Shown: piece by piece, positions 1 to 64,000 of the stretch | Layout of the letters: every line of letters begins with the position of its first letter | Numbering within the stretch: the first letter of the stretch is position 1 | Assembly (NCBI RefSeq): GCF_900156865.1 | Contig: NZ_LT732529.1 | Span: forward strand, 2,544,460-2,608,459 | DNA length: 64,000 bases | From: Litchfieldia sinesaloumensis | Lineage (GTDB): Bacteria; Bacillota; Bacilli; Bacillales; Bacillaceae_L | Direction: 5' to 3' | Made by a program: the position numbers and the translations under genes | Notes under the pieces: model-generated | Database searches by the model: none | The model's input: the letters and a program-made list of their open reading frames with translations, nothing else | What the model was told of the DNA's origin: nothing

Positions 1-26
1 GTTGCCACATTTTGCAAACATTTGGT

Positions 27-392
27 TTAGCAATTTTCAGGTGTGCCAGCTGCTGTTGCTGTGCGGAAAGATGAACCACAACCACAAGAAGCGATTGCGT
101 TTGGATTATCGATGGTAAATCCTCCACCCATTAGAGATTGTTTGAAGTCTATTTTTACACCAGATAAAATCGGAGCGTCTTCTTTATTAATAATTATCTT
201 AATCCCATGTTGTTCATCATGAAGGTCATCAGCACTTTCTTCCTGTTCAAAGCCCATTCCGTAGGAAAGTCCACTACAACCGCCACCTTTAACAGCAACC
301 CGAAGGAATGATCCTTCTTCCTCATTTTGTTTCATCATATCTTTAATCTGAAAAGCAGCTGCTTCAGATATGTTGACTACATGATTTGTCAC
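27..392 (-). CDS. yutM: HesB/IscA-family iron-sulfur cluster carrier (YutM-like)
   Basis: A 121-residue A-type Fe-S carrier, thought to take clusters from the SUF scaffold and pass them to target enzymes in the cytosol. The three family cysteines are present: C39 in GGGCSG, and C103 and C105 in the CGCGSSF tail. An extra cysteine ends the protein (C121), beyond the usual family end. The start is GTG, preceded by a perfect AAGGAGGT site. A promoter lies upstream at 443-471. It is transcribed leftward and is monocistronic within what can be seen. The suf operon is in the same window but 22 kb away. The family is certain; the specific client proteins are unknown. Confidence 0.95.
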   Translation of the reverse strand: MTNHVVNISEAAAFQIKDMMKQNEEEGSFLRVAVKGGGCSGLSYGMGFEQEESADDLHDEQHGIKIIINKEDAPILSGVKIDFKQSLMGGGFTIDNPNAIASCGCGSSFRTATAAGTPENC

Positions 393-442
393 GTTTGTAA
401 CCTCCTTTTTTTCACAGCTCTCATAAATATCTTATTACTATT

Positions 443-471
443 AGTATAATGGTTAACTGATTTTGTTACAA
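443..471 (-). promoter_or_regulatory. SigA-type promoter of the HesB/IscA gene
   Basis: On the minus strand there is TTGTAA, a 17-nt spacer and TATACT, about 50 nt before the GTG start. Both hexamers are near consensus. Confidence 0.65.
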
Positions 472-599
472 ATAATCCGTTTAAAACATTTTTTCTTAAA
501 ACTAGTATAAAATGGAAATTCTTTGAGCACAATGGGAATATCCCCCGTTTTTTTAGAAACTCTTCATTAACTATAATGGAGGGTTTTTTTGTTAAAAGA

Positions 600-628
600 A
601 AAAAAGCAGTCCACTGACTGCTTTTTTT
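600..628 (-). terminator. Intrinsic terminator of yuzB
   Basis: An 11-bp stem (AAAAAGCAGTC/GACTGCTTTTT) with a 4-nt loop, followed on the minus strand by a run of T. It lies just after the yuzB stop. Confidence 0.8.
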
Positions 629-641
629 AATGTATATATAG

Positions 642-878
642 TTAGAACATTGGGTTCTCTTCTAAATAGGAATAGATGTTTTCAACAAGCTCTTCGGCTG
701 TTTCACCAGTTACTACATCCCCATTTACAAGTGCATACAGTGACTCAAAACATTGCCCACAATAGCTCAGACATCCGTATTCAATCACATCAAGGTTTGG
801 ATCCTGTTCTAGGATTTCCTTCGCTTTTTCTGAGCCACTAGCCAAGTTACTAACACAGAATTCTATGATAGGATTCAC
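642..878 (-). CDS. yuzB: YuzB, DUF1450 small cysteine-rich protein
   Basis: A 78-residue protein of the YuzB/DUF1450 family, whose function is not established. It has cysteines at 8, 36, 40 and 43; the last three form CLSYCGQC, suggesting a redox or metal site in a small thioredoxin-like fold. A longer frame starts at 890, but there the ribosome site GAGGTG overlaps the GTG. The GTG at 876-878 sits about 6 nt after it and gives the family's usual length and its MNPIIEFC start. It is divergent from yutJ, as I remember for B. subtilis, in a cluster rich in small redox and Fe-S proteins. Confidence 0.88.
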
Positions 879-989
879 TGGTTTATTCACCTCACTACAA
901 CTACTTATCGTACTCCCTTTTTATCTGCACGTCAAATTTCGGGAATTAAGTTGTTATTTTGCCATATTTTCGCTATACTTTTAGTGTCT

Positions 990-1017
990 TTGAAAAGGAT
1001 TACAGTATAGATAAAAT
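990..1017 (+). promoter_or_regulatory. Probable promoter of yutJ
   Basis: TTGAAA, a 16-nt spacer and TAAAAT, 64 nt upstream of the yutJ ATG. The spacer is one base short of ideal, so this is a moderate call. Confidence 0.45.
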
Positions 1018-1080
1018 GTTGTTAGAACAACGAACTGAACGTTTCAACCAAAGAGAGGAACTTTAAAGGGGATAATCAAC

Positions 1081-2148
1081 ATGAAAAAACTAGTCATATT
1101 AGGTGGTGGGTATGGTGGAATGCGAATTTTACATCGTCTTTTGCCAAATCAATTACCGGAGGATATCCAAATCACCTTGATTGATCGAGTGCCTTATCAT
1201 AGTTTAAAAACGGAATTTTACGCACTTGCCGCAGGAACTATTTCTGACTCCCATGTTCGTGTAACATTTCCAGAACATGATCGCTTACTCGTACATTATG
1301 GGGAAATTACGGGCATCGATATGAATTCAAAACTTGTCCATTTAAAGGACCAGGAATCTATTGAGTATGATGATTTAGTAATTGGTTTAGGATGTGAGGA
1401 CAAATTCCACAATGTCCCTGGAGCGAAAGAATTCTCTTATAGCATTCAATCCATTGACAGTTCACGACAAACCTATCAGAAACTAAATAACCTTCCCGCT
1501 GGAGCTACAGTATCCATTGTTGGTGCAGGACTAAGTGGGGTTGAATTAGCTAGTGAATTACATGAAAGTAGACCAGACTTAAAAATCAAACTCTTCGACA
1601 GAGGAAAGCATATTCTATCCGCATTCCCAGAAAAACTGAGCATGTATGTCGAAAACTGGTTTGATAAAAATGATGTTGAAATCATTAATAACTCAAACAT
1701 TACAAAAGTTGAAGAAAACGTACTTTATAACAATGATCAACCTGTTCAAAGTGATGTTGTTGTTTGGACAGCTGGTATCCAGCCAAATAAAATTGTCAGG
1801 GACTTAGATGTCGAAAAAGACAAAAGTGGTCGTGTGGTTCTAACTACGCAGCATAATTTACCGAACGATGAGCATGTCTATGTTGTCGGTGACTGCGCAA
1901 GCTTACCACATGCGCCAAGTGCCCAACTTGCAGAAGGTCAGGCCGAACAGATTGTACAGGTACTTTTAAAACGCTGGAAAGGTGAAGAACCACCAACCGA
2001 ATTTCCTAAGATCAAATTAAAAGGTGTACTTGGATCCCTTGGAAAAAAAGAAGGCTTTGGTCTAGTAGCTGAACGTCCACTTACTGGTCGCGTGCCTAGG
2101 ATGTTAAAATCTGGAGTGTTATGGATGTATAAGTATCATAATGGATGA
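1081..2148 (+). CDS. yutJ: NADH dehydrogenase-like FAD/NAD oxidoreductase YutJ
   Basis: A 355-residue type II NADH dehydrogenase-like flavoprotein of the pyridine nucleotide-disulfide oxidoreductase fold. The FAD-binding GGGYGG motif is at residues 8-13 and the NAD-binding GAGLSG at 148-153. A second FAD contact, VVGDCA, lies near residue 275. Such enzymes oxidise NADH at the membrane and pass electrons to quinone without pumping protons, but the substrate of YutJ itself is not settled. It starts with ATG after AAAGGGG (1064-1070) and ends with a strong bidirectional terminator. Neighbours on both sides are small cysteine proteins, so a shared redox theme is an inference only. Confidence 0.9.
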   Translation: MKKLVILGGGYGGMRILHRLLPNQLPEDIQITLIDRVPYHSLKTEFYALAAGTISDSHVRVTFPEHDRLLVHYGEITGIDMNSKLVHLKDQESIEYDDLVIGLGCEDKFHNVPGAKEFSYSIQSIDSSRQTYQKLNNLPAGATVSIVGAGLSGVELASELHESRPDLKIKLFDRGKHILSAFPEKLSMYVENWFDKNDVEIINNSNITKVEENVLYNNDQPVQSDVVVWTAGIQPNKIVRDLDVEKDKSGRVVLTTQHNLPNDEHVYVVGDCASLPHAPSAQLAEGQAEQIVQVLLKRWKGEEPPTEFPKIKLKGVLGSLGKKEGFGLVAERPLTGRVPRMLKSGVLWMYKYHNG

Positions 2149-2152
2149 TTGA

Positions 2153-2180
2153 AAAACCGCGGTTGTTTGCCGCGGTTTTA
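2153..2180. terminator. Bidirectional terminator between yutJ and yuzD
   Basis: A perfect 10-bp stem (AAAACCGCGG/CCGCGGTTTT) with a 7-nt loop and A/T tracts on both sides. It can serve both converging genes. Confidence 0.85.
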
Positions 2181-2187
2181 GTTTGCT

Positions 2188-2517
2188 TTATTCAGCTGCC
2201 TTATATCCGAATTTCTCCATTTCTGCGTAAATAGTTTTTAGCTTCGGGCTTCCTTCACCGACAATAGCCCCTTCTAACACAACAACCGGGTAAAACATAT
2301 CTTCCTCAATCACACGTTGAGCGAATGTCTTTTTCTCCTCTTCATTAGGTGGATCAAAAATATCAATATGTGTAATTTCAAAGGGTTGGTTTGGGAACTT
2401 TCTACTTAGTGCTGCTTCCAACCATTCATACGTTTCTTTTGAAGAAGGAAGATTCACACAGCTAGGACATAATATTTCTGCTCCATATACACAAATTTCA
2501 ACCTTTTGCATTTCCAA
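2188..2517 (-). CDS. yuzD: YuzD, DUF1462 thioredoxin-fold protein
   Basis: A 109-residue protein of the YuzD/DUF1462 family, a small thioredoxin-like fold with a CPSC pair at residues 17-20 preceded by VYGAE. The pattern suggests disulfide exchange or metal handling, but no substrate is known to me. The longest frame begins with a TTG at 2538 that lies inside the GGGGGAG ribosome site. The TTG at 2515-2517, eight nucleotides after that site, fits better and gives the family length. It converges with yutJ and is divergent from the NifU-like gene yutI. Confidence 0.85.
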   Translation of the reverse strand: MEMQKVEICVYGAEILCPSCVNLPSSKETYEWLEAALSRKFPNQPFEITHIDIFDPPNEEEKKTFAQRVIEEDMFYPVVVLEGAIVGEGSPKLKTIYAEMEKFGYKAAE

Positions 2518-2693
2518 TTCGATTTCTCCCCCATCCAATCATTTCTTTTTTCATTGTACTAAAAATCTGATACAATAGACACCGAAAGATACTTATGTGC
2601 AGCTTAGATTCATCTACGAAATAAAGTTAATAGATTTTTTACAGGAAACAGATTATAATAATTATAAAGGTATGAGGAAAGGAGTCAATCGTT

Positions 2694-2930
2694 ATGGCTG
2701 AATTAGATATTAGAGAACAAGTACAAGAAGTATTAGATAAACTTCGTCCATTCTTACTTCGCGACGGCGGAGACTGTGATCTAGTCGATGTTGAAGATGG
2801 TGTTGTAAAGCTTCGTTTATTAGGTGCTTGTGGTACCTGCCCGAGCTCCACAATCACATTAAAAGCTGGAATTGAACGTGCACTACTAGAAGAAGTTCCA
2901 GGTGTAGTCGAAGTTGAACAAGTATTCTAA
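2694..2930 (+). CDS. yutI: NifU C-terminal-domain Fe-S scaffold (YutI/Nfu)
   Basis: A 78-residue stand-alone NifU C-terminal domain. The cluster-binding C46-x2-C49 motif (CGTCPSS) is intact, and there is one further cysteine at 28. Nfu proteins hold a [4Fe-4S] cluster as a dimer and deliver it to enzymes such as aconitase and lipoyl synthase; a lipA gene lies 10 kb away in this window. It starts with ATG after AAAGGAG and ends before a clear terminator. The family is certain. Confidence 0.93.
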
Positions 2931-2946
2931 TTAATATAATTACAAG

Positions 2947-2976
2947 AGTGCCTCAAGTTCTGAGGCACTTTTTTTG
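2947..2976 (+). terminator. Terminator of yutI
   Basis: A 9-bp stem, AGTGCCTCA/TGAGGCACT, with a 5-nt loop and a run of eight T. Confidence 0.9.
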
Positions 2977-3049
2977 ACCTAAAAATCAGTAGTGGCAGTA
3001 TTTCATAAAAACGGCAGATAAAGCACTTGAAAGTGACAGTAGCTGTATA

Positions 3050-3078
3050 AAAAATAGCGAAACCAGCACGGTTTCGCT
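3050..3078 (-). terminator. Terminator of the hom-thrC-thrB operon
   Basis: A 9-bp stem, AGCGAAACC/GGTTTCGCT, with a 5-nt loop. On the minus strand it is followed by a T run and lies immediately after the thrB stop. Confidence 0.88.
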
Positions 3079-3083
3079 TTTAT

Positions 3084-4001
3084 TCATGTATAGAAAGTGT
3101 AGTTAGTTAACCTACTTCCGTTTGTTTCGATTGATAGTTCTTCGACCTGGTAACCCTCGAACACAAGAGATAGATCCGTTTTTAACTGATTTCCTCTTCC
3201 GCTTTCGGTAAAGCAAATTACTGTAGGGCCAGCTCCACTTATGGTAACTCCAAAAGCTCCAGCCCTCTTCGCTACACGACGAATGCTATCAAACTCAGGT
3301 ATGAGTTTTGCTCGATACTGCTGATGAAATAGATCGAGTTCCATCATTTTCCCCATTAATTCAAGGTTTTTAGTTAAAAGTGCAGCCACCATGACATTGC
3401 TTATAGAACTAGCCTTCACTGCCTCTTGATAGGAAAGCTCTGTTGGTAGGACATTACGTGCATCCTTTGTTTTTAACTCGTAAGGAGGAATAACAACTAC
3501 CATGTCAAAGGATAAATCCTTTACGTGAATAAGGTCCGTGTCTTCACTTCCACGATGACTCCCTATCACTAGACCACCGAATAACGATGCTCCAACATTA
3601 TCTGGGTGCCCTTCAAATTCACATGCTAGATTTAGCTTCTGCTGATGTGTTAACTGTAAGCCACAAAGCTCATTTACAAGCTCTATTGCGGCGATAATAG
3701 CTGCTGCACTGCTCCCTAATCCTCTTGCTAATGGAATATCACTATGAACAAAAATTTTGCAGGGAGGTAACACACAAGAGTACTTATCAGCTATCCCTGC
3801 TGCAATTTGATAGATAAAATTTTCCTTACCACTTGGAGTATCAGCGATTTCCTCAGATTGTGGAATAAACTCCCACTCGTTACTCTTTTCGACCTGAAGG
3901 GTTAGAAATCGATTGACTGCCAACCCCAACGAATCAAAACCAGGTCCAAGATTAGCCGAGCTCGCTGGTACTTTTATTTGAAAAGCTTGATCAGACTTCA
4001 T
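3084..4001 (-). CDS. thrB: Homoserine kinase
   Basis: A 305-residue GHMP-family kinase that phosphorylates L-homoserine with ATP in threonine synthesis. The N-terminal [10 protein letters not shown] segment is at residues 12-21 and the phosphate-binding [10 protein letters not shown] loop at 92-101. The frame is open to 4088, but the upstream part lies inside thrC and reads unlike the family. The ATG at 3999-4001 has AGAGGAG nine nucleotides upstream and gives the usual start, so I choose it. It overlaps the end of thrC by 11 nt, so translational coupling is likely. It is the last gene of hom-thrC-thrB. Confidence 0.96.
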
Positions 4002-5058
4002 GTAAAACGGCTCCTCTAATGTGTTCATAGACAAGCTGTTCATCATTTGGTAGGACAACAGGTTTGATTGTTGTTGCCTCAATTGCAATATTTGGATCTT
4101 TTAATCCATTCCCAGTTAATACTGCAACCACTTTGCTGCCTTTTTTAATTTCTCCGCTACGTACTTGCTTAATGACTCCAGCAATGGATGCACAAGAACC
4201 TGGTTCAGCAAATACACCTTCTTTTTTCGCTAGTAATCGATAGGCCTCAAGAATTTCTTCATCTGTTACTTCATCAATCTTCCCCTTCGATTCATTAGCC
4301 GCTGCAACAGCGCTATCCCAGCTCGCTGGATTTCCGATACGAATGGCAGTTGCAACTGTTTCTGGATTTTCAATTACTTGATTCTTGGCAATAGCAGCTG
4401 CCCCTTCCGCTTCAAACCCACGCATCTCAGGTAGCCCCGTATTATGACGTTCATGGTATTCCTTGAAACCTTTCCAGTAGGCTGTGATATTCCCTGCGTT
4501 TCCTACTGGAATTGCTAATACGTCAGGAGCACCATCTAGCTGCACACAGACTTCAAACGCAGCCGTCTTTTGTCCTTCAATACGATATGGGTTTACGGAG
4601 TTTACGAGAGTAATAGGAGCTGTTTCGCTAATGTTACGCACCATTTTTAGTGCATGGTCGAAATTACCCTCAATTGAGATAATTTCAGCTCCATACATCA
4701 CAGCTTGAGCTAATTTGCCCATTGCTATTTTCCCTTCAGGAATAACGACGATACAGCGTAATCCAGCACGTGCAGCATATGCCGCTGCTGCAGCTGAGGT
4801 ATTTCCAGTAGATGCACAAATAATTGTATCACTACCTTCTTCAACTGCTTTAGCTACCGCCATTACCATCCCACGATCTTTAAAGGAGCCAGTAGGATTT
4901 GCACCTTCCACTTTTACATATAATTCAACACCAAGTTCCTCAGAAATAGTGTGTAGAGGAAGTAGAGGTGTATTTCCTTCATTTAAGGATAGCATTGGAG
5001 TACTTTCATTTACCGGTAAATATTCACGAAATTGTTGTATAAGTCCTTGCCATCTCAT
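3991..5058 (-). CDS. thrC: Threonine synthase
   Basis: A 355-residue PLP enzyme converting O-phosphohomoserine to L-threonine. The PLP lysine is K60 in GSFKDRG, and the glycine-rich phosphate pocket reads PVGNAGNI. The length is typical of the Bacillus form. It starts with ATG after GGAGGAAACC and overlaps the hom stop in ATGA (5055-5058). It is the middle gene of the threonine operon. Nothing unusual is seen. Confidence 0.97.
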
Positions 5059-6353
5059 GCTAGGTTTCCTCCTTCAACTCGATACGAGCTTTTCACTTCT
5101 TGGATTATTTGTAGATCTCGTAGTTGAACTAAAATTTCTTCATAATCTTGTAGGGATGCTTGATGAGTAACTAGAACAATCTCTGCTACATCCTTATTTT
5201 TTAATGGTAGTTGAAGAATCTTTTCGAAGCTTACACCACGCTCAGAGAATAGTGACGTAATCTTTGCAAATGCCCCAACTTGGTCCTTTACGTGAATACG
5301 TAAAAAGTATTTTGAAAACTTCTCAGAGTCTTCTTTTAACTTTTTCTCATATTGAGGGGATACGCTACTTTTACCATTTACCCCAAGTCTCATATTTTTC
5401 ATAACACCAACTAAATCTGAAACGATTGATGTTGCAGTTGGTAAACTACCTGCTCCTGGTCCATAGAACATTGTTTCCCCTACTGCTTCTCCATACACAT
5501 ATACCGCATTAAATTCGTCGTTTACCCCAGCAAGTGGATGCGTTTCTGGAAGTAGGGTTGGTTGAACACTTACCTCAACCTTTTCACCCTCACGATGTGC
5601 AGTACCGATTAACTTAATCACATAACCTAAACGTTTACTATATTCGATATCATCGCTAGTAACGGAAGAAATTCCTTGAACACGAACGTCTTTAAGGTCA
5701 ATATTCATTGAGTACCCTAGTGTAGCTAGAATGGCCATCTTTCTTGCTGCATCTAGACCTTCTACATCTGCTGTAGGGTCACTTTCTGCGTAGCCGAGAT
5801 CTTGCGCTTCTTTTAGAACCTCTTCATAAGCACTACCAAATTTACTCATTTTAGTTAAGATAAAATTTGTTGTGCCATTTACAATTCCCATCATTTTAAT
5901 GATTCGATCTGATGCAAAGCCATCTGCTAAACCACGGAGAATCGGAATCCCGCCGGCCACACTTGCTTCATAAAATAAGTCACAACCATTTTCACTCGCA
6001 ACTGCTAATAACTCCGTACCATATAAAGCCATTAAGTCTTTATTTGCTGTTACAACGTGTTTTTTGTTACGTAGAGATTGAAGAACAAGCTGCCTTGTAT
6101 CCTCAACCCCACCCATTACTTCAATTACAACATCAATTTCCGGATCATCAATTACATCGTTTGCATTCGTTGTCAGGTATGCAGGATCTATATCCACTGA
6201 TCGATGCTTATTTACGTCTTGAACTAATACCTTTTTAACCTCTATTGGGCACCCTACTTGATGCATTAATTTATCTTGATGGTTCTTTAATATCGTAACG
6301 ACGCCACTACCAACCGTACCTAATCCTAATAATCCAACTGAAATACTTTTCAT
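5055..6353 (-). CDS. hom: Homoserine dehydrogenase with C-terminal ACT domain
   Basis: A 432-residue enzyme reducing aspartate semialdehyde to homoserine, the branch point toward threonine and methionine. The nucleotide motif GLGTVGSG is at residues 10-17, the catalytic region contains TANKDLMA, and an ACT domain near residues 350-425 is expected to bind threonine as feedback inhibitor. It starts with ATG after AGGGAGG. The promoter is at 6412-6440. Its untranslated leader contains a 9-bp hairpin (6372-6392) just before the ribosome site; no T-box is present in the short leader. Confidence 0.97.
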
Positions 6354-6371
6354 AATTCTGCCGCCTCCCTA

Positions 6372-6392
6372 TGTATTCCTCAGAAATACATT
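6372..6392 (-). promoter_or_regulatory. Small leader hairpin before hom ribosome site
   Basis: An inverted repeat, ATGTATTCC/GAAATACAT, with a 3-nt loop and one G-U pair. It is transcribed in the hom leader and ends shortly before the AGGGAGG site. Its role is unknown; it is too weak and lacks the T run for a terminator. Confidence 0.4.
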
Positions 6393-6411
6393 TGTCTTTC
6401 TATAATGGACA

Positions 6412-6440
6412 TTATAGTAGTAATATGGTGTTATTACAAG
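6412..6440 (-). promoter_or_regulatory. Promoter of hom-thrC-thrB
   Basis: On the minus strand there is TTGTAA, a 17-nt spacer and a consensus TATAAT, about 60 nt before the hom ATG. Confidence 0.75.
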
Positions 6441-6534
6441 AGTTTTTTTAAATGTTCTTTTGTGAAAACGCTTAACACCTTGATTTAATCACTAATTTTT
6501 TATAAAAATTTTTATTATAAAAAAATTCTTTCTA

Positions 6535-6561
6535 TAAAAGAACACCTTCTTTACGAAGGTG
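6535..6561 (-). terminator. Terminator of the 2-hydroxyacid dehydrogenase gene
   Basis: A 7-bp stem, CACCTTC/GAAGGTG, with a 5-nt loop, followed on the minus strand by a T-rich stretch. It is moderately strong. Confidence 0.65.
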
Positions 6562-6570
6562 CCATCGAAG

Positions 6571-7560
6571 TTATTTAACTGATAGTCCCCAATCTTTGTT
6601 TACGAGTGTCTTAGGTTGTTGTCCACAAAGAACTAGCTCAATATTCTTGCAACAAAGTTCCATCATATTTTTTCTCGTTTCTTTGCTTGAGCTTCCAATG
6701 TGAGGTAATGCCACAACATTTGGTAATGTTAATAATGGATGTTTCTCATCCACAGGCTCTTGAACAAATACGTCTAATCCTGCTGCAGCGATTTCACCGT
6801 CAACAAGCGCATGATATAAAGCCTCTTCATCCACAACAGGTCCTCTTGATACATTAACGAAGACGGCAGATTTTTTCATTTTTTTAAAGCTTTCACGCGT
6901 GAACATTCCTAATGTTTCCGCTGTTAATGGAGTCAGGCATACAATAAAGTCTGATGTTTCAATCAATTCATCAAACGATGTATAGGAAGCACCTGTATGT
7001 TCCTCTGCTTCCATATTGCGAGATCGGTTATGGTAAAGAATATTCATTTCAAATCCTCTTGCACGTTTTGCCACCGCTTCCCCAATTTTGCCCATCCCGA
7101 CGATTCCAATCGTTTTATGGTGAACATCGTATCCAGCTAGTAATAAGGGACTCCAGCTTTTCCACTGTCCCTTTTTTACAAATTCAGCTGCTTCAACAAT
7201 TCTTCGAGCAGTTGCTAACAACAACGCAAAAGTTAAATCAGCGGTAGTGTCTGTAAGAACATCGGGTGTATTGCAAATAGCAATTCCTTTCTGATTTGCA
7301 TATTTTACATCTATATTGTCAAAGCCAACCGCTAAATTGGCGATTACCTTCAACTTCGGTGCTGCATCTAGCAGTTCTTTATCAACTTTTTCAGACAGCA
7401 TCGTTAAAAGAGCATCCGCTTTTTCCGCCTCTTTAAGAAGTACTTCTCTCGGGACAGCATTTTCCTCTTCATTCCACATATGTACATCCGCTACTTCCAT
7501 CAGTGGTTGAATCGTTTCTTTGGAAAGTTTTCTGGTAATAAAAACATATGGCTTTGTCAT
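6571..7560 (-). CDS. D-isomer-specific 2-hydroxyacid dehydrogenase (YvcT/GhrB-like)
   Basis: A 329-residue NAD(P)-dependent dehydrogenase that probably reduces glyoxylate, hydroxypyruvate or a 2-ketoacid. The Rossmann motif G155-x-G157-xx-G160 and the catalytic set R239 (NVSRG), E268 (VQEPV) and H287 (LPHIG) are all intact. It resembles B. subtilis YvcT by eye. It lacks the ACT or regulatory domain of serine-pathway SerA, so it is not the usual phosphoglycerate dehydrogenase. It sits alone between the threonine operon and yutH with its own terminator; as I remember, B. subtilis has no such gene at this place. The exact substrate is not determinable here. Confidence 0.88.
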   Translation of the reverse strand: MTKPYVFITRKLSKETIQPLMEVADVHMWNEEENAVPREVLLKEAEKADALLTMLSEKVDKELLDAAPKLKVIANLAVGFDNIDVKYANQKGIAICNTPDVLTDTTADLTFALLLATARRIVEAAEFVKKGQWKSWSPLLLAGYDVHHKTIGIVGMGKIGEAVAKRARGFEMNILYHNRSRNMEAEEHTGASYTSFDELIETSDFIVCLTPLTAETLGMFTRESFKKMKKSAVFVNVSRGPVVDEEALYHALVDGEIAAAGLDVFVQEPVDEKHPLLTLPNVVALPHIGSSSKETRKNMMELCCKNIELVLCGQQPKTLVNKDWGLSVK

Positions 7561-7619
7561 GTTCCACCTCTAAGAAATAGTTGGTATTGTTTCGATGTTT
7601 TTATAGTACCATATTCTCT

Positions 7620-8624
7620 TTATTTTTGGAGCCAATCAATACTAGGAATATTGACTCTTTTCTTATCAACACCTACATTCGATAAAAAGGTGGCTAAAAA
7701 ATGTTCATTCTCACTCGAATGTGTCAGGATAGATTCTAATCTGTGAAGCTGCTTTTCCCTCTGTATATCTGAATCGGTCATGTAATATCCTTCAATACAT
7801 TCGAAGTAGTGTAGCGGAAATAAGAGGCGTGCATAGAGTAGCCTCCAGGAAAAAGGAGACAGAGGATTAACCCGTTCATATTCCCTTAAGAAATGTACAA
7901 TTTGGGCGTTCTGCTTTGACTGTCCACTTACATATTGACCACGTATAAATTCTGCTAAATCCCTAGTATAATGATCAAACACCCAATCTGTTGGAAGCTT
8001 TGTAAATGAATCTTTATTCCAAGTGTTCTCCGTAAATCGGTGATGGCAAATAGTTGCAGAATCAATTGGAGTAGGTGGTTCATCTATCTCTGTATCCACA
8101 AGGTATTGGATGGCATTTTCCGCTAAACCGATATAATATGGAAAGGACTCAACAAATAATGTTTCAAAATGATTATCTGGATGTTGATTCACCTTTTCCT
8201 TCCAAAATAATTCCATTTGGTCTACTCTTTTTTCCCAGAGGTATTTCCATTGACCAATTCGATTGACCTTGCTTACCTGATATGGAAAGGTTCTGCCTCT
8301 TTTATGGAAACGGGCTAATTCATAACCCAATGAATTAGTAATTCTGTGATTTAATACAGGACATCTGATAACGACAACCTCTTCATTATTAAGAATAGTG
8401 CTTAACTCTCCATCTGTTGTGAGTAAGAGTGAGCCTACCCTGATATCTCCTTTTTGAATCATAAAATCACTAAGATATTTAATTTCATACAGTTCTTCCT
8501 GTTCCAAATTTCCTATTGGAACAATACAATATACTATACTTCGGTAGATGAAAGCTTCATAACCAAATGCATTCACCATTCGTTCCGCTTTTAAGTTGTA
8601 TTTTTCTTTAAGTGTTTCTTTCAT
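7620..8624 (-). CDS. yutH: Spore coat-associated protein YutH (CotS family)
   Basis: A 334-residue protein of the CotS/YutH group, which shares the aminoglycoside-phosphotransferase (kinase-like) fold and is found in spore coats. N-terminal segments such as GYEAFIYR and the later FEWR-type core are present, but the canonical catalytic HxD...D kinase motifs are not clear, so enzymatic activity is doubtful. It starts with ATG after AGGGGCG. Its presence supports an endospore former. It is divergent from yutG. Confidence 0.85.
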   Translation of the reverse strand: MKETLKEKYNLKAERMVNAFGYEAFIYRSIVYCIVPIGNLEQEELYEIKYLSDFMIQKGDIRVGSLLLTTDGELSTILNNEEVVVIRCPVLNHRITNSLGYELARFHKRGRTFPYQVSKVNRIGQWKYLWEKRVDQMELFWKEKVNQHPDNHFETLFVESFPYYIGLAENAIQYLVDTEIDEPPTPIDSATICHHRFTENTWNKDSFTKLPTDWVFDHYTRDLAEFIRGQYVSGQSKQNAQIVHFLREYERVNPLSPFSWRLLYARLLFPLHYFECIEGYYMTDSDIQREKQLHRLESILTHSSENEHFLATFLSNVGVDKKRVNIPSIDWLQK

Positions 8625-8762
8625 AAATTATCGCCCCTCGCACATACTATATAACTACGCCTTTATCTGTATATTCCATCTATATGAAACAAAACCCGAT
8701 TACTTGTGGTAAACTAGAAAATAGTAGAAAAATTATTCTGAAATCAGAAGAAATTAGGTGAC

Positions 8763-9266
8763 ATGATGAGTGAAGAAAATAAAATGAATGATATTGAACG
8801 AACTGCTAGAAAATGGCTAGAAGAAAGAGGCGTTACCATTCAAGATATTGCGGAACTAGTACACTTTCTACAAAGCAAATATCACCCAGATTTAAAAATG
8901 GAGGATTGTATTCATAACGTAGATCGTGTTCTAACAAAGCGTGAAATTCAAAATGCAGTGTTAACCGGGATTCAATTAGATAAACTTGCTGAAAAAGGCT
9001 TACTCGAGGAACCACTTCTTTCAACAATAAAGGTAGATGAAGGCCTTTATGGAGTTGATGAGATTCTTGCATTTTCCATTGTAAATGTTTATGGGTCAAT
9101 CGGCTTTACAAACTATGGCTATATCGATAAGAAAAAACCTGGTATCTTAGCTCGTTTAAACGATAAATCAACTGGGGAATGTCATACCTTTTTAGATGAT
9201 ATTGTTGGTGCAATTGCGGCAGCAGCTTCTAGCCGTTTAGCCCATAGAGCAGCAAATGTTGAATAA
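8763..9266 (+). CDS. yutG: Phosphatidylglycerophosphatase A-family protein YutG
   Basis: A 167-residue protein of the PgpA family. The YutG branch is cytosolic and soluble, lacking the C-terminal membrane anchor. The acidic residues near DFLDDIVGAIAA-like text (here FLDDIVGAIAAA) and the conserved NVYGSIGFTNYG segment fit the family. Its likely substrate is a phospholipid phosphate, but the in vivo role is unclear. Two ATG codons stand side by side at 8763 and 8766; AGGTGA is close to both and the second is better spaced. It ends before a strong terminator. Confidence 0.85.
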   Translation: MMSEENKMNDIERTARKWLEERGVTIQDIAELVHFLQSKYHPDLKMEDCIHNVDRVLTKREIQNAVLTGIQLDKLAEKGLLEEPLLSTIKVDEGLYGVDEILAFSIVNVYGSIGFTNYGYIDKKKPGILARLNDKSTGECHTFLDDIVGAIAAAASSRLAHRAANVE

Positions 9267-9274
9267 GAAAAAAG

Positions 9275-9305
9275 TGGACCAGATCCTATGATTTGGTCCA
9301 TTTTT
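9275..9305 (+). terminator. Terminator of yutG
   Basis: Stem TGGACCA/TGGTCCA extended by an imperfect inner helix, followed by TTTTT. Confidence 0.85.
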
Positions 9306-9380
9306 ATTGGATATTAATGGTATGCTGGTATACAAATTATTTCACCAGAAGTGGAATTATTGGAGTACTTTTATCCATAT

Positions 9381-9406
9381 AAAAAACGCTCAATTGAGCG
9401 TTTTTT
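9381..9406. terminator. Perfect palindromic terminator, mainly for yutF
   Basis: A perfect self-complementary AAAAAACGCTCAATTGAGCG-type palindrome. One arm contains the yutF stop codon. It can act in both directions. Confidence 0.85.
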
Positions 9407-10175
9407 ATATTCGATCCATCCATTCTTTTAAACTGTTAATCGCATATGTTGGCTTTCGGTCATATCCTTTTAAAAGGGCTGGTGTTGTAACACCTGTATG
9501 AACGAGTAATGTATCAATACCGGCGTTCATACCTGCCATGATGTCAGTATCATAATAATCCCCTATCATCAATGTATCCTCTTTTGCAATGCCTAGTTTC
9601 TTTTGTGCCTGCTCCATGATTACCTTTTCAGGCTTTCCGATGAAAATGGGTTGCACTGTTGTTGAAACAGTAACAACTGAAGTTAAAGATCCATTCCCCG
9701 GCAAAAATCCTCTTTCAGTTGGAATTGAAATATCACCATTTGTTGAAATAAATGTCGCACCGTTGCGAACAGCTAGACAAGCAAGCGCGAACTTTTCATA
9801 TGTAACTGAGCGATCAATTCCAACAACAACGAAATCAGGGTTCTCTTCTTTGATTGTGAAACCCTTATCTTCTAATGCTTTACGAATTCCTTCTTCACCA
9901 ATTACGTAAACAGTGTCACCTTGTTTTAAATCGTACATATAATTTGCCGTAGCTTGGCTTGTTGTAAACACCTGGTCTTCTGTACAAGCAATATCAAAAT
10001 CACGAAGCTTTGCTGCAACTTGTGCCGGTGTCCTAGAGGAATTATTTGTTACAAATAAATATGGGATTTTTTTCTCGTTTAAGGCATTAACGAAATCACA
10101 TGCTTCATTAATGCGCTCTGTTCCGAGATACATCGTTCCGTCTAAATCAATTAAGTATCCTTTATATCTTTTCAC
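9405..10175 (-). CDS. yutF: HAD-superfamily NagD-like phosphatase YutF
   Basis: A 256-residue HAD phosphatase of the NagD/class IIA group. The nucleophile and acid pair D10 and D12 lies in LIDLDGTM; motif II is FVTNNSS; the metal aspartates lie in MIGDYYDTDI near the C-terminus. It hydrolyses small phosphate esters; in vivo substrates are unknown. The frame extends to a GTG at 10187, but that codon sits within the AAAGGTG ribosome site. The GTG at 10173-10175 is properly spaced and gives the family length. It follows yutE by 18 nt and is probably co-transcribed. Confidence 0.93.
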   Translation of the reverse strand: MKRYKGYLIDLDGTMYLGTERINEACDFVNALNEKKIPYLFVTNNSSRTPAQVAAKLRDFDIACTEDQVFTTSQATANYMYDLKQGDTVYVIGEEGIRKALEDKGFTIKEENPDFVVVGIDRSVTYEKFALACLAVRNGATFISTNGDISIPTERGFLPGNGSLTSVVTVSTTVQPIFIGKPEKVIMEQAQKKLGIAKEDTLMIGDYYDTDIMAGMNAGIDTLLVHTGVTTPALLKGYDRKPTYAINSLKEWMDRI

Positions 10176-10193
10176 TACTTCAATCACCTTTTA

Positions 10194-10631
10194 TTAGTTT
10201 TTAAATGCTGAGACTGGTCCTAGTTCGTTTTCTAAGTAGGTTCGAACTGCTTGTGGAAATGTCACAAGGCTATCTTTATTTTTTTGTAAGCTTGAAATTA
10301 ATTCGTTATGATTAATTTCAAGGTAATCTTGAACAATCACTTTTCGGAATCGAATGATCTCTTTTAGATCATTAGCTGCTTTCGTAGTAACCACCTTTTC
10401 ATCCTCTAGTATATCAATTATATCTTCGTAGCTTCCAGGGTCACGCATAATAAAGCCGTCAATCATCGAATTACCGATATCTAAAATCGCTTCAATTACA
10501 AGATGGGAAACCCGCTCCAATGCTTTTTTTTCGAGAGGACTTGTCCAATTTTTTTCCGCTTCTAACAATTCTAAGTTCTCTTTGTAAAAAAGAAGGGTTC
10601 TTTCAATTTTTTCTCGGTCAACAAAATACAT
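10194..10631 (-). CDS. yutE: YutE, HepT-like DUF86 protein
   Basis: A 145-residue all-helical DUF86 protein of the HepT superfamily. HepT toxins use an R-x4-6-H motif; here the matching segment reads FRKVIVQDYLE, with a glutamine where the histidine is expected, and no MntA nucleotidyltransferase gene is adjacent. I therefore do not call it a toxin. As I recall, B. subtilis YutE also has glutamine at this site, which argues for a conserved housekeeping variant. It starts with ATG after AAGGTGATACC and lies upstream of yutF on the same strand. Confidence 0.85.
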   Translation of the reverse strand: MYFVDREKIERTLLFYKENLELLEAEKNWTSPLEKKALERVSHLVIEAILDIGNSMIDGFIMRDPGSYEDIIDILEDEKVVTTKAANDLKEIIRFRKVIVQDYLEINHNELISSLQKNKDSLVTFPQAVRTYLENELGPVSAFKN

Positions 10632-10807
10632 GGTATCACCTTCTATTTATAGTTCACATATTTACTTATGATTACCACTCTATTCTATCATAAAGTTAAT
10701 CTTCATTCATGGTATCCCATTTTGTTTAGATGAATTCGTTTTCTATTTTGGAAACGTTTGATATGATTATTGTAAATAACTGATTTTAAAAAGGGGACTC
10801 TTACGTT

Positions 10808-11074
10808 ATGACTGAGCGTTTTTTCTTATATGATGATACGATTGATACACAAACACGCTTTGTAAGTTTTATGGGAGAACACCAGCGGTACGATTTGGCC
10901 ATTATTAGATCTGATCGCTATTATGGTAAGCAAATTGTATTAAATATTCTAAGCAACAGATTTGCGATTATTGGAAGAGACGACCTTGACGAGCCAGGTT
11001 ATATTGAACATGCCTACCAACTAACAGAGGAAGAAGCTGAGGAACTGCGCTCATTCCTGTATGAAATTGTCTAA
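10808..11074 (+). CDS. DUF3055 (SAV0927-like) protein
   Basis: An 88-residue protein of the DUF3055/SAV0927 family, conserved in Bacillaceae and staphylococci with no known function. The conserved FLYDD..D....FVSFMG start and the IGRDDL..PGY centre are seen, and the C-terminus is acidic and helical. It starts with ATG after AAGGGGAC. It is 54 nt upstream of the next small gene on the same strand and may share its transcript. Confidence 0.85.
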   Translation: MTERFFLYDDTIDTQTRFVSFMGEHQRYDLAIIRSDRYYGKQIVLNILSNRFAIIGRDDLDEPGYIEHAYQLTEEEAEELRSFLYEIV

Positions 11075-11128
11075 CATATTTTGATAAACGCGTGAAGACA
11101 CTATAACCAAGAAGTGAGGTGTTTTCAG

Positions 11129-11422
11129 GTGGCAGATAAGAACAGAGACAAAGAAGAAGTTACGTATACGGATTTTTCAAATGTGGAAACCATGAGAAAT
11201 TTCCTAACGTTTGAGGAATATCCAGAGGGGCCATATGGCACACCACGAGGAAAAGACACACCGGTAGAGAACAAGAGCACGCCATGGGAAGAAGGGCAAC
11301 GAACCTATAGCAACTTTAATTATGAATTCAAATCACTTCATCAAGACCTCCCTAGACAATTCCCTGGTGCGCATCCTACGCATGATGACAAGGATGAAAA
11401 TGCCGAACCACCTTATGATTGA
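11129..11422 (+). CDS. Small acidic conserved Bacillus protein, function unknown
   Basis: A 97-residue, soluble, highly charged protein rich in Asp, Glu, Asn and Pro, with recognisable segments TYTDFSNVE, EEYPEGPYG and EGQRTYSNFNY. It has no signal peptide and no membrane segment, and looks largely disordered. I recall similar cytosolic proteins next to lipA/yutD in other Bacillaceae but know no function. The frame opens at 11114; the GTG at 11129-11131, seven nucleotides after GTGAGGTG, is the better start. A structured non-coding element begins immediately after its stop. Confidence 0.7.
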   Translation: MADKNRDKEEVTYTDFSNVETMRNFLTFEEYPEGPYGTPRGKDTPVENKSTPWEEGQRTYSNFNYEFKSLHQDLPRQFPGAHPTHDDKDENAEPPYD

Positions 11423-11430
11423 TATAAAAA

Positions 11431-11645
11431 CGCAAGGCGCCCCCGTTCATAAGGAACATCGACTAACGACCGCCACGTCCTGTGGCGAACGTTGATGTCA
11501 GCACTTCCTCGAAAATGCTTTGCATTTTCTTCGTGCGATGATTATGCTGTCGAAGCGTTCCTTGTCCTGTGCAAGTCAAGCTTAAGACGAGCACAACCAT
11601 CCGAAGCGATTGGCTTAAGAACTCAAGCCGGTGGCGCCTAGAGCT
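11431..11645. repeat. G+C-rich structured intergenic element (possible dispersed repeat or ncRNA)
   Basis: This non-coding stretch is visibly richer in G+C than its surroundings and folds as a closed branched structure. The outer arms are AGGCGCC (11435-11441) and GGCGCCT (11633-11639). A second level pairs AAGGAAC (11451-11457) with GTTCCTT (11557-11563) and TCGAC (11459-11463) with GTCGA (11549-11553). Inside this are two hairpins, CGCCAC/GTGGCG (11471-11487) and GCAC..GAAAATGC/GCATTTTC..GTGC (11501-11536). CTTAAG is repeated on the 3' side. No open frame of note crosses it. It could be a mobile palindromic repeat or a structured RNA; only one copy is in this window. Confidence 0.6.
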
Positions 11646-11659
11646 GGACGTAATTCTGC

Positions 11660-11694
11660 ATAAGAAAAGTACAGGCCCTCATTAGCCTGTACTT
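11660..11694 (-). terminator. Terminator of yutD
   Basis: A 9-bp stem, AAGTACAGG/CCTGTACTT, followed on the minus strand by TTTTCTT. It overlaps the yutD stop codon. Confidence 0.7.
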
Positions 11695-11980
11695 ATTTAT
11701 TTTTTACCTTTTTTAGAACAAAATAAGCACAACCAAAATTACAGTATTCGTATAAATACTCAGAAAGCGTACTAATTTTGGTATCAAAAGATGCTTTTTG
11801 ATTCTTATCGTCAAAAAAGCCCTTTAACCTGAGTTGTTCATATCCCCAATCACCGACAATATAATCATATTTCGAAAGGATATCACTATATCTTGCACGA
11901 AAGGCCTCTTCATTAAATCCATCTTTTAGCTCATCAACAAGCTCATATGTACTATTATTTATGCTAATCACTAATTTCAC
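11693..11980 (-). CDS. yutD: YutD-like protein (DUF1027)
   Basis: A 95-residue protein of the YutD/DUF1027 family. The signature VGDWGYEQLRLKGFF and the C-terminal LYEYCNFGCAYFVL are clear. The protein is widely conserved in Firmicutes with no agreed function. It lies alone on the minus strand between the structured element and the divergent lipoprotein gene. The ATG has a modest ribosome site (AAGAGGTG) upstream. Confidence 0.88.
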   Translation of the reverse strand: MKLVISINNSTYELVDELKDGFNEEAFRARYSDILSKYDYIVGDWGYEQLRLKGFFDDKNQKASFDTKISTLSEYLYEYCNFGCAYFVLKKVKNK

Positions 11981-12103
11981 CTCTTACCCCTTTTAGAGGA
12001 TGTTCAACACATTACTATATTTCCATTATAGCCAATCAACCCATCAATTACTATGCGAAATTTTTGATAAAATGGCCACCCTACAAATGAGGGGGTGTCA
12101 AGA

Positions 12104-12901
12104 TTGAAAAAATACACAATCATTTCAGGTTTAGTAGCCTTGACCGCTTTATCAGGATGTGGGGCTACAGATGACAACAATGCTGGAGTCTACCATGAGA
12201 GTGGAAACTCAATATATCGCGTAGACCAAAACGAGCTATACAATGAAAATGGAGTCAAAAACAAGGGTAAAGAAATGACGAACTTTGGCTATGTTCGTCA
12301 CCAAAAAAGCCCTGTACCAGGCGATGCGAATGTATATAATAAGTTGCCTTCAATGGATCGGGAAGCAGTTGCAGATTTAATTAGTAAAATCTGTACGACT
12401 ATACCAAATGTTAATGATGTAGGTACTCTGGTCACTGATGAAGAAGTCTTAGTTGCATATGATACCGATTCCAAAGATCGTGTCGTAATTGCAGACCAAG
12501 TAAAACGCGCCGCACTCTCTGTGGTCCCAAGATTTTATCATGTGTATGTTTCTGATGACCCAAGCATGATGGAGCAAATAGAACGTTTCGGCAGACTTGA
12601 TTCAGACAGTCGTAATGTTGACCAAATCATTACTTCCACAATCAAACAAATGATAAAGTCTCCACAAGGCTATAAATTAAGTGATGGAGAAAATGAAAAT
12701 GGGGAAATCAATGGTGGACTGAACCCTGAATATGAGCGTAGAGCAAGGGAAGACCAAGAATTCCTCAAGAACCCAAGTATTGGTACTGAGGGTGGAGATG
12801 AACACGATACTGGAATAGGTGGAACAGTTGGGAATAGAGAGCAAAACGAGGATGAAAAAAGAGGTGTTGGGAAAGAACTGCTGCAAAAGGGAAATCAATA
12901 G
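12104..12901 (+). CDS. yutC: YhcN/YlaJ-family sporulation lipoprotein (YutC-like)
   Basis: A 265-residue predicted lipoprotein. From the TTG start the first 19 residues form a short basic N-terminus, a hydrophobic core and the lipobox LSGC, with C19 as the lipidated residue. The mature part matches the YhcN/YlaJ family, members of which are found in spore membranes. The C-terminal 60 residues are a glycine- and glutamate-rich low-complexity tail. A frame opening at GTG 12095 overlaps the GAGGGGGTG ribosome site, so TTG at 12104 is chosen. It converges with lipA across a shared terminator. Confidence 0.82.
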   Translation: MKKYTIISGLVALTALSGCGATDDNNAGVYHESGNSIYRVDQNELYNENGVKNKGKEMTNFGYVRHQKSPVPGDANVYNKLPSMDREAVADLISKICTTIPNVNDVGTLVTDEEVLVAYDTDSKDRVVIADQVKRAALSVVPRFYHVYVSDDPSMMEQIERFGRLDSDSRNVDQIITSTIKQMIKSPQGYKLSDGENENGEINGGLNPEYERRAREDQEFLKNPSIGTEGGDEHDTGIGGTVGNREQNEDEKRGVGKELLQKGNQ

Positions 12902-12929
12902 CAGTATGAGTAGAACACTTCTCAATTAG

Positions 12930-12957
12930 AAAAAGGGGGATTATTATCCCCCTTTTT
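12930..12957. terminator. Bidirectional terminator between yutC and lipA
   Basis: A 12-bp perfect stem, AAAAAGGGGGAT/ATCCCCCTTTTT, with a 4-nt loop. Its right arm touches the lipA stop codon. Confidence 0.92.
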
Positions 12958-13856
12958 TATGCTTGCTTAAGTTGTTTATTTGATTTAGCCGCATTCACTT
13001 GCTCGTCGGCATGATAAGAAGATCGTACAAGTGGTCCTGCTTCACAATGACTGAAGCCCTTACTTAATGCAATCTCTTTTAATTCTGCAAACTCATCTGG
13101 ATGGTAGTATTTTTCTACCTTCAGGTGTTTTTTCGTCGGTTGTAAGTACTGACCGATTGTCATAATATCAACATTGTTTGCACGAAGGTCGTCCATTGTT
13201 TCAATAATATCTTCCTTGGTTTCACCAAGACCAATCATAATACTTGATTTTGTTGGAATATCGGGATTCATTTCTTTCGCACGTCTTAAAAACTCAAGTG
13301 AACGATCATATTTTGCTCGGGCACGTACACGATCTGATAAACGGCGAACCGTTTCGATATTATGATTCATGATATCAGGCTTAGCGTCCATTAATGTTTT
13401 GAGGTTTTCGTAGACTCCACCCATATCAGACGGTAACACTTCAATTGATGTAAATGGGTTCTTTTTACGAATTGCACGAACTGTTTCTGCAAATACTGCA
13501 GCTCCCCCATCCTTTAAATCATCGCGAGCAACAGCGGTAACAACAACATGCTTTAATCCCATCATTGCGACAGAATCTGCTACACGCTCAGGTTCCTTCC
13601 AATCTAACTCATTAGGAAGTCCGGTTTTAACTGCACAGAAGCGACAGGCACGAGTACATGTATCACCAAGAATCATGAAAGTTGCTGTCTTACGAACAGC
13701 CCAGCATTCATGAATATTAGGACATTTTGCTTCTTCACAAACGGTATGTAATTGTTTTTCTCGCATCATTTTCTTTAAGCCAGTATAATTTTCATTCGTA
13801 TTCAGTTTTATTTTGAGCCATTCAGGCTTTCGAAGATATTCTTGTTTTTTTGACAT
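12957..13856 (-). CDS. lipA: Lipoyl synthase
   Basis: A 299-residue radical SAM enzyme that inserts two sulfurs into octanoyl groups on lipoyl-carrier proteins. The auxiliary-cluster cysteines C40, C45 and C51 and the radical SAM triad C67-x3-C71-x2-C74 are intact, and the C-terminal RSSYHA serine motif is present. One expected client, GcvH, is encoded at 36 kb. It starts with ATG after GGAGTGATGAAGT; the promoter is at 13888-13917. The position next to yutC/yutD and yunA agrees with B. subtilis order. Confidence 0.97.
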
Positions 13857-13887
13857 ACTTCATCACTCCATTGCAAAGGCTAACCCT

Positions 13888-13917
13888 ATTATACTCCTAA
13901 CGAACTAAAGAATCCAA
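13888..13917 (-). promoter_or_regulatory. Promoter of lipA
   Basis: On the minus strand there is TTGGAT, an 18-nt spacer and TATAAT, 32 nt before the ATG. Confidence 0.6.
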
Positions 13918-14102
13918 GTATTCGCATTTATTGTTTTTATTTGCCTTCCAACAATTAGCGATTATGAAAATCTGATGGATAAAACAAACTATCAAGGAAG
14001 AGCCAATTATATCAGATATATTTTCCAGTAAAAATAGGAGTTTTCGACTCAGATAAATGTCCTTTTAAGAACTTATTAGCAATGGAAAGGAGATTTTCGT
14101 GC

Positions 14103-15095
14103 GTGAATAAAAAACTTGGTATCGTAGTTGTAATTTGTTTGCTACTAACTGGAATACCTATTAACGCTAGCGCAAATGAAGAACAACAGAAAATCTTACA
14201 GGAAAGAATGAATCTCTATACGAAGATGGAAACTGTTACTCAAATTCCTTGGTACTATTATGCTGCTATTGATCAATATGAAAGGAGTATTCGTCGTGCG
14301 CGTAAAGATATTCCAAAGGAAACTGGATTAATTGGGATCTACATTAAACCTGAGATTTGGGCTGGAGCTTTAAATCCAAATCCGAATGACTCTAATCCAT
14401 ATAGCATTCATCTATTCGGAGGTATTGGACTCGACGGTAACGGTGATGGTGTCGCCGATCAAACAAATGATGAAGATATTTTACTTACGATTTCAGATCA
14501 AATTCTGTCGTATGGAACAGATCCCGATAATTTAAAAATTGGCTTATGGGACTATTACAAACGAGATAAGTCCGTTTCACTCATTATGGGGATTGCTAAG
14601 ATTTATTCAACATACGGCACCTTAGACCTAGATAAACACGCCTTTCCTGTGCCTCTTGGTTATAATCATAGTTATAAAAATACATGGGGGGATGCTCGTG
14701 GTTGGGGTGGCCGAAGAATGCATGAGGGCACTGACATTTTTGCAAGTTATGGAACTCCCGTAAGAGCAACATCCTATGGAGTTATTGAAATGAAGGGATG
14801 GAATCGTTACGGTGGATGGCGTATTGGAGTTCGTGATGTGAATAATACATATCACTATTATGCTCATTTAAACGGCTTTGCAAAGGATATTGCAATCGGT
14901 CAGGTTGTTGAGCCAGGTACAGTCATTGGCTCTGTTGGTAGCTCTGGTTACGGTCCACCAGGTACAGCAGGGAAATTCCCTCCTCATTTACACTATGGTA
15001 TGTACAAAGATAATGGGTATACAGAATGGTCCTTTGATCCGTACCCACACCTACGAGCATGGGAAAGAGAAGAACGTAAATCGAGAAAACGATAA
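14103..15095 (+). CDS. yunA: Secreted M23-family (LytM) peptidase YunA
   Basis: A 330-residue exported protein with a signal peptide (residues 1-25, cleavage likely after an ASA motif), a middle domain with a D-rich loop (DGNGDGVAD) and a C-terminal M23 domain. The zinc ligands are H207 and D211 (HEGTD) and H297 (HLHYG), with the catalytic H255 (YYAHL), so it should be an active peptidoglycan endopeptidase. The frame opens at 14082, but the GTG at 14103 follows AAAGGAGAT correctly. From memory, it holds the same place beside lipA as B. subtilis yunA. A role in wall turnover or sporulation is inferred. Confidence 0.9.
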   Translation: MNKKLGIVVVICLLLTGIPINASANEEQQKILQERMNLYTKMETVTQIPWYYYAAIDQYERSIRRARKDIPKETGLIGIYIKPEIWAGALNPNPNDSNPYSIHLFGGIGLDGNGDGVADQTNDEDILLTISDQILSYGTDPDNLKIGLWDYYKRDKSVSLIMGIAKIYSTYGTLDLDKHAFPVPLGYNHSYKNTWGDARGWGGRRMHEGTDIFASYGTPVRATSYGVIEMKGWNRYGGWRIGVRDVNNTYHYYAHLNGFAKDIAIGQVVEPGTVIGSVGSSGYGPPGTAGKFPPHLHYGMYKDNGYTEWSFDPYPHLRAWEREERKSRKR

Positions 15096-15101
15096 TTTAT
15101 T

Positions 15102-15133
15102 AAAGGCTGTGGTAGGATTACCACAGCCTTTTT
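15102..15133 (+). terminator. Terminator of yunA
   Basis: A perfect 13-bp stem, AAAGGCTGTGGTA/TACCACAGCCTTT, with a 4-nt loop and a T run. Confidence 0.92.
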
Positions 15134-15179
15134 ACCGTTCAAATTTTTGACCCTCTTTTTATAATCTATTTTGTTAACC

Positions 15180-15287
15180 TTATTTAGCTTGTTTTGATTT
15201 TTTAACAGCATGCGTTATACTTGCTGCCAGACCTCCCCAAATGATTATAATACCGATAATCATCATCACAATTGCACTAGTACCCAT
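15180..15287 (-). CDS. MetS-type small subunit of NSS transporter
   Basis: A 35-residue single-span membrane peptide. It starts MGTSAIVMM, has one hydrophobic segment (residues 5-24) containing IIIIWGG, and ends in a lysine-rich cytosolic tail. Its ATG overlaps the stop of the transporter gene in TAATG, with the ribosome site AAGGAGGT 11 nt upstream, so the two are translationally coupled. Small MetS-like subunits follow large NSS transporters in many bacteria; in Corynebacterium MetP-MetS both are needed for methionine/alanine uptake. The size and placement are convincing, the substrate is not known. Confidence 0.85.
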   Translation of the reverse strand: MGTSAIVMMIIGIIIIWGGLAASITHAVKKSKQAK

Positions 15288-16810
15288 TAATGTGATACCT
15301 CCTTGCTAGATTTCACCTCAACCTTGGCAGTGTTCCACTTTTTAATTGCGAACAATGCACCAATGAGAATTGCACCGATTGCGACGGTCCAGCCCCAATT
15401 GAATATAAATTCCCTCGGATATCCTTCATATTCGGAAGTAAGGTTTTGGCGTAGATTATCAAACATCATATAACCTAGAACGACAGGTGTAATGACACCT
15501 AAGCTTAATCTCCACCACATACCTAGCTTAATGTCTGAAATGCCATCAGCATGGCTTTGAAGATTCTTAAGTTCTTTTGCGAACCAAGCAATTGCAACAA
15601 CTTCAATTAATCCCGCTAAAGCAACACCGAAGTTATTGATAAAGTAATCCGCAGTATCTAGGAAGAATAGTCCACCTTGCGTTGCGAAAACTAAAGAGAT
15701 TAAAGCTGCTAAACCACCGCCTAATGCAACTGATTTTGTACGAGAGATATTAAATTTCTCCTGAACACCAGCAACAAAAGTTTCAACAATGGAAATCAAT
15801 GATGTTAATCCAGCTAAAACTAGCGATCCAAAGAATAAGAATCCAAAGAATCCATTAAATGCCGGCAGTTCGTTAATAATCTGCGGGAATACAACGAAAG
15901 CCAATCCGACACCTGCCGAAACAACCTCATCTACACCCATTCCTTGTGAGACGGCCATGAATCCTAAAATACTAAATACGCCGATACCTGCTAACAATTC
16001 AAAGCTTGAATTTGCAAATCCAGTAATAAATGCATTATTTGTTACATCCGATTTCTTAGGTAAATAACTTGAATAAGTAATCATAATGGCAAAGGCAATT
16101 GATAAACTAAAGAAAATTTGTCCATACGCTGCTACCCAAACCTTACCATCAGTAATTTTTGACCAGTCCGGAGTAAAGAATGCATTTAAGCCTTCAGCAG
16201 CACCGTCTAATGTAATTGCACGTACAACAATAATTAAAAATAAGACCAATAATGTAGGAATCATAATTCGATTCGCCATTTCGATTCCTCTTTTAACTCC
16301 CGCAAATAAAACACCTAATGCAACAACCCAAACAATTACTAATGGAATGAATACTCCGGGTACAATGCTACCAAACTGGCCAATTTCTCCACCAGCTAAA
16401 TCAATACGGTTTAGGTACTCACCCATTAAGAAACCACCGGTGTCATCTCCCCATTTTTGGCCAAAAGAAAACACTGAATAAGACATAGCCCAAGCAACAA
16501 TGACGGCATAGTAAGTCGCAATTACGAATGAGATTGCTACTTGCCACCAACCAATCCATTCTTTTCCTTTGCTTACTCTCGATAACGATAGTGGTGCTGA
16601 TCCGCGATATTTGTGACCAATTGTAAATTCCATTATTAACAATGGAATACCTGCAGTAAGTAAGGCAAATAGATATGGAAGGAAGAAAGCGCCGCCACCA
16701 TTTTCATACGCAACCGCTGGGAATCGCCAAATGTTACCCAATCCGACTGCTGACCCTACTGCAGCTAATATGAAGCCTAATCGCGTCCCCCATTGTGGAC
16801 GATTATCCAT
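15287..16810 (-). CDS. NSS-family sodium-dependent amino acid transporter
   Basis: A 507-residue SLC6/NSS transporter with 11-12 hydrophobic segments. The first segment carries the signature GSAVGLGNIWRFP, containing the sodium- and substrate-binding backbone, followed by the NGGGAF loop. Related bacterial proteins take up methionine, alanine or other neutral amino acids. The MetS-like subunit gene overlaps its stop. It starts with ATG after AGGGGAGGT, with a good promoter at 16921-16949. No riboswitch is visible in its leader, so the substrate cannot be read from regulation. Confidence 0.92.
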   Translation of the reverse strand: MDNRPQWGTRLGFILAAVGSAVGLGNIWRFPAVAYENGGGAFFLPYLFALLTAGIPLLIMEFTIGHKYRGSAPLSLSRVSKGKEWIGWWQVAISFVIATYYAVIVAWAMSYSVFSFGQKWGDDTGGFLMGEYLNRIDLAGGEIGQFGSIVPGVFIPLVIVWVVALGVLFAGVKRGIEMANRIMIPTLLVLFLIIVVRAITLDGAAEGLNAFFTPDWSKITDGKVWVAAYGQIFFSLSIAFAIMITYSSYLPKKSDVTNNAFITGFANSSFELLAGIGVFSILGFMAVSQGMGVDEVVSAGVGLAFVVFPQIINELPAFNGFFGFLFFGSLVLAGLTSLISIVETFVAGVQEKFNISRTKSVALGGGLAALISLVFATQGGLFFLDTADYFINNFGVALAGLIEVVAIAWFAKELKNLQSHADGISDIKLGMWWRLSLGVITPVVLGYMMFDNLRQNLTSEYEGYPREFIFNWGWTVAIGAILIGALFAIKKWNTAKVEVKSSKEVSH

Positions 16811-16920
16811 AAATAAACCTCCCCTTTTCCACTTTAGCCCGTTACCGTATTAGTCGTTTAGTACTAGGCTTATGTTGGAAATTTTAATATTTTCAGATTA
16901 TTTTCTATAATCTATTTATT

Positions 16921-16949
16921 AGTATAGCCAGTCTTTCTCTCTATGTCAA
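16921..16949 (-). promoter_or_regulatory. Promoter of the NSS transporter
   Basis: On the minus strand there is consensus TTGACA, a 17-nt spacer and TATACT, about 110 nt before the ATG. Confidence 0.75.
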
Positions 16950-16984
16950 AAGTTATTTTAAAATTCAAATTACATTTCACAAAA

Positions 16985-17016
16985 AGAAGACAAGGGTTCT
17001 TTTCCCCTTGTCTTTA
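16985..17016 (-). terminator. Terminator of the NhaC-type carrier gene
   Basis: A 10-bp stem, AAGACAAGGG/CCCTTGTCTT, with an 8-nt loop, followed on the minus strand by TTCTTTTT. Confidence 0.8.
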
Positions 17017-17059
17017 GCATACTATTTAGGATTCTCTCTTAAATTTTGAATAATAATTT

Positions 17060-18643
17060 TTACGCTTTTTGTTTGTTTTTCATGGTGAAAACAAAAACAA
17101 CAACTAATACTAAAGCAGTAAGCAATCCTAATAAACTACTGTCAGTTAGTCCTAGTACTATATATCCTATTCCTGCAATCACTGCAGAAGTAATCGCATA
17201 AGGAAGTTGGGTCATCACGTGATCTATATGATGACTTCCCGCTCCTGTAGAGGATAGGATTGTTGTATCTGAAATCGGTGAGCAATGGTCTCCAAAGACA
17301 GCGCCTGCTAAAACAGCAGCTAAAGCTGGAAGCATTAAGTTAATATCTGAAGATGCTGCAATATCCCCTGCAATTGGAAGCATCATACCAAAAGTACCCC
17401 AAGACGTTCCAGTAGCAAAAGCCATAAAGCCTGCTACGATAAAAAGAATGACCGGTAAAAATGCAAGATTCAAATTAGACTGTTCAACTAGACCAGCTAG
17501 ATATTTTCCAGTTTCAAGTTGACCAATTAAGTCTACAATAACCCATGCAAAAACGAGAATGTAAACGGCTGGTAACATTGATTTTACGCCTTCAAGTGCT
17601 CCCTTAGGAAGAAGTCCGACACCTAAAGCCTTCTTTCCATAAACCTGAACAAAGAACAAGATAAGTGTCACAATGATACCTAGAATTCCACCATTTAATA
17701 GTGACCCTGTTACATCTGTATTTTCGAAAATCGTAAAAATCGTAATAGCTCCTTCAGAAGCCTTATAGCCTGTCCAAAGTAAAGATCCAACTGTCCCGAC
17801 TACTAAAGCAATAATCGGCCATACTAAATCACCAACAGAACCTTTCTCACTTTGAGGTAATTCTTGTTTTAACTCCCCCAAAACTGGCTTATCTGGATCT
17901 GTAACCTCACCAGTTGTTATCGCTCGATCTTCGTGTGTTTTCATACTACCAATATTTATATTAAAAACTGCTACTGCTATTACCATTAGTATTGAAACTA
18001 CTACATATAGATTCAATGGAATCATATGAATAAATGCAGATAAAGGTGAATACTCAGCTACACCGTGTGTTGCTAGAATCGGGGCTAAGATAGCGATTAT
18101 ATAAGCCCCCCAACTTGAGATTGGAGATACGACACAAATAGGTGCAGATGTTGAATCAATGATATAAGCAAGTTTTGCACGTGATACACGATTACGGTCT
18201 GTAATCGGTCTGCTCACTTGTCCAACTGCCAAGGCATTGAAATAATCGTCAATAAAAATAAGAATGCCTAGAACTGCAGCCAATAATTGTGAACCAGTTC
18301 TTGACTTTACTTTTGTTTGTGCCCATTCTCCAAAGGCACGGCTACCACCAGAAATTGAAATAAAAGCTGTTATAATACCTAATAGAAAAAGGAATAAAAT
18401 AATATAGACATTCCAAGTGTTAAGTGCGCCATCCGATACAAAAACTGCTTTTATACTGTTCCAGATGGTCAGCACAATTTCTTTGAGCCAAGCACCGACA
18501 CCGTCATTTTTCAGAATATTTCCATGTAGGACAAATGCAGCCGATACAATTCCGACTCCAAGTGACAGTAAAACTCTTCGGGTTAAGATAACCATAAGAA
18601 GGGCAATAATAGGTGGGATAATTGAATAAATCGTTCCAGACAT
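17060..18643 (-). CDS. NhaC-family carrier, probable lysine transporter
   Basis: A 527-residue NhaC-superfamily membrane protein with about 12 segments; ISSWGAY and the C-terminal FGDHCSPISDTTILSS motif are family hallmarks. By fold alone it would be annotated Na+/H+ antiporter. It is preceded by a lysine (L-box) riboswitch with a terminator, so its expression should fall when lysine is plentiful. This makes lysine uptake, sodium- or proton-coupled, the better prediction; NhaC-type genes under L-boxes have been proposed as lysine transporters in Firmicutes. The start is the ATG at 18641-18643 after GGAGGAAC; the upstream in-frame TTG lies inside the ribosome site. Confidence 0.88.
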   Translation of the reverse strand: MSGTIYSIIPPIIALLMVILTRRVLLSLGVGIVSAAFVLHGNILKNDGVGAWLKEIVLTIWNSIKAVFVSDGALNTWNVYIILFLFLLGIITAFISISGGSRAFGEWAQTKVKSRTGSQLLAAVLGILIFIDDYFNALAVGQVSRPITDRNRVSRAKLAYIIDSTSAPICVVSPISSWGAYIIAILAPILATHGVAEYSPLSAFIHMIPLNLYVVVSILMVIAVAVFNINIGSMKTHEDRAITTGEVTDPDKPVLGELKQELPQSEKGSVGDLVWPIIALVVGTVGSLLWTGYKASEGAITIFTIFENTDVTGSLLNGGILGIIVTLILFFVQVYGKKALGVGLLPKGALEGVKSMLPAVYILVFAWVIVDLIGQLETGKYLAGLVEQSNLNLAFLPVILFIVAGFMAFATGTSWGTFGMMLPIAGDIAASSDINLMLPALAAVLAGAVFGDHCSPISDTTILSSTGAGSHHIDHVMTQLPYAITSAVIAGIGYIVLGLTDSSLLGLLTALVLVVVFVFTMKNKQKA

Positions 18644-18712
18644 GATGAGTTCCTCCAAGTATAATAGTTAATGGAGGGCGTAAGTGGTGAAAGAAGATAC
18701 TCTATTTTTTTG

Positions 18713-18978
18713 CAAATAAAAAAAGAGTAAATGATAGAAAATAACTATCATTACTCTTACGGTAATGTTATGTTATCCTCCATCACGATCAGTAGCCCTC
18801 CATTATAGAAAGTTTCTATAATGACAGTGTTACCCTTTTTCAAGGCAACCCCAACAAAAATAACATTGACGAGTCTATTTTTGCTTCGGCGAAAAATCCT
18901 TTCCACTATGATCACAGTTGTCATCCTCACATAGTATACTCATATTTCCCGCACCTCTACCCCATCGATCCGATAAGG
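18713..18978 (-). promoter_or_regulatory. Lysine riboswitch (L-box) with terminator platform
   Basis: Read on the minus strand, the leader contains the L-box landmarks in order: GGTAGAGGTGCGG, GAGTATACT, GGAAAGG, TCGCCGAAGC, TTGGGGTTGCCTTG, ACTGTCAT and TGGAGGGCTAC. The aptamer spans roughly 18783-18978. It is followed by a strong terminator hairpin (arms at 18723-18737 and 18745-18758) and TTTTTTTATTT. The arrangement is an OFF switch: lysine binding favours termination before the NhaC-type carrier. The landmarks match the known B. subtilis lysC leader as I remember it. Confidence 0.95.
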
Positions 18979-19007
18979 TGGTTTATTAAATTTTAGATTC
19001 ATCTAGT

Positions 19008-19036
19008 AGTATAATGTATTTCAACCTACTATTCAA
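19008..19036 (-). promoter_or_regulatory. Promoter of the lysine-riboswitch transcript
   Basis: On the minus strand there is TTGAAT, a 17-nt spacer and TATACT, placed about 25 nt before the L-box. Confidence 0.75.
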
Positions 19037-19059
19037 CTATTCTAGTATAGTATTTTTTA

Positions 19060-19818
19060 CTAATTTCCCGGGAACTCTATAGAAGGTGAAGATTCACCGC
19101 CATTATTATAAAATTCCGGAACTTCATGCAATATGTTTTGGTTAATAACTGGGATTACTGTTTCAATTTCAACCTCACCCGTCGTAAATGGTAAAATAAC
19201 CTGCATGGTCACTGTTGCCAAAACATTATATTGGAACCAGCCATTATTAATACCCCATTCGTCGATTCTTCCTTGTGGCGTTGTCTCACCAAACCCAATC
19301 ATATGAAAGCGAATCGGAATTTCTGGACCTAGATTACCCAATATAGCATTGTTTGTCGCTTCTCCGAGAGGGACTTTAAAAACAAAACCCGTTTGCCCGG
19401 TCACTTCATTTGTTTCAATTTCTAAATCAGGGTGATCTAGTTTACTCATATCCCCCTCATTTACGTATTTCAAATACCTCTCTATATTTCCGAGGGTATT
19501 TGTCGCCATTTTATTAACAACTTGTGTATTGTAGCTAATCACCTTTCCATTCTCATCCGTCTGTACAATACTTAAATCCTCTTGGACTAGTTCTTGCTCA
19601 TTTAATTGTTGGTTAATTGCATTCTTAATGACACTTGCTGCCATTTTTTTTGTTTCGTTTTCCGCATAAGCGATTAGTGCAGGTTCAATCGCTTTGTTAA
19701 CTATATATACTCCTATTACAGTGGAGGCAATAAAAAAGACAATCGTTAATAAAAAGACGTATCGAAAAGGCAAGGGCCCTTTCCTTCTAAGATGCAGGTG
19801 ACCTCTGTATTTAGCCAA
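19060..19818 (-). CDS. yunB: Sporulation protein YunB
   Basis: A 252-residue protein of the YunB family, required for normal sporulation in B. subtilis under the mother-cell regulon. It has one N-terminal membrane segment (about residues 20-42) after a basic stretch, then a long extracytoplasmic domain with the conserved VPLGEAT and GEVEIETVIPV segments. It starts with TTG after GTAAGGGGGG. That ribosome site forms one arm of a 12-bp hairpin (see 19826-19866). The family is certain, the biochemical role is unknown. Confidence 0.92.
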   Translation of the reverse strand: MAKYRGHLHLRRKGPLPFRYVFLLTIVFFIASTVIGVYIVNKAIEPALIAYAENETKKMAASVIKNAINQQLNEQELVQEDLSIVQTDENGKVISYNTQVVNKMATNTLGNIERYLKYVNEGDMSKLDHPDLEIETNEVTGQTGFVFKVPLGEATNNAILGNLGPEIPIRFHMIGFGETTPQGRIDEWGINNGWFQYNVLATVTMQVILPFTTGEVEIETVIPVINQNILHEVPEFYNNGGESSPSIEFPGN

Positions 19819-19825
19819 AACGAAT

Positions 19826-19866
19826 ATCCCCCCTTACAAGCTATATGTATGCAAGTAAGGGGGGAT
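19826..19866 (-). promoter_or_regulatory. Hairpin covering the yunB ribosome-binding site
   Basis: A perfect 12-bp inverted repeat, ATCCCCCCTTAC/GTAAGGGGGGAT, with a 17-nt loop lies in the yunC-yunB gap. The 3' arm is the Shine-Dalgarno sequence of yunB, nine nucleotides before its TTG. It lacks a proper T tract, so termination is less likely than translational masking. Confidence 0.7.
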
Positions 19867-19934
19867 GTACGATAACTTTTTTATGCAAATGTTACAGATG
19901 AGTCTATATGGAATACCCTCTCAGGTGTTGTCGT

Positions 19935-20237
19935 TTAAATCATTTTTAATAAGGCATCTTTGCCTTTCATACCAACTGTAATACCTCGGTTTTCGGCTTC
20001 TATGGTAATTGATTCAAGAGGGGCATCAAGTAATTGCTCGATTGTACGAACACCAACAGCCCTACCAGCAATTATGCCTCGTTCTTTAAGTTTTTCATTC
20101 AACAGTGCAACATCAAGAGCTCCACACATGATATAGCCATTTTCGTTTGTGACTGCCATAAAATTCGTCTTAGGAAGTTTAACGGTAATGGCTGTAAATT
20201 GATGATTATCAATTATGATTGGTGTCATTGAGACCAT
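19935..20237 (-). CDS. yunC: YunC, DUF1805 protein
   Basis: A 100-residue protein of the YunC/DUF1805 family with no known activity. The segments GYIMCGALDVALLNEKL and AGRAVGVRT are strongly conserved in this family. The frame opens at 20258, but AAAGGAGTG lies eight nucleotides before the ATG at 20235-20237, and that start gives the family length. It precedes yunB on the same strand, separated by the hairpin over the yunB ribosome site. Confidence 0.9.
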   Translation of the reverse strand: MVSMTPIIIDNHQFTAITVKLPKTNFMAVTNENGYIMCGALDVALLNEKLKERGIIAGRAVGVRTIEQLLDAPLESITIEAENRGITVGMKGKDALLKMI

Positions 20238-20345
20238 TCCTAGCACACTCCTTTCCATATTAATTTATGTATAAGGAACAGAATTGTGTTAGAAATGGGT
20301 GCTTGTCATAGTCTTATCTTTTGCTACTTCTTTTGGCTGTTTGCA

Positions 20346-21749
20346 TTAGACCATTTGACCGATTTCTTTTATTTTTTCAGCTAAAAGATCCCGTAGGAGT
20401 TCTGGCATGAAATATTTTTTATCTTTTGCATCTCGTATACCTGGAAAAAGTAAGCCAAACGTAAACATGTCCACAGTAGCGATTGAATATGTTCTGTCCG
20501 GTTCAAGCTCATGACCGTTAATTTTTATATCGGTAATATGGTTTAAACCATCCGAGAGCTTTGTTGTTTCAATTTCCACTCCATCATACACCATTTTCCC
20601 CATCACCTCGCCACGAAAGCCTAGACCCTTTATTTTAAGGTTTACCATTTCCTCAGTATTTGCCTGTAAAATGATTTCCTTCAATTCATCGCCTTTTAGC
20701 CAAACCTTACAAGGGTTGATAGGATGTGGACAGATTCGATGCAGATCCTCTCTTGTGACATACCCAATTGGAAGTGAATCAAGTAACAACCCGGCGTTCA
20801 CCATTGATATGTCTCCTTCGCACCACTCACGGAGCACCTGAGCTAAAAGCCTCGAAAATGAAGTCTCCGAGAACCAGTCACTTTTTAATGGTTGTTTTAT
20901 TTTCGCTATAACGTCATTTTGTAGAACTTGTGTACTTTCTTCTAAATACTGTGAAAGGATTTCATTCGTTTCGGTACTTTCTGGAAGTGATTTTGTTGAG
21001 ATAACAGCAGCAGTACTCTCGAAAAGCTTTTTTTGCTCCGTATCAATTTTAAGGGTGACATGTCCTATGTAGTTCCCGTACTTTTGAGCACAGCATAGCA
21101 GTGTGTTATTGATTCGTTTGCCTTCTTCAAAGAGGTGATGCGTATGAGCTCCGAGAAGAACGTCCACCTCAGGGAATTCTCTTGCGATTTGTTCATCATC
21201 ATTGATCCCTAAATGTGACATCAATAGTATCATGTCTGTTTTATCTTTGAGCTCGTCAAGCGTTTCTTGTAATACGACTAAAGGATTTTTGATGTTCCAG
21301 CCTAGTAACTTATATAATGCTATGTAATGTACTGTTAAACCGATTATTCCGATTCTAAAGCCACTTGGTAAGACATGAATATCATAAGGCTTTGCCCAGT
21401 TTGGTAGATTTCCATTCCTATCAAATAGGTTTGCGAGTAACACCTTAAATTCAGCATTATCATATAGGGTATCGAGATGTTCATAAGACATCGTAATCCC
21501 CTCATTGTTTCCGATTGTTGCGTAATCGTATTGTAGCTGGTTTAATAACTCTACATTTATTTTCCCATGAGAAGCTTCTGATATTGGATGAAAGCGGTCA
21601 ATATGATCCCCAATATCCAGCAAAAGCATTTCTTCATGATTTTGTTTGTGGAGCTGACGCATTTCTGTTATATACTTTGTTATTTTAGGCCAGCGATCAA
21701 AATGACTATGAAGATCGTTGGTGTGATAGATATGTAGTGTTTCAATCAA
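20346..21749 (-). CDS. yunD: YunD, 5'-nucleotidase/metallophosphatase
   Basis: A 467-residue protein of the UshA/5'-nucleotidase family, with an N-terminal metallophosphatase domain and a C-terminal nucleotide-recognition domain. Metal-site motifs are visible: HTNDLHSHF, LDIGDHID, GNNEG, and GAHTHH. It has no signal peptide, so it is cytosolic. The start is TTG at 21747-21749, six nucleotides after GGAGGAGGTG; an earlier GTG overlaps the ribosome site. It follows yunF by 37 nt on the same strand and is probably co-transcribed with it. Confidence 0.9.
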   Translation of the reverse strand: MIETLHIYHTNDLHSHFDRWPKITKYITEMRQLHKQNHEEMLLLDIGDHIDRFHPISEASHGKINVELLNQLQYDYATIGNNEGITMSYEHLDTLYDNAEFKVLLANLFDRNGNLPNWAKPYDIHVLPSGFRIGIIGLTVHYIALYKLLGWNIKNPLVVLQETLDELKDKTDMILLMSHLGINDDEQIAREFPEVDVLLGAHTHHLFEEGKRINNTLLCCAQKYGNYIGHVTLKIDTEQKKLFESTAAVISTKSLPESTETNEILSQYLEESTQVLQNDVIAKIKQPLKSDWFSETSFSRLLAQVLREWCEGDISMVNAGLLLDSLPIGYVTREDLHRICPHPINPCKVWLKGDELKEIILQANTEEMVNLKIKGLGFRGEVMGKMVYDGVEIETTKLSDGLNHITDIKINGHELEPDRTYSIATVDMFTFGLLFPGIRDAKDKKYFMPELLRDLLAEKIKEIGQMV

Positions 21750-21786
21750 TCCTTTCACCTCCTCCTTGTTACTAGCATGTAGAGTA

Positions 21787-22635
21787 TCAACTAAAAAAGT
21801 CTAGTTGTCGTGGAGCTAGATCGAGATATTCAATGCCAAGCATATCGATAAACTGCTTTGCATTATCTGCTGCATCTCCGCCTGAGTTATTATTAAATAA
21901 CACATACATCGCTTCAGTTGATTTGGATAAGTTTTGAATGTGTTCAGTCCATTGCTCTAGTTCTTCTTTATTATATCTGTATAGATAACGTACTTCACGC
22001 CAATTGCCTTCTTTCGGCTTTGTCCAACCGTGGATATTACGACCGTGAAATCGCACGAGTGTTTTCTGTTGATTTGTTGGATGGAGAACAGTTGGAATTG
22101 AACCAGACCCTGCCTGTGGTTCATCGCAAATGCTATGAATCCACCCTTCTTGTTGCATAAATTTTAAAGTTTGATCATAAAGTTGCGGCGAAAACCATGA
22201 TTGATGACGAAATTCAAGAGCCACTGGAATGTCTCCCATTTCCTGTTTACACCATCTGAGGTAATCAACATTTTCACGTTTACAATCATACCATGGTGGA
22301 AATTGAAATAAAACCATGGCGAGTTTATTTACTCTCTGATAAGGTTCAAGTGACAAACGAAAGGCATCAAACATATCTTTTTTTGATTCAAATGGAATTT
22401 CTCCACGCTGATGACCAGTCATCCCTTGATAGGCTTTTACTATGAATTGAAAGGATCCCGGAGTGTCTTTCACCCACTTCTCCACATTGCGTTTTGGTTG
22501 AATCGCATAGAAAGATGCATCCACCTCCACAATCGGAAAATGACCTGCATATTCCTTTAGTTTGTCACCTGGTGGGGTTCCAGCAGCATACAGACTGTCA
22601 TGATCACCCCAGCCGGTTACACCGATATAAATCAT
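21787..22635 (-). CDS. yunF: YunF, DUF72 protein
   Basis: A 282-residue DUF72 protein with a TIM-barrel-like fold. Family features are the GVTGWGDHDSLY start, VEVDASFYAIQ, QFPPWYDC, LEFRHQSW and the closing FNNNSGGDA segment. No enzymatic activity is established. It starts with ATG after GGAGGTGAGACG. It is the first gene of a yunF-yunD pair. Confidence 0.92.
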   Translation of the reverse strand: MIYIGVTGWGDHDSLYAAGTPPGDKLKEYAGHFPIVEVDASFYAIQPKRNVEKWVKDTPGSFQFIVKAYQGMTGHQRGEIPFESKKDMFDAFRLSLEPYQRVNKLAMVLFQFPPWYDCKRENVDYLRWCKQEMGDIPVALEFRHQSWFSPQLYDQTLKFMQQEGWIHSICDEPQAGSGSIPTVLHPTNQQKTLVRFHGRNIHGWTKPKEGNWREVRYLYRYNKEELEQWTEHIQNLSKSTEAMYVLFNNNSGGDAADNAKQFIDMLGIEYLDLAPRQLDFFS

Positions 22636-22896
22636 CGTCTCACCTCCGTTTAAATTTTAGTTTCTGCCTGCTTTGAATAACGTTTGGTTTGTAGGTTGAT
22701 GGAGTGGGCAGGTGTGCATGCAATTTGCACTTGCGTTACCCTCTTATTTGCGAAAGCTTGTAAAAGGCAAGCATTAGGGGTCTTACCTTGCGAAATCTTG
22801 TAAAAGGCACGCATCAGAGACTTAAGTATTGCTATCACCTTACATTTTAACCTATGGCAATCCTACTACATACAATGAAATCAATTTATGTACAAA
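22636..22896. repeat. Non-coding gap with a two-copy 40-bp tandem repeat
   Basis: This 260-base gap has no supported gene. Two imperfect copies begin TTGCGAAAGCTTGTAAAAGG at 22748 and at 22788, a period of 40. The first copy holds the hairpin GCTTG/CAAGC. A short frame across it on the minus strand is made of this repeat and is not believed to be a gene. The yunF promoter must lie here but I could not place it with confidence. Confidence 0.45.
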
Positions 22897-22931
22897 AATA
22901 ACTCGCTTGAGAGCTTTCCAAGCGAGTTATT
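22897..22931 (-). terminator. Terminator of the suf operon
   Basis: A perfect 13-bp stem, AATAACTCGCTTG/CAAGCGAGTTATT, with a 9-nt loop, followed on the minus strand by TTTTTG. Confidence 0.9.
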
Positions 22932-22943
22932 ACATGTATCTTA

Positions 22944-24341
22944 TTAACCAATAGAACCTTCCATTTCGAACTTGATTAAGCGGTTCATTTCAACCGCGTA
23001 TTCCATTGGAAGCTCTTTTGTAAATGGTTCAATGAAGCCCATTACAATCATTTCTGTTGCTTCTTGCTCAGAAACACCACGGCTCATTAGATAGAATAAT
23101 TGTTCTTCAGATACCTTTGAAACCTTAGCTTCGTGCTCTAATGAAATATTATCATTTAAGATTTCGTTATAAGGGATTGTATCAGAAGTTGATTGATTAT
23201 CCATAATTAACGTATCACATTCGATATTTGAACGAGCACCATCAGCTTTGCGACCAAAGTGTACAATTCCACGGTACGTTACTTTACCACCATGTTTTGA
23301 AATAGATTTCGAAACAATGGATGAAGTCGTATTTGGCGCGAGGTGCATCATTTTCGCACCAGCATCTTGGTGTTGACCTTTACCAGCGATAGCGATAGAA
23401 AGTGTCATACCACGAGCTCCTTCACCACGAAGGATAACCGCAGGGTATTTCATTGTTAATTTCGAACCAATGTTACCATCGACCCATTCCATTGTTGCGT
23501 TAGCATCACAAACTGCACGCTTTGTAACTAGGTTAAACACGTTGTTTGCCCAGTTTTGGATAGTCGTATAACGGCAATAAGCGTCTTTTTTAATAATGAT
23601 TTCAACAACTGCACTGTGTAGTGAGTTTGTTGTATAAACAGGTGCTGTACATCCCTCAACATAATGTACACTCGCGCCTTCATCAACAATAATTAGGGTA
23701 CGCTCGAATTGCCCCATGTTTTCAGAGTTGATACGGAAATATGCTTGAAGCGGTGTATCAACTTTTATACCTGGTGGTACGTAGATGAATGATCCACCAG
23801 ACCAAACAGCTGAGTTCAATGCTGCGAATTTATTGTCAGTTGGAGGAATAACCTTAGCCCAGTGCTCACGGAAAATATCTTCATTTTCTTTAAGAGCTGA
23901 ATCTGTATCCTTAAATACAATTCCTAGATCTTCAAGGTCTTCTTTCATATTATGGTAAACAACCTCTGATTCGTACTGAGCAGATACACCAGCAAGGTAT
24001 TTTTGTTCAGCTTCTGGAATCCCTAGTTTATCAAATGTTGCTTTGATTTCTTCAGGAACTTCATCCCAAGACTTTTCGGATTTCTCAGAAGGCTTTACAT
24101 AATACGTAATCTCATCAAAGTTTAAACTATTTAGGTCTCCACCCCATTGTGGCATAGGCATGTTGTAAAAATGCTCTAAGGATTTAAGTCTGAAATCTAA
24201 CATCCATTGAGGTTCTTCCTTCATGCGAGAGATTTCTTCAACAATTTCCTTAGTTAAACCACGTTCTGAACGGAAGATGGAAACGTCTTTATCTGCAAAG
24301 CCATATTTATAATCGCCAATTTCAGGCATTTTCTTTGCCAT
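22944..24341 (-). CDS. sufB: Fe-S cluster assembly scaffold SufB
   Basis: A 465-residue SufB, which with SufC and SufD forms the scaffold on which Fe-S clusters are built. The beta-helical core segments [10 protein letters not shown] and GCTAPVYTT are present, and the C-terminal half contains the YRGIVHFG and MSRGVSE motifs. The length is typical of Bacillus. It is the last gene of sufC-sufD-sufS-sufU-sufB and ends before a strong terminator. It starts with ATG after GAATGGAGTGAAGTAG. Confidence 0.97.
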
Positions 24342-24399
24342 TCTACTTCACTCCATTCTATGTGAGGCTTCCTCTTAACAAGATATTAAGAAAGATTGC

Positions 24400-27363
<2,964 letters not shown>

Positions 27364-27380
27364 AATAATCCTCCTAACGC

Positions 27381-28166
27381 TTACGCTTCTTGACCTACAG
27401 TTTCATCTTCAATTCCTAGTTCTTGCTTAATCCAGTCGTATCCTTCTGCTTCTAGACGTTGTGCCAGTTCTGGACCACCAGATTTAACAACACGACCTTG
27501 CATCATAACATGCACTTTATCTGGTGTAATATAGTTAAGTAAGCGTTGGTAGTGAGTGATGATTAAGCAACCAAACTCTTCTCCGCGCATATCATTAATT
27601 CCTTTAGAAACGACTTTCAATGCATCAATGTCAAGTCCTGAGTCAATTTCATCAAGGATTGCAATCTTAGGCTCGAGCATAGTTAATTGTAAGATTTCAT
27701 TACGTTTCTTTTCTCCACCTGAGAAGCCTTCGTTTAGGTAACGTTGAGCCATATCAGGATCCATTTCAAGCTTTTCCATGTTTTTGTCCATCGTACGGAT
27801 GAATTTCATTAATGAAATTTCATCACCTTCTTCACGACGTGCATTAATTGCAGAACGAAGGAAGTCAGCGTTTGTAACGCCACTAATTTCACTTGGATAT
27901 TGCATAGCTAAAAATAGACCAGCACGAGCACGCTCATCTACTTCCATTTCTAATACATCTTCACCATCTAGTGTAATGCTTCCTTTAGTAACCTCATATT
28001 TAGGGTGACCCATGATTGCAGATGATAATGTGGATTTACCTGTACCATTTGGTCCCATAATAGCGTGAATTTCTCCACCGTTTATTTCAAGGTTAACTCC
28101 TTTTAATATCTCCTTGCCTTCAATCTCGACATGAAGATCCTTAATAACTAAAGTTGATCCTGCCAT
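27381..28166 (-). CDS. sufC: Fe-S assembly ATPase SufC
   Basis: A 261-residue ABC-type ATPase of the SUF scaffold. Walker A is GPNGTGKST, the signature FSGGEKKR and Walker B AILDEID. The frame opens at 28181, but that ATG is inside the ATGGAGG ribosome site; the ATG at 28164-28166 is the true start. It is the first gene of the suf operon, with a candidate promoter at 28196-28223. Confidence 0.97.
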   Translation of the reverse strand: MAGSTLVIKDLHVEIEGKEILKGVNLEINGGEIHAIMGPNGTGKSTLSSAIMGHPKYEVTKGSITLDGEDVLEMEVDERARAGLFLAMQYPSEISGVTNADFLRSAINARREEGDEISLMKFIRTMDKNMEKLEMDPDMAQRYLNEGFSGGEKKRNEILQLTMLEPKIAILDEIDSGLDIDALKVVSKGINDMRGEEFGCLIITHYQRLLNYITPDKVHVMMQGRVVKSGGPELAQRLEAEGYDWIKQELGIEDETVGQEA

Positions 28167-28195
28167 AACTACTACCTCCATTAGACAAAAAATAT

Positions 28196-28223
28196 TTTGT
28201 ATAGTATTGACAAATTAAGTCAA
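28196..28223 (-). promoter_or_regulatory. Candidate promoter of sufCDSUB
   Basis: On the minus strand there is TTGACT, a 16-nt spacer and TACAAA. TTGACTTAATTTGTCAA is itself nearly palindromic and could bind a regulator. The -10 is weak, so the exact start is uncertain. Confidence 0.4.
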
Positions 28224-28520
28224 AACTTCATTCTCATTTTATTCTCATTACAATCTTATAACAAATTCAAAGTGATATCAACCTTTACACATTAGCAACA
28301 TTTATACAGATTTGATACCGAGCTTTTTGTTGTCGTAGTTCATTTTTTGAGAACTTAAATAAGGCCAAAATGAAATTTTTTCACCTAAAATCTTGTCCAA
28401 CACTAAGATAACATAAATTATAAAGATATGTAAGGAAGGAAGGTACCCTATTAGAATTTTCAGACTGACTTACACGATTATATTTTTCACAGATATAAAT
28501 AATTCATTCTATATTATAAA
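28224..28520. other. Intergenic stretch with nothing recognised
   Basis: Upstream of the suf promoter, A+T-rich and without a supported frame. No conserved site was recognised. Confidence 0.4.
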
Positions 28521-28545
28521 AACCCAGTGGACAATACACTGGGTT
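28521..28545 (-). terminator. Terminator after the decayed gene at 28.6-28.8 kb
   Basis: A 9-bp stem, AACCCAGTG/CACTGGGTT, with a 7-nt loop, followed on the minus strand by TTTTTATAAT. Its survival behind broken coding sequence supports a former gene. Confidence 0.7.
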
Positions 28546-28562
28546 CCTTAGCTACCTTCTAT

Positions 28563-28824
28563 TTAGATATTTACTCTATGATCTATTCTGGCAACAATCA
28601 TTAGGCCTTGTTTATACTCCTGTTCACGACTCTTCTCTACGCGCATTCGTTCTTTGAACTTTCGACAATAATCTTTATAGCCAATCCCATGTGCCTGATG
28701 CATTGCCTTTTCCATTTCGCCCGTATAATTCAAACGGATTTGATTGATATTGAACCAATCCCTTCATTTTTTTGTGCCCTAACCAATACGTCTAAGGTTT
28801 TTGGTAGAGCAAATTGAACATAGT
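28563..28824 (-). pseudogene. Remnant of an unidentified gene (frameshifted)
   Basis: On the minus strand one frame reads LPKTLDVLVRAQKNE and is interrupted; after an A7/G3 run near 28765-28775 a second frame reads DWFNINQIRLNYTGEMEKA and runs to a stop at 28563-28565 with a lysine/arginine-rich end. Joined, they read like one protein C-terminus. A stop immediately precedes the first part and no start or ribosome site is seen. A terminator follows. I do not recognise the family. Alternatively the last 50 codons (ATG at 28715) could be a tiny gene. Confidence 0.4.
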
Positions 28825-28980
28825 CTTATGGTAGCACCTTCAAATATCTTCCTCAATGCCGAGATACCCCAAGAATCGAGGATCCCTTTTCTTATTGAGT
28901 GTTAATTGATACCCTAGGAGCACTGAATATAGAATTAGTGCCTTATACTTCGTTTTCCTTTGTAATATTCAAAATACGAA

Positions 28981-29010
28981 AAGAAGCTACCGATTAAGAT
29001 AGCTTCTTCT
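28981..29010 (-). terminator. Terminator of metNPQ
   Basis: A stem, GAAGCTA/TAGCTTC, with a 10-nt loop, lying just after the metQ stop and followed on the minus strand by TTCTTTTCG. Confidence 0.7.
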
Positions 29011-29026
29011 CTTCTTCTCATAATTA

Positions 29027-29869
29027 TTATTGTACGGAAATTACCGCACCTGCATATTCTTCTTCGATAAACTTCTGAATTTCTTCAGATTTTAACACTT
29101 CAACCAATGCTTTAATTTCTTCGCGGTCTTCATCACCTTTGTTAACAACAATAAGATTTGCTGGTACTACGTCATCGCCTTCAAAAGCGATTCCATCCTC
29201 GGCAATATTTACGCCACCTTCAAGTGCGTAGTTAGTGTTGATAACAACCGCATCACCTTCTCCGTTTTCAAAAGAAGTAGCAAGTAGTTTTGCTTCAATT
29301 AGTGTTGAGAAATCTAAATTCTTTGGATTGTCTACAATATCTTCTACTCTTGCTTGATCACCAACACCTTCTTTAAGAGTGATGATTCCTTCTCTTTCAA
29401 ATATCGGTAGTATACGTCCATGATCACTGAATGAATTGCTCATGATGATTTTTGCGCCATCAGGAAGTTCATTAAGATTGCGGTACTCTTTAGAATAAAT
29501 ACCAATTGGCTCTTTGTGAATTTCAGCTACACTTACAAAATCAAAATTAGGGTTATCCTTTAATTGTAAGTCCAAATATCCTGGTGTTTGGAAGTAGTTA
29601 GCATCAATTTCTTTTTCATGCAAAGCAACATTCGGTAAAATATAGTCTGTAAACTCTTTTATTTCAAGGTCAATTCCTTTTTCCTTTAATAAAGGTTTCG
29701 CTTGTTCGAGTACTTCAGCATGCGGAACTAATGTTGCACCCACAACAAGCTTCTTGTTTCCTTCAGCCTCTTTTGAATCTCCGTCATTACCTGCATCATC
29801 ATTTCCCCCACAGGCAACAAGTGCGATTGATAATAATCCAATAAATAGTGTGAAAAGTAGTTTTTTCAT
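29027..29869 (-). CDS. metQ: Methionine-binding lipoprotein MetQ
   Basis: A 280-residue NlpA-family substrate-binding lipoprotein. The signal peptide ends in the lipobox LVAC with lipidated C20, followed by a GGND linker. The NlpA signature VGATLVPHAE and the NYFQTPGYL segment are present. It captures methionine outside the membrane for MetP and MetN. The ATG follows AGGAGGAATT. It is the last gene of metN-metP-metQ under an S-box. Confidence 0.95.
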   Translation of the reverse strand: MKKLLFTLFIGLLSIALVACGGNDDAGNDGDSKEAEGNKKLVVGATLVPHAEVLEQAKPLLKEKGIDLEIKEFTDYILPNVALHEKEIDANYFQTPGYLDLQLKDNPNFDFVSVAEIHKEPIGIYSKEYRNLNELPDGAKIIMSNSFSDHGRILPIFEREGIITLKEGVGDQARVEDIVDNPKNLDFSTLIEAKLLATSFENGEGDAVVINTNYALEGGVNIAEDGIAFEGDDVVPANLIVVNKGDEDREEIKALVEVLKSEEIQKFIEEEYAGAVISVQ

Positions 29870-29886
29870 TGTTGCAATTCCTCCTG

Positions 29887-30591
29887 TTATCTCTTGTCTG
29901 TTTGTTTTGTAAAATAATCACCCACAAATTGGATGATAAATACCAATATTAATATCGCAACAGTTGCAATAAATGTAATTACAGGTTTGTTGCTTTGGAA
30001 CCCATATAAATAGGCAAAGTGTCCTAATCCACCAGCACCGATAACACCCGCCATGGCTGTAAAGCTTACTAATGAAATTGCGGTTACAGTAATCCCGGAA
30101 ACTAATGCTGGCAAGGATTCAGGAATTAATACTTTAAAGATAATCGTCGAGTTTGTTGCCCCCATTGAATGAGAGGCCTCAATAACTCCTTTATCTATTT
30201 CACGCAATGCGATTTCAACCATTCTTGCATAAAATGGGGCTGAACCAATAATTAGAGATGGTAATGCGGCATTTGGCCCCAACATCGAACCCATTACTAT
30301 TTTTGTAAATGGTATTAGTAATACAATAAGGATAATAAATGGTATCGATCGGAAAATATTTACTAGTGCTGAAACAATCCGATTTACCAGTGGATTCTCC
30401 CACGCATTTCCTCGATCTGTTAAAAAGAGAACTAAACCTAAAAATAAACCGATTATAAAAGTAGCTAGCACTGAGATTCCTGTCATATATAAGGTCTCTT
30501 CAGTTGCATCCCAAAGGTTACCCCAATTAAGGGCCTGATAATCATTGACCATCTTTTCCCAATTTAGGAGTTGTTGGAATTGCTCAAGCAT
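29887..30591 (-). CDS. metP: Methionine ABC transporter permease MetP
   Basis: A 234-residue MetI/MetP permease with five to six membrane segments and the EAA-like loop EASHSMGAT. It works with MetN (ATPase) and MetQ. The frame opens at a TTG at 30597 that touches the GAGGTG ribosome site; the ATG at 30589-30591 is better spaced. It overlaps the metN end by 8 nt. Confidence 0.95.
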   Translation of the reverse strand: MLEQFQQLLNWEKMVNDYQALNWGNLWDATEETLYMTGISVLATFIIGLFLGLVLFLTDRGNAWENPLVNRIVSALVNIFRSIPFIILIVLLIPFTKIVMGSMLGPNAALPSLIIGSAPFYARMVEIALREIDKGVIEASHSMGATNSTIIFKVLIPESLPALVSGITVTAISLVSFTAMAGVIGAGGLGHFAYLYGFQSNKPVITFIATVAILILVFIIQFVGDYFTKQTDKR

Positions 30592-31609
30592 TTTCAATCA
30601 CCTCAGCTTCTATCTGTTGTTCACGGATAAACTCGATGGCTGAAGTGACTTCATGTGCATCACCATCTAAATGAATGAACAATGTCCCATAAGAACCATT
30701 TTGGGTTTGTGAGATCTTTCCTTGAAGAATATTTATTTCAACCTTAAAGTCCCTAATTAATCGTGTGATTAACGGCTTCTCAGTATCCTCTCCAACGAAG
30801 GTAAGCTGAACCACTTTACCATCCGGATATCGATCAAGTAAGTTTTCGATTGTTTCTTTTGTTTCCTCAGGCTCTGTTACTTGCTGAACGAAGCGTTTTG
30901 TTATATTGGCTTGAGGCTTTTTGAATACATCAAGTACCTGTCCTTGCTCAACAAATTTACCATTTTCCATCACAGCAACACGGTGACAGATTTTTCGTAT
31001 TACATGCATTTCGTGTGTAATCAATACAATTGTTAAGCCTAAACGTTCATTTATATCAACAAGCAAGTCCAATATCGAATCAGTCGTTTGCGGATCCAGC
31101 GCAGATGTTGCTTCATCACAGAGTAGGACCTTCGGATTGTTAGCAAGTGCTCTTGCGATTCCAACTCTTTGCTTTTGACCACCACTCAACTGTGATGGAT
31201 AGGCATCTTCTCTTCCTTCAAGACCTACAAGCTTAATTAACTCCGCAACACGCTTATCACGTTGAGCTTTTGCAACTTTTGCAATTTCAAGCGGAAATGC
31301 TATGTTTTCCTTAACAGTTCGTGACCATAGTAAATTAAAATGTTGAAATATCATGCTTATTTCTTTACGAGCGTCTCGCAGAGCTTTTCCTTTAATCGCT
31401 GTAATGTCATGGCCCGCAACAGTAACGGTTCCATCTGTTGGTTTTTCAAGCCCATTTAATAGACGAATGAGTGAGCTTTTACCTGCGCCACTGTACCCGA
31501 TGATACCGAATATTTCACCTTCATTAATATTCAAGTCAATATCGTTAACAGCAGTAACAGGATTTGTTTTGGATTGATAAATCTTTTTAACTTTTTTTAG
31601 TGTTATCAC
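30584..31609 (-). CDS. metN: Methionine ABC transporter ATPase MetN
   Basis: A 341-residue ABC ATPase with Walker A GYSGAGKSS, signature LSGGQKQR, Walker B VLLCDEATSAL and a C-terminal NIL (ACT-like) domain from about residue 265, which in this family binds methionine and slows transport. It is the first gene of the operon. An S-box riboswitch lies in the leader. Confidence 0.97.
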   Translation of the reverse strand: MITLKKVKKIYQSKTNPVTAVNDIDLNINEGEIFGIIGYSGAGKSSLIRLLNGLEKPTDGTVTVAGHDITAIKGKALRDARKEISMIFQHFNLLWSRTVKENIAFPLEIAKVAKAQRDKRVAELIKLVGLEGREDAYPSQLSGGQKQRVGIARALANNPKVLLCDEATSALDPQTTDSILDLLVDINERLGLTIVLITHEMHVIRKICHRVAVMENGKFVEQGQVLDVFKKPQANITKRFVQQVTEPEETKETIENLLDRYPDGKVVQLTFVGEDTEKPLITRLIRDFKVEINILQGKISQTQNGSYGTLFIHLDGDAHEVTSAIEFIREQQIEAEVIENA

Positions 31610-31754
31610 GTTGTCACACCTTCTATTCAGAGAGACTATGCTTAGTTTATACGATTAAGTAAAAATTTATATTGTTAAGCATTGGGATATAAATATCAAC
31701 AATATCAACATCGGAAACCCTATATTCTATAAGTCGGATATTTCCAACAGATAT

Positions 31755-31918
31755 AATAAAAGCCTTTCTGCAAAAAGGAGCAGAAAGGCACAATTTAGTG
31801 ATTCCTTCCTCTCATCTTCCAAAGCATCATACTTTGTGTGAATTGGCACCTTTTCAACAAATGTTGACGGTTGCTGGGTTTCATCGGGCACATCCCTCCA
31901 CCTCTCTTAATAAGAGTC
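31755..31918 (-). promoter_or_regulatory. SAM-I riboswitch (S-box) of metNPQ
   Basis: On the minus strand the S-box core is clear: AAGAGAGGTGGAGGGA, CCCGATGAAACCCAGCAACC, AAGGTGCCAATTC, and GGAAGATGAGAG closing the P1 helix with CTCTTAT. A terminator (arms 31762-31771 and 31780-31789) with a TTTTATTAT tail follows. High SAM should stop transcription of the methionine importer. Confidence 0.97.
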
Positions 31919-31966
31919 ATCATATATATTAAATTTTTATTATCGTACTTTAACAACACGAAAGTT

Positions 31967-31995
31967 ATATTATCATCTACTAGGTAAGGTGTCAA
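31967..31995 (-). promoter_or_regulatory. Promoter of the metNPQ S-box transcript
   Basis: On the minus strand there is consensus TTGACA, a 17-nt spacer and TAATAT, about 50 nt before the S-box. Confidence 0.75.
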
Positions 31996-32021
31996 TGAAA
32001 AAGATGTGACTTAAGTACTTA

Positions 32022-33344
32022 TTAAACTGTCTGTATAGATGATACAGAACTTGTTCCATTTGCTGCTTTAATCGCTTGTTCCAAATCCTCTAAAATATCA
32101 TCTATATTCTCAATCCCTACAGATAAACGAACTAGATCTTCTGTCACACCAGACGCCTTCAAATCTTCAGGACCTAATTGTTGGTGTGTAGTACTTGCTG
32201 GGTGAATTATTAAACTCTTAGCATCACCAACGTTTGCAACATGTGACCACAATTCAACGTTGTTGATTAGCGCTTCACCAGCTTCTCTGCCACCTTTAAT
32301 ACCAAAGACAATAACTGACCCAGCACCTTTTGGTAAATATTTATCAGCTAATTTCTTGTTAGGGTGATCCTCATCACCAGGATAAAGTACCCATTCTACA
32401 CCCGGATGGTCTTTAAGATAAGAAACAACTTTTTTCGTGTTAGCAATATGTTCTTTCATTCGCACATGTAAGGTTTCAAGCCCAAGGTTAAATTGAAATG
32501 CATTATATGGGCTAATCGCTGGTCCTAAATCGCGAAGAAGTTGAACTCTTGCTTTAATAATGAATGCAACAGGTCCAAGTGCCTCAGCAAATACTAAATC
32601 ATGGTAGCTTGGGTCTGGTGTTGTAAAGCCAGGGAATTTTGGAGAATTCCAATCAAATTTACCGCCATCAACAATGATTCCACCCATTGTTGTTCCATTA
32701 CCTAATAACCATTTTGTTGCAGAGTGGATTACAATGTCTGCACCATACTCAATTGGTTTACAAAGATATGGTGTAGCAAATGTATTATCAATTATTAGTG
32801 GTATTCCCGCTTCGTGTGCAATATTTGCAATAGCTTCAATATCAAGGATATCTAAGCTTGGATTACCAATTGTTTCTGCAAAGATTGCCTTTGTATTTGG
32901 TGTAATAGCATGGCGGAAATCTTCTGGATTTGTCGGCTTTACAAAATGCGTCTTAATTCCATATTTAGGAAGAGTATTAGCGAATAGATTATACGTTCCA
33001 CCATAGAGCGTAGAAGCAGAAACAATTTCATCTCCAGCACCAGCAATATTTAGAATTGCAGTCGTAATTGCCGCCATTCCACTAGAAACAGCTAACGCTC
33101 CCACGCCACCTTCTAATTGTGCAACTCTTTCTTCAAAAACGGTTGTTGTCGGGTTATGGATACGGGTATAGATATACCCATTTTCTTTTAAACCAAATAA
33201 ATTGGCTGCATGCTCAGTTGTATTAAATTTAAATGCATTTGATTGATAGATAGGAACCGCTCTTGCTCCCGTGACAGGATCCGCCTCAAGTCCACCATGT
33301 ACCGCAATTGTCTCTGGTCTATAGTTCTTTTGTTTTTCACTCAT
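32022..33344 (-). CDS. metY: O-acetylhomoserine sulfhydrylase (MetY-type)
   Basis: A 440-residue Cys/Met-metabolism PLP enzyme, expected to make homocysteine from O-acetylhomoserine and sulfide. The PLP lysine is in SATKWLLGNG, and the TRIHNPTTTVFEERVA and SSGMAA segments fit the MetY/MetZ class, longer than cystathionine synthases. It stands behind its own S-box. Its stop is only about 30 nt from the metN promoter, and no terminator is seen between, so some read-through into the metN S-box leader is possible. The homoserine branch is supplied by hom in this window. Confidence 0.93.
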   Translation of the reverse strand: MSEKQKNYRPETIAVHGGLEADPVTGARAVPIYQSNAFKFNTTEHAANLFGLKENGYIYTRIHNPTTTVFEERVAQLEGGVGALAVSSGMAAITTAILNIAGAGDEIVSASTLYGGTYNLFANTLPKYGIKTHFVKPTNPEDFRHAITPNTKAIFAETIGNPSLDILDIEAIANIAHEAGIPLIIDNTFATPYLCKPIEYGADIVIHSATKWLLGNGTTMGGIIVDGGKFDWNSPKFPGFTTPDPSYHDLVFAEALGPVAFIIKARVQLLRDLGPAISPYNAFQFNLGLETLHVRMKEHIANTKKVVSYLKDHPGVEWVLYPGDEDHPNKKLADKYLPKGAGSVIVFGIKGGREAGEALINNVELWSHVANVGDAKSLIIHPASTTHQQLGPEDLKASGVTEDLVRLSVGIENIDDILEDLEQAIKAANGTSSVSSIQTV

Positions 33345-33378
33345 TTGAATCTCTCCCTTTGTTTTTTAATATAAAAAA

Positions 33379-33525
33379 ACCTCTTCGATAAGAAGAGGTC
33401 GTATGTATAAGTTACTCTTCTTATCTTTCAGACATATAATGTCTGTTGGATTTAGCACCGTGTAAATTACCGGTTGCCGGGCTTCATAGGGCCATTCCCT
33501 CCGCCTCTCTTGATAAGATCAAATA
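33379..33525 (-). promoter_or_regulatory. SAM-I riboswitch (S-box) of metY with visible antiterminator
   Basis: On the minus strand: GATCTTATCAAGAGAGGCGG, AGGGAATGGCCC, ATGAAGCCCGGCAACC, ACGGTGCTAAATCC and GAAAGATAAGAAGAG. The terminator stem is ACCTCTTC/GAAGAGGT (33379-33399) with seven T. The closing-helix strand GATAAGAAGAG (33415-33425) is exactly complementary to CTCTTCTTATC (33387-33397), giving an 11-bp antiterminator that excludes both the P1 helix and the terminator. Confidence 0.97.
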
Positions 33526-33555
33526 TGAAGTTTTATACTTTAATGGATTAATATG

Positions 33556-33584
33556 ATGGTAACCTTTTTTCTTTTACAAGTCAA
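33556..33584 (-). promoter_or_regulatory. Promoter of the metY S-box transcript
   Basis: On the minus strand there is TTGACT, a 17-nt spacer and TACCAT, shortly before the S-box. Confidence 0.6.
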
Positions 33585-33699
33585 CATGAATATTTAGAAA
33601 AAATAAGGAATTCTAAATTTCGTGTTTTTTTCATTTAATTCGACACCCAAAAGTATCTTTCGCAAATTTTACTCCTTTTTTCCCGGGAAATATGACATA

Positions 33700-34974
33700 T
33701 TATGATATCTTCGCAAGAGGCTTTTCCGCTTGTTGAAACGATTTTCTACTAAACACGATTAAGAAGTAAAGTGAACCTATTAAATAGAGTACAGAGGTAA
33801 TTGTAAAGACATATGCATATCCCCAATAAGCACCGTGTAGCATTACGATTGTTGTAGACACTGGTCCCATCAACGCCCAACCTAGTGAGAATACCATTTG
33901 GTTAACCGAGTTGGCGAGTCCCTTCATTGAATCATTTACTCGCCCCATAACAAGTGAGGCTTGTATAGGATTTCCTGCGTTCATTAGTGCCTGCCTAAAT
34001 AAGAATGCAATTGCAGCAATATAGATATTTTCAGTAAATCCAGTGAGTAACAGGAATGGTAATGAAGATAGTTGAAGATAGACAACCGCACGAACTTCCC
34101 CAACTTTATTAACAATAGCAGGGCCTATAATCATCGCTACCGCTGTCGCCGCTTGTCCTAATGATAATATGAGTCCAATGACGGTATTTGAAGCTAAAAA
34201 TCGATCAGCAAAATATAAATTTAAGTAGGGAATAACTAAACCAGATCCAAATCCAATAATCATTTGTGCAAAAGCGAACAATGCGATGAGTTTGATTTGC
34301 GATTTATTTGCTCTTAGTTTTTGTCCGATTGATTCTACCTTTTGTATTTCTGGTTTTTTCCTTTGTTGTTCGTTCATCTTTAGTATTGGTAGTATTCCAA
34401 CAAGATAGATAACTGTTGCTATTAATAGAGTTATGCGCACACTCGCTAGCCCACTGAGCTGAAACACATATTGAAACGCATCTGAAAATACACCACCGGC
34501 AATGTTACCAACAACCTGCGCAACCATCATGATGGCAGAATGAAAACTAAAGAGATGAACCCTCTGGGAAGGTGTTGAGTTTTCTGCCAACCAAGGGACT
34601 CCCGATACTTGAATAAATGCCGTTGATAATCCTGTTAAGAATGCTGTTCCTACAAGTAATTGTTGAACGTCTAAGATACTTCTAGCAAAAAACGCGAGAG
34701 TGGAAATTGCAACTCCAACAACCATTACTTTTTTTCTGCCAAATTTATCACTCATCAGACCTGCCGGGACAAGAATAATTGCAGAGGCTAATGCCGTCAT
34801 TGCAATGATAGTTCCATTTGTTTGCTCGGAATACCCAAGCTCTCGGACATAAAAATTATACATGATGGTAAACATACCCATGCCCAGTTGTGTAAATATA
34901 GTCGCGAAAATAAATAGTTTGATATTTTGATTGTATGATTTGTATTGCGTTTTCCAGCTGTTAATTATGCCCAT
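33700..34974 (-). CDS. MFS transporter
   Basis: A 424-residue major facilitator with 12 predicted segments. The loop 2-3 motif DKFGRKKVMVVG is well formed, which is typical of drug/sugar exporters in this superfamily. The substrate is unknown. The frame opens at 35001, but CTAGGAG stands seven nucleotides before the ATG at 34972-34974. It lies alone on the minus strand between metY and yusE and has no visible regulatory element. Confidence 0.85.
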   Translation of the reverse strand: MGIINSWKTQYKSYNQNIKLFIFATIFTQLGMGMFTIMYNFYVRELGYSEQTNGTIIAMTALASAIILVPAGLMSDKFGRKKVMVVGVAISTLAFFARSILDVQQLLVGTAFLTGLSTAFIQVSGVPWLAENSTPSQRVHLFSFHSAIMMVAQVVGNIAGGVFSDAFQYVFQLSGLASVRITLLIATVIYLVGILPILKMNEQQRKKPEIQKVESIGQKLRANKSQIKLIALFAFAQMIIGFGSGLVIPYLNLYFADRFLASNTVIGLILSLGQAATAVAMIIGPAIVNKVGEVRAVVYLQLSSLPFLLLTGFTENIYIAAIAFLFRQALMNAGNPIQASLVMGRVNDSMKGLANSVNQMVFSLGWALMGPVSTTIVMLHGAYWGYAYVFTITSVLYLIGSLYFLIVFSRKSFQQAEKPLAKIS

Positions 34975-35068
34975 AAGTGCTCCTAGTTGATCAGTTTTCA
35001 ATAAACAACTTTTAATAGTTAATTACTTCGATTCCCTAAATATCATACAACTTTTTTAAAAAATTGCA

Positions 35069-35094
35069 ATAAAAAAACGCCATTTATGGCGTTT
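35069..35094 (-). terminator. Terminator of yusE
   Basis: A 9-bp stem, AAACGCCAT/ATGGCGTTT, with a tiny loop, followed on the minus strand by seven T. Confidence 0.85.
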
Positions 35095-35095
35095 C

Positions 35096-35401
35096 CTAGT
35101 CATTGGTAAGTAAATTTAATAAATAAGGAACTGAATGAAAGGCGTAGTATTTTTTCACTACATGCCCTTTCTTTACATGCATCAAACAAGGCACACTTTC
35201 AATTTGCCAATCAATTGCCTTTTGAGGTAAATAATTAAGATCACTTTTCCCAATTGTGACATCAGGAAGAAGTTCATCTACCACTGTAATCATTTTTGAG
35301 GCAACCTGACAAGTTCCGCACATTGGTGTATATAAATATAACCAAAACTCATCTAGACTGATGAGTTGACTATCGATTTCTTTTTCATTCCATTCTTTCA
35401 T
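35096..35401 (-). CDS. yusE: Thioredoxin-like protein YusE
   Basis: A 101-residue cytosolic thioredoxin fold with the active-site pair C28 and C31 in MCGTCQ. The cis-proline region reads ESVPCLMHV, adding a third cysteine near the active site, which is unusual compared with classic thioredoxins. The partner is unknown. It starts with ATG with a weak GTTGAGATG region upstream. It lies downstream of yusF on the same strand. Confidence 0.85.
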   Translation of the reverse strand: MKEWNEKEIDSQLISLDEFWLYLYTPMCGTCQVASKMITVVDELLPDVTIGKSDLNYLPQKAIDWQIESVPCLMHVKKGHVVKKYYAFHSVPYLLNLLTND

Positions 35402-35482
35402 CTCAACTACAACCTTTATAGTGTTTATGCTGCCTATTGTAACATGATTATTAAATAAGAGGGCATTTTATGCCCTATCAAA

Positions 35483-35836
35483 TTACAACAAAAACTCGGC
35501 GTGAACATCAATATTTGCTGATAAAAGAACAGTTGCGATATGATGTTCAGGGGCTGTTGCTACTTCTCGATATGTTTTATCGATAAACAAATGCTGCGCT
35601 TCCGGAAATTCGCGTTTAAATTGCTTTCGAAGCTTTTCTCCTGCACGATCCGCATCTACTAAAATATAGACATCTTTATTAAATAAGTGTTCGATTAATT
35701 CGTCTAGCCTGGATATACTAATCGTTCCATTTGTACAAATAATTTCTACTGGTTCATTCACAACTGTTTCAACCTTCTTTTTATCGGTTCTCCCCTCAAC
35801 AATGATTACTTTCTCAAAGTCGTCAAAAGCCACCAT
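35483..35836 (-). CDS. yusF: Toprim-domain protein YusF
   Basis: A 117-residue single Toprim domain. The catalytic glutamate E14 (VEGRTD) and the DxD pair D61 and D63 (LVDADRAG) are intact, so metal-dependent nucleic-acid chemistry is possible, as in the RNase M5 and DnaG relatives. No other domain is present. It starts with ATG after GAAACAGGTGATGA. Its role is unknown. Confidence 0.88.
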   Translation of the reverse strand: MVAFDDFEKVIIVEGRTDKKKVETVVNEPVEIICTNGTISISRLDELIEHLFNKDVYILVDADRAGEKLRKQFKREFPEAQHLFIDKTYREVATAPEHHIATVLLSANIDVHAEFLL

Positions 35837-35956
35837 TTCATCACCTGTTTCAAGTGTACATTTATTCAGTCTATTTCATTCTATTCGATGTTTATTACTG
35901 CTTTTCCTTCATTTTATAGCAAAGTTTCTCATTTGGTGAATGGTTGGGGAACTATT

Positions 35957-35990
35957 ATGGAAAAAAAAGACAGTGGAACTCCACTGTCTT
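35957..35990 (-). terminator. Terminator of yusG/gcvH
   Basis: A 10-bp stem, AAGACAGTGG/CCACTGTCTT, with a 4-nt loop, then eight T on the minus strand. It overlaps the yusG stop. Confidence 0.9.
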
Positions 35991-36291
35991 AACACCATCC
36001 ATTTTCATCATCACAATCGACATATTTCATATCTGGGGTAGAAGGTATATCTGCATAAGTATATATTTTACTCGATTCTTGCTCATACCCTTGTTTTAAC
36101 TCATATTGAGCCCCATCATTAGTAAAACGTATTTTACCAATTGGTTCCTTTTCAACATATAGGTTCATTTCGTTATTTCCAAGTTTTCCAACCACTCGGT
36201 CAGTCACTTCAATACGTGTATGCTTCAATACCATCATGAACACCCTTCCATCGGTATTTAATGTTAGATTGTCCATTCCGGTCATCTTCAT
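35989..36291 (-). CDS. yusG: YusG, DUF2553 protein
   Basis: A 100-residue protein of the YusG/DUF2553 family, here somewhat longer than I remember for B. subtilis, with a C-terminal extension ending CDDENGWC that adds two cysteines. It has no signal peptide. Function unknown. The ATG follows GGGAGT closely; a second ATG is two codons later. It is 30 nt after gcvH and shares its terminator, so it is probably co-transcribed with it. Confidence 0.8.
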   Translation of the reverse strand: MKMTGMDNLTLNTDGRVFMMVLKHTRIEVTDRVVGKLGNNEMNLYVEKEPIGKIRFTNDGAQYELKQGYEQESSKIYTYADIPSTPDMKYVDCDDENGWC

Positions 36292-36321
36292 TCCAACTCC
36301 CTATACGCTAAGATTTGGATA

Positions 36322-36720
36322 TTAAAAAAAGAGCTGATTTTCTTCTTTTACCATTTCTTCGTATTGCTCAGCTGTCATAAGGTTCTCTATATCTCCAGCA
36401 TTTGCAGGTTCAATCACGATCATCCATGCTTTTTCATACGGAGATTCGTTTACAAATTCTGGGCTATCATCTAGGTCCTCGTTAATCTCAACAACTGTAC
36501 CGCTAAGTGGTGCATATAGTTCAGAAACCGTCTTAACGGATTCAACACTTCCAAATGGCTCATCTGCTTTAATTTCGTCACCAACTTCTGGTAACTCAAC
36601 AAATACAATATCTCCTAATTCAGATTGTGCGAAATCAGTAATACCGATGCGTACTTTATCCCCTTCTACCTTTACCCATTCATGTTCTTCAGAATAACGT
36701 AAGTCTTTAGGCGCGTTCAT
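36322..36720 (-). CDS. gcvH: Glycine cleavage system H protein
   Basis: A 132-residue lipoyl-carrier protein with the lipoylated lysine K63 in [11 protein letters not shown]. Besides carrying aminomethyl groups in glycine cleavage, Bacillus GcvH is the entry point of lipoate made by LipA and moved by a lipoyl-relay. The ATG follows GGAGGGTACAAA. A weak hairpin at 36761-36782 separates it from yusI. Confidence 0.97.
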
Positions 36721-36821
36721 TTTGTACCCTCCATTAATTCGATTTTAAGAAATAGTTTAATTGTTGAGAGGTTCCTCAACAAAATATATGTAAAAGTCCT
36801 ATTTAAGGTCTTTCATCCGAT

Positions 36822-37178
36822 TTAAGCCCACGTTTCTTCAAATTGAGTTTCTTTAAATCCAACCGTTACCTTCTTACCATCGGTAGTGAGTGGACGCTTA
36901 ATTAGCATTCCATCAGAGGCCAGGAGTTCAAGCAACTCTTCCTCAGAAGCAGAACTTATTTTATCCTTTAACCCAAGTTCACGATATTTTTGACCACTTG
37001 TATTAAAGAACTTTTTAAGCTCTAATCCACTATTCTGATACATCTCTTTTAACTGCTCTTTTGATGGTGGATTCTCTACAATATGAATTTCCTCAAATGA
37101 AACCTGATGTTCTTCAAGCCATTTTTTCGCTTTACGACAGGTCCCACATTTTGGATACCAGTAAAATGTTAAAGCCAT
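36822..37178 (-). CDS. yusI: ArsC/Spx-family protein YusI
   Basis: A 118-residue ArsC-fold protein of the YusI type. C11 and C14 (KCGTCRKA) form a CxxC like that of Spx and MgsR, and RPLTTDG carries the conserved arginine. It lacks the recognised Spx RNA-polymerase contact features, so reductase or regulator role is open. A frame opens at GTG 37190, but this lies in the AAGGTGGTG ribosome site; ATG at 37176-37178 gives the family length exactly. Confidence 0.9.
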   Translation of the reverse strand: MALTFYWYPKCGTCRKAKKWLEEHQVSFEEIHIVENPPSKEQLKEMYQNSGLELKKFFNTSGQKYRELGLKDKISSASEEELLELLASDGMLIKRPLTTDGKKVTVGFKETQFEETWA

Positions 37179-37325
37179 ATTTCTCACCACCTTATCTTAT
37201 CTACCAAGAATTATTTTATCATATAAAATTTTGAATTTAAAATAATTTGGGATAGGGTCACTGTTTAATTTCGACTTCTTTGCCGGTTATCCTGCATTAA
37301 AAGGAATAATCTTTTCAAACCTAAA

Positions 37326-37350
37326 GAAAAAGCCCCTTATTAGGAGCTTC
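37326..37350 (-). terminator. Terminator of fadN-fadA-fadE
   Basis: On the minus strand, AAGCTCCT/AGGGGCTT (one G-U pair) with a 4-nt loop, then TTTTTCTTT. Confidence 0.75.
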
Positions 37351-37365
37351 CTCTACTAGTTTAGA

Positions 37366-39150
37366 TTAAACTGTATATTTTTCTGCTTCAATGAGGGTTG
37401 CTGCAATTTCACGTTTTTTCGCAATTACGTTAACTGGAGTAAAGCGAGTTAGTTTGCGTAATGCCGAAGTCATCATACGTAATACATCGCCTTCTTCTGT
37501 TGCAACAAGCGTTTCTTTAGCATGTGCTTCAATTTCATTGAAAGCTTCTTGAACAAATACTTGTGTATAAAGGATTTTTTGCTTATTCTTTTCTTCTCCA
37601 GATTTAGCAATAGCTTTTTCAGTACGAAGAAGTACAGATTCCATCGCATAAATATTTGCTGCAATATCTGCAATATTTGCAAGAATTTCTTGTTCTCTTT
37701 CAAGCTTAGGTCCAAATTTTTGTGCTGCAAGCCCCGCAATCATAAGTCCCACTTTTTTCGCATTACGAACAAGGTATTTCTCTTGTTCTAGGACACCCTC
37801 GCCGATTTCTTCAGGCATAAGCATCATAAGCTCCTCTTGAAGCTGTGTTGCTTTTTCAAGTAAAGGCAATTCACCCTTTAATGCTTTACGAAGGAACGTA
37901 CCAGGAACTAACAGGCGATTGATTTCATTTGTTCCTTCAAAAATACGGTTAATACGGGAATCACGGTATGCTCTTTCAATTTCATATTCCTGCATAAAGC
38001 CATAACCACCATGGATTTGAACACCTTCATCAACAACATAGTCTAACACTTCTGTGTTGAAAAACTTATTAATTGAACACTCAATTGCATATTCTGCAAT
38101 TGTTTTTGCCACTTCTTTTCCATTATTAACTTCTTCGGCAGATAGCTGCCCCATACGATCCTCGAAATATCCAACGGTACGATAAACACTTGATTCTGCC
38201 GCATAAATCTTAGCAGCCATGTTCGCTAACTTTTCTTGGATTAAGCCAAATTTTGAAATCGGTGTTTTGAATTGCTGACGTTGGTTTGCATATGTTACTG
38301 CAAGTTCAAATGCACTCTTTGCACCACCAACAGCTCCTACACCAAGCTTATAGCGGCCAATATTTAAGATGTTAAATGCAATAACATGACCTCTACCTAC
38401 TTCACCTAAAAGGTTTTCGACTGGCACTTCTGCATCTTCAAGAATTAATGTACGCGTAGAAGAGCTCTTAATTCCCATTTTCTTTTCTTCTGCCCCTGTT
38501 GATACACCTGGGTAATCACGCTCAACAATAAATGCAGAGAACTTATCTCCATCAATTTTCGCGTATACTACAAATACATCAGCAAAGCCTGCGTTTGTAA
38601 TCCACTGCTTTTCACCATTTAAAATATAGTGAGTTCCTTCTGCATTTAATTTCGCAGTTGTTTTCGCACCTAGAGCATCTGAACCAGAACCTGGCTCTGT
38701 TAGAGCATACGCTGCAAGTAGTTCACCACTAGCCAACTTAGGAAGGTACTTCTGCTTTTGTTCTTCGTTTCCAAAAAGAACAATTGGAAGAGAACCTATT
38801 CCTACGTGTGCACCGTGAGAAATCGAGAAGCCACCAGCTCTAGCCATTTTTTCAGCGATTAGTGCGGAGCTCACTTTGTCCAGTCCAAGACCACCATACT
38901 CTTCAGGCACATCTACACCTAAGAGTCCTAGTTCACCAGCACTTTTTAAAAGCTTTACAGAACGTTCGAACTCATGATTTTCAAGATGTTCAACCTGTGG
39001 AAGAACTTCATTCTCAATATAATCTTCCGTAGTTTTAGCAATCATTTTATGTTCATCCGTATAATCTTCCGGTGTAAATACACGGTCTGCTTCTAAATCC
39101 TCAATTAAGAAGCCTCCACCTAAAACGACTTTATCAGTTGCATTTGACAT
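37366..39150 (-). CDS. fadE: Acyl-CoA dehydrogenase FadE
   Basis: A 594-residue acyl-CoA dehydrogenase, the FAD enzyme for the first step of fatty acid beta-oxidation. N-terminal helical domain, the AYALTEPGSGSDA flavin-binding segment, and the FEGTNEI signature with the probable catalytic glutamate are present, plus the extra C-terminal helical domain (from about residue 430) of the long YusJ form. It is last in fadN-fadA-fadE. The ATG follows AGGGGGAAACAAA. Confidence 0.95.
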   Translation of the reverse strand: MSNATDKVVLGGGFLIEDLEADRVFTPEDYTDEHKMIAKTTEDYIENEVLPQVEHLENHEFERSVKLLKSAGELGLLGVDVPEEYGGLGLDKVSSALIAEKMARAGGFSISHGAHVGIGSLPIVLFGNEEQKQKYLPKLASGELLAAYALTEPGSGSDALGAKTTAKLNAEGTHYILNGEKQWITNAGFADVFVVYAKIDGDKFSAFIVERDYPGVSTGAEEKKMGIKSSSTRTLILEDAEVPVENLLGEVGRGHVIAFNILNIGRYKLGVGAVGGAKSAFELAVTYANQRQQFKTPISKFGLIQEKLANMAAKIYAAESSVYRTVGYFEDRMGQLSAEEVNNGKEVAKTIAEYAIECSINKFFNTEVLDYVVDEGVQIHGGYGFMQEYEIERAYRDSRINRIFEGTNEINRLLVPGTFLRKALKGELPLLEKATQLQEELMMLMPEEIGEGVLEQEKYLVRNAKKVGLMIAGLAAQKFGPKLEREQEILANIADIAANIYAMESVLLRTEKAIAKSGEEKNKQKILYTQVFVQEAFNEIEAHAKETLVATEEGDVLRMMTSALRKLTRFTPVNVIAKKREIAATLIEAEKYTV

Positions 39151-39233
39151 TTTGTTTCCCCCTAAAAGTTTTATAGGAGGCTAACTCTATAGTTAGCCTA
39201 ATTTTACAATTTCGGTTATTTCGGGCTTTTCGT

Positions 39234-40412
39234 TTAAGCAAGTAATTCAAATACTCCGGCAGCTCCCATTCCACCACCGATACACATTGTCACAACACCA
39301 AATTGTACATTTCTACGCTTCATTTCATGCATTAATGTCAGGGTTAATTTAGTTCCGGAACATCCTAGTGGATGGCCAAGTGCAATAGCACCACCATTTA
39401 CATTCACTTTTTCTTCGTCAAGTCCTAGTTCTCGGATAACTTGAAGTGATTGTGATGCAAAGGCTTCGTTTAATTCAAATAACCCAATATCAGAAAGCTC
39501 AAGGCCAGCCATTTTAAGTGCTTTTGGAATTGCAGCCACAGGGCCAATTCCCATTACTTCTGGTGGAACACCAGCGACTGCAAACGATCTAAATTTCACG
39601 AGTGGTGTTAAACCTAGATTTGTTGCTTTTTCACGGTCCATTACCATAACCGCTGCTGCACCATCACTTGTTTGCGAAGCATTTCCTGCTGTAACTGAAC
39701 CAGTAACAGAGAATGCGGGTCTTAATTTTGCTAATACCTCAACATTTGTTTCTTCACGGACTCCTTCATCTTGTGAAAATTGAACGTGCTTTTCAATTAA
39801 TTTATTTTTTCCGTCGATATGACGAAGAGTTACGTCTACTGGTACGATTTCATCTACAAACTTACCCGCTTTAATGGCTGCTGCAGCCCTTTGGTGACTT
39901 CTTACTGCAAAAGCATCCTGATCTTCTCGGCTTATGCCATATTTTACTGCTACTTGTTCAGCTGTATGGCCCATTCCCATGTAGTATTCAGGTGCTGATT
40001 CAGCAAGCTTTGCATTTGGTCGAACAACATGCCCCATCATTGGCACTAGACTCATAGATTCTGCTCCACCAGCGATGGCCGTATCTGAATGACCCAGCAT
40101 GATTTTCTCTGCTGCATAGGCAATCGATTGAAGTCCTGATGAACAATAACGATTAATTGTAATTGCTGGAACTGTGTGTGAAAGACCTGCTAATGCCCCA
40201 ATATTACGTGCCATATTTAAACCTTGTTCTGCTTCTGGCATCGCACACCCAATAATTAAATCATCTATGTTTCCATCGTAATTTCCTGCACGCTTTAATG
40301 TTTCTTTAACAACTAGTGCCCCTAAATCATCTGGTCGAACATTTGCTAATGTGCCTTTTTTCGCTTTTCCAACCGGGGTTCTCGCTCCGGCTACGATGAC
40401 TGCTTCTCTCAA
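39234..40412 (-). CDS. fadA: Acetyl-CoA acyltransferase (thiolase) FadA
   Basis: A 392-residue thiolase, cleaving 3-ketoacyl-CoA with CoA. The nucleophile is C90 (NRYCSSG), with H in GHPLGCSG and C in MCIGGGMG near the C-terminus. It starts with TTG after AGGAGGGAATAGA, with no in-frame ATG nearby. Middle gene of the operon. Confidence 0.96.
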
Positions 40413-40481
40413 TCTATTCCCTCCTAACTTTTTAACCGCACCAGGAGATTGAAGGAATTCAATCTCCTTTAAAACTGTAGT

Positions 40482-42866
40482 TTAGTTACGTAATGGTTTT
40501 CCTTTTACTAACATGTGTTGCATTCTTTGTTGAGTTTTTGCTTCACCCACTAGGCTTAAGAATGCTTCACGTTCTAAGTCTAATAAGTATTGTTCATCAA
40601 CTTCCGTACCATACGGAACATTACCACCTGCAAGTACCCAGGCAAGTTTTTTCGCAATTTTAAGATCATGGTCTGAAATGTAGCCTGAATATTTCATTGC
40701 TTGAGCACCTAGAAGTAAAGTAGCATAGCCTGATTCACCTACAACTGGCACCTTTTTACGTACTGGTGCTTTATAGCCTTGTGCTGAAAGTGCTAGCACT
40801 GATTGTTTTGCATCATGGATGAGGTGATCGCCATTAAAGCTTACGCCATCTTCTTTCGTTAAGAAGTTATTTTGGCGCGCCTCATCTGCCGAAGTTGAAA
40901 CCTTCGCCATTGCAATTGTTTCAAATACTTTATTTGCCACATTTTGAAGATTTACTTCTACTCCAGCCGGCATTCCTTGAAGATGATTAATGTAAAGTTC
41001 TTTATTACCACCTCCACCAGGGATAACTCCAACACCTACTTCAACTAGACCCATATACGTTTCACTAGATGCTTGAACCTTAGCAGCCGGTAAACAAATT
41101 TCTGCTCCACCACCAAGTGTCATGCCAAATGGTGCCACAACTACAGGTTTTTCACTATATTTGATATTCATCATTGCTTGTTGGAAATGACGTACAACTA
41201 GTTCGATATCATAGTAATTGTCGTCCTGTGCTTCCATTAAAATCATTGCGAGGTTGGCCCCAACACAGAAGTTTTTCGCCTGATTTCCGATTACAAGACC
41301 TTTGTAATTTTTCGTCACTTCTTCGATTGAGTAATTTATCATCTGGATAATATCGAAACCGATTGCATTATTTGGTGACGTGAATTCCAATAACGCTACA
41401 TCATCGCCAAGGTCTATTAGACTAGCACCGCTGTTCTTTTTAATAACGCCGTTCGTCTCTTTTAACGTTTTAATATTGATGTTTTTTGGATTCACCTTAA
41501 CTGTCTTGTATTCACCTTTATCGTAGTAATAAACATTACCATTATCTTTTTTATAGAAAGATGTCTTCCCGCTTTCCAGCATTTCTTTCACCCATGTTGG
41601 TACTACCAATCCTTCAGCTTCCATCTTTTTCACTGAACTCTCAAGACCGATTGCATCCCACATCTCAAATGGACCTAATTTCCAACCAAAGCCCCACTTC
41701 ATTGCCTCATCAATTGCGACAATATCATCCGCTATTTCACCAAGCAGAGTAGCAGAGTAGATAAGAGCTGGGCTTGTAATATTCCATAAAAGCTTCCCAG
41801 CACGATCTTCAGCATATAAAAGGGTCTTGAGCTTATTCGCTGTTCCTTTTACTTGTTTGATTGATGCCGTTAATGGTGTTTGGAGTTTTTTACGCTCTTG
41901 ATATTCCAGTGTTTCCGGGTTTAATTCAAGTATTTCTTTTCCTTTTTTCAAGAAGAAGCCCTGGCCAGTTTTACTTCCTAGCCACCCTTTTTCCTGCATT
42001 GTCTTCATAAAGCCTGGAATCGCAAAGACTTCTTTTTCTTCGCCATCTACTTGTTCATAGACATTGTTCGCAACGTGAATAAATGTATCAAGCCCAACGA
42101 CATCTAGAGTACGGAAAGTTGCACTCTTTGGACGTCCAATCATTGGACCAGTCACAGAATCAACTTCACCAATACTATATCCACCCTTAAGCATTTCACG
42201 AACAGTTACGAGCAAACCGTACGTTCCAATTCGGTTTGCTATGAAGTTTGGTGTATCCTTTGCTTCGACCACACCTTTTCCTAGAACATCTTCACCGAAT
42301 GTTTTCATAAAAGTAAGTACTTCTGGGCTTGTGTGCTTTGTTGGTATTACTTCAAGCAACTTCAGGTAACGTGGTGGGTTGAAGAAGTGTGTTCCTAAAA
42401 AATGCTTTTGAAAATCATCTGAACGTCCTTCAACCATCGCCTCAACCGAAATACCTGAAGTATTCGAGCTTACAATGCTCCCAGATTTTCTCACTTTATC
42501 GACTTGACTAAACACCTTTTTCTTAATATCAAGGTTTTCAACAACTACCTCAATTATCCAGTCCACTTCTGCAAGCTTAGCCATATCATCTTCAAAATTC
42601 CCGGTTGTAATAAGTGCGATATTTTCCTTTGAAGTAAGCGGAGCCGGCTTTTGTTTTAATAACTTTTGGACTGCTGTATTACTTAGTCGATTTCGAACTT
42701 GTTTATCCTCTAATGTAAACCCTTTCTTTTTTTCGTCTTCTAAAAGTTCACGAGGAACCATATCTAATAATAGAGTAGGTATTCCGATGTTTGCTAAGTG
42801 TGCAGCAATACCTGATCCCATAACTCCCGAACCTAGGACTGCAGCTCTTTTAATGCTTTGGATCAT
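40482..42866 (-). CDS. fadN: 3-hydroxyacyl-CoA dehydrogenase/enoyl-CoA hydratase FadN
   Basis: A 794-residue two-domain beta-oxidation enzyme. The NAD-binding 3-hydroxyacyl-CoA dehydrogenase part comes first (GSGVMGSGIAAHL at residues 11-23) and the crotonase-fold hydratase part lies toward the C-terminus (around residues 480-700, with GMTLGGGAEI), the reverse order of E. coli FadB. First gene of the operon. The promoter is at 42910-42939 and a perfect FadR site at 42893-42910. The ATG follows AAGGGGGAAA. Confidence 0.96.
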   Translation of the reverse strand: MIQSIKRAAVLGSGVMGSGIAAHLANIGIPTLLLDMVPRELLEDEKKKGFTLEDKQVRNRLSNTAVQKLLKQKPAPLTSKENIALITTGNFEDDMAKLAEVDWIIEVVVENLDIKKKVFSQVDKVRKSGSIVSSNTSGISVEAMVEGRSDDFQKHFLGTHFFNPPRYLKLLEVIPTKHTSPEVLTFMKTFGEDVLGKGVVEAKDTPNFIANRIGTYGLLVTVREMLKGGYSIGEVDSVTGPMIGRPKSATFRTLDVVGLDTFIHVANNVYEQVDGEEKEVFAIPGFMKTMQEKGWLGSKTGQGFFLKKGKEILELNPETLEYQERKKLQTPLTASIKQVKGTANKLKTLLYAEDRAGKLLWNITSPALIYSATLLGEIADDIVAIDEAMKWGFGWKLGPFEMWDAIGLESSVKKMEAEGLVVPTWVKEMLESGKTSFYKKDNGNVYYYDKGEYKTVKVNPKNINIKTLKETNGVIKKNSGASLIDLGDDVALLEFTSPNNAIGFDIIQMINYSIEEVTKNYKGLVIGNQAKNFCVGANLAMILMEAQDDNYYDIELVVRHFQQAMMNIKYSEKPVVVAPFGMTLGGGAEICLPAAKVQASSETYMGLVEVGVGVIPGGGGNKELYINHLQGMPAGVEVNLQNVANKVFETIAMAKVSTSADEARQNNFLTKEDGVSFNGDHLIHDAKQSVLALSAQGYKAPVRKKVPVVGESGYATLLLGAQAMKYSGYISDHDLKIAKKLAWVLAGGNVPYGTEVDEQYLLDLEREAFLSLVGEAKTQQRMQHMLVKGKPLRN

Positions 42867-42892
42867 TCACAGTTTCCCCCTTTTACGCATTT

Positions 42893-42910
42893 TGAATGAA
42901 TACTCATTCA
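42893..42910. promoter_or_regulatory. FadR (TetR-family) operator of fadNAE
   Basis: The palindrome TGAATGAATACTCATTCA matches the Bacillus FadR consensus TGAATGA-N-TA-N-TCATTCA at every fixed base. It abuts the -10 of the fad promoter. It should keep the operon off until long-chain acyl-CoA releases FadR. Confidence 0.93.
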
Positions 42911-42939
42911 TTTTACTCCCAAAAAAAATATCCATACAA
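42910..42939 (-). promoter_or_regulatory. Promoter of fadNAE
   Basis: On the minus strand there is TTGTAT, an 18-nt spacer and TAAAAT, touching the FadR operator. Confidence 0.55.
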
Positions 42940-43293
42940 TTTTTCCTCAGGATTTTAAGCATCCAATAAGAATGAGTTTCTTTATATTTAAATATAAAGC
43001 AATATTTAAATTTTCGCAATATATTCAAGAAACAAATTTTGTTTTTATTTAATCAAATACGCTTTCACTTATTTGCGCCCGATTTTTTTCGTGCTTGCTC
43101 GAAAAGCTTCCTTATGATAAAACGTGGCATCCGCAGGAGCTTTAACTTTATTCAAACCCGGTTCAGCCTACTAGATTGGGTATTTCTTATTGCATTCATC
43201 TCCAAATACAGAAGTTGGGAATACCTTTGAATAATATTATCTGGATTGAAATAGGTGTTTCCGGTGATTCTATGAAATGGAGGTGACAATCAA
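42940..43293. other. Intergenic stretch between fadN and yuzL
   Basis: Contains the fad promoter at its left edge and the yuzL upstream region at its right edge. Short frames exist on both strands (a basic 63-aa frame at 43039-43230 and a 20-aa basic one opposite), but neither has a ribosome site. I see no other signal. Confidence 0.4.
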
Positions 43294-43443
43294 ATGGCTA
43301 AAGTTGATAAAAACCCATCAAAACGTGCTGTTAGCGCAGCGAGTGTCAAAGGTAATGCAGGTCCAGATACACGTGCAAGAAGCGGAAAAACACAATCCAC
43401 TAATCAACAATACGGTGCGCATAATACGGGTGGAGAAGAGTAG
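43294..43443 (+). CDS. yuzL: YuzL-like small protein
   Basis: A 49-residue basic, Ser/Asn/Gly-rich protein of the YuzL family. The segment NPSKRAVSAASVKGNAGP is the family hallmark. The small size and composition recall small acid-soluble or spore-associated proteins, but function is not known to me. The ATG follows GGAGGTGACAATCAA. No terminator follows; the 52-bp repeat array begins about 100 nt downstream in the direction of transcription. Confidence 0.85.
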   Translation: MAKVDKNPSKRAVSAASVKGNAGPDTRARSGKTQSTNQQYGAHNTGGEE

Positions 43444-43541
43444 ATCACCTATTGTAAAAAATTTAACGGGATTTTTATAGGATGAGGTCGTTCTAGCAGT
43501 CCCTCATAATAACGACGGCGATTTCTTTGGGGACATGCATG

Positions 43542-43936
43542 CTTCATCTCGCTTATGAAGGGGATTTGTGTGAGGTCGCTGCCTCCTTTTCCTCTTCATC
43601 TTGCTTGTAACTTCCTTGTTTTCCTCTTCATCTCGCTTATGAAGGGGACTTGGATGAGGTTGCTGCCTTGTTTTCCTCTTCATCTTGCTTATGAAGGGGA
43701 TTTGTGTGAGGTAACTTCCTTGTTTTCCTCTTCATCTTGCTTATGAAGGGGATTTGTGTGAGGGAACTTCCTTGTTTTCCTCTTCATCTCGCTATGAAGG
43801 GGATTTCGATGAGGTTGCTGCCTTCTTTTCTTCTTCATCTTGCTTATGAAGAGGAGTTGTGTGAGGTAACTTCCTTGTTTTTCTCTTCATCTCGCTTTTG
43901 AAGGGGGCTTGGACTTGTTTTATAAATTTCTACAAC
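43542..43936. repeat. 52-bp tandem repeat array, subfamily A (8 copies)
   Basis: Eight copies begin CTTCATCTCGCTTATGAAGG at 43542, 43594, 43626, 43678, 43730, 43782, 43833 and 43885. The spacing is 52, except one copy shortened by 20 and one by 1. Each unit has the palindromic core CTTCAT-N7-ATGAAG followed by a TGTGAGG box and a T/C-rich tail CTTCCTTGTTTTCCT. Because 52 is not a multiple of three, the array cannot encode a regular repeat protein. The units are near-identical through their whole length, so this is not a CRISPR. Confidence 0.9.
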
Positions 43937-44500
43937 CAAGATGACCTTTTCCGGAAGTTATTCCACTCATTCGGGTTTTCATAACAACTATGATGGCCTT
44001 TTCCATGAGGATATCTTACTCGTTCAGGTCTTCATAACACCTATGAGAACCTCTTTCGAATAATCTCCCAACCACTCAGGTCTTCATAACACTTATGAGA
44101 ACCTCTTTCGAATAATATCCCAGCCGTTCAGGTCTTCATAACACCTATGAGAACCTCTTTCGAATAATATCCCAAACACTCAGGTCTTCATAACACTTAT
44201 GAGAACCTCTTTCGAATAATATCCCAGCCGTTCAGGTCTTCATAACACCTATGAGAACCTCTTTCGAATAATCTCCCAACCACTCAGGTCTTCATAACAC
44301 TTATGAGAACCTCTTTCGAATAATATCCCAACCACTCAGGTCCTCATAACACTTATGAGTTACACTTTCGAATAATATCCCACTCCTTCAGGTCTTCATA
44401 ACACCTATGAGAACCTCTTTCAAAGTAATCTCCCAACCACTCAGGTCTTCATAACAATGTTGATGAGATCTTCCCCAAAAATTTCTCACTATACCTAGTC
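43937..44500. repeat. 52-bp tandem repeat array, subfamily B (9 good copies plus decayed ends)
   Basis: Good copies begin CAGGTCTTCATAACACYTATG at 44025, 44077, 44129, 44181, 44233, 44285, 44337, 44389 and 44442: eight steps of 52 or 53. Each carries CTTCAT-N7-ATGAG, then AACCTCTTTCGAATAAT and CCCA-CC-CT. Decayed copies flank both ends (about 43929, 43977 and 44495). The core and period equal those of subfamily A, and the two are contiguous, so they probably descend from one unit. Nothing else is seen out to the terminator at 44595. Confidence 0.9.
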
Positions 44501-44594
44501 TTCATGCCCTAGATGTATAACCTCTTTCCCAAACCATCGGCTCTTCACCTCTTCCATTGACGACTGCTCTCCTTTAACTATCTTTTTTACCATA

Positions 44595-44624
44595 AAAAAC
44601 AGCGCGAGGAAATCACTCCCTCGC
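44595..44624 (-). terminator. Terminator of the proline dehydrogenase gene
   Basis: Stem GCGAGG/CCTCGC extended by CAGC/ACTG with a mismatch; six T follow on the minus strand. Confidence 0.8.
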
Positions 44625-44640
44625 ACTGCTGAATAATATC

Positions 44641-45558
44641 CTATTTTCCAAAGACACCTTTCAATACAAAGGCAACGTTAGCTGGACGCTCGGCTAGGCG
44701 TCTCATGAAATAACCGTACCAATCTGTTCCGTATGGGACATATACGCGCATGGTATAGCCTTCTTTAACTAGCTCTTCATGACGTTCTGTACGAATTCCG
44801 TATAGCATTTGAAATTCAAATTGATCTCTACTTATATTATGTTCCTTCACTAAGTCCATTGTATATTGAATCATTGCTTCATCATGGGTTGCTATAGCTG
44901 TGTAATTGCCATTTAACAGATGCATTTTAATGATTTTTTTGAAGTTCTCATCAACATCTTTTTTCTCGGGGAATGCGACCTCAGGCGATTCCTTGTAGGC
45001 ACCCTTTACAAGGCGAAGATTAGGATTATACTCATTTAGGTCTTCAATATCCTGAACAGTGCGATATAGATACGCCTGAATAACAGTCCCTACATTATCA
45101 TAGTCTTTTCGAAGCTCTTTGAAGATTTCGATTGTCTTCTCACATCTTGAATAATCTTCCATATCAATTGTTACAAATACGTTATTTTCTTTAGCAGCAT
45201 CAAGGATTCTTCTCATATTCCGCATTACAACTTGATCAGAAATGTCCAAACCCATTGAGGTCATTTTTAATGAGAGCTGTGCATTTAAGTTTTCTCGACC
45301 GATCGCTTTAATAGCCTCGATCGAACCATCAGCCATTAGATTGGCTTCTTCGATACTATCAACGAACTCACCTAAGTAATCTATGGTAACTGCGAGTCCT
45401 TTTGAATTTAGTTCTTTGATCTTTTTAACGGCTAAATCTATGGTTTCTCCAGCGACAAATCTTGCTGCACCAAACCGTAAACCATACTTTCTCGCTAGTT
45501 TTGTAAACGCTTTATTTTTTGACAAGAATAAAAAAAGGTTTCGTAAGATTTGTTCCAT
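44641..45558 (-). CDS. Proline dehydrogenase (YusM/FadM-like)
   Basis: A 305-residue proline dehydrogenase, the FAD enzyme that oxidises proline to pyrroline-5-carboxylate. Barrel segments VTIDMEDYSRC, RLVKGAYKESP, ATHDEAMI and FQMLYGIR are intact. From memory it corresponds to B. subtilis yusM, next to the fad genes. The frame opens at 45582, but GAGGAGGAG lies seven nucleotides before the ATG at 45556-45558. No pyrroline-5-carboxylate dehydrogenase is in the window. It is divergent from the spore coat pair. Confidence 0.92.
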   Translation of the reverse strand: MEQILRNLFLFLSKNKAFTKLARKYGLRFGAARFVAGETIDLAVKKIKELNSKGLAVTIDYLGEFVDSIEEANLMADGSIEAIKAIGRENLNAQLSLKMTSMGLDISDQVVMRNMRRILDAAKENNVFVTIDMEDYSRCEKTIEIFKELRKDYDNVGTVIQAYLYRTVQDIEDLNEYNPNLRLVKGAYKESPEVAFPEKKDVDENFKKIIKMHLLNGNYTAIATHDEAMIQYTMDLVKEHNISRDQFEFQMLYGIRTERHEELVKEGYTMRVYVPYGTDWYGYFMRRLAERPANVAFVLKGVFGK

Positions 45559-45771
45559 GGAAGTCTCCTCCTCGTCATGCACACTAGTTGTAATTCTCGT
45601 AATCTAGCGATTTCATTTTATCATGTTTACATCGCCTTGAATATACACCTTAAGAAATTTTGTTGGACGCTTACATTTAGGAAACTTACTATGTTTTTAT
45701 CCTATGCATTTGCATACAAAAACGTTTTGATGGCAACCTAATAATGAAAAATTGAGTGAGGAGGTTTTTAT

Positions 45772-46092
45772 ATGCAACAACAGCAATCACAGCAACAACA
45801 GCAACCTTTCTATACACCAAAGGGGCCACAAATGTCGGAAACTCCTGCGGTTATTACTTCAAAGGACCTTTTATATTTGACTGACATGATGTCCTGGAAT
45901 TTGTTAGCTTTAAAAAAGGCACATTTCTTTGCTAGCCAATGTCAGATGCCAGAGATTTCACAGGCACTGGAAAAAGCATGCCAAATGCACCAACGCCACT
46001 ATCGCCAAATTCTAGATCATATGGAAAAGCATACGGGTCAACAACCACAGCAGCCGAGTCAAAACCAAATGCAAGGCCAACAAATGCAATAG
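45772..46092 (+). CDS. yusN: Spore coat protein, YusN-like (CotF family)
   Basis: A 106-residue protein with Gln-rich N- and C-terminal tails around a helical CotF-like core (residues about 25-85: TSKDLLYLTDMMSW, then QKACQMHQRHYRQIL-type text). It is probably a spore coat or germination-related surface protein. It starts with ATG after GAGGAGGTTTTTAT. A sigma-K type promoter is expected but not convincingly located. It is followed 18 nt later by a second CotF-type gene. Confidence 0.8.
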   Translation: MQQQQSQQQQQPFYTPKGPQMSETPAVITSKDLLYLTDMMSWNLLALKKAHFFASQCQMPEISQALEKACQMHQRHYRQILDHMEKHTGQQPQQPSQNQMQGQQMQ

Positions 46093-46110
46093 AAAGAAAG
46101 GGGCTACATA

Positions 46111-46464
46111 ATGAACCAACAAATGAATCAGAATCAAAATCAAGTAAAAAACCCAAAAACATCTGTTCCTAAAACACCAGAAATGAATGACCGTGATTTT
46201 ATCAATGACATGCTAGCAACAGAAAAATACATGACAGCTGCATACAGCACAGCCCTTAATGAAATGAGTCATGATGGGCTTTATGAGGATATCCGTTCCA
46301 TTTTTAACGAAACACAGGATTGTCAGAGAGAGCTTTATAATCTCATGTTTAAAAACGGCTGGTACAAGCTTGAGGAAGAGGATACCCAAAAGGTTCAACA
46401 GAAATTGCAGCAGTTTTACAACTATACGACAACGCAATTTCCAAACCATAATAATGTACAATAG
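46111..46464 (+). CDS. CotF-family spore coat protein
   Basis: A 117-residue CotF-domain protein: an Asn/Gln-rich start, then the family core NDRDFINDMLATEKYMTAAY and a long helical hairpin with CQRELYNLMFKNGWY. It is predicted to sit in the spore coat. It starts with ATG after GAAAGAAAGGGG and is the second gene of a two-gene coat operon. Confidence 0.85.
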   Translation: MNQQMNQNQNQVKNPKTSVPKTPEMNDRDFINDMLATEKYMTAAYSTALNEMSHDGLYEDIRSIFNETQDCQRELYNLMFKNGWYKLEEEDTQKVQQKLQQFYNYTTTQFPNHNNVQ

Positions 46465-46469
46465 AAAAA

Positions 46470-46503
46470 AAGAGATGAGGCCTTTATAGGGCATCATCTC
46501 TTA
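46470..46503. terminator. Terminator shared by the coat genes and yusU
   Basis: Stem AGAGATGA/TCATCTCT with a GGCC/GGGC inner part. It lies between converging genes, with A- and T-rich flanks. Confidence 0.75.
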
Positions 46504-46749
46504 CTTATTTTTTGAACGGTGTTCTTCATTTAATTGTTTGATTTCTGTTATGATTTCCTTTATTCCTTCCTTCGCATCCGGATATGTTTCATTCCAATGT
46601 TTGGCGAGGGGTGGCATTGATTTAGAAATATGCATATAAAGAGACCAGAGTTTTACTTTTTCCTTTAATTCAGGTGAGCTTTCACCTAGTAATAGCTCTG
46701 TGTACTTTTCTAATAATCCGTCAACTTGATCTGCTATTTTTGGGTCCAT
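46501..46749 (-). CDS. yusU: YusU, DUF2573 protein
   Basis: An 82-residue helical protein of the YusU/DUF2573 family, function unknown. KLWSLYMHISKSMPPLAKHW is the conserved centre. It overlaps the end of the FhuF-like gene by 29 nt. TTAGGAG precedes its ATG. It is last in the iron-uptake operon, as yusU accompanies yusV in B. subtilis. Confidence 0.85.
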   Translation of the reverse strand: MDPKIADQVDGLLEKYTELLLGESSPELKEKVKLWSLYMHISKSMPPLAKHWNETYPDAKEGIKEIITEIKQLNEEHRSKNK

Positions 46750-47527
46750 GTTTTCTAACTCCTAACTCACAATTTAGTGGACACGTTTTACAGCGCTCTT
46801 CGGTGCTCGTTGTTTTATAATAGAGACAACACGTTTTTCTAGTCCGTATGTTTTGTTCATATTCTGGATGAAATTCCTTTGGGCCATAATAACGTAACAA
46901 TGGATTAAAGCCTAGCTCTCCAAATAGTTCCCCATTGGCTTTCTTCAGTATATAGACAAAGTCACCTAGGATCGTTTCTCGTTTTTTATCATACTTCGGA
47001 TTTGCCAAGACTGACTCATAGAGCCAATACACATAAATTGCAATGTTTTCCCAAAGTACCTTTTTTGACAATCCAGAGTGTTTGGATACTGACATTAACA
47101 CCTCTCGAATATTCAACTGAAAAATGGCCCGAATGGTTTCGTCCCGCCATTCATCACGTGATGTAAGAGGAGCATCCACGGTCTGAATATCATAAAAATA
47201 GAATTTTGGATTCCAGTACCAGATTTCCTCTTCATCACTAGTTTCAAGCGAGACATTTTGTAATGACACATTTAATCGTTTATCTAAAATCGTCATTGCA
47301 TATAAATTGAGGACAGCGAAAAATCCGTATCGCTTCATGAACATCGATGCAGCAACCTGTATATCAGGGGCAGAAATTTTCTGCTTGATTTTATGAAGAT
47401 ATTCATTCATCTTTCCTGCCTCAAAGAGCTCAATTACTGGACTTGATAAGCTTGATTCAAGCTGCCTGTCACTAAACCTAAATTCCTTTAAGTGTCCAAT
47501 TTCCTCACCCGTAAGAAGGTTCGCCAT
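46721..47527 (-). CDS. FhuF-like siderophore-iron reductase
   Basis: A 268-residue protein whose C-terminus has C233-C234-x11-C246-x2-C249, the [2Fe-2S] pattern of FhuF-type ferric-siderophore reductases (E. coli FhuF has one residue fewer in the long gap). It should reduce Fe(III) in the cytosol to release it from the imported siderophore. It sits directly after the ABC ATPase gene yusV, 3 nt away, supporting this. Sequence outside the motif is divergent, as is usual for the family. Confidence 0.88.
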   Translation of the reverse strand: MANLLTGEEIGHLKEFRFSDRQLESSLSSPVIELFEAGKMNEYLHKIKQKISAPDIQVAASMFMKRYGFFAVLNLYAMTILDKRLNVSLQNVSLETSDEEEIWYWNPKFYFYDIQTVDAPLTSRDEWRDETIRAIFQLNIREVLMSVSKHSGLSKKVLWENIAIYVYWLYESVLANPKYDKKRETILGDFVYILKKANGELFGELGFNPLLRYYGPKEFHPEYEQNIRTRKTCCLYYKTTSTEERCKTCPLNCELGVRKHGPKNSRSS

Positions 47528-47530
47528 TAG

Positions 47531-48340
47531 CTATACCCCTACCTTGTTTAAGATACGTCTACCCTTGCCATGTGGGATACATAGAGGCGTCCCAAACAAT
47601 GGATCAATGGTTACCTCACAATTCAAACCAAACACATCTTTTACTAGACTCGCATTTACAATCAGTTCAGGCTTACCTTGCCCGTATATTTGTTTATCTT
47701 TTATTGAAACAATATGATGTGCATAGCGGCAAGCTAAGTTAAGGTCGTGTAATACCATGACAATGGTCCGTTTCTCGTTTTCGTTAAGTTCAAACAATAG
47801 ATCTAATATTTCAATTTGATGGGTCATATCTAAATACGTTGTTGGTTCATCGAGTAAGATGATATCCGTTTTTTGTGCAAGAGTCATTGCAATCCAGGCA
47901 CGTTGACGTTGCCCACCTGAGAGGGAATCAACAGTTCGTTCTGCGAATTCCAGTATATTTGTGGCTGTAAGTGCATGGTTGACCATTTTCTCGTCTTCTT
48001 CGGTCCATTGTTTAAGCCAGTTTTGATAGGGGTAACGTCCTTGTTTCACTAACTGGAGGACGGTTAAGCCTTCTGGAGCGCTTGGTCCCTGTGGAAGAAT
48101 GGCGAGCTTTCTCGCAACTTCTTTGGTTGGAAGTTTGGCTATTTTCTCTCCTTCTAAAAGAACGGCTCCATGCGTTGGCTTTAGTAGTCTCGCTAATGAA
48201 CGAAGCAGGGTTGACTTTCCACATCCATTTCCCCCGATGAAGACGGTTATTTCCCCTTTTGGTATTTCAAGCTGCAAATTTTCAATAATGATTGAGTCAC
48301 CGTACGATAAAGTTAAGTCTTCTGTTTCTAATGCAAACAT
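47531..48340 (-). CDS. yusV: Iron-siderophore ABC transporter ATPase YusV
   Basis: A 269-residue FecE-type ABC ATPase. Walker A is G36-GNGCGKST-44, signature LSGGQRQR, Walker [10 protein letters not shown]. It powers the YfiZ/YfhA permease pair; in B. subtilis YusV is the shared ATPase for several siderophore systems and is encoded apart from yfiYZ-yfhA, while here all are together. The frame opens at 48448, but GAGGGGGTACC precedes the ATG at 48338-48340. Confidence 0.93.
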
Positions 48341-48380
48341 GAGGTACCCCCTCTCATTCAATGTTATGGTTCTATTGTCT

Positions 48381-49439
48381 CTAGCTATTCCTACTTTTAT
48401 AAAGCAAATAGATAAAATAGGGGGCTCCAATTGCGGCAGTAAATACACCTGCCGGGACTTCCATTGGTGAAAATAAGGTCCTCCCTATTAAATCGGCTAG
48501 CATCACAAGAATTCCTCCGATAAGGGCGGCTGTGGGTAGCAATGCTCCAAAGGCTGAACCAACTAATCTCCTCGCCATATGTGGTGCCATTAGTCCCACA
48601 AATCCGATTCCACCGGCAAACGCAACCGCACTACCAGTCAATGCTGTGCTAACGAGCAATAAGACAAAACGTTGTTTTTGTACGGCACTACCTACTCCTG
48701 TTGCTAGTTCTTCACCCAGTTCCTGAATGTTTAAGGTTCTTGCGAGTATAAAGCAGAAAATCAATAAAATAATAACTACAGGACTTAGTATTTGTACATT
48801 TGCCCAGGTTGACCCATTAACAGAACCAGTAATCCAGATGTTTGCCTGACTTGCTTGATAAATCGGCCCCATTACCATGAATGTTGTCGTCAAAGCTTGG
48901 GTGAGCGCGGAAATCCCAATTCCAATTAACACAAGGCGTAGGGGAGAAACTCCATTTTTCCAAGCTAATAGATATACTAGAAACGCAACAACAGATGCCC
49001 CGATAAAAGCAGCAACAGGCATCCATTTTATACTGACGGTTAGTGCATTACTTGAGTTGGAAAAGATAGTTAAGAAGGCAACTACCGCCACAGATGCACC
49101 ACCTGTAATTCCTAAAATATCTGGAGACGCAAGTGGGTTACGAATCATTCCTTGTAAGATACTACCTGCAGCAGCTAATGCCATACCGACTAAAAAGGCA
49201 ATAATAATCCTTGGTAAACGAAACGATGTGACAACCAATTGCTCCATTCGTGAACCATATCCAAACAATGTCTTCACAACTGTAATGGGATCAATCTTCA
49301 TTTCTCCTAGACCTGTGCTTAGCAAAAATATGACAATCGATATGATCACAAGAATTAAAAATGTTACAAGTGCTTTTGTATCTAGTAAAAATGAGATTAA
49401 ATCTCTTTTTCCAAGTCGGAAAGGTTTATATTTAATCAT
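48381..49439 (-). CDS. yfhA: Iron-siderophore ABC permease (YfhA-like, FecCD family)
   Basis: A 352-residue FecCD/BtuC permease with about ten membrane segments. The coupling segment [18 protein letters not shown] and the [14 protein letters not shown] motif are clear. It pairs with the next-upstream permease; ATGA overlap (49436-49439) links the two. In B. subtilis the YfiYZ-YfhA system imports schizokinen and arthrobactin, which is the best guess here. Confidence 0.92.
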
Positions 49440-50440
49440 GTTCTACGAAACCCCTTTCTTGCCACATAAATAAAGAAAGGGGTTCCTATTAATGCTGTCA
49501 TAACTCCTACAGGAACCTCTTCTGGCATAACGATATATCTAGCAGAAATATCGGCTAGCAAAAGTAAAATACCCCCTAGAACACCGCAAAACGGGAGAAT
49601 CCAACGATGATCTACTCCAACTAATGCCCTTGCAAGATGGGGGATGATGATTCCAATGAATCCAATAGGCCCTGCAACAGCAACCGCTCCGCCTGCTAGT
49701 AGAATGATTGTAAGAGCCGTTAAGAGCTTTACTGTTCCTGTCCGTTGACCTAACCCCTTCGCCACTTCCTCACCCATCGTTAAAATATTGATTTTATTGG
49801 CTAGGAGAAGGGAAGTAATCCAGGCCACGGCTAAATACGGAAGAACGCTTGTAAGCATTTCAAGCTTTCTTCCCTGTATAGAACCTGCAAGCCAAAATAA
49901 AACTTGGTCTAATGCCATCTCATCGATGACCAGTAGTCCCTGAGTAAATGAAGAAAACATAGCAGCCATTGCGGCCCCTGCTAATGTTAATTTCATCGGT
50001 GTGAGACCTTCACGTCCAAGCGAACCGATAAAATATACGATAAAAGCTGCAACTGCAGCACCAAAAAATGCAATCCATGTGAAGGCTTGTAAAGAATTAA
50101 TTGAAAAAATGGATACTGCGGCTACGATAAAAAAACCCGCTCCCGCATTTACACCAAAAATACCTGGTGATGCTAGCGGATTCTTTGTTAGTGCCTGCAT
50201 TAAGGCCCCGGCAATGCCCAAACTCGCCCCAACAGCTGCGGCAATTAGAGCACGTGGTAGACGAATTGTTTCAATAATAATATGTTCATTGGAGCCGTTA
50301 AAAGCAGTAAACGTTTGATATGCCATTTGCCATGAGGTATCCGTATATCCGTAAACAATACTTGCACCCATCGAAATAAGTAATAACAGTATTCCAATTA
50401 TAAGTCCTACACATTTTGTTTGATTCGTTTTCAAAATCAT
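49436..50440 (-). CDS. yfiZ: Iron-siderophore ABC permease (YfiZ-like, FecCD family)
   Basis: A 334-residue FecCD permease with the NPLASPGIFGVNAGAG and GPIGFIGIIIPHLARALVG motifs. First gene of yfiZ-yfhA-yusV-fhuF-yusU. The frame opens at 50497; I take the ATG at 50438-50440 after AAGGAG. The promoter is at 50698-50726 with a Fur box upstream. Confidence 0.92.
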   Translation of the reverse strand: MILKTNQTKCVGLIIGILLLLISMGASIVYGYTDTSWQMAYQTFTAFNGSNEHIIIETIRLPRALIAAAVGASLGIAGALMQALTKNPLASPGIFGVNAGAGFFIVAAVSIFSINSLQAFTWIAFFGAAVAAFIVYFIGSLGREGLTPMKLTLAGAAMAAMFSSFTQGLLVIDEMALDQVLFWLAGSIQGRKLEMLTSVLPYLAVAWITSLLLANKINILTMGEEVAKGLGQRTGTVKLLTALTIILLAGGAVAVAGPIGFIGIIIPHLARALVGVDHRWILPFCGVLGGILLLLADISARYIVMPEEVPVGVMTALIGTPFFIYVARKGFRRT

Positions 50441-50697
50441 TATCGTTATAACTCCTTGATTGTTAAAAGTGCAGGGTGACACCGCCTTAGCTGACATCTA
50501 TAAGTTAAATCCCCATCTCTTAAAAGCATTTAACTCGTGAACTCTAACGCCGTGTCAGAACTACATTTTTAGAAAGACATGTATGACATTTATTAAACAT
50601 GTTTATGTTAATAATATGTTTATATCTAGGCTTTACTTTACCCATGCCATCTTATACATAGCTTAAACAGCAATGATCGAAATCCTATTCCTCTTTT

Positions 50698-50726
50698 AGT
50701 CTATTGGAAGTAAAAATTGTTGTCAA
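50698..50726 (-). promoter_or_regulatory. Promoter of the yfiZ operon
   Basis: On the minus strand there is TTGACA, a 17-nt spacer and TAGACT. A Fur box lies just upstream at 50733-50747. Confidence 0.65.
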
Positions 50727-50732
50727 ACTAAA

Positions 50733-50747
50733 TGAAAATTATTCTCA
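50733..50747. promoter_or_regulatory. Fur box 1
   Basis: TGAAAATTATTCTCA fits the 7-1-7 Fur pattern TGATAATNATTATCA with two mismatches. It lies next to the -35 of the yfiZ promoter. Confidence 0.75.
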
Positions 50748-50755
50748 TTTATATA

Positions 50756-50784
50756 TTGACTACATAACCAAATCACTCTATCAT
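50756..50784 (+). promoter_or_regulatory. Promoter of yfiY
   Basis: TTGACT, a 17-nt spacer and TATCAT; the Fur box at 50795-50809 would cover the transcription start. Confidence 0.7.
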
Positions 50785-50794
50785 TATAAGTAAT

Positions 50795-50809
50795 TGAAAA
50801 TCATTATCA
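50795..50809. promoter_or_regulatory. Fur box 2
   Basis: TGAAAATCATTATCA matches the 7-1-7 Fur consensus with one mismatch and lies at the expected start point of yfiY. Confidence 0.85.
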
Positions 50810-50828
50810 ATTAACAGGAGGATACAAG

Positions 50829-51809
50829 ATGAACTTTAGAAAAATGGCATTTCATGGATTTCTAACATTGGCTTTCTTATCACTTCTTTTAGCTGCTTGT
50901 GGTGAAGCAGATAATACCGATAAAGGAAATCATGCAGCAAATCCAGAGGGTGAAAATACATACACAGTTGAACATGCAATGGGTACTACACCTATTAGCA
51001 AACAACCTGAACGAGTTGTTATTTTAACAAATGAGGGAACTGAGGCCCTGTTAGCAATGGGCGTTAAACCTGTTGGCGCTGTTCGTTCTTGGATTGGCGA
51101 CCCTTGGTATGACCATATTGAGGAACAAATGGAAGGTGTCGAGGTCGTAGGAGAAGAAAGCAATGTAAATATTGAAGCTATTGCTGCACTTGAGCCAGAT
51201 TTAATTATCGGCAATAAGATGCGTCAAGAAAATATTTATGAGCAACTAAAGGCTATCGCTCCAACTGTTTTTGCTGAAGATTTACGTGGGGATTGGCAAA
51301 AGAATTTTACTCTTTATTCAAAAGCAATCAATAAAGAAGAAAAAGGTAAAGAAATTCTTGCTGAATTCGAAGATCATTTGAATGAAGTGAAGGAGAAGAT
51401 TAACACAGATACTGAAGTATCAGTCGTTCGATTTATGGAAGGCAGAACGCGAATTTACTATACGGATTCTTTTTCAGGTGTCATATTTGAGCAGTTAGGC
51501 TTGAAACGACCTCAACAACAGGTTGATTTATTTGCAGAAAATCCTGATGATCAATTTGTACGAGAAGTTGACCAAGAGAAAATCCCTTTAATGGACGGGG
51601 ACGTTATTTTCTATTTCACCTATGAGACAGGTAGTGGTGAAGCTACTAAGGTTGAAGAAGAATGGACAAACAATCCCCTTTGGAAAGGGTTAAATGCTGT
51701 TAAAGAAGAAAATGACCACAAAGTTAGTGACCCGATTTGGAATACGGCTGGTGGCGTTTTAGCAGCTAACCTAATGCTCGATGATATTGAGAAATATTTG
51801 GCAGAGTAA
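50829..51809 (+). CDS. yfiY: Iron-siderophore-binding lipoprotein (YfiY-like)
   Basis: A 326-residue class III substrate-binding lipoprotein. The lipobox is LLAAC with C24. The FecB-fold segments PERVVILTNEGTEALLAMG and NIEAIAALEPDLIIG are clear. It delivers ferric siderophore to YfiZ-YfhA. It is divergently transcribed from the permease operon with a Fur box at each promoter. The ATG follows AACAGGAGGATACAAG. Confidence 0.94.
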   Translation: MNFRKMAFHGFLTLAFLSLLLAACGEADNTDKGNHAANPEGENTYTVEHAMGTTPISKQPERVVILTNEGTEALLAMGVKPVGAVRSWIGDPWYDHIEEQMEGVEVVGEESNVNIEAIAALEPDLIIGNKMRQENIYEQLKAIAPTVFAEDLRGDWQKNFTLYSKAINKEEKGKEILAEFEDHLNEVKEKINTDTEVSVVRFMEGRTRIYYTDSFSGVIFEQLGLKRPQQQVDLFAENPDDQFVREVDQEKIPLMDGDVIFYFTYETGSGEATKVEEEWTNNPLWKGLNAVKEENDHKVSDPIWNTAGGVLAANLMLDDIEKYLAE

Positions 51810-51812
51810 CCA

Positions 51813-51840
51813 TTAAGCTCCCACTTTTGTGGGAGCTTAA
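51813..51840. repeat. Hairpin repeat, copy 1
   Basis: A perfect 12-bp stem, TTAAGCTCCCAC/GTGGGAGCTTAA, with a TTTT loop just after yfiY. It lacks a T tract. The 25-bp stretch 51815-51839 recurs exactly at 52039-52063. Confidence 0.75.
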
Positions 51841-51842
51841 TG

Positions 51843-51886
51843 GTGTAGACAAAGTCAATCTTGACTTTGTCTACACTCATTTTTCA
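51843..51886 (+). terminator. Long hairpin terminator after yfiY
   Basis: A 16-bp stem, GTGTAGACAAAGTCAA/TTGACTTTGTCTACAC, followed by TCATTTTTC. Confidence 0.7.
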
Positions 51887-51912
51887 AACAATACTAGTAA
51901 GAATTGCTTTCC

Positions 51913-52038
51913 CAGACTGACTTGAAAGTGCTTGTCATACAAGGCGCGCAGCCGATCGAAGACGCGAATAGAAGTTGTCTTCATGAGCTCAACGAGAGAG
52001 GCAAGCAACGAAGTATGCGAGCGTTTGTCAACAGTCTG
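51913..52038. repeat. Long imperfect-hairpin element, MITE-like
   Basis: Terminal inverted repeats about 26 bp long with mismatches: CAGACTGACTTGAAAGTGCT (from 51913) against the complement of the right end CAGTCTG (52032-52038) and GTATGCGAGCG. An inner hairpin GAAGAC/GTCTTC lies at 51958-51982. It has no coding frame. It stands between two copies of the same 25-bp hairpin sequence. It could be a small mobile palindromic element or a structured RNA. Confidence 0.6.
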
Positions 52039-52063
52039 AAGCTCCCACTTTTGTGGGAGCTTA
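52039..52063. repeat. Hairpin repeat, copy 2
   Basis: Exact second copy of the 25-bp hairpin seen after yfiY (AAGCTCCCAC/GTGGGAGCTT). It lies just before the stop of the oppositely oriented oxidoreductase gene. Confidence 0.75.
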
Positions 52064-52069
52064 TTGTTA

Positions 52070-53014
52070 TTATATTGCTCTTAGCTTCTCTAAAATAACC
52101 TGAGCATCATATCCGTCCTTAAATGTATACAATCGATTTTCTTTTCCTTCAATGGCTGCAACAAGATGATCGAGAAGCGTAGATTGAATTTCAGTAGTAT
52201 GAATTGGCTGAATCCCCTCACCTAGTTTACCACCCTCGAGCTTCCCCCAATCTACTAGAGAGAGGGTCCCTTCTGTCCCATATGCGGTGTATGCAATTCT
52301 TTCGGATCCAGCGATTTGACTAATCCCATTAATTAAAAATGGTGTTCCGTTTACTTCTAATGATCCGATAACACCCGTTTCACATTTGGATTCATCTTCA
52401 GGAAGCTCTAACACACTATTTAAATGGGTAATCTCACCGAAGATTCGTTGAGTAAGCTGAATAAAATGCACTCCTACCTCAAGTACAAATCCACCTTGTT
52501 CTCTTCCAGCAACCCAATCATTTTGTTGCCATAAACGCGGCCAATTAGGGAAATTCATTGATAATTCTAGCTTTCTAAGGTTTCCTATGTATCCTTGCTT
52601 GATTAATTTTTCAAATGTATTTGCAGGACTGCTATAATTAAGTGGAAAATTCATTGCGTGAATGATTCCACCTTGTTTTGCTCTTTCATACATTTCTTTA
52701 GCCTCTTCAAGTGAATTTGCAAGTGGTTTCTCACATAATAAATGAATTCCTTTCTCTATTACATCGATTGCAACAGCATGATGAAATTTAGGTGGAACTG
52801 CAATATAGACGAGATCTAACTCCTCATTCGCTAGCAGCTCCTTGTGGTTAGCATACCAATGGACTCCTCCAAGTTTCTTTGCCATAGACATTGCCCGCTC
52901 TTTATTTGTATCAACTACTGCTGTAACTTCTGTGTTTTTGTGTGCAGTAAAAGCTTGGATTAGTCTTTCTCCAATTGCCCCTAGTCCAATTACTCCGATT
53001 TTTAAAAGGGTCAT
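52070..53014 (-). CDS. Gfo/Idh/MocA-family oxidoreductase
   Basis: A 314-residue NAD(P)-dependent oxidoreductase. The Rossmann motif GLGAIGERL is near residue 10, and CEKPLA carries the conserved lysine of this family. The C-terminal alpha/beta sheet domain is typical. Members act on sugars, inositol or related hydroxy compounds; the substrate cannot be told here. It is alone on the minus strand. The ATG follows AGAGGTAAA. Confidence 0.88.
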   Translation of the reverse strand: MTLLKIGVIGLGAIGERLIQAFTAHKNTEVTAVVDTNKERAMSMAKKLGGVHWYANHKELLANEELDLVYIAVPPKFHHAVAIDVIEKGIHLLCEKPLANSLEEAKEMYERAKQGGIIHAMNFPLNYSSPANTFEKLIKQGYIGNLRKLELSMNFPNWPRLWQQNDWVAGREQGGFVLEVGVHFIQLTQRIFGEITHLNSVLELPEDESKCETGVIGSLEVNGTPFLINGISQIAGSERIAYTAYGTEGTLSLVDWGKLEGGKLGEGIQPIHTTEIQSTLLDHLVAAIEGKENRLYTFKDGYDAQVILEKLRAI

Positions 53015-53078
53015 TTTACCTCTCTCCTCTCTCTTTTTCCATTATAAAGACACTCTTTCTAATCGTCTATTTTGGCAC

Positions 53079-53117
53079 AAAAATAGCCCCCTTCCAAACA
53101 GAGCTTGAAGGGGGCTA
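53079..53117 (-). terminator. Terminator of the SDR gene
   Basis: A perfect 11-bp stem, TAGCCCCCTTC/GAAGGGGGCTA, followed on the minus strand by TTTTTG. Confidence 0.9.
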
Positions 53118-53120
53118 AGA

Positions 53121-53876
53121 TTATACAAATGATTTTATATCATATACATGACCATTGATAAGCTCTTGATTAAAGATAAGGTCTAAGATAACACCTGCAA
53201 CGAATTCAGGTGATCGTAGCATACCTTTTTCATTAAACTCAATAAATTGCTCAACCTCTGTAAAATCCTCTTGCTTTGTTTTTCGAATAACTGATTGCAT
53301 TTCCGTATCCATAACACCTGGTGAAAATGAGAGAATTGTTACAGGATGCTCGGCTGATTCCTGCTCCAACCCTACAGATTTTGTAAACATATCAATTCCT
53401 GCTTTGGACGTTGAGTAAGCCGTCCAGCCATGTCTTGCACGGTTTGCAGCACCTGATGAGATATTCACAATCACCTTTTTTGTTGCAAAAGAGGCCGTGT
53501 GACGGATAAAGTATGTACTTAAGAGCATTGGTGCTAACAAATTAACATGAATGTTCTCTGTTAATTCTTTAGGACTTGCCTTTCCTACTGGTTTAATTGG
53601 GTCAATCATACCTGCGTTATTCACCAAGTAAATCCCTTCAGCGTTTGAAAAATCAATTGATGAAAAAATTCGTTCCATTATTTTTTCTATCTCTTCAGTC
53701 CTTTGAAGGTCACAAGAAAAATAATAGAGATTAACTCCTTTTTCGGATGCTAATTCTTTTAGTTCATTGTTTTGCTTTCTAGAAATACAAAATAAGGTGT
53801 GTTTCTTGTCCATGATTTGGTTAACAATGGATTCTCCTAGTCCCCTTGAGGTTCCGGTAATAATAAAATATTTCAA
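53121..53876 (-). CDS. Short-chain dehydrogenase, YueD/benzil reductase-like
   Basis: A 251-residue classical SDR. TGTSRGLG binds NADP(H), VNNAG stabilises the sheet, and the catalytic residues are S in NISSGAA, Y154 and K158. It resembles YueD (benzil reductase) and sepiapterin reductase. The frame opens at GTG 53885, but AGGAG lies eight nucleotides before the TTG at 53874-53876. The physiological substrate is unknown. Confidence 0.87.
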   Translation of the reverse strand: MKYFIITGTSRGLGESIVNQIMDKKHTLFCISRKQNNELKELASEKGVNLYYFSCDLQRTEEIEKIMERIFSSIDFSNAEGIYLVNNAGMIDPIKPVGKASPKELTENIHVNLLAPMLLSTYFIRHTASFATKKVIVNISSGAANRARHGWTAYSTSKAGIDMFTKSVGLEQESAEHPVTILSFSPGVMDTEMQSVIRKTKQEDFTEVEQFIEFNEKGMLRSPEFVAGVILDLIFNQELINGHVYDIKSFV

Positions 53877-53970
53877 ATAAGACACTCCTATTAACTTTTA
53901 TCTATTCTATATACGAAAAGTATATCATACCCCGAAAATAAAATACCTAAAATTAAGCAACTACCCTTTT

Positions 53971-55056
53971 TTACTCAATAATACCGGTCTCTGTCAAGAT
54001 GACTTTAGAATGAACCTCAACTTTTATAGAAGGATAATCCACCTCCCATTGTTCATTATCAAAATCACGTAGTGAATGTCTGGCCATATAGCCAAGACCA
54101 ACTGGATCAATATTCATTTTTTGAAAACTCCCTAGCATCTCTTCGCATTTCTCTTTAATGGTGGTTTCGAGTTCATTTATAATCTGGCTAATGATCTTTG
54201 GATTTGTTCTCTGTCCTGAATACTCGCTCAGGACTCCTCTGAATTTAATCGATATGTTCACTTTAGGTACACCGTCTACTTCTTCTACAAGTACCTTCCT
54301 TTTTGTAGAAATACGCTTGATAGACGCGAAATCATCGCTTCCCTTTAAACTTAAGGTATAAGATCCTTCACCATAGTTTTGTACCATCGACTTAAAGAAA
54401 AACAATTCAGGTTCGGGAATTTGTGAAACCAATCTTCCATCTTGGAACAACCCGATTCCCACGATTTCTACCTTGTCGTCATCAAGTAATTTAATAATGG
54501 GTAGATATGGGTCCATCCCCTTTGCATAATGTCGAAACATAAAGATATGAAGATCCGAATTAGGAACATCTCGTTTATTCATATTATTTTCAATGATTGT
54601 AGAAAGATATTCCCCTGTCCCCCGGTTTCCTAAATTCTTCTCTAACACCTCACTCGTTTTTCCCTCTACAATCGCTAATAACAATTTTGAACCTATACTA
54701 GCATCGCGTTGGAGGGCATCAACGTACCGTAAGATTCCTTTTTTGGCAAGCTCATCCTCATACAAAGCAACGCGAATTCCCCCTGTTACTAAAGGATCGG
54801 CTGCTTTTTTTTGTAGAACATTCATGATTTCCTTTGCTAAAACAGATTCATCTGTGAAGCTCGTATTTTCTATGCTCTTATCGGCTTTAAATACAGGTAT
54901 CACAGCTGTTCCCCTAACCTTTTGACCCTCTGCCCTATCAATCCCAACGGCCGCAACAATATTCACTTCATCAATAATTTCCTGTCTTACTCTGCCATAT
55001 ATTATTGTTACAACCGCAATTACAACTATCGTAATTCCAATTAGAATCTTCTTCAT
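53971..55056 (-). CDS. gerC: Ger(x)C-family germination protein, lacking lipobox cysteine
   Basis: A 361-residue GerC-family subunit of a nutrient germinant receptor in the spore inner membrane. Three-domain GerC features are seen, including the VNIVAAVGIDRAEG segment after the N-terminal membrane stretch. Typical GerC proteins are lipoproteins with a GCWD-type lipobox; here the equivalent region reads IIYGRVRQEIIDEV with no cysteine, so it would be an ordinary membrane-anchored protein. The ATGA overlap with gerB is present. Stop at 53971 with no clear terminator. Confidence 0.88.
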   Translation of the reverse strand: MKKILIGITIVVIAVVTIIYGRVRQEIIDEVNIVAAVGIDRAEGQKVRGTAVIPVFKADKSIENTSFTDESVLAKEIMNVLQKKAADPLVTGGIRVALYEDELAKKGILRYVDALQRDASIGSKLLLAIVEGKTSEVLEKNLGNRGTGEYLSTIIENNMNKRDVPNSDLHIFMFRHYAKGMDPYLPIIKLLDDDKVEIVGIGLFQDGRLVSQIPEPELFFFKSMVQNYGEGSYTLSLKGSDDFASIKRISTKRKVLVEEVDGVPKVNISIKFRGVLSEYSGQRTNPKIISQIINELETTIKEKCEEMLGSFQKMNIDPVGLGYMARHSLRDFDNEQWEVDYPSIKVEVHSKVILTETGIIE

Positions 55057-56141
55057 TTTTTCTCCCTCAGTTTCCGAATAGCTAGTGTGATAACAAAGAG
55101 AACCGGAATATAACCAAAGACATAATAGAGACCAAACATGGCCATATATTCATTAAGCATTTCGATATGCTGACGTGTTTTAAAAAAACTGGTTGCTACT
55201 AAAACCAATGGTAAGATGAAAAATAATACCTTTCGTTGTTTAACCGATAGTATTCGTTTAACCCCTCTACTGGCACCCCAGATTGCTAGGCAAATATTCG
55301 GCAGGATTACAAGAAACCATGTTGCGATTCCCACATACTCAAATCTTTCTACAAAAGGCATGACAATTACTTTAAACATGGACAGCGTTGCCCATATCTT
55401 TTTATCAAGTTGACCAGCACTATAAAATAAAACAGCTACTAGGGCTGCAAACATATAAACTAAAGTCGTTGCTAAAACTCCCAAATGAGCCCACTTTTGC
55501 GACTTTGCTGGATTTTTGATAAATGGATAGTAAATCAACAGTAGTTCGAACCCTAGAATACTTAGAGTCATATCCTTTGCCGCCTTTACCATTTCGAGGA
55601 AGGAATGATTCAAGATGGGAAATAAATTTCGCACTTGAGCATCTTCTAATGGGAAGACGACAAATAGGTAGATATATGCTGGAAATACGACACTAAAAAA
55701 ACAAATACCCGCTACGGTTCTAAATCCGCCAGTAATAATGTAGTAAACAAGAACCATCGTAAAAAAACCAAAAACCCATCCTTTAAATTCTGGAAATATC
55801 CAGACCTGTACAACCTCTATATAAGTCCGTAAAACAGTCACCGCCATCGTGAAGAGGTAGATACAAAATAAGAGGCTAAAAAAACCTCCTAGCCATTTTC
55901 CAAAAACCTCTCTATGTACATCGATAATATCCCCGTTTGAATGATTAAGGATTTTATAAATCATCCAAACAATGATATGTACCGCAATTCCTGCAAAGAT
56001 GACAGCAATCCAACTATCATAACCTGCTGATTTAGCAATGATTCGTTGGAAACCAAGCATCCCCACCCCTACTTGCATGGAGTGAATTAAGAAAAATACC
56101 AAGTAAGGCGAAACTAAAAATTTTTCTTTAATCTTAACCAT
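55053..56141 (-). CDS. gerB: GerB-family germination permease
   Basis: A 362-residue spore-germination permease of the APC superfamily, with ten membrane segments. It starts MVKIKEKFLVSPYLVFF and has the conserved GVGMLGF region in the first segment. It probably binds the germinant. The frame opens at 56162; AAGGAG precedes the ATG at 56139-56141. Middle gene of gerA-gerB-gerC. Confidence 0.92.
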   Translation of the reverse strand: MVKIKEKFLVSPYLVFFLIHSMQVGVGMLGFQRIIAKSAGYDSWIAVIFAGIAVHIIVWMIYKILNHSNGDIIDVHREVFGKWLGGFFSLLFCIYLFTMAVTVLRTYIEVVQVWIFPEFKGWVFGFFTMVLVYYIITGGFRTVAGICFFSVVFPAYIYLFVVFPLEDAQVRNLFPILNHSFLEMVKAAKDMTLSILGFELLLIYYPFIKNPAKSQKWAHLGVLATTLVYMFAALVAVLFYSAGQLDKKIWATLSMFKVIVMPFVERFEYVGIATWFLVILPNICLAIWGASRGVKRILSVKQRKVLFFILPLVLVATSFFKTRQHIEMLNEYMAMFGLYYVFGYIPVLFVITLAIRKLREKK

Positions 56142-56182
56142 AGCTGCAACTCCTTGTATCAAATGCGTCTAATAGGTAAGGT

Positions 56183-57667
56183 CTATTCATCAATGTCTTT
56201 TTTCTGGTTCACCTTATCTTGGTTAACACGGTTTTTGTCCTGTGGACGAACGTATACTGGACGCTTTGAGAGCTGAGAAAATGGGAAACGAACAAATGCA
56301 TCTTTTAAATCCCTGAGACGCAAAGGATAAATTGGTTCTAAGTATGGTCGACCAATCGATGTTAATCGAATTAAATGTGTCAATAAAAAACAGAAACATA
56401 CAACAATTCCTAATAAGCCCCATAACTCGGCAAATAGTAGAAAGGGAAACCGAATAATTCGGATTGTGTTGCCCATTGTATAAACTGGTGTTGTAAAAGA
56501 AGCCAGTGCAGCAAGTGCTATCATAATTAAAAGAACATTACTCGTTAATCCAGCTTCAACAGATGCTGTTCCAATAACAATACCGCCTACGATACCGATT
56601 GTTTGACCAACTTTTGCAGGAAGTCTTGCCCCAGCCTCACGAAGTAGTTCAATCGTAAGTTCTAGAAAAATGGCCTCCAAGATGGGTGGTAAAGGTACCT
56701 CACGTCTTGAGATAACTAAGGTCGCCAATAAATCTCTAGGAATTAACTCATGATGATAGGTAAGAACAGCAACATATAAAGGCGTTATTAAGATTGAGAA
56801 GATAACCGCAAACAGTCGTAATATCCTAACAAAAGAAGCAATATACCAATTCATGAAATAATCTTCAAATGATGAAAAGAACTCAACAAGCGTCGTTGGT
56901 GTAATGACCGCTTGTGGAGAACCTTCAGTGATCATCACCACTTTCCCCTCAACTAAAACAGAGGCAGCTCTGTCAGGACGCTCCGTTTCTAGTAGTTGCG
57001 GAAAAGGGGAGTTCGAGTTGTCCACAATCATTTGAGAGATAAAAGAGCTATCACTTATCTGGTCATACTCAATATCCTTAATCCGTTGTAAAACGGTTTG
57101 AACATTCTCCTTATCCACAATGTCTTCTATATAAAGAACTGCTACTTTAGTTCGCGATACTTTTCCAACAGTCAATTCCTTTACTCGTAATTCAGGCACT
57201 GGCAAGCGTCTTCGTATGAGATTTATATTTGTATCAAGTGACTCTACGAAGGCCTCTTTTGGACCATTCACACTAAATTCTACTTCAGGAACACTAACTG
57301 ATCTTTTTTCAAACTTCACAGCATTAATCAGGGCACATTCATTATCATTTTTATGAAATTGAATCATGATAAAGCCTTGAAGCAACTTATCCTCAATTTC
57401 ATCTTCCTTCTTTGTAATGATAATCTCCTTATTCGGAATAATCCCTTTTAGCTCTTTAATTGAATAGACCTTTGCATATAGTAAATATGGAAGGATTCCT
57501 TCTTGTAGCATTTTTGTATCGATTATATTGCGCTGGTAACAAATCCAAAAAGGACGAATGGCTTGGCTATTAAATGCGCAAATAAAGTCTTGTGATTTGC
57601 GAAATGTTTGATAAATTCCCTCTGTTAAACGAGGTTTTTTATGTTCTTTTTTAAACCAATTTGCCAT
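56183..57667 (-). CDS. gerA: GerA-family germinant receptor subunit
   Basis: A 494-residue GerA subunit: a soluble N-terminal domain to about residue 270, four to five membrane segments, and a C-terminal cytosolic tail. VLVEGKVVMITEGSPQAVI and PLPPILEAIFLELTIELLRE are hallmark regions. It starts with ATG after AAAGGGAGGTAACT. First of the three ger genes; a sigma-G promoter is expected but I could not place one firmly. Confidence 0.95.
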   Translation of the reverse strand: MANWFKKEHKKPRLTEGIYQTFRKSQDFICAFNSQAIRPFWICYQRNIIDTKMLQEGILPYLLYAKVYSIKELKGIIPNKEIIITKKEDEIEDKLLQGFIMIQFHKNDNECALINAVKFEKRSVSVPEVEFSVNGPKEAFVESLDTNINLIRRRLPVPELRVKELTVGKVSRTKVAVLYIEDIVDKENVQTVLQRIKDIEYDQISDSSFISQMIVDNSNSPFPQLLETERPDRAASVLVEGKVVMITEGSPQAVITPTTLVEFFSSFEDYFMNWYIASFVRILRLFAVIFSILITPLYVAVLTYHHELIPRDLLATLVISRREVPLPPILEAIFLELTIELLREAGARLPAKVGQTIGIVGGIVIGTASVEAGLTSNVLLIMIALAALASFTTPVYTMGNTIRIIRFPFLLFAELWGLLGIVVCFCFLLTHLIRLTSIGRPYLEPIYPLRLRDLKDAFVRFPFSQLSKRPVYVRPQDKNRVNQDKVNQKKDIDE

Positions 57668-57870
57668 AGTTACCTCCCTTTTGCATTAACATCTATCTAA
57701 GCACTCTTTTTTCTAGTTCCACAACTTTCCCTTCTGTTAGTTATTCCTTGAAATGTATGGAATTTATGCATGGAATTTCTATCTGCCATGAAATTATTGG
57801 AATGAAATCGAAGCATGAAACAGAGTAACCAGCAGGATAATAAAGAAAAGAGTGTTTGAGGTGAGATAAA

Positions 57871-59235
57871 ATGTGGAATAGAAAAAGAATTGCTACTGTT
57901 GCATTGTTAATTGCAATTGGATTATCGCTCTTTGTTTCCTTTACTTTTTTCGATAAGGACGAAGACAAATCAAACCGAAGAACGTCTACTACTAATAACA
58001 CCATTCAATTAGGAAATGAAGAAATAAATGTACCTCCTCAAATTATGAATGTTGATTCGATTCAACTTTATAACCAGGTACAAAAACAATTAGACAATCA
58101 TGAAGAAATTGATGTCATTGACCACAATGGTAAAGACAAAAGCCATTACCACCACCATCAAGTTGTAGTTGACTTTAAGCAGCATTTAACTCCTGATGAA
58201 ATTAAGAAGATAGAAAAAGAAATTGATGGAAAGCTATTACGAAAACTTGATTCATCATATATCTTCGAATCAACTACTAAAAAGACAAATGAGTTGATAT
58301 CGTATTTTGAAAGCAACAAAAATGTGGAATTTGCTGAACCGAATTTTATTTTAATGCAAAATCAACAGCTTCCAAACGACTTCTTATATAGTGATTTCCA
58401 ATGGAATTTAAAGATGATTGATTCTGAAAAAGGCTGGGACATCACTCAAGGGTCTGAAAATGTCAAGATTGCAATTATCGATACAGGTGTCGACCTTGAC
58501 CATCCAGATTTGATTAATCGAATCGCAGGTGGTTATAACATGTTAGAGGACAATAATGTACCTGATGACGACAATGGACATGGAACTCATGTAGCTGGGA
58601 TTATCGCTTCACAAACGAATAATTATGAAGGGACTGCGGGGATTACATGGTTTAATCCAATCATGCCAATTAAGGTTATGGGGTCTGATGGATATGGTTC
58701 AACCTTTGATATAGCCCGCGGTATCATTTGGGCGACGGACCATGGTGCCGACGTCATAAACCTTTCTCTCGGAAATTACCAAGGTTCAAAACTGTTAAAA
58801 CAGGCAGTCGATTACGCATACCGTCATGACGTAGTCATGGTTGCGGCTTCTGGAAATGATAATTCGAGCCAGCCAAGCTATCCAGCAGCTTATCCAAAAG
58901 TGTTAAGTGTAGCTGCAGTAGATTTGAACGGTGATAGAGCCAACTTTTCAAATTATGGCGATTATATTGATGTGTCTGCACCAGGAGTAACTATTCCAAG
59001 TACGTATATTGATGAACAGTATGCTGCTTTATCAGGGACTTCTATGGCAGCACCACATGTTGCCGCACTTGCAGCTCTAATGCGCTCTATAAATCCTAAC
59101 CTTTCCAATAAGGAAATCATGGATATTATCAAAGGAACAAGCTTGGATTTAGGACAGGTAGGGAAAGACAGGTACTATGGAGAAGGACTAATCGATATTG
59201 TTCAAGCTCTTGAGCAAGCTGAACAAGGAAATTAA
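57871..59235 (+). CDS. Subtilisin-like (S8) serine protease
   Basis: A 454-residue S8 protease. Residues 8-26 form a membrane segment or signal, 90-160 an I9-like prodomain, and 175-450 the catalytic domain with D204 (DTGVD), H237 (GHGTHVAG), oxyanion N329 (SGND) and S391 (GTSMAAPH). No signal-peptidase site is obvious after the first segment, so it may stay membrane-anchored. It is divergent from gerA across a 200-bp gap and precedes a terminator. It could process spore or cell-wall proteins, but this is only inferred from position. Confidence 0.92.
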   Translation: MWNRKRIATVALLIAIGLSLFVSFTFFDKDEDKSNRRTSTTNNTIQLGNEEINVPPQIMNVDSIQLYNQVQKQLDNHEEIDVIDHNGKDKSHYHHHQVVVDFKQHLTPDEIKKIEKEIDGKLLRKLDSSYIFESTTKKTNELISYFESNKNVEFAEPNFILMQNQQLPNDFLYSDFQWNLKMIDSEKGWDITQGSENVKIAIIDTGVDLDHPDLINRIAGGYNMLEDNNVPDDDNGHGTHVAGIIASQTNNYEGTAGITWFNPIMPIKVMGSDGYGSTFDIARGIIWATDHGADVINLSLGNYQGSKLLKQAVDYAYRHDVVMVAASGNDNSSQPSYPAAYPKVLSVAAVDLNGDRANFSNYGDYIDVSAPGVTIPSTYIDEQYAALSGTSMAAPHVAALAALMRSINPNLSNKEIMDIIKGTSLDLGQVGKDRYYGEGLIDIVQALEQAEQGN

Positions 59236-59240
59236 CTGTA

Positions 59241-59265
59241 AAAGTGGGGTTTCCCCACTTTTTTT
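59241..59265 (+). terminator. Terminator of the S8 protease gene
   Basis: A 9-bp stem, AAAGTGGGG/CCCCACTTT, with a 3-nt loop, then a T run. Confidence 0.88.
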
Positions 59266-59345
59266 CTATTCTCATTCATATTCCAATCGTCTTTCGGAGA
59301 CGCTAAAAACGGAAGTGGCAAAAATGGAAGTTGGAGGAAATACCA

Positions 59346-61040
59346 TTGTCTCATACTGGAACTCTGAAACGTCGTGAGTATCGTCTCATCATAATTGCAC
59401 TTTTACTCATTGTCATTTTTGTTTCTCCCTATTTCATCCTTGGAGAGAATGCACATTTACGGGTTCATGACAATTTGGATTCAAATTTAGCTTGGTATCG
59501 GATTCTAGCAGAGAGCGGTCAAATGCTTGGTTCAGTAGATGCGACCATCCCCCAAATCATAAACGGTCATCTCCAAAGAGGTGCATTTGGTACAGAATTT
59601 AGCGGTATTGTTTGGCTACATGCACTTTTCCCGCCAATGATTGCCTATGGTTTAAGCCAATTCATCACACGGGTATTTGCATTTCTTGGCATGTATTTAT
59701 TATTAAAAAAGCACTTTATTACGAATCAGGAATGGGCTTGGATACGAATTGGGGTTTCATTAGCTTTTGCTCTGACACCTTTTTGGCCATCAGGGATGCT
59801 AAGTACACTTGGAATGCCACTTGCACTTTGGGCACTTCTTAATATTCGTGCAGGTGAGAGGTCGTGGGTAAACTGGTTGACACTTACGTTACTGTCTCTT
59901 TACGCTAGCATCGTTCTAGGTTTTTTCTTTTTTATCAGTGCTATGGGTATACTTTGGGTCGTTGATGTGATCCGTGGTAAGGGATGGAACCTTCGTTTTT
60001 TATCAGCTCTCATTTATTTCACATTTATTTTTATGGTTGTAGAGTACAGACTCGTGTATTCGTTTCTTTTCATGGATGAGCCGAATAGCCGTGATGAATA
60101 TTTTCATGCGCGGTTATCATTCCTTCGGGCTGTACGGTTATCTCTGAAAAATTATGTACTGGGACATAACCATGTCATGAGTGTCCATGGGTTGATCATT
60201 TTACCAGTTACGCTTTTATCCTTAAATATTGTAGTATTGAAAAAACGCTGGGAACAAGAAAAGGTCTTTATTTTCCTACATATTCTTAATGCTGTTTTGT
60301 CCATATGGTATGCTTTTTGGTTCTATAAAGGATGGATTCCGTTAACGGAGCGATTTCATTTTCTAAATACCTTTAATTTTGCAAGATACCATTTCTTACG
60401 TCCAATGGTAATTTACGTGTTATTTGCTATTTCATTAAAAATACTTTGGGAATATCGAGCTGGATGGAAACACGCATGTCTGTTTTTTTTAGCTGCACAA
60501 TTACTGTTCGTAGCCTCTTTTAATGAAGAAATTGTGTACAGAAAGAAGCCTTCTTTTCAACAGTTCTTTGCGGAAAAACAATTTGGAGATATTAAAGCAT
60601 ATATTGGTTTGCCACAGGAGAATTATCGTGTAGCAAGCATTGGTCTGCATCCCGCTATTGCACAGTTTAACGGTTTTTACACGTTGGATACCTACAATAA
60701 CTTTTATCCACTATCCTACAAATATCAATTTCGCGAAATAATAGAGAAGGAATTAGAGAAGGATCATAAACTACGAGAATATTTCGATGAATGGGGCGGA
60801 CGGTGCTACATTTTCCTAGATGAGCTCGGTAAACATTATATGTTCAAGAAAAACTCTAAAAAAGAAATAAAGAGAATGGAACTGAATATGCAGGCGTTTC
60901 ACGACATGGGCGGACGCTTTATTATCTCGTCATTGCCAATAAAAAATGCCGCTGAAAACCAGCTGATCCATGAAAAAACCTTCGATTCTTCTGAATCAGC
61001 ATGGAAGATTTATTTATATCGCGTATCAATATCTCAATAA
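59346..61040 (+). CDS. ykoS: Polytopic membrane protein YkoS-like (DUF6044), probable GT-C-type glycosyltransferase
   Basis: A 564-residue membrane protein with about 11-12 hydrophobic segments and a large C-terminal soluble domain (from about residue 395). The first outer loop reads LRVHDNLDSNLAW, with acidic residues placed as in GT-C enzymes that use polyprenyl-phosphate sugars. It is followed by a GT2 polyprenyl glycosyltransferase (YkoT) and a GtrA-type flippase, so it would be the external transferase of a three-part system. Start TTG at 59346, eight nucleotides after GGAGG. The acceptor is unknown; teichoic acid is a possibility by analogy with CsbB-YfhO. Confidence 0.8.
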   Translation: MSHTGTLKRREYRLIIIALLLIVIFVSPYFILGENAHLRVHDNLDSNLAWYRILAESGQMLGSVDATIPQIINGHLQRGAFGTEFSGIVWLHALFPPMIAYGLSQFITRVFAFLGMYLLLKKHFITNQEWAWIRIGVSLAFALTPFWPSGMLSTLGMPLALWALLNIRAGERSWVNWLTLTLLSLYASIVLGFFFFISAMGILWVVDVIRGKGWNLRFLSALIYFTFIFMVVEYRLVYSFLFMDEPNSRDEYFHARLSFLRAVRLSLKNYVLGHNHVMSVHGLIILPVTLLSLNIVVLKKRWEQEKVFIFLHILNAVLSIWYAFWFYKGWIPLTERFHFLNTFNFARYHFLRPMVIYVLFAISLKILWEYRAGWKHACLFFLAAQLLFVASFNEEIVYRKKPSFQQFFAEKQFGDIKAYIGLPQENYRVASIGLHPAIAQFNGFYTLDTYNNFYPLSYKYQFREIIEKELEKDHKLREYFDEWGGRCYIFLDELGKHYMFKKNSKKEIKRMELNMQAFHDMGGRFIISSLPIKNAAENQLIHEKTFDSSESAWKIYLYRVSISQ

Positions 61041-61122
61041 AAACAGATTTTAAAAAGGTGGATGAAAATAGTCGAAGTTCCTATATCGATGTGTCATTTT
61101 CATCGGACTGGAGGGAAACAAC

Positions 61123-62151
61123 ATGAATGCACCATTACTCACAATAGTTATCCCTTGCTACAATGAAGAAGAGGTTCTCCCGGAAACAATAAAACAACTA
61201 ACGGTTCTTCTGGACGAACTGATTAATGACCAACTCATATCTGAAAAAAGCAGACTATTATTTGTCGATGACGGAAGCAAGGATAAAACATGGTCAATCA
61301 TATACAAACATGGACTAAAAGACAACAAAATAAAAGGACTTAAGCTCGCACGAAATGCTGGTCATCAAAACGCTTTATTGGCAGGACTATTTGCAGCCAA
61401 GAACCAATCTGATTGCCTTGTATCGATTGATGCCGATTTACAAGATGACATTGCTGTGATACGGGAGTTTTTGATGCGTTTTTCTGAAGGGTTTGAGGTT
61501 GTCTATGGTGTGAGGAGAGAACGAAAGACAGATACATTTTTCAAGAAACATTCAGCCCAAGGGTTTTATAAATTGATGACATTCATGGGTGTGAACCTCG
61601 TTTATAACCATGCAGATTTCCGCCTAATGAGCAAAAGGGCTGTCGAAGCACTTGAACAATTTAACGAGAGCAATCTATTTTTACGCGGTGTTGTGCCACT
61701 AGTAGGTTTCCAATCCACCTCTGTCTATTACGACCGTAAAGAAAGGATGGCAGGGGAAACCAAATATCCATTACGCAAAATGCTCTCATTTGCCCTTGAT
61801 GGGATTACATCATTTAGCGTTACACCTATACGTCTAATATCCTTAATGGGGTTTGTATCATTCTTAGTAAGTTTTCTATTTGGGGTTTACTTTTTTTACT
61901 TAAAATTTAGTGGACAAACACAGACAGGCTGGACATCACTAATTACCTCAATCTGGTTAATCGGTGGGCTTCAACTGATTGCCTTAGGATTTATTGGGGA
62001 ATACATTGGCAAGATTTATAAGGAGACAAAAAGACGTCCTAAATTTGTGGTCGATATTGATACATTTAACCTAGGTGTCCCTGAAGATGTTGAATCCCCG
62101 AAAGAGGGTGAACATCTGGTTGATTACAACTCATTATCTAAGAGCAACTAA
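61123..62151 (+). CDS. ykoT: YkoT-like GT2 polyprenyl-phosphate glycosyltransferase
   Basis: A 342-residue GtrB/DPM1-type glycosyltransferase: N-terminal GT-A domain with IPCYNEEE, FVDDGSKDKT and the DADLQDD metal site, and two C-terminal membrane segments (about residues 240-300). It should load a sugar from its nucleotide onto undecaprenyl phosphate at the inner face. GGAGGGAAACAAC precedes the ATG. Central gene of the cluster, and it overlaps the next gene by 32 nt. Confidence 0.92.
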   Translation: MNAPLLTIVIPCYNEEEVLPETIKQLTVLLDELINDQLISEKSRLLFVDDGSKDKTWSIIYKHGLKDNKIKGLKLARNAGHQNALLAGLFAAKNQSDCLVSIDADLQDDIAVIREFLMRFSEGFEVVYGVRRERKTDTFFKKHSAQGFYKLMTFMGVNLVYNHADFRLMSKRAVEALEQFNESNLFLRGVVPLVGFQSTSVYYDRKERMAGETKYPLRKMLSFALDGITSFSVTPIRLISLMGFVSFLVSFLFGVYFFYLKFSGQTQTGWTSLITSIWLIGGLQLIALGFIGEYIGKIYKETKRRPKFVVDIDTFNLGVPEDVESPKEGEHLVDYNSLSKSN

Positions 62152-62521
62152 TTCGTTTGTCCGTTTTTTGATGGTTGGGTTCTTGAATACGTTTGTTGGT
62201 CTAACAAGTATTTTCTTTTTTCTAGAAATAGTAGGTTTATCCTATTGGCAATCAACATTTATAGGTAATTTGATTGGTGCGACTGTTAGCTACGTAATGA
62301 ATAGGCGCTTTACCTTTAGTAGCAGAGCTTCATTTAAAAGGAGTATCCCATTGTTTCTTACAGTTATTATATGCTGCTATTTTCTTTCATTTTATTTGAG
62401 TAAGACAGTCGCGGATTTCCTTTCTGAACAATTCACAAACCAAATAGCCATAATACTAGGTACAGGATTTTACACGATAACAAACTATATAGGCCAGAAA
62501 TATATTGTCTTTTCAGAGTGA
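62120..62521 (+). CDS. GtrA-family flippase
   Basis: A 133-residue four-span protein of the GtrA family. VRFLMVGFLNTFVGL and SYVMNRRFTF are family landmarks. GtrA-type proteins flip polyprenyl-phosphate sugars across the membrane. The frame opens at 62075 inside ykoT; AGAGGGTG lies nine nucleotides before the TTG at 62120-62122, giving the usual size. It is the third gene of ykoS-ykoT-gtrA, ending before a long hairpin terminator. Confidence 0.85.
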   Translation: MITTHYLRATNSFVRFLMVGFLNTFVGLTSIFFFLEIVGLSYWQSTFIGNLIGATVSYVMNRRFTFSSRASFKRSIPLFLTVIICCYFLSFYLSKTVADFLSEQFTNQIAIILGTGFYTITNYIGQKYIVFSE

Positions 62522-62573
62522 AAAAGCACTTGACTTTTTGGGTTCAAATCCTCAAAGAAGAAGTGCTTTTTTC
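62521..62573 (+). terminator. Terminator of ykoS-ykoT-gtrA
   Basis: Outer arms AAAAAGCACTT and AAGTGCTTTTTT with an inner CTTTTTG/TCAAAGAAG helix, then T residues. Confidence 0.85.
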
Positions 62574-62821
62574 ATTGGTTCACCATTAGAATTCCGCAAC
62601 ATTTCCTCTTTTCGAAACCAACCTAACAACCAACCTCATTTCGACAATTCATGCAGGAAAAATATTGGAAAAATGGACCTTTAGCCCCTTTACTAATAAC
62701 TGCTACTTTTTTACCATTATTTAGAGTGATTAATTTACCCATGGAATGCTTTTAAAATAGGCTCAATACTAAGAAAGTTTAGTACGAATTATCTTGATAA
62801 TCTATAAAGGAGTGAAGCTTT
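62574..62821. other. Intergenic stretch before the right-edge gene
   Basis: A+T-rich; no frame. It ends in the ribosome site AAAGGAGTG (62806-62814) of the next gene. A promoter is expected, but no good -10/-35 pair was found. Confidence 0.4.
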
Positions 62822-64000
62822 TTGTCACAAATATATATTAATACTACTGCGTTGAATGGAAATGTTCCGGGCTTAAGCCAATCTATTTCAAAGCTGTCAA
62901 GTATTAAATCAAATGTACATTCTCTCAAGTATAGTATCGACCCTAAAATCTCAAGCCGTACTAATATCCAAAGCAGTTTGACGCATGCTGCTAGTAGTAT
63001 GCAGAATATTGAACGTGATTTAATTCAATTAAAATCATTTATTACAGACACAATCCAAAAGTATCAATCAGCTGAAAGTAAGGTATCTCAGAAAGGTAAA
63101 CAAATTGAAGATATGATTCAAGCGTATCGCAAAAACCTACTTCCAAGTAATTTATATGAATTCTATAACAATACTTGGGGAGTTGTGGATGGACTAATTA
63201 CAGCAGGAGCATATTCAGCAAGTGCTCTACTATACCAAGCACTAGGTTTTCAATTTGAGAAAATGGATAATGGTTTGTACCGATACGTTACGGCTGACAA
63301 GACTTTCAAGAAGTTTAATATACCGACCGGTCGTGTGGTAGACTTCATTGAACGGAACAAATATCTAAATACTGTCGCACGTTTTTTAGCAAAACCATCT
63401 TCCCTATTTTTCCATAAAAATAAGTCATTATCTGACTTAATCTACAATAAATTCACGAAACAATACCCGAAAACAGTAGTAAACTACGCCAATAATGTGA
63501 AGGCCATGATGATTGGGGCATCAGATGATGGTGCTAGAGGTGTAATGAATGTTGTTAAAAATAATGCGGGGGCTATGGCAAAAAATTCTCTTCGTTTCTT
63601 AAAGGGTAATGCTGTTCTTGCCGGCGGAATTACTCTTGTAACAGAAGGTATTGGAGCAACGATCAAAATTACAGAAAACTATGCCTTATATGGTAATGAT
63701 ATTGAAAAGTTAAAAACAGAAAACGCAAAAGTTGTTGGTGATGCAGCCTATAAAACAGTCGTCAATACAGCAGCATCAACAGCTGGTGCCGTCATCCTTG
63801 GTGGAGCATTTAGCGTACTCGGCCCTGTAGGTACTGTTGTCGGCGCTAGTGTTGGAGGATTCCTCGGTAGCCTTGTTGGTGATGCCATTACAAAAAATAC
63901 ACCAAAATGGGTAACAGACACCGCTGTTAAATTTAAAGACACCATTCATAAAGGAACAGAGTTTATTGGAAAAAGTGTAGATAAAGTAAAAGAAGGATTT
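62822..64000 (+). CDS. Putative secreted effector-like protein, partial (type VII secretion-type)
   Basis: The frame is open from TTG 62822 to the window end, 393 codons without a stop, so the C-terminus is missing. AAAGGAGTG lies seven nucleotides before the TTG. There is no signal peptide. Residues 1-100 are a predicted long helical hairpin (IYINTTALNG..., SMQNIERDLIQL, YQSAESKV), like WXG100/LXG-type export domains. Residue 117-125 holds NTWGVVDGL. Residues 255-280 and 317-355 are hydrophobic and glycine-rich (GAVILGGAFSVLGPVG, GGFLGSLVGDA), a glycine-zipper pattern that could insert in membranes. I do not recognise the family; secretion by ESX/T7SS and a membrane-active or toxin role are inferences. 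Confidence 0.6.
   Translation, partial: MSQIYINTTALNGNVPGLSQSISKLSSIKSNVHSLKYSIDPKISSRTNIQSSLTHAASSMQNIERDLIQLKSFITDTIQKYQSAESKVSQKGKQIEDMIQAYRKNLLPSNLYEFYNNTWGVVDGLITAGAYSASALLYQALGFQFEKMDNGLYRYVTADKTFKKFNIPTGRVVDFIERNKYLNTVARFLAKPSSLFFHKNKSLSDLIYNKFTKQYPKTVVNYANNVKAMMIGASDDGARGVMNVVKNNAGAMAKNSLRFLKGNAVLAGGITLVTEGIGATIKITENYALYGNDIEKLKTENAKVVGDAAYKTVVNTAASTAGAVILGGAFSVLGPVGTVVGASVGGFLGSLVGDAITKNTPKWVTDTAVKFKDTIHKGTEFIGKSVDKVKEGF

What the first reader, a model, noticed from the sequence alone, without database searches (positions are those of the whole stretch)
43542..44500. Nearly 1-kb intergenic array of 52-bp units in two related subfamilies with palindromic cores
About 18-19 units stand in tandem. 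Subfamily A (43542-43936) has core CTTCAT-N7-ATGAAG; subfamily B (from about 43937) has CTTCAT-N7-ATGAG with a different tail. Both share a period of 52, about five turns of B-DNA, so the palindromes fall on one face of the helix. 52 is not divisible by three and the units are identical throughout, so neither a repeat protein nor a CRISPR explains it. The strand is strongly pyrimidine-rich. It sits between yuzL and the terminator of the proline dehydrogenase gene. It might be a protein-binding array (nucleoid, partition or replication related), a transcribed multi-hairpin RNA, or a minisatellite.
Basis: seen in the sequence. Interest (0 to 1): 0.75.

Follow-up and report, generated by a model that had tools for sequence, protein, structure and literature searches.

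The report
Repeat array tied to NERD nuclease
This stretch of 52-base repeats belongs to a known but unexplained class of Bacillus repeats, and the evidence here ties that class, and its 21-base sister class, to two branches of an uncharacterised nuclease-like protein family, which makes their function testable.

Summary
The array is real: two adjoining subarrays, about 18-19 units, period 52, dyad TTCAT-N7-ATGA, between yuzL and proline dehydrogenase. It belongs to a published, unexplained class, the 52-nt Bacillus tandem repeats (PMC8161180). New here is a candidate partner. NERD-domain genes (branch 1) have a 50-54-bp array, or a multiple, starting within 300 bp of the stop codon in 80 of 89 testable loci, including 3 of 3 in this genome. 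A second NERD branch lies beside 20-22-bp-type arrays in 23 of 30 loci and beside 52-bp arrays in 0 of 30. Array sequence tracks protein sequence, most strongly in the C-terminal domain. Best reading: helically phased binding arrays for cognate NERD proteins, of which this is a dispersed copy. Binding, cleavage and physiological role are inferred. Against: 3 of 30 genomes with TTCAT arrays lack a strong match to the protein; the window units are not especially like this genome's own NERD-linked units; an RNA role is not excluded; the structure job never finished.

The parts
43542..43913 (+). Subarray A: tandem ~52-bp units, dyad CTTCAT-N7-ATGAAG with outer arms CCTC/GGGG; pyrimidine-rich on +
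   Evidence: TRF, dyad scan, sequence
43977..44518 (+). Subarray B: tandem 52-bp units, dyad CTTCAT-AACAC(C/T)T-ATGAG, different spacer
   Evidence: TRF, dyad scan
43914..43976 (.). Junction with degenerate sequence between the two subarrays
   Evidence: step of 92 bp between flanking dyads
43294..43443 (+). yuzL, gene on the left, reading towards the array
   Evidence: PF14115 E=1.7e-12
44598..44630 (-). Intrinsic terminator-like hairpin of the proline dehydrogenase gene, between that gene and the array
44641..45582 (-). Proline dehydrogenase gene, convergent neighbour on the right
   Evidence: PF01619 E=1.4e-44

Best explanation
The array is a dispersed member of a two-part system: a gene for a NERD-domain protein (nuclease-like domain, four-cysteine motif, C-terminal helix-turn-helix-like domain) plus cognate tandem sites spaced close to a whole number of helical turns apart (52 bp, about 5 turns, for branch 1; 20-21 bp, about 2 turns, for branch 2). 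Shown by computation: genetic linkage, co-variation of protein and array, dyad symmetry, near-constant spacing, conservation of the nuclease motif. Inferred: the protein binds each dyad through its C-terminal domain, neighbouring complexes line up on one face of the helix, and its nuclease domain nicks or cuts at arrays so that repair expands, homogenises and replaces units. Copies away from the gene, such as this one, would be further sites for such a protein. The benefit to the cell is not known.
For: (1) 93 NERD branch-1 loci from 57 genomes were picked by protein score alone; 80 of the 89 with at least 250 bp downstream have a 50-54-bp array (or a multiple) starting within 300 bp of the stop, against 6 of 93 with one in up to 1.2 kb upstream (upstream count read from its rows). 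In loci chosen because they hold arrays, 7 of 8 NERD genes but only 112 of 817 other ORFs (13.7%) have one within 300 bp downstream. (2) Own genome: 3 of 3 near-full-length branch-1 genes. (3) Branch 2 has 20-22-bp-type arrays in 23 of 30 loci (20 of 27 without the three seed loci) and 52-bp arrays in 0 of 30; branch 1 has 20-22 or 40-44-bp arrays in 2 of 93 downstream and 0 of 93 upstream. (4) Co-variation: Mantel r 0.45, p 0.001; pairs under 60% identity r 0.21, p 0.001; the TTCAT label needs 7 changes on the protein tree against 15.6 shuffled, 0 of 500 as low; the C-terminal domain carries the strongest partial signal. (5) Genomes: 27 of 30 with TTCAT arrays have a strong branch-1 match (best E below 1e-60, a cut set after seeing the values) against 39 of 119 without (Fisher p 1e-8, relatedness ignored); in the genus the 8 of 9 genomes with an L238 ortholog are the same 8 that have TTCAT arrays (too few to be significant alone). 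(6) Spacing 51-53 in 1542 of 1594 steps; the arrays were picked for a period near 52, so only the rarity of larger shifts than 1 bp is informative. (7) With outer arms fixed by the search, 176 inner-arm combinations (91 different left arms) pair at 65-77% of inner positions 1-4 and 45% at position 5, against 19-30% in the loop (positions 7-8). (8) Motif residues E, Q-x-D, E/D-x-K kept in 86-89 of 89 near-full-length branch-1 proteins and in 30 of 30 of branch 2.
Against: No binding, cleavage or expression data. 3 of 30 TTCAT-array genomes (G009, G017, G063) lack a strong branch-1 match. The window units resemble this genome's own NERD-linked units no more than many others (rank 21 for A and 15 for B among 78 others); A is closest to the unit beside the ortholog in G005 (0.62, null 99% point 0.538), B's best (0.54) is only at that point. 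9 of 89 loci lack an array within 300 bp downstream: L216 (351 bp), L230 (873), L251 (1005), L266 and L294 (upstream only), L210, L235, L302, L304 (none called). NERD loci from related genomes are not independent, and at least one (L208) is a seed locus. Dyad strength of NERD-linked units exceeds shuffled units on average (7.47 against 5.99 of 10 pairs) but the distributions overlap. Arms vary less than spacers within arrays (3.9% v 13.8%), but units were accepted by dyad match and only pairs with a paired consensus were counted, so that contrast is biased. The helix-turn-helix was read by eye; no solved structure matched below E 0.17 and the structure job did not finish.
Confidence: 0.6

Rival explanations
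1. The arrays work as RNA: read-through transcripts form rows of hairpins at the 3' ends of genes (termination, stability or decoys), and the NERD protein handles or is regulated by that RNA.
For: Arrays sit 3' of genes: 40 convergent, 62 codirectional, 8 divergent of 110. Window units fold better than shuffles: + strand z -2.5 and -2.3, - strand -2.9 and -0.9 for the same two stretches; a third, degenerate unit +0.7. On the NERD sense strand G-T mismatches exceed A-C (302 v 145; 33 v 15 arrays). Codirectional arrays are purine-rich on the gene's sense strand (41 v 19, p 0.006). Transcription of 52-nt repeats in B. coagulans is reported (PMC8625621).
Against: For changes within arrays, G-T-making exceed A-C-making (88 v 61, where spacer rates predict 235:268), but by array it is 19 v 14, not significant. 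Branch-2 units of 20-21 bp show no hairpin by eye, while both classes have near-whole helical turns. Both orientations seem to occur at the same site in different relatives (read by eye). A hairpin alone does not need 52 +/- 1 spacing.
Confidence: 0.2
2. REP/RAYT-like selfish pair: the NERD nuclease copies and spreads its arrays, which have no benefit for the cell.
For: Gene plus adjacent array plus dispersed arrays; paralogs; broken NERD fragments in the own genome, one beside a 52-bp array.
Against: The L238 locus keeps its neighbours in the genus: a transaldolase gene lies within about 2 kb in all 8 genomes with the ortholog. The protein had no match in the plasmid (E up to 1e-20) and phage (1e-10) records, and none confirmed in viral contigs. 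Spread of arrays was not observed.
Confidence: 0.12
3. Neutral minisatellite kept by slippage and unequal exchange.
For: Higher-order periods (103, 155, 416 bp), copy-number variation and an empty site in G005.
Against: The same period in unrelated sequences, paired arms with changing letters, linkage to one gene family, few shifts above 1 bp.
Confidence: 0.05

Closest known systems
52-nt tandem repeats of Bacillus (Subirana & Messeguer 2021, PMC8161180; their 2020 J Bacteriol paper not held here)
   Same: Period 51-53, non-coding, several sequence families in one genome, short signals with their reverse in the unit, patchy among species. The window array fits.
   Different: They report no sequence conservation and no known protein. 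Here a shared dyad geometry and a linked protein family are found.
20-21-nt tandem repeats of Bacillus (same paper)
   Same: Constant size, variable sequence, patchy.
   Different: Period near two turns, no dyad evident by eye; linked here to a second NERD branch.
REP sequences and RAYT (TnpA-REP) proteins (recalled)
   Same: Repeat family with a cognate nuclease gene beside some copies and many dispersed copies.
   Different: RAYTs are HUH/Y1 transposases and REPs single or paired hairpins (recalled); here a NERD protein and long phased arrays.
NERD-domain proteins (Pfam PF08378)
   Same: Domain found at E 5e-13 to 1e-20 in 8 proteins scanned.
   Different: Other NERD proteins (SmdA, PglW) were seen only in search listings and family hits; that they have other architectures is recalled.

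Membership tests
52-nt Bacillus tandem repeats | At least four repeats of 51-53 nt | tested here: met
   5.9 and 8.3 copies of period 52; 17 dyads
52-nt Bacillus tandem repeats | Non-coding | tested here: met
   between yuzL and PRODH; 52 not a multiple of three; only short mechanical ORFs, up to 63 aa
52-nt Bacillus tandem repeats | Several families of the same size but different sequence in one genome | tested here: met
NERD-linked array (proposed here) | Array directly downstream of a NERD branch-1 gene | tested here: not met
   the window array lies beside yuzL and PRODH; the NERD genes of this genome are elsewhere. It is a dispersed copy.
NERD-linked array (proposed here) | Shares dyad core with arrays beside the genus orthologs of the NERD gene | tested here: met
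   TTCAT-N7-ATGA core in the 7 arrays of the L238 clade placed on the tree; the eighth ortholog (G002, L251) has no 52-bp array within 300 bp downstream
NERD-linked array (proposed here) | Whole unit resembles the unit beside the own genome's NERD gene | tested here: not met
   rank 21 and 15 among 78 others
CRISPR | Short identical repeats separated by unique spacers | tested here: not met
   the whole 52-bp unit repeats, spacer included
REP/RAYT | Partner is an HUH/Y1 transposase | tested here: not met
   partner matches NERD PF08378
NERD family (for the partner protein) | NERD domain with the E, Q-x-D, E/D-x-K residues | tested here: met
Partition site (parS-like) | Bound by ParB and acting in segregation | not tested
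   not sought

The most novel reading that the evidence does not exclude
The two enigmatic bacterial satellite classes (52 nt and 20-21 nt) are the binding arrays of two branches of one NERD protein family. Each protein recognises its own, fast-changing array through its C-terminal domain, and protein and satellite chase each other, a bacterial parallel to eukaryotic satellite and binding-protein co-evolution.
Probability: 0.5. Interest if true: 0.92.

Novelty: new variant of a known kind. Interest (0 to 1): 0.82.

Why it matters
The 52-nt and 20-21-nt repeats are in print as unexplained, without a known protein. A linked, variable protein family with a conserved nuclease motif gives a named candidate, a likely specificity domain and matched DNA substrates, so the function can be tested directly. 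If binding is shown, this is a widespread, unrecognised DNA-protein system in Bacillaceae and a bacterial model for satellite co-evolution.

Tried and rejected
Rejected or inconclusive: a known RNA family (Rfam, best E 0.82, below the gathering score); coding repeat (period); CRISPR. No relative of the NERD protein in the phage, plasmid and viral collections at the limits used (in 96, 69 pattern matches, none confirmed). RNA against DNA by G-T/A-C mismatches: suggestive by unit, not significant by array. Terminator-like hairpin between NERD gene and array: 10 of 59 against 1.6 expected, so not general. Matching the window units to this genome's NERD-linked units failed; that test used 23 of the 30 TTCAT genomes: the own genome was taken apart, G009, G017, G063 and G131 were left out by me, and G036 and G146 dropped out for want of a NERD-linked unit or a called array. 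G008 failed as an empty-site comparison because its homologs are distant (PRODH 49%, transaldolase 62%). Identity of the core is fixed by the search and is not claimed. The dyad test is partly circular (loci picked by symmetric patterns); others (inner arms only; loci picked by protein) are the fairer tests. In one search L238 was mislabelled because the TRF consensus lost a base; labels from the DNA. My note gave 8 of 93 upstream arrays; the rows give 6 of 93.

Full report
OBSERVATION. Between yuzL (43294-43443, +) and proline dehydrogenase (44641-45582, -) lie two adjoining period-52 arrays. A scan finds 17 dyads between 43542 and 44518, plus two degenerate units visible in the sequence. Units are similar (83% and 88% matches), not identical. 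The + strand is pyrimidine-rich (62% and 59%). A terminator-like hairpin of the proline dehydrogenase gene lies between it and the array. No Rfam family fits.

THE GENOME AND ITS RELATIVES. In the window's genome the dyad CTTCAT-N7-ATGAAG with one mismatch occurs 228 times against 15 for the reversed control. Neighbouring perfect dyads lie exactly 52 apart in 27 of 29 cases, 51 and 53 in the others, although 37-67 was allowed. Of 149 genomes examined (own included), 30 have a tandem TTCAT dyad at 52 bp, three of them (G017, G036, G069) with a single match; the reversed control gave 0 in all 149. The distribution is patchy even within genera. At the window's own site, 7 of 8 genus members with a proline dehydrogenase ortholog (own included) have a 52-bp TTCAT array, with spacers that differ between genomes; G005 has only a 38-bp gap with a hairpin. 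In G002 the array runs into an assembly gap. The ninth genome, G008, has only a 49% homolog and was left out.

WHAT IS IN PRINT. The class is known. PMC8161180 (parts 1-4 of 5 and table passages read) describes 52-nt and 20-21-nt repeats in Bacillus with constant size, 'no sequence conservation' and no known protein, and proposes nucleoid binding or small RNA. PMC8625621 (parts 1-2 of 3) reports transcription in B. coagulans. PMC6749651 (parts 1-2 of 5) is an earlier survey. In the listings of my searches I saw no paper that links NERD proteins to these repeats; the J Bacteriol 2020 paper was not held, and the library holds open-licence papers only.

SHARED ANATOMY. In these, 176 distinct inner-arm combinations with 91 left arms pair by Watson-Crick rules at 65-77% of inner positions 1-4 and 45% at position 5, against 19-30% at loop positions 7-8: the symmetry is kept while the letters change. 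Within NERD-linked arrays the dyad arms vary 3.9% and spacers 13.8%, a contrast helped by accepting units by their dyad. Successive dyads lie 51-53 bp apart in 1542 of 1594 steps up to 130 bp, exactly 52 in 1380; the arrays were picked for a period near 52, so the telling part is that shifts of 1 bp occur (162 steps) while other steps are rare.

THE PARTNER. Of 955 ORFs round array loci, one family of about 302 residues recurred in 8 loci (seven genus names); two larger or equal clusters looked like common superfamilies, an ABC ATPase in 16 loci and a short-chain dehydrogenase in 8 (named by eye). In 7 of these 8 the array follows the gene; L164 is a fragment with the array before it. Pfam names the N-terminal part NERD, PF08378. 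A profile of 7 members (A1) finds strong matches (best E below 1e-60, a cut set after seeing the values) in 66 of 149 genomes: 27 of the 30 with TTCAT arrays and 39 of the 119 without (Fisher p 1e-8). I then took 93 such genes from 57 genomes by protein score alone: 30 best hits of 30 genomes, 3 of the own genome, 60 more paralogs. Of the 89 with at least 250 bp downstream, 80 have a 50-54-bp array or a multiple starting within 300 bp of the stop; 6 of 93 have one in up to 1.2 kb upstream. At least one of these (L208) is the same locus as a seed (L189), and many are orthologs or paralogs, so they are not independent. Of the first 30 genomes 11 had no TTCAT match; 10 of the 11 still showed a 51-52-bp repeat of other sequence beside the gene (L211 and L235 with only about two copies; L214 ends at a contig end). 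In array-selected loci, 112 of 817 other ORFs have an array within 300 bp downstream.

THE SECOND BRANCH. The three array genomes without a strong branch-1 match have divergent NERD proteins beside 21-bp arrays: on both sides in L316, L317 and L319, on one side with 3-4 copies in L315 and L318; six weaker hits (L320-L325) had no clear one. A profile of the five (A2) finds this branch in 108 of 149 genomes at E up to 1e-40. Of the 30 best loci, 23 have a 20-22-bp-type array (or a multiple) nearby, 19 within 500 bp upstream and 9 within 400 bp downstream; three of the 23 are seed loci, so 20 of 27 without them. None of the 30 has a 52-bp array. Branch 1 has 20-22 or 40-44-bp arrays in 2 of 93 downstream and 0 of 93 upstream. 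The own genome has one branch-2 gene, with a 20/40-bp array beside it. Thus the two published repeat classes divide between two branches of one protein family.

CO-VARIATION. Protein identity and unit similarity correlate (Mantel r 0.45; 0.21 for pairs under 60% identity; p 0.001 each; 80 arrays). On a tree of 78 proteins the TTCAT label needs 7 changes against 15.6 shuffled (0 of 500 as low, near-copies included). The C-terminal 61 residues carry the strongest partial correlation (0.25 against 0.03-0.10 for other regions; 0.256 given the rest, p 0.001, although the rest given the C-terminus also stays significant at 0.222). In the genus, 8 of 9 genomes have an L238 ortholog (69-100% identity), the same 8 that have TTCAT arrays. 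That gene keeps its neighbours (a transaldolase gene within about 2 kb in all 8; flanking proteins 82-98% alike upstream and mostly 98-100% downstream, with no upstream match for G002 and only a short one downstream for G003) but is itself only about 70% identical: it changes fast. Dispersed TTCAT arrays resemble their own genome's NERD units more than permuted ones (rank 1 in 7 of 23; mean rank 15.3 against 21.5, p 0.016), but the window's two do not (ranks 21 and 15 among 78 others).

MECHANISM. Nuclease-motif residues and the four cysteines are kept in 86-89 of 89 near-full-length branch-1 proteins and in 30 of 30 of branch 2. I infer a DNA-binding nuclease whose C-terminal domain reads the unit and whose copies sit on one helix face every five (or two) turns. 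Cutting or nicking followed by repair would explain unit turnover and homogenisation. The helix-turn-helix is read by eye; no solved structure matched below E 0.17 and the model was not finished. The physiological role is unknown.

RNA OR DNA. Arrays lie 3' of genes (40 convergent, 62 codirectional, 8 divergent of the 110, out of 155, with close neighbours on both sides) and are purine-rich on the sense strand of codirectional genes (41 v 19), yet pyrimidine-rich on the NERD sense strand (65 of 80). Mismatch tests lean to a sense-strand hairpin but not significantly by array. Near-whole helical turns in both classes favour DNA. I rate DNA more likely, RNA not excluded.

VERDICT. The array is a member of a known class. 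The class now has a candidate partner, strongly linked and co-varying, that I did not find in print in the searches named. I class it as a new variant of a known kind; proof of binding would make it a new kind of system.

Noticed in passing
L021:2402-4001 (own genome C3, about 1671401-1673000): At least 5.4 tandem 294-bp units (99% alike) that carry what looks like a truncated 5S rRNA (recalled from its sequence); no Rfam match at gathering score.
   Followed up: partly
L326-L355; own genome C3:2916641-2917588: A second NERD branch lies beside 20-22-bp tandem arrays, which links the other published repeat class to the same protein family.
   Followed up: yes
L246, L247, L252, L255, L238 downstream of the NERD gene: The NERD gene's own terminator-like hairpin resembles the repeat dyad (for example CCTTCAT...ATGAAGG), as if arrays and terminators shared an origin.
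   Followed up: partly
60 codirectional dispersed arrays; 80 NERD-linked arrays: Dispersed codirectional arrays are purine-rich on the gene's sense strand (41 of 60), NERD-linked ones pyrimidine-rich on the NERD sense strand (65 of 80).
   Followed up: partly
own genome C3:3530032 (L241), 2275244, 394628: Broken NERD fragments; the first still has a 52-bp array beside it.
   Followed up: no
own genome C3:4347879-4349652: A long array (37.7 copies of 52) with matches repeating every 416 bp, eight units.
   Followed up: no
L090, L136, L192, L207: Records titled Chryseobacterium sp. ISL-80 carry the same Bacillaceae-type arrays; the title looks wrong.
   Followed up: no
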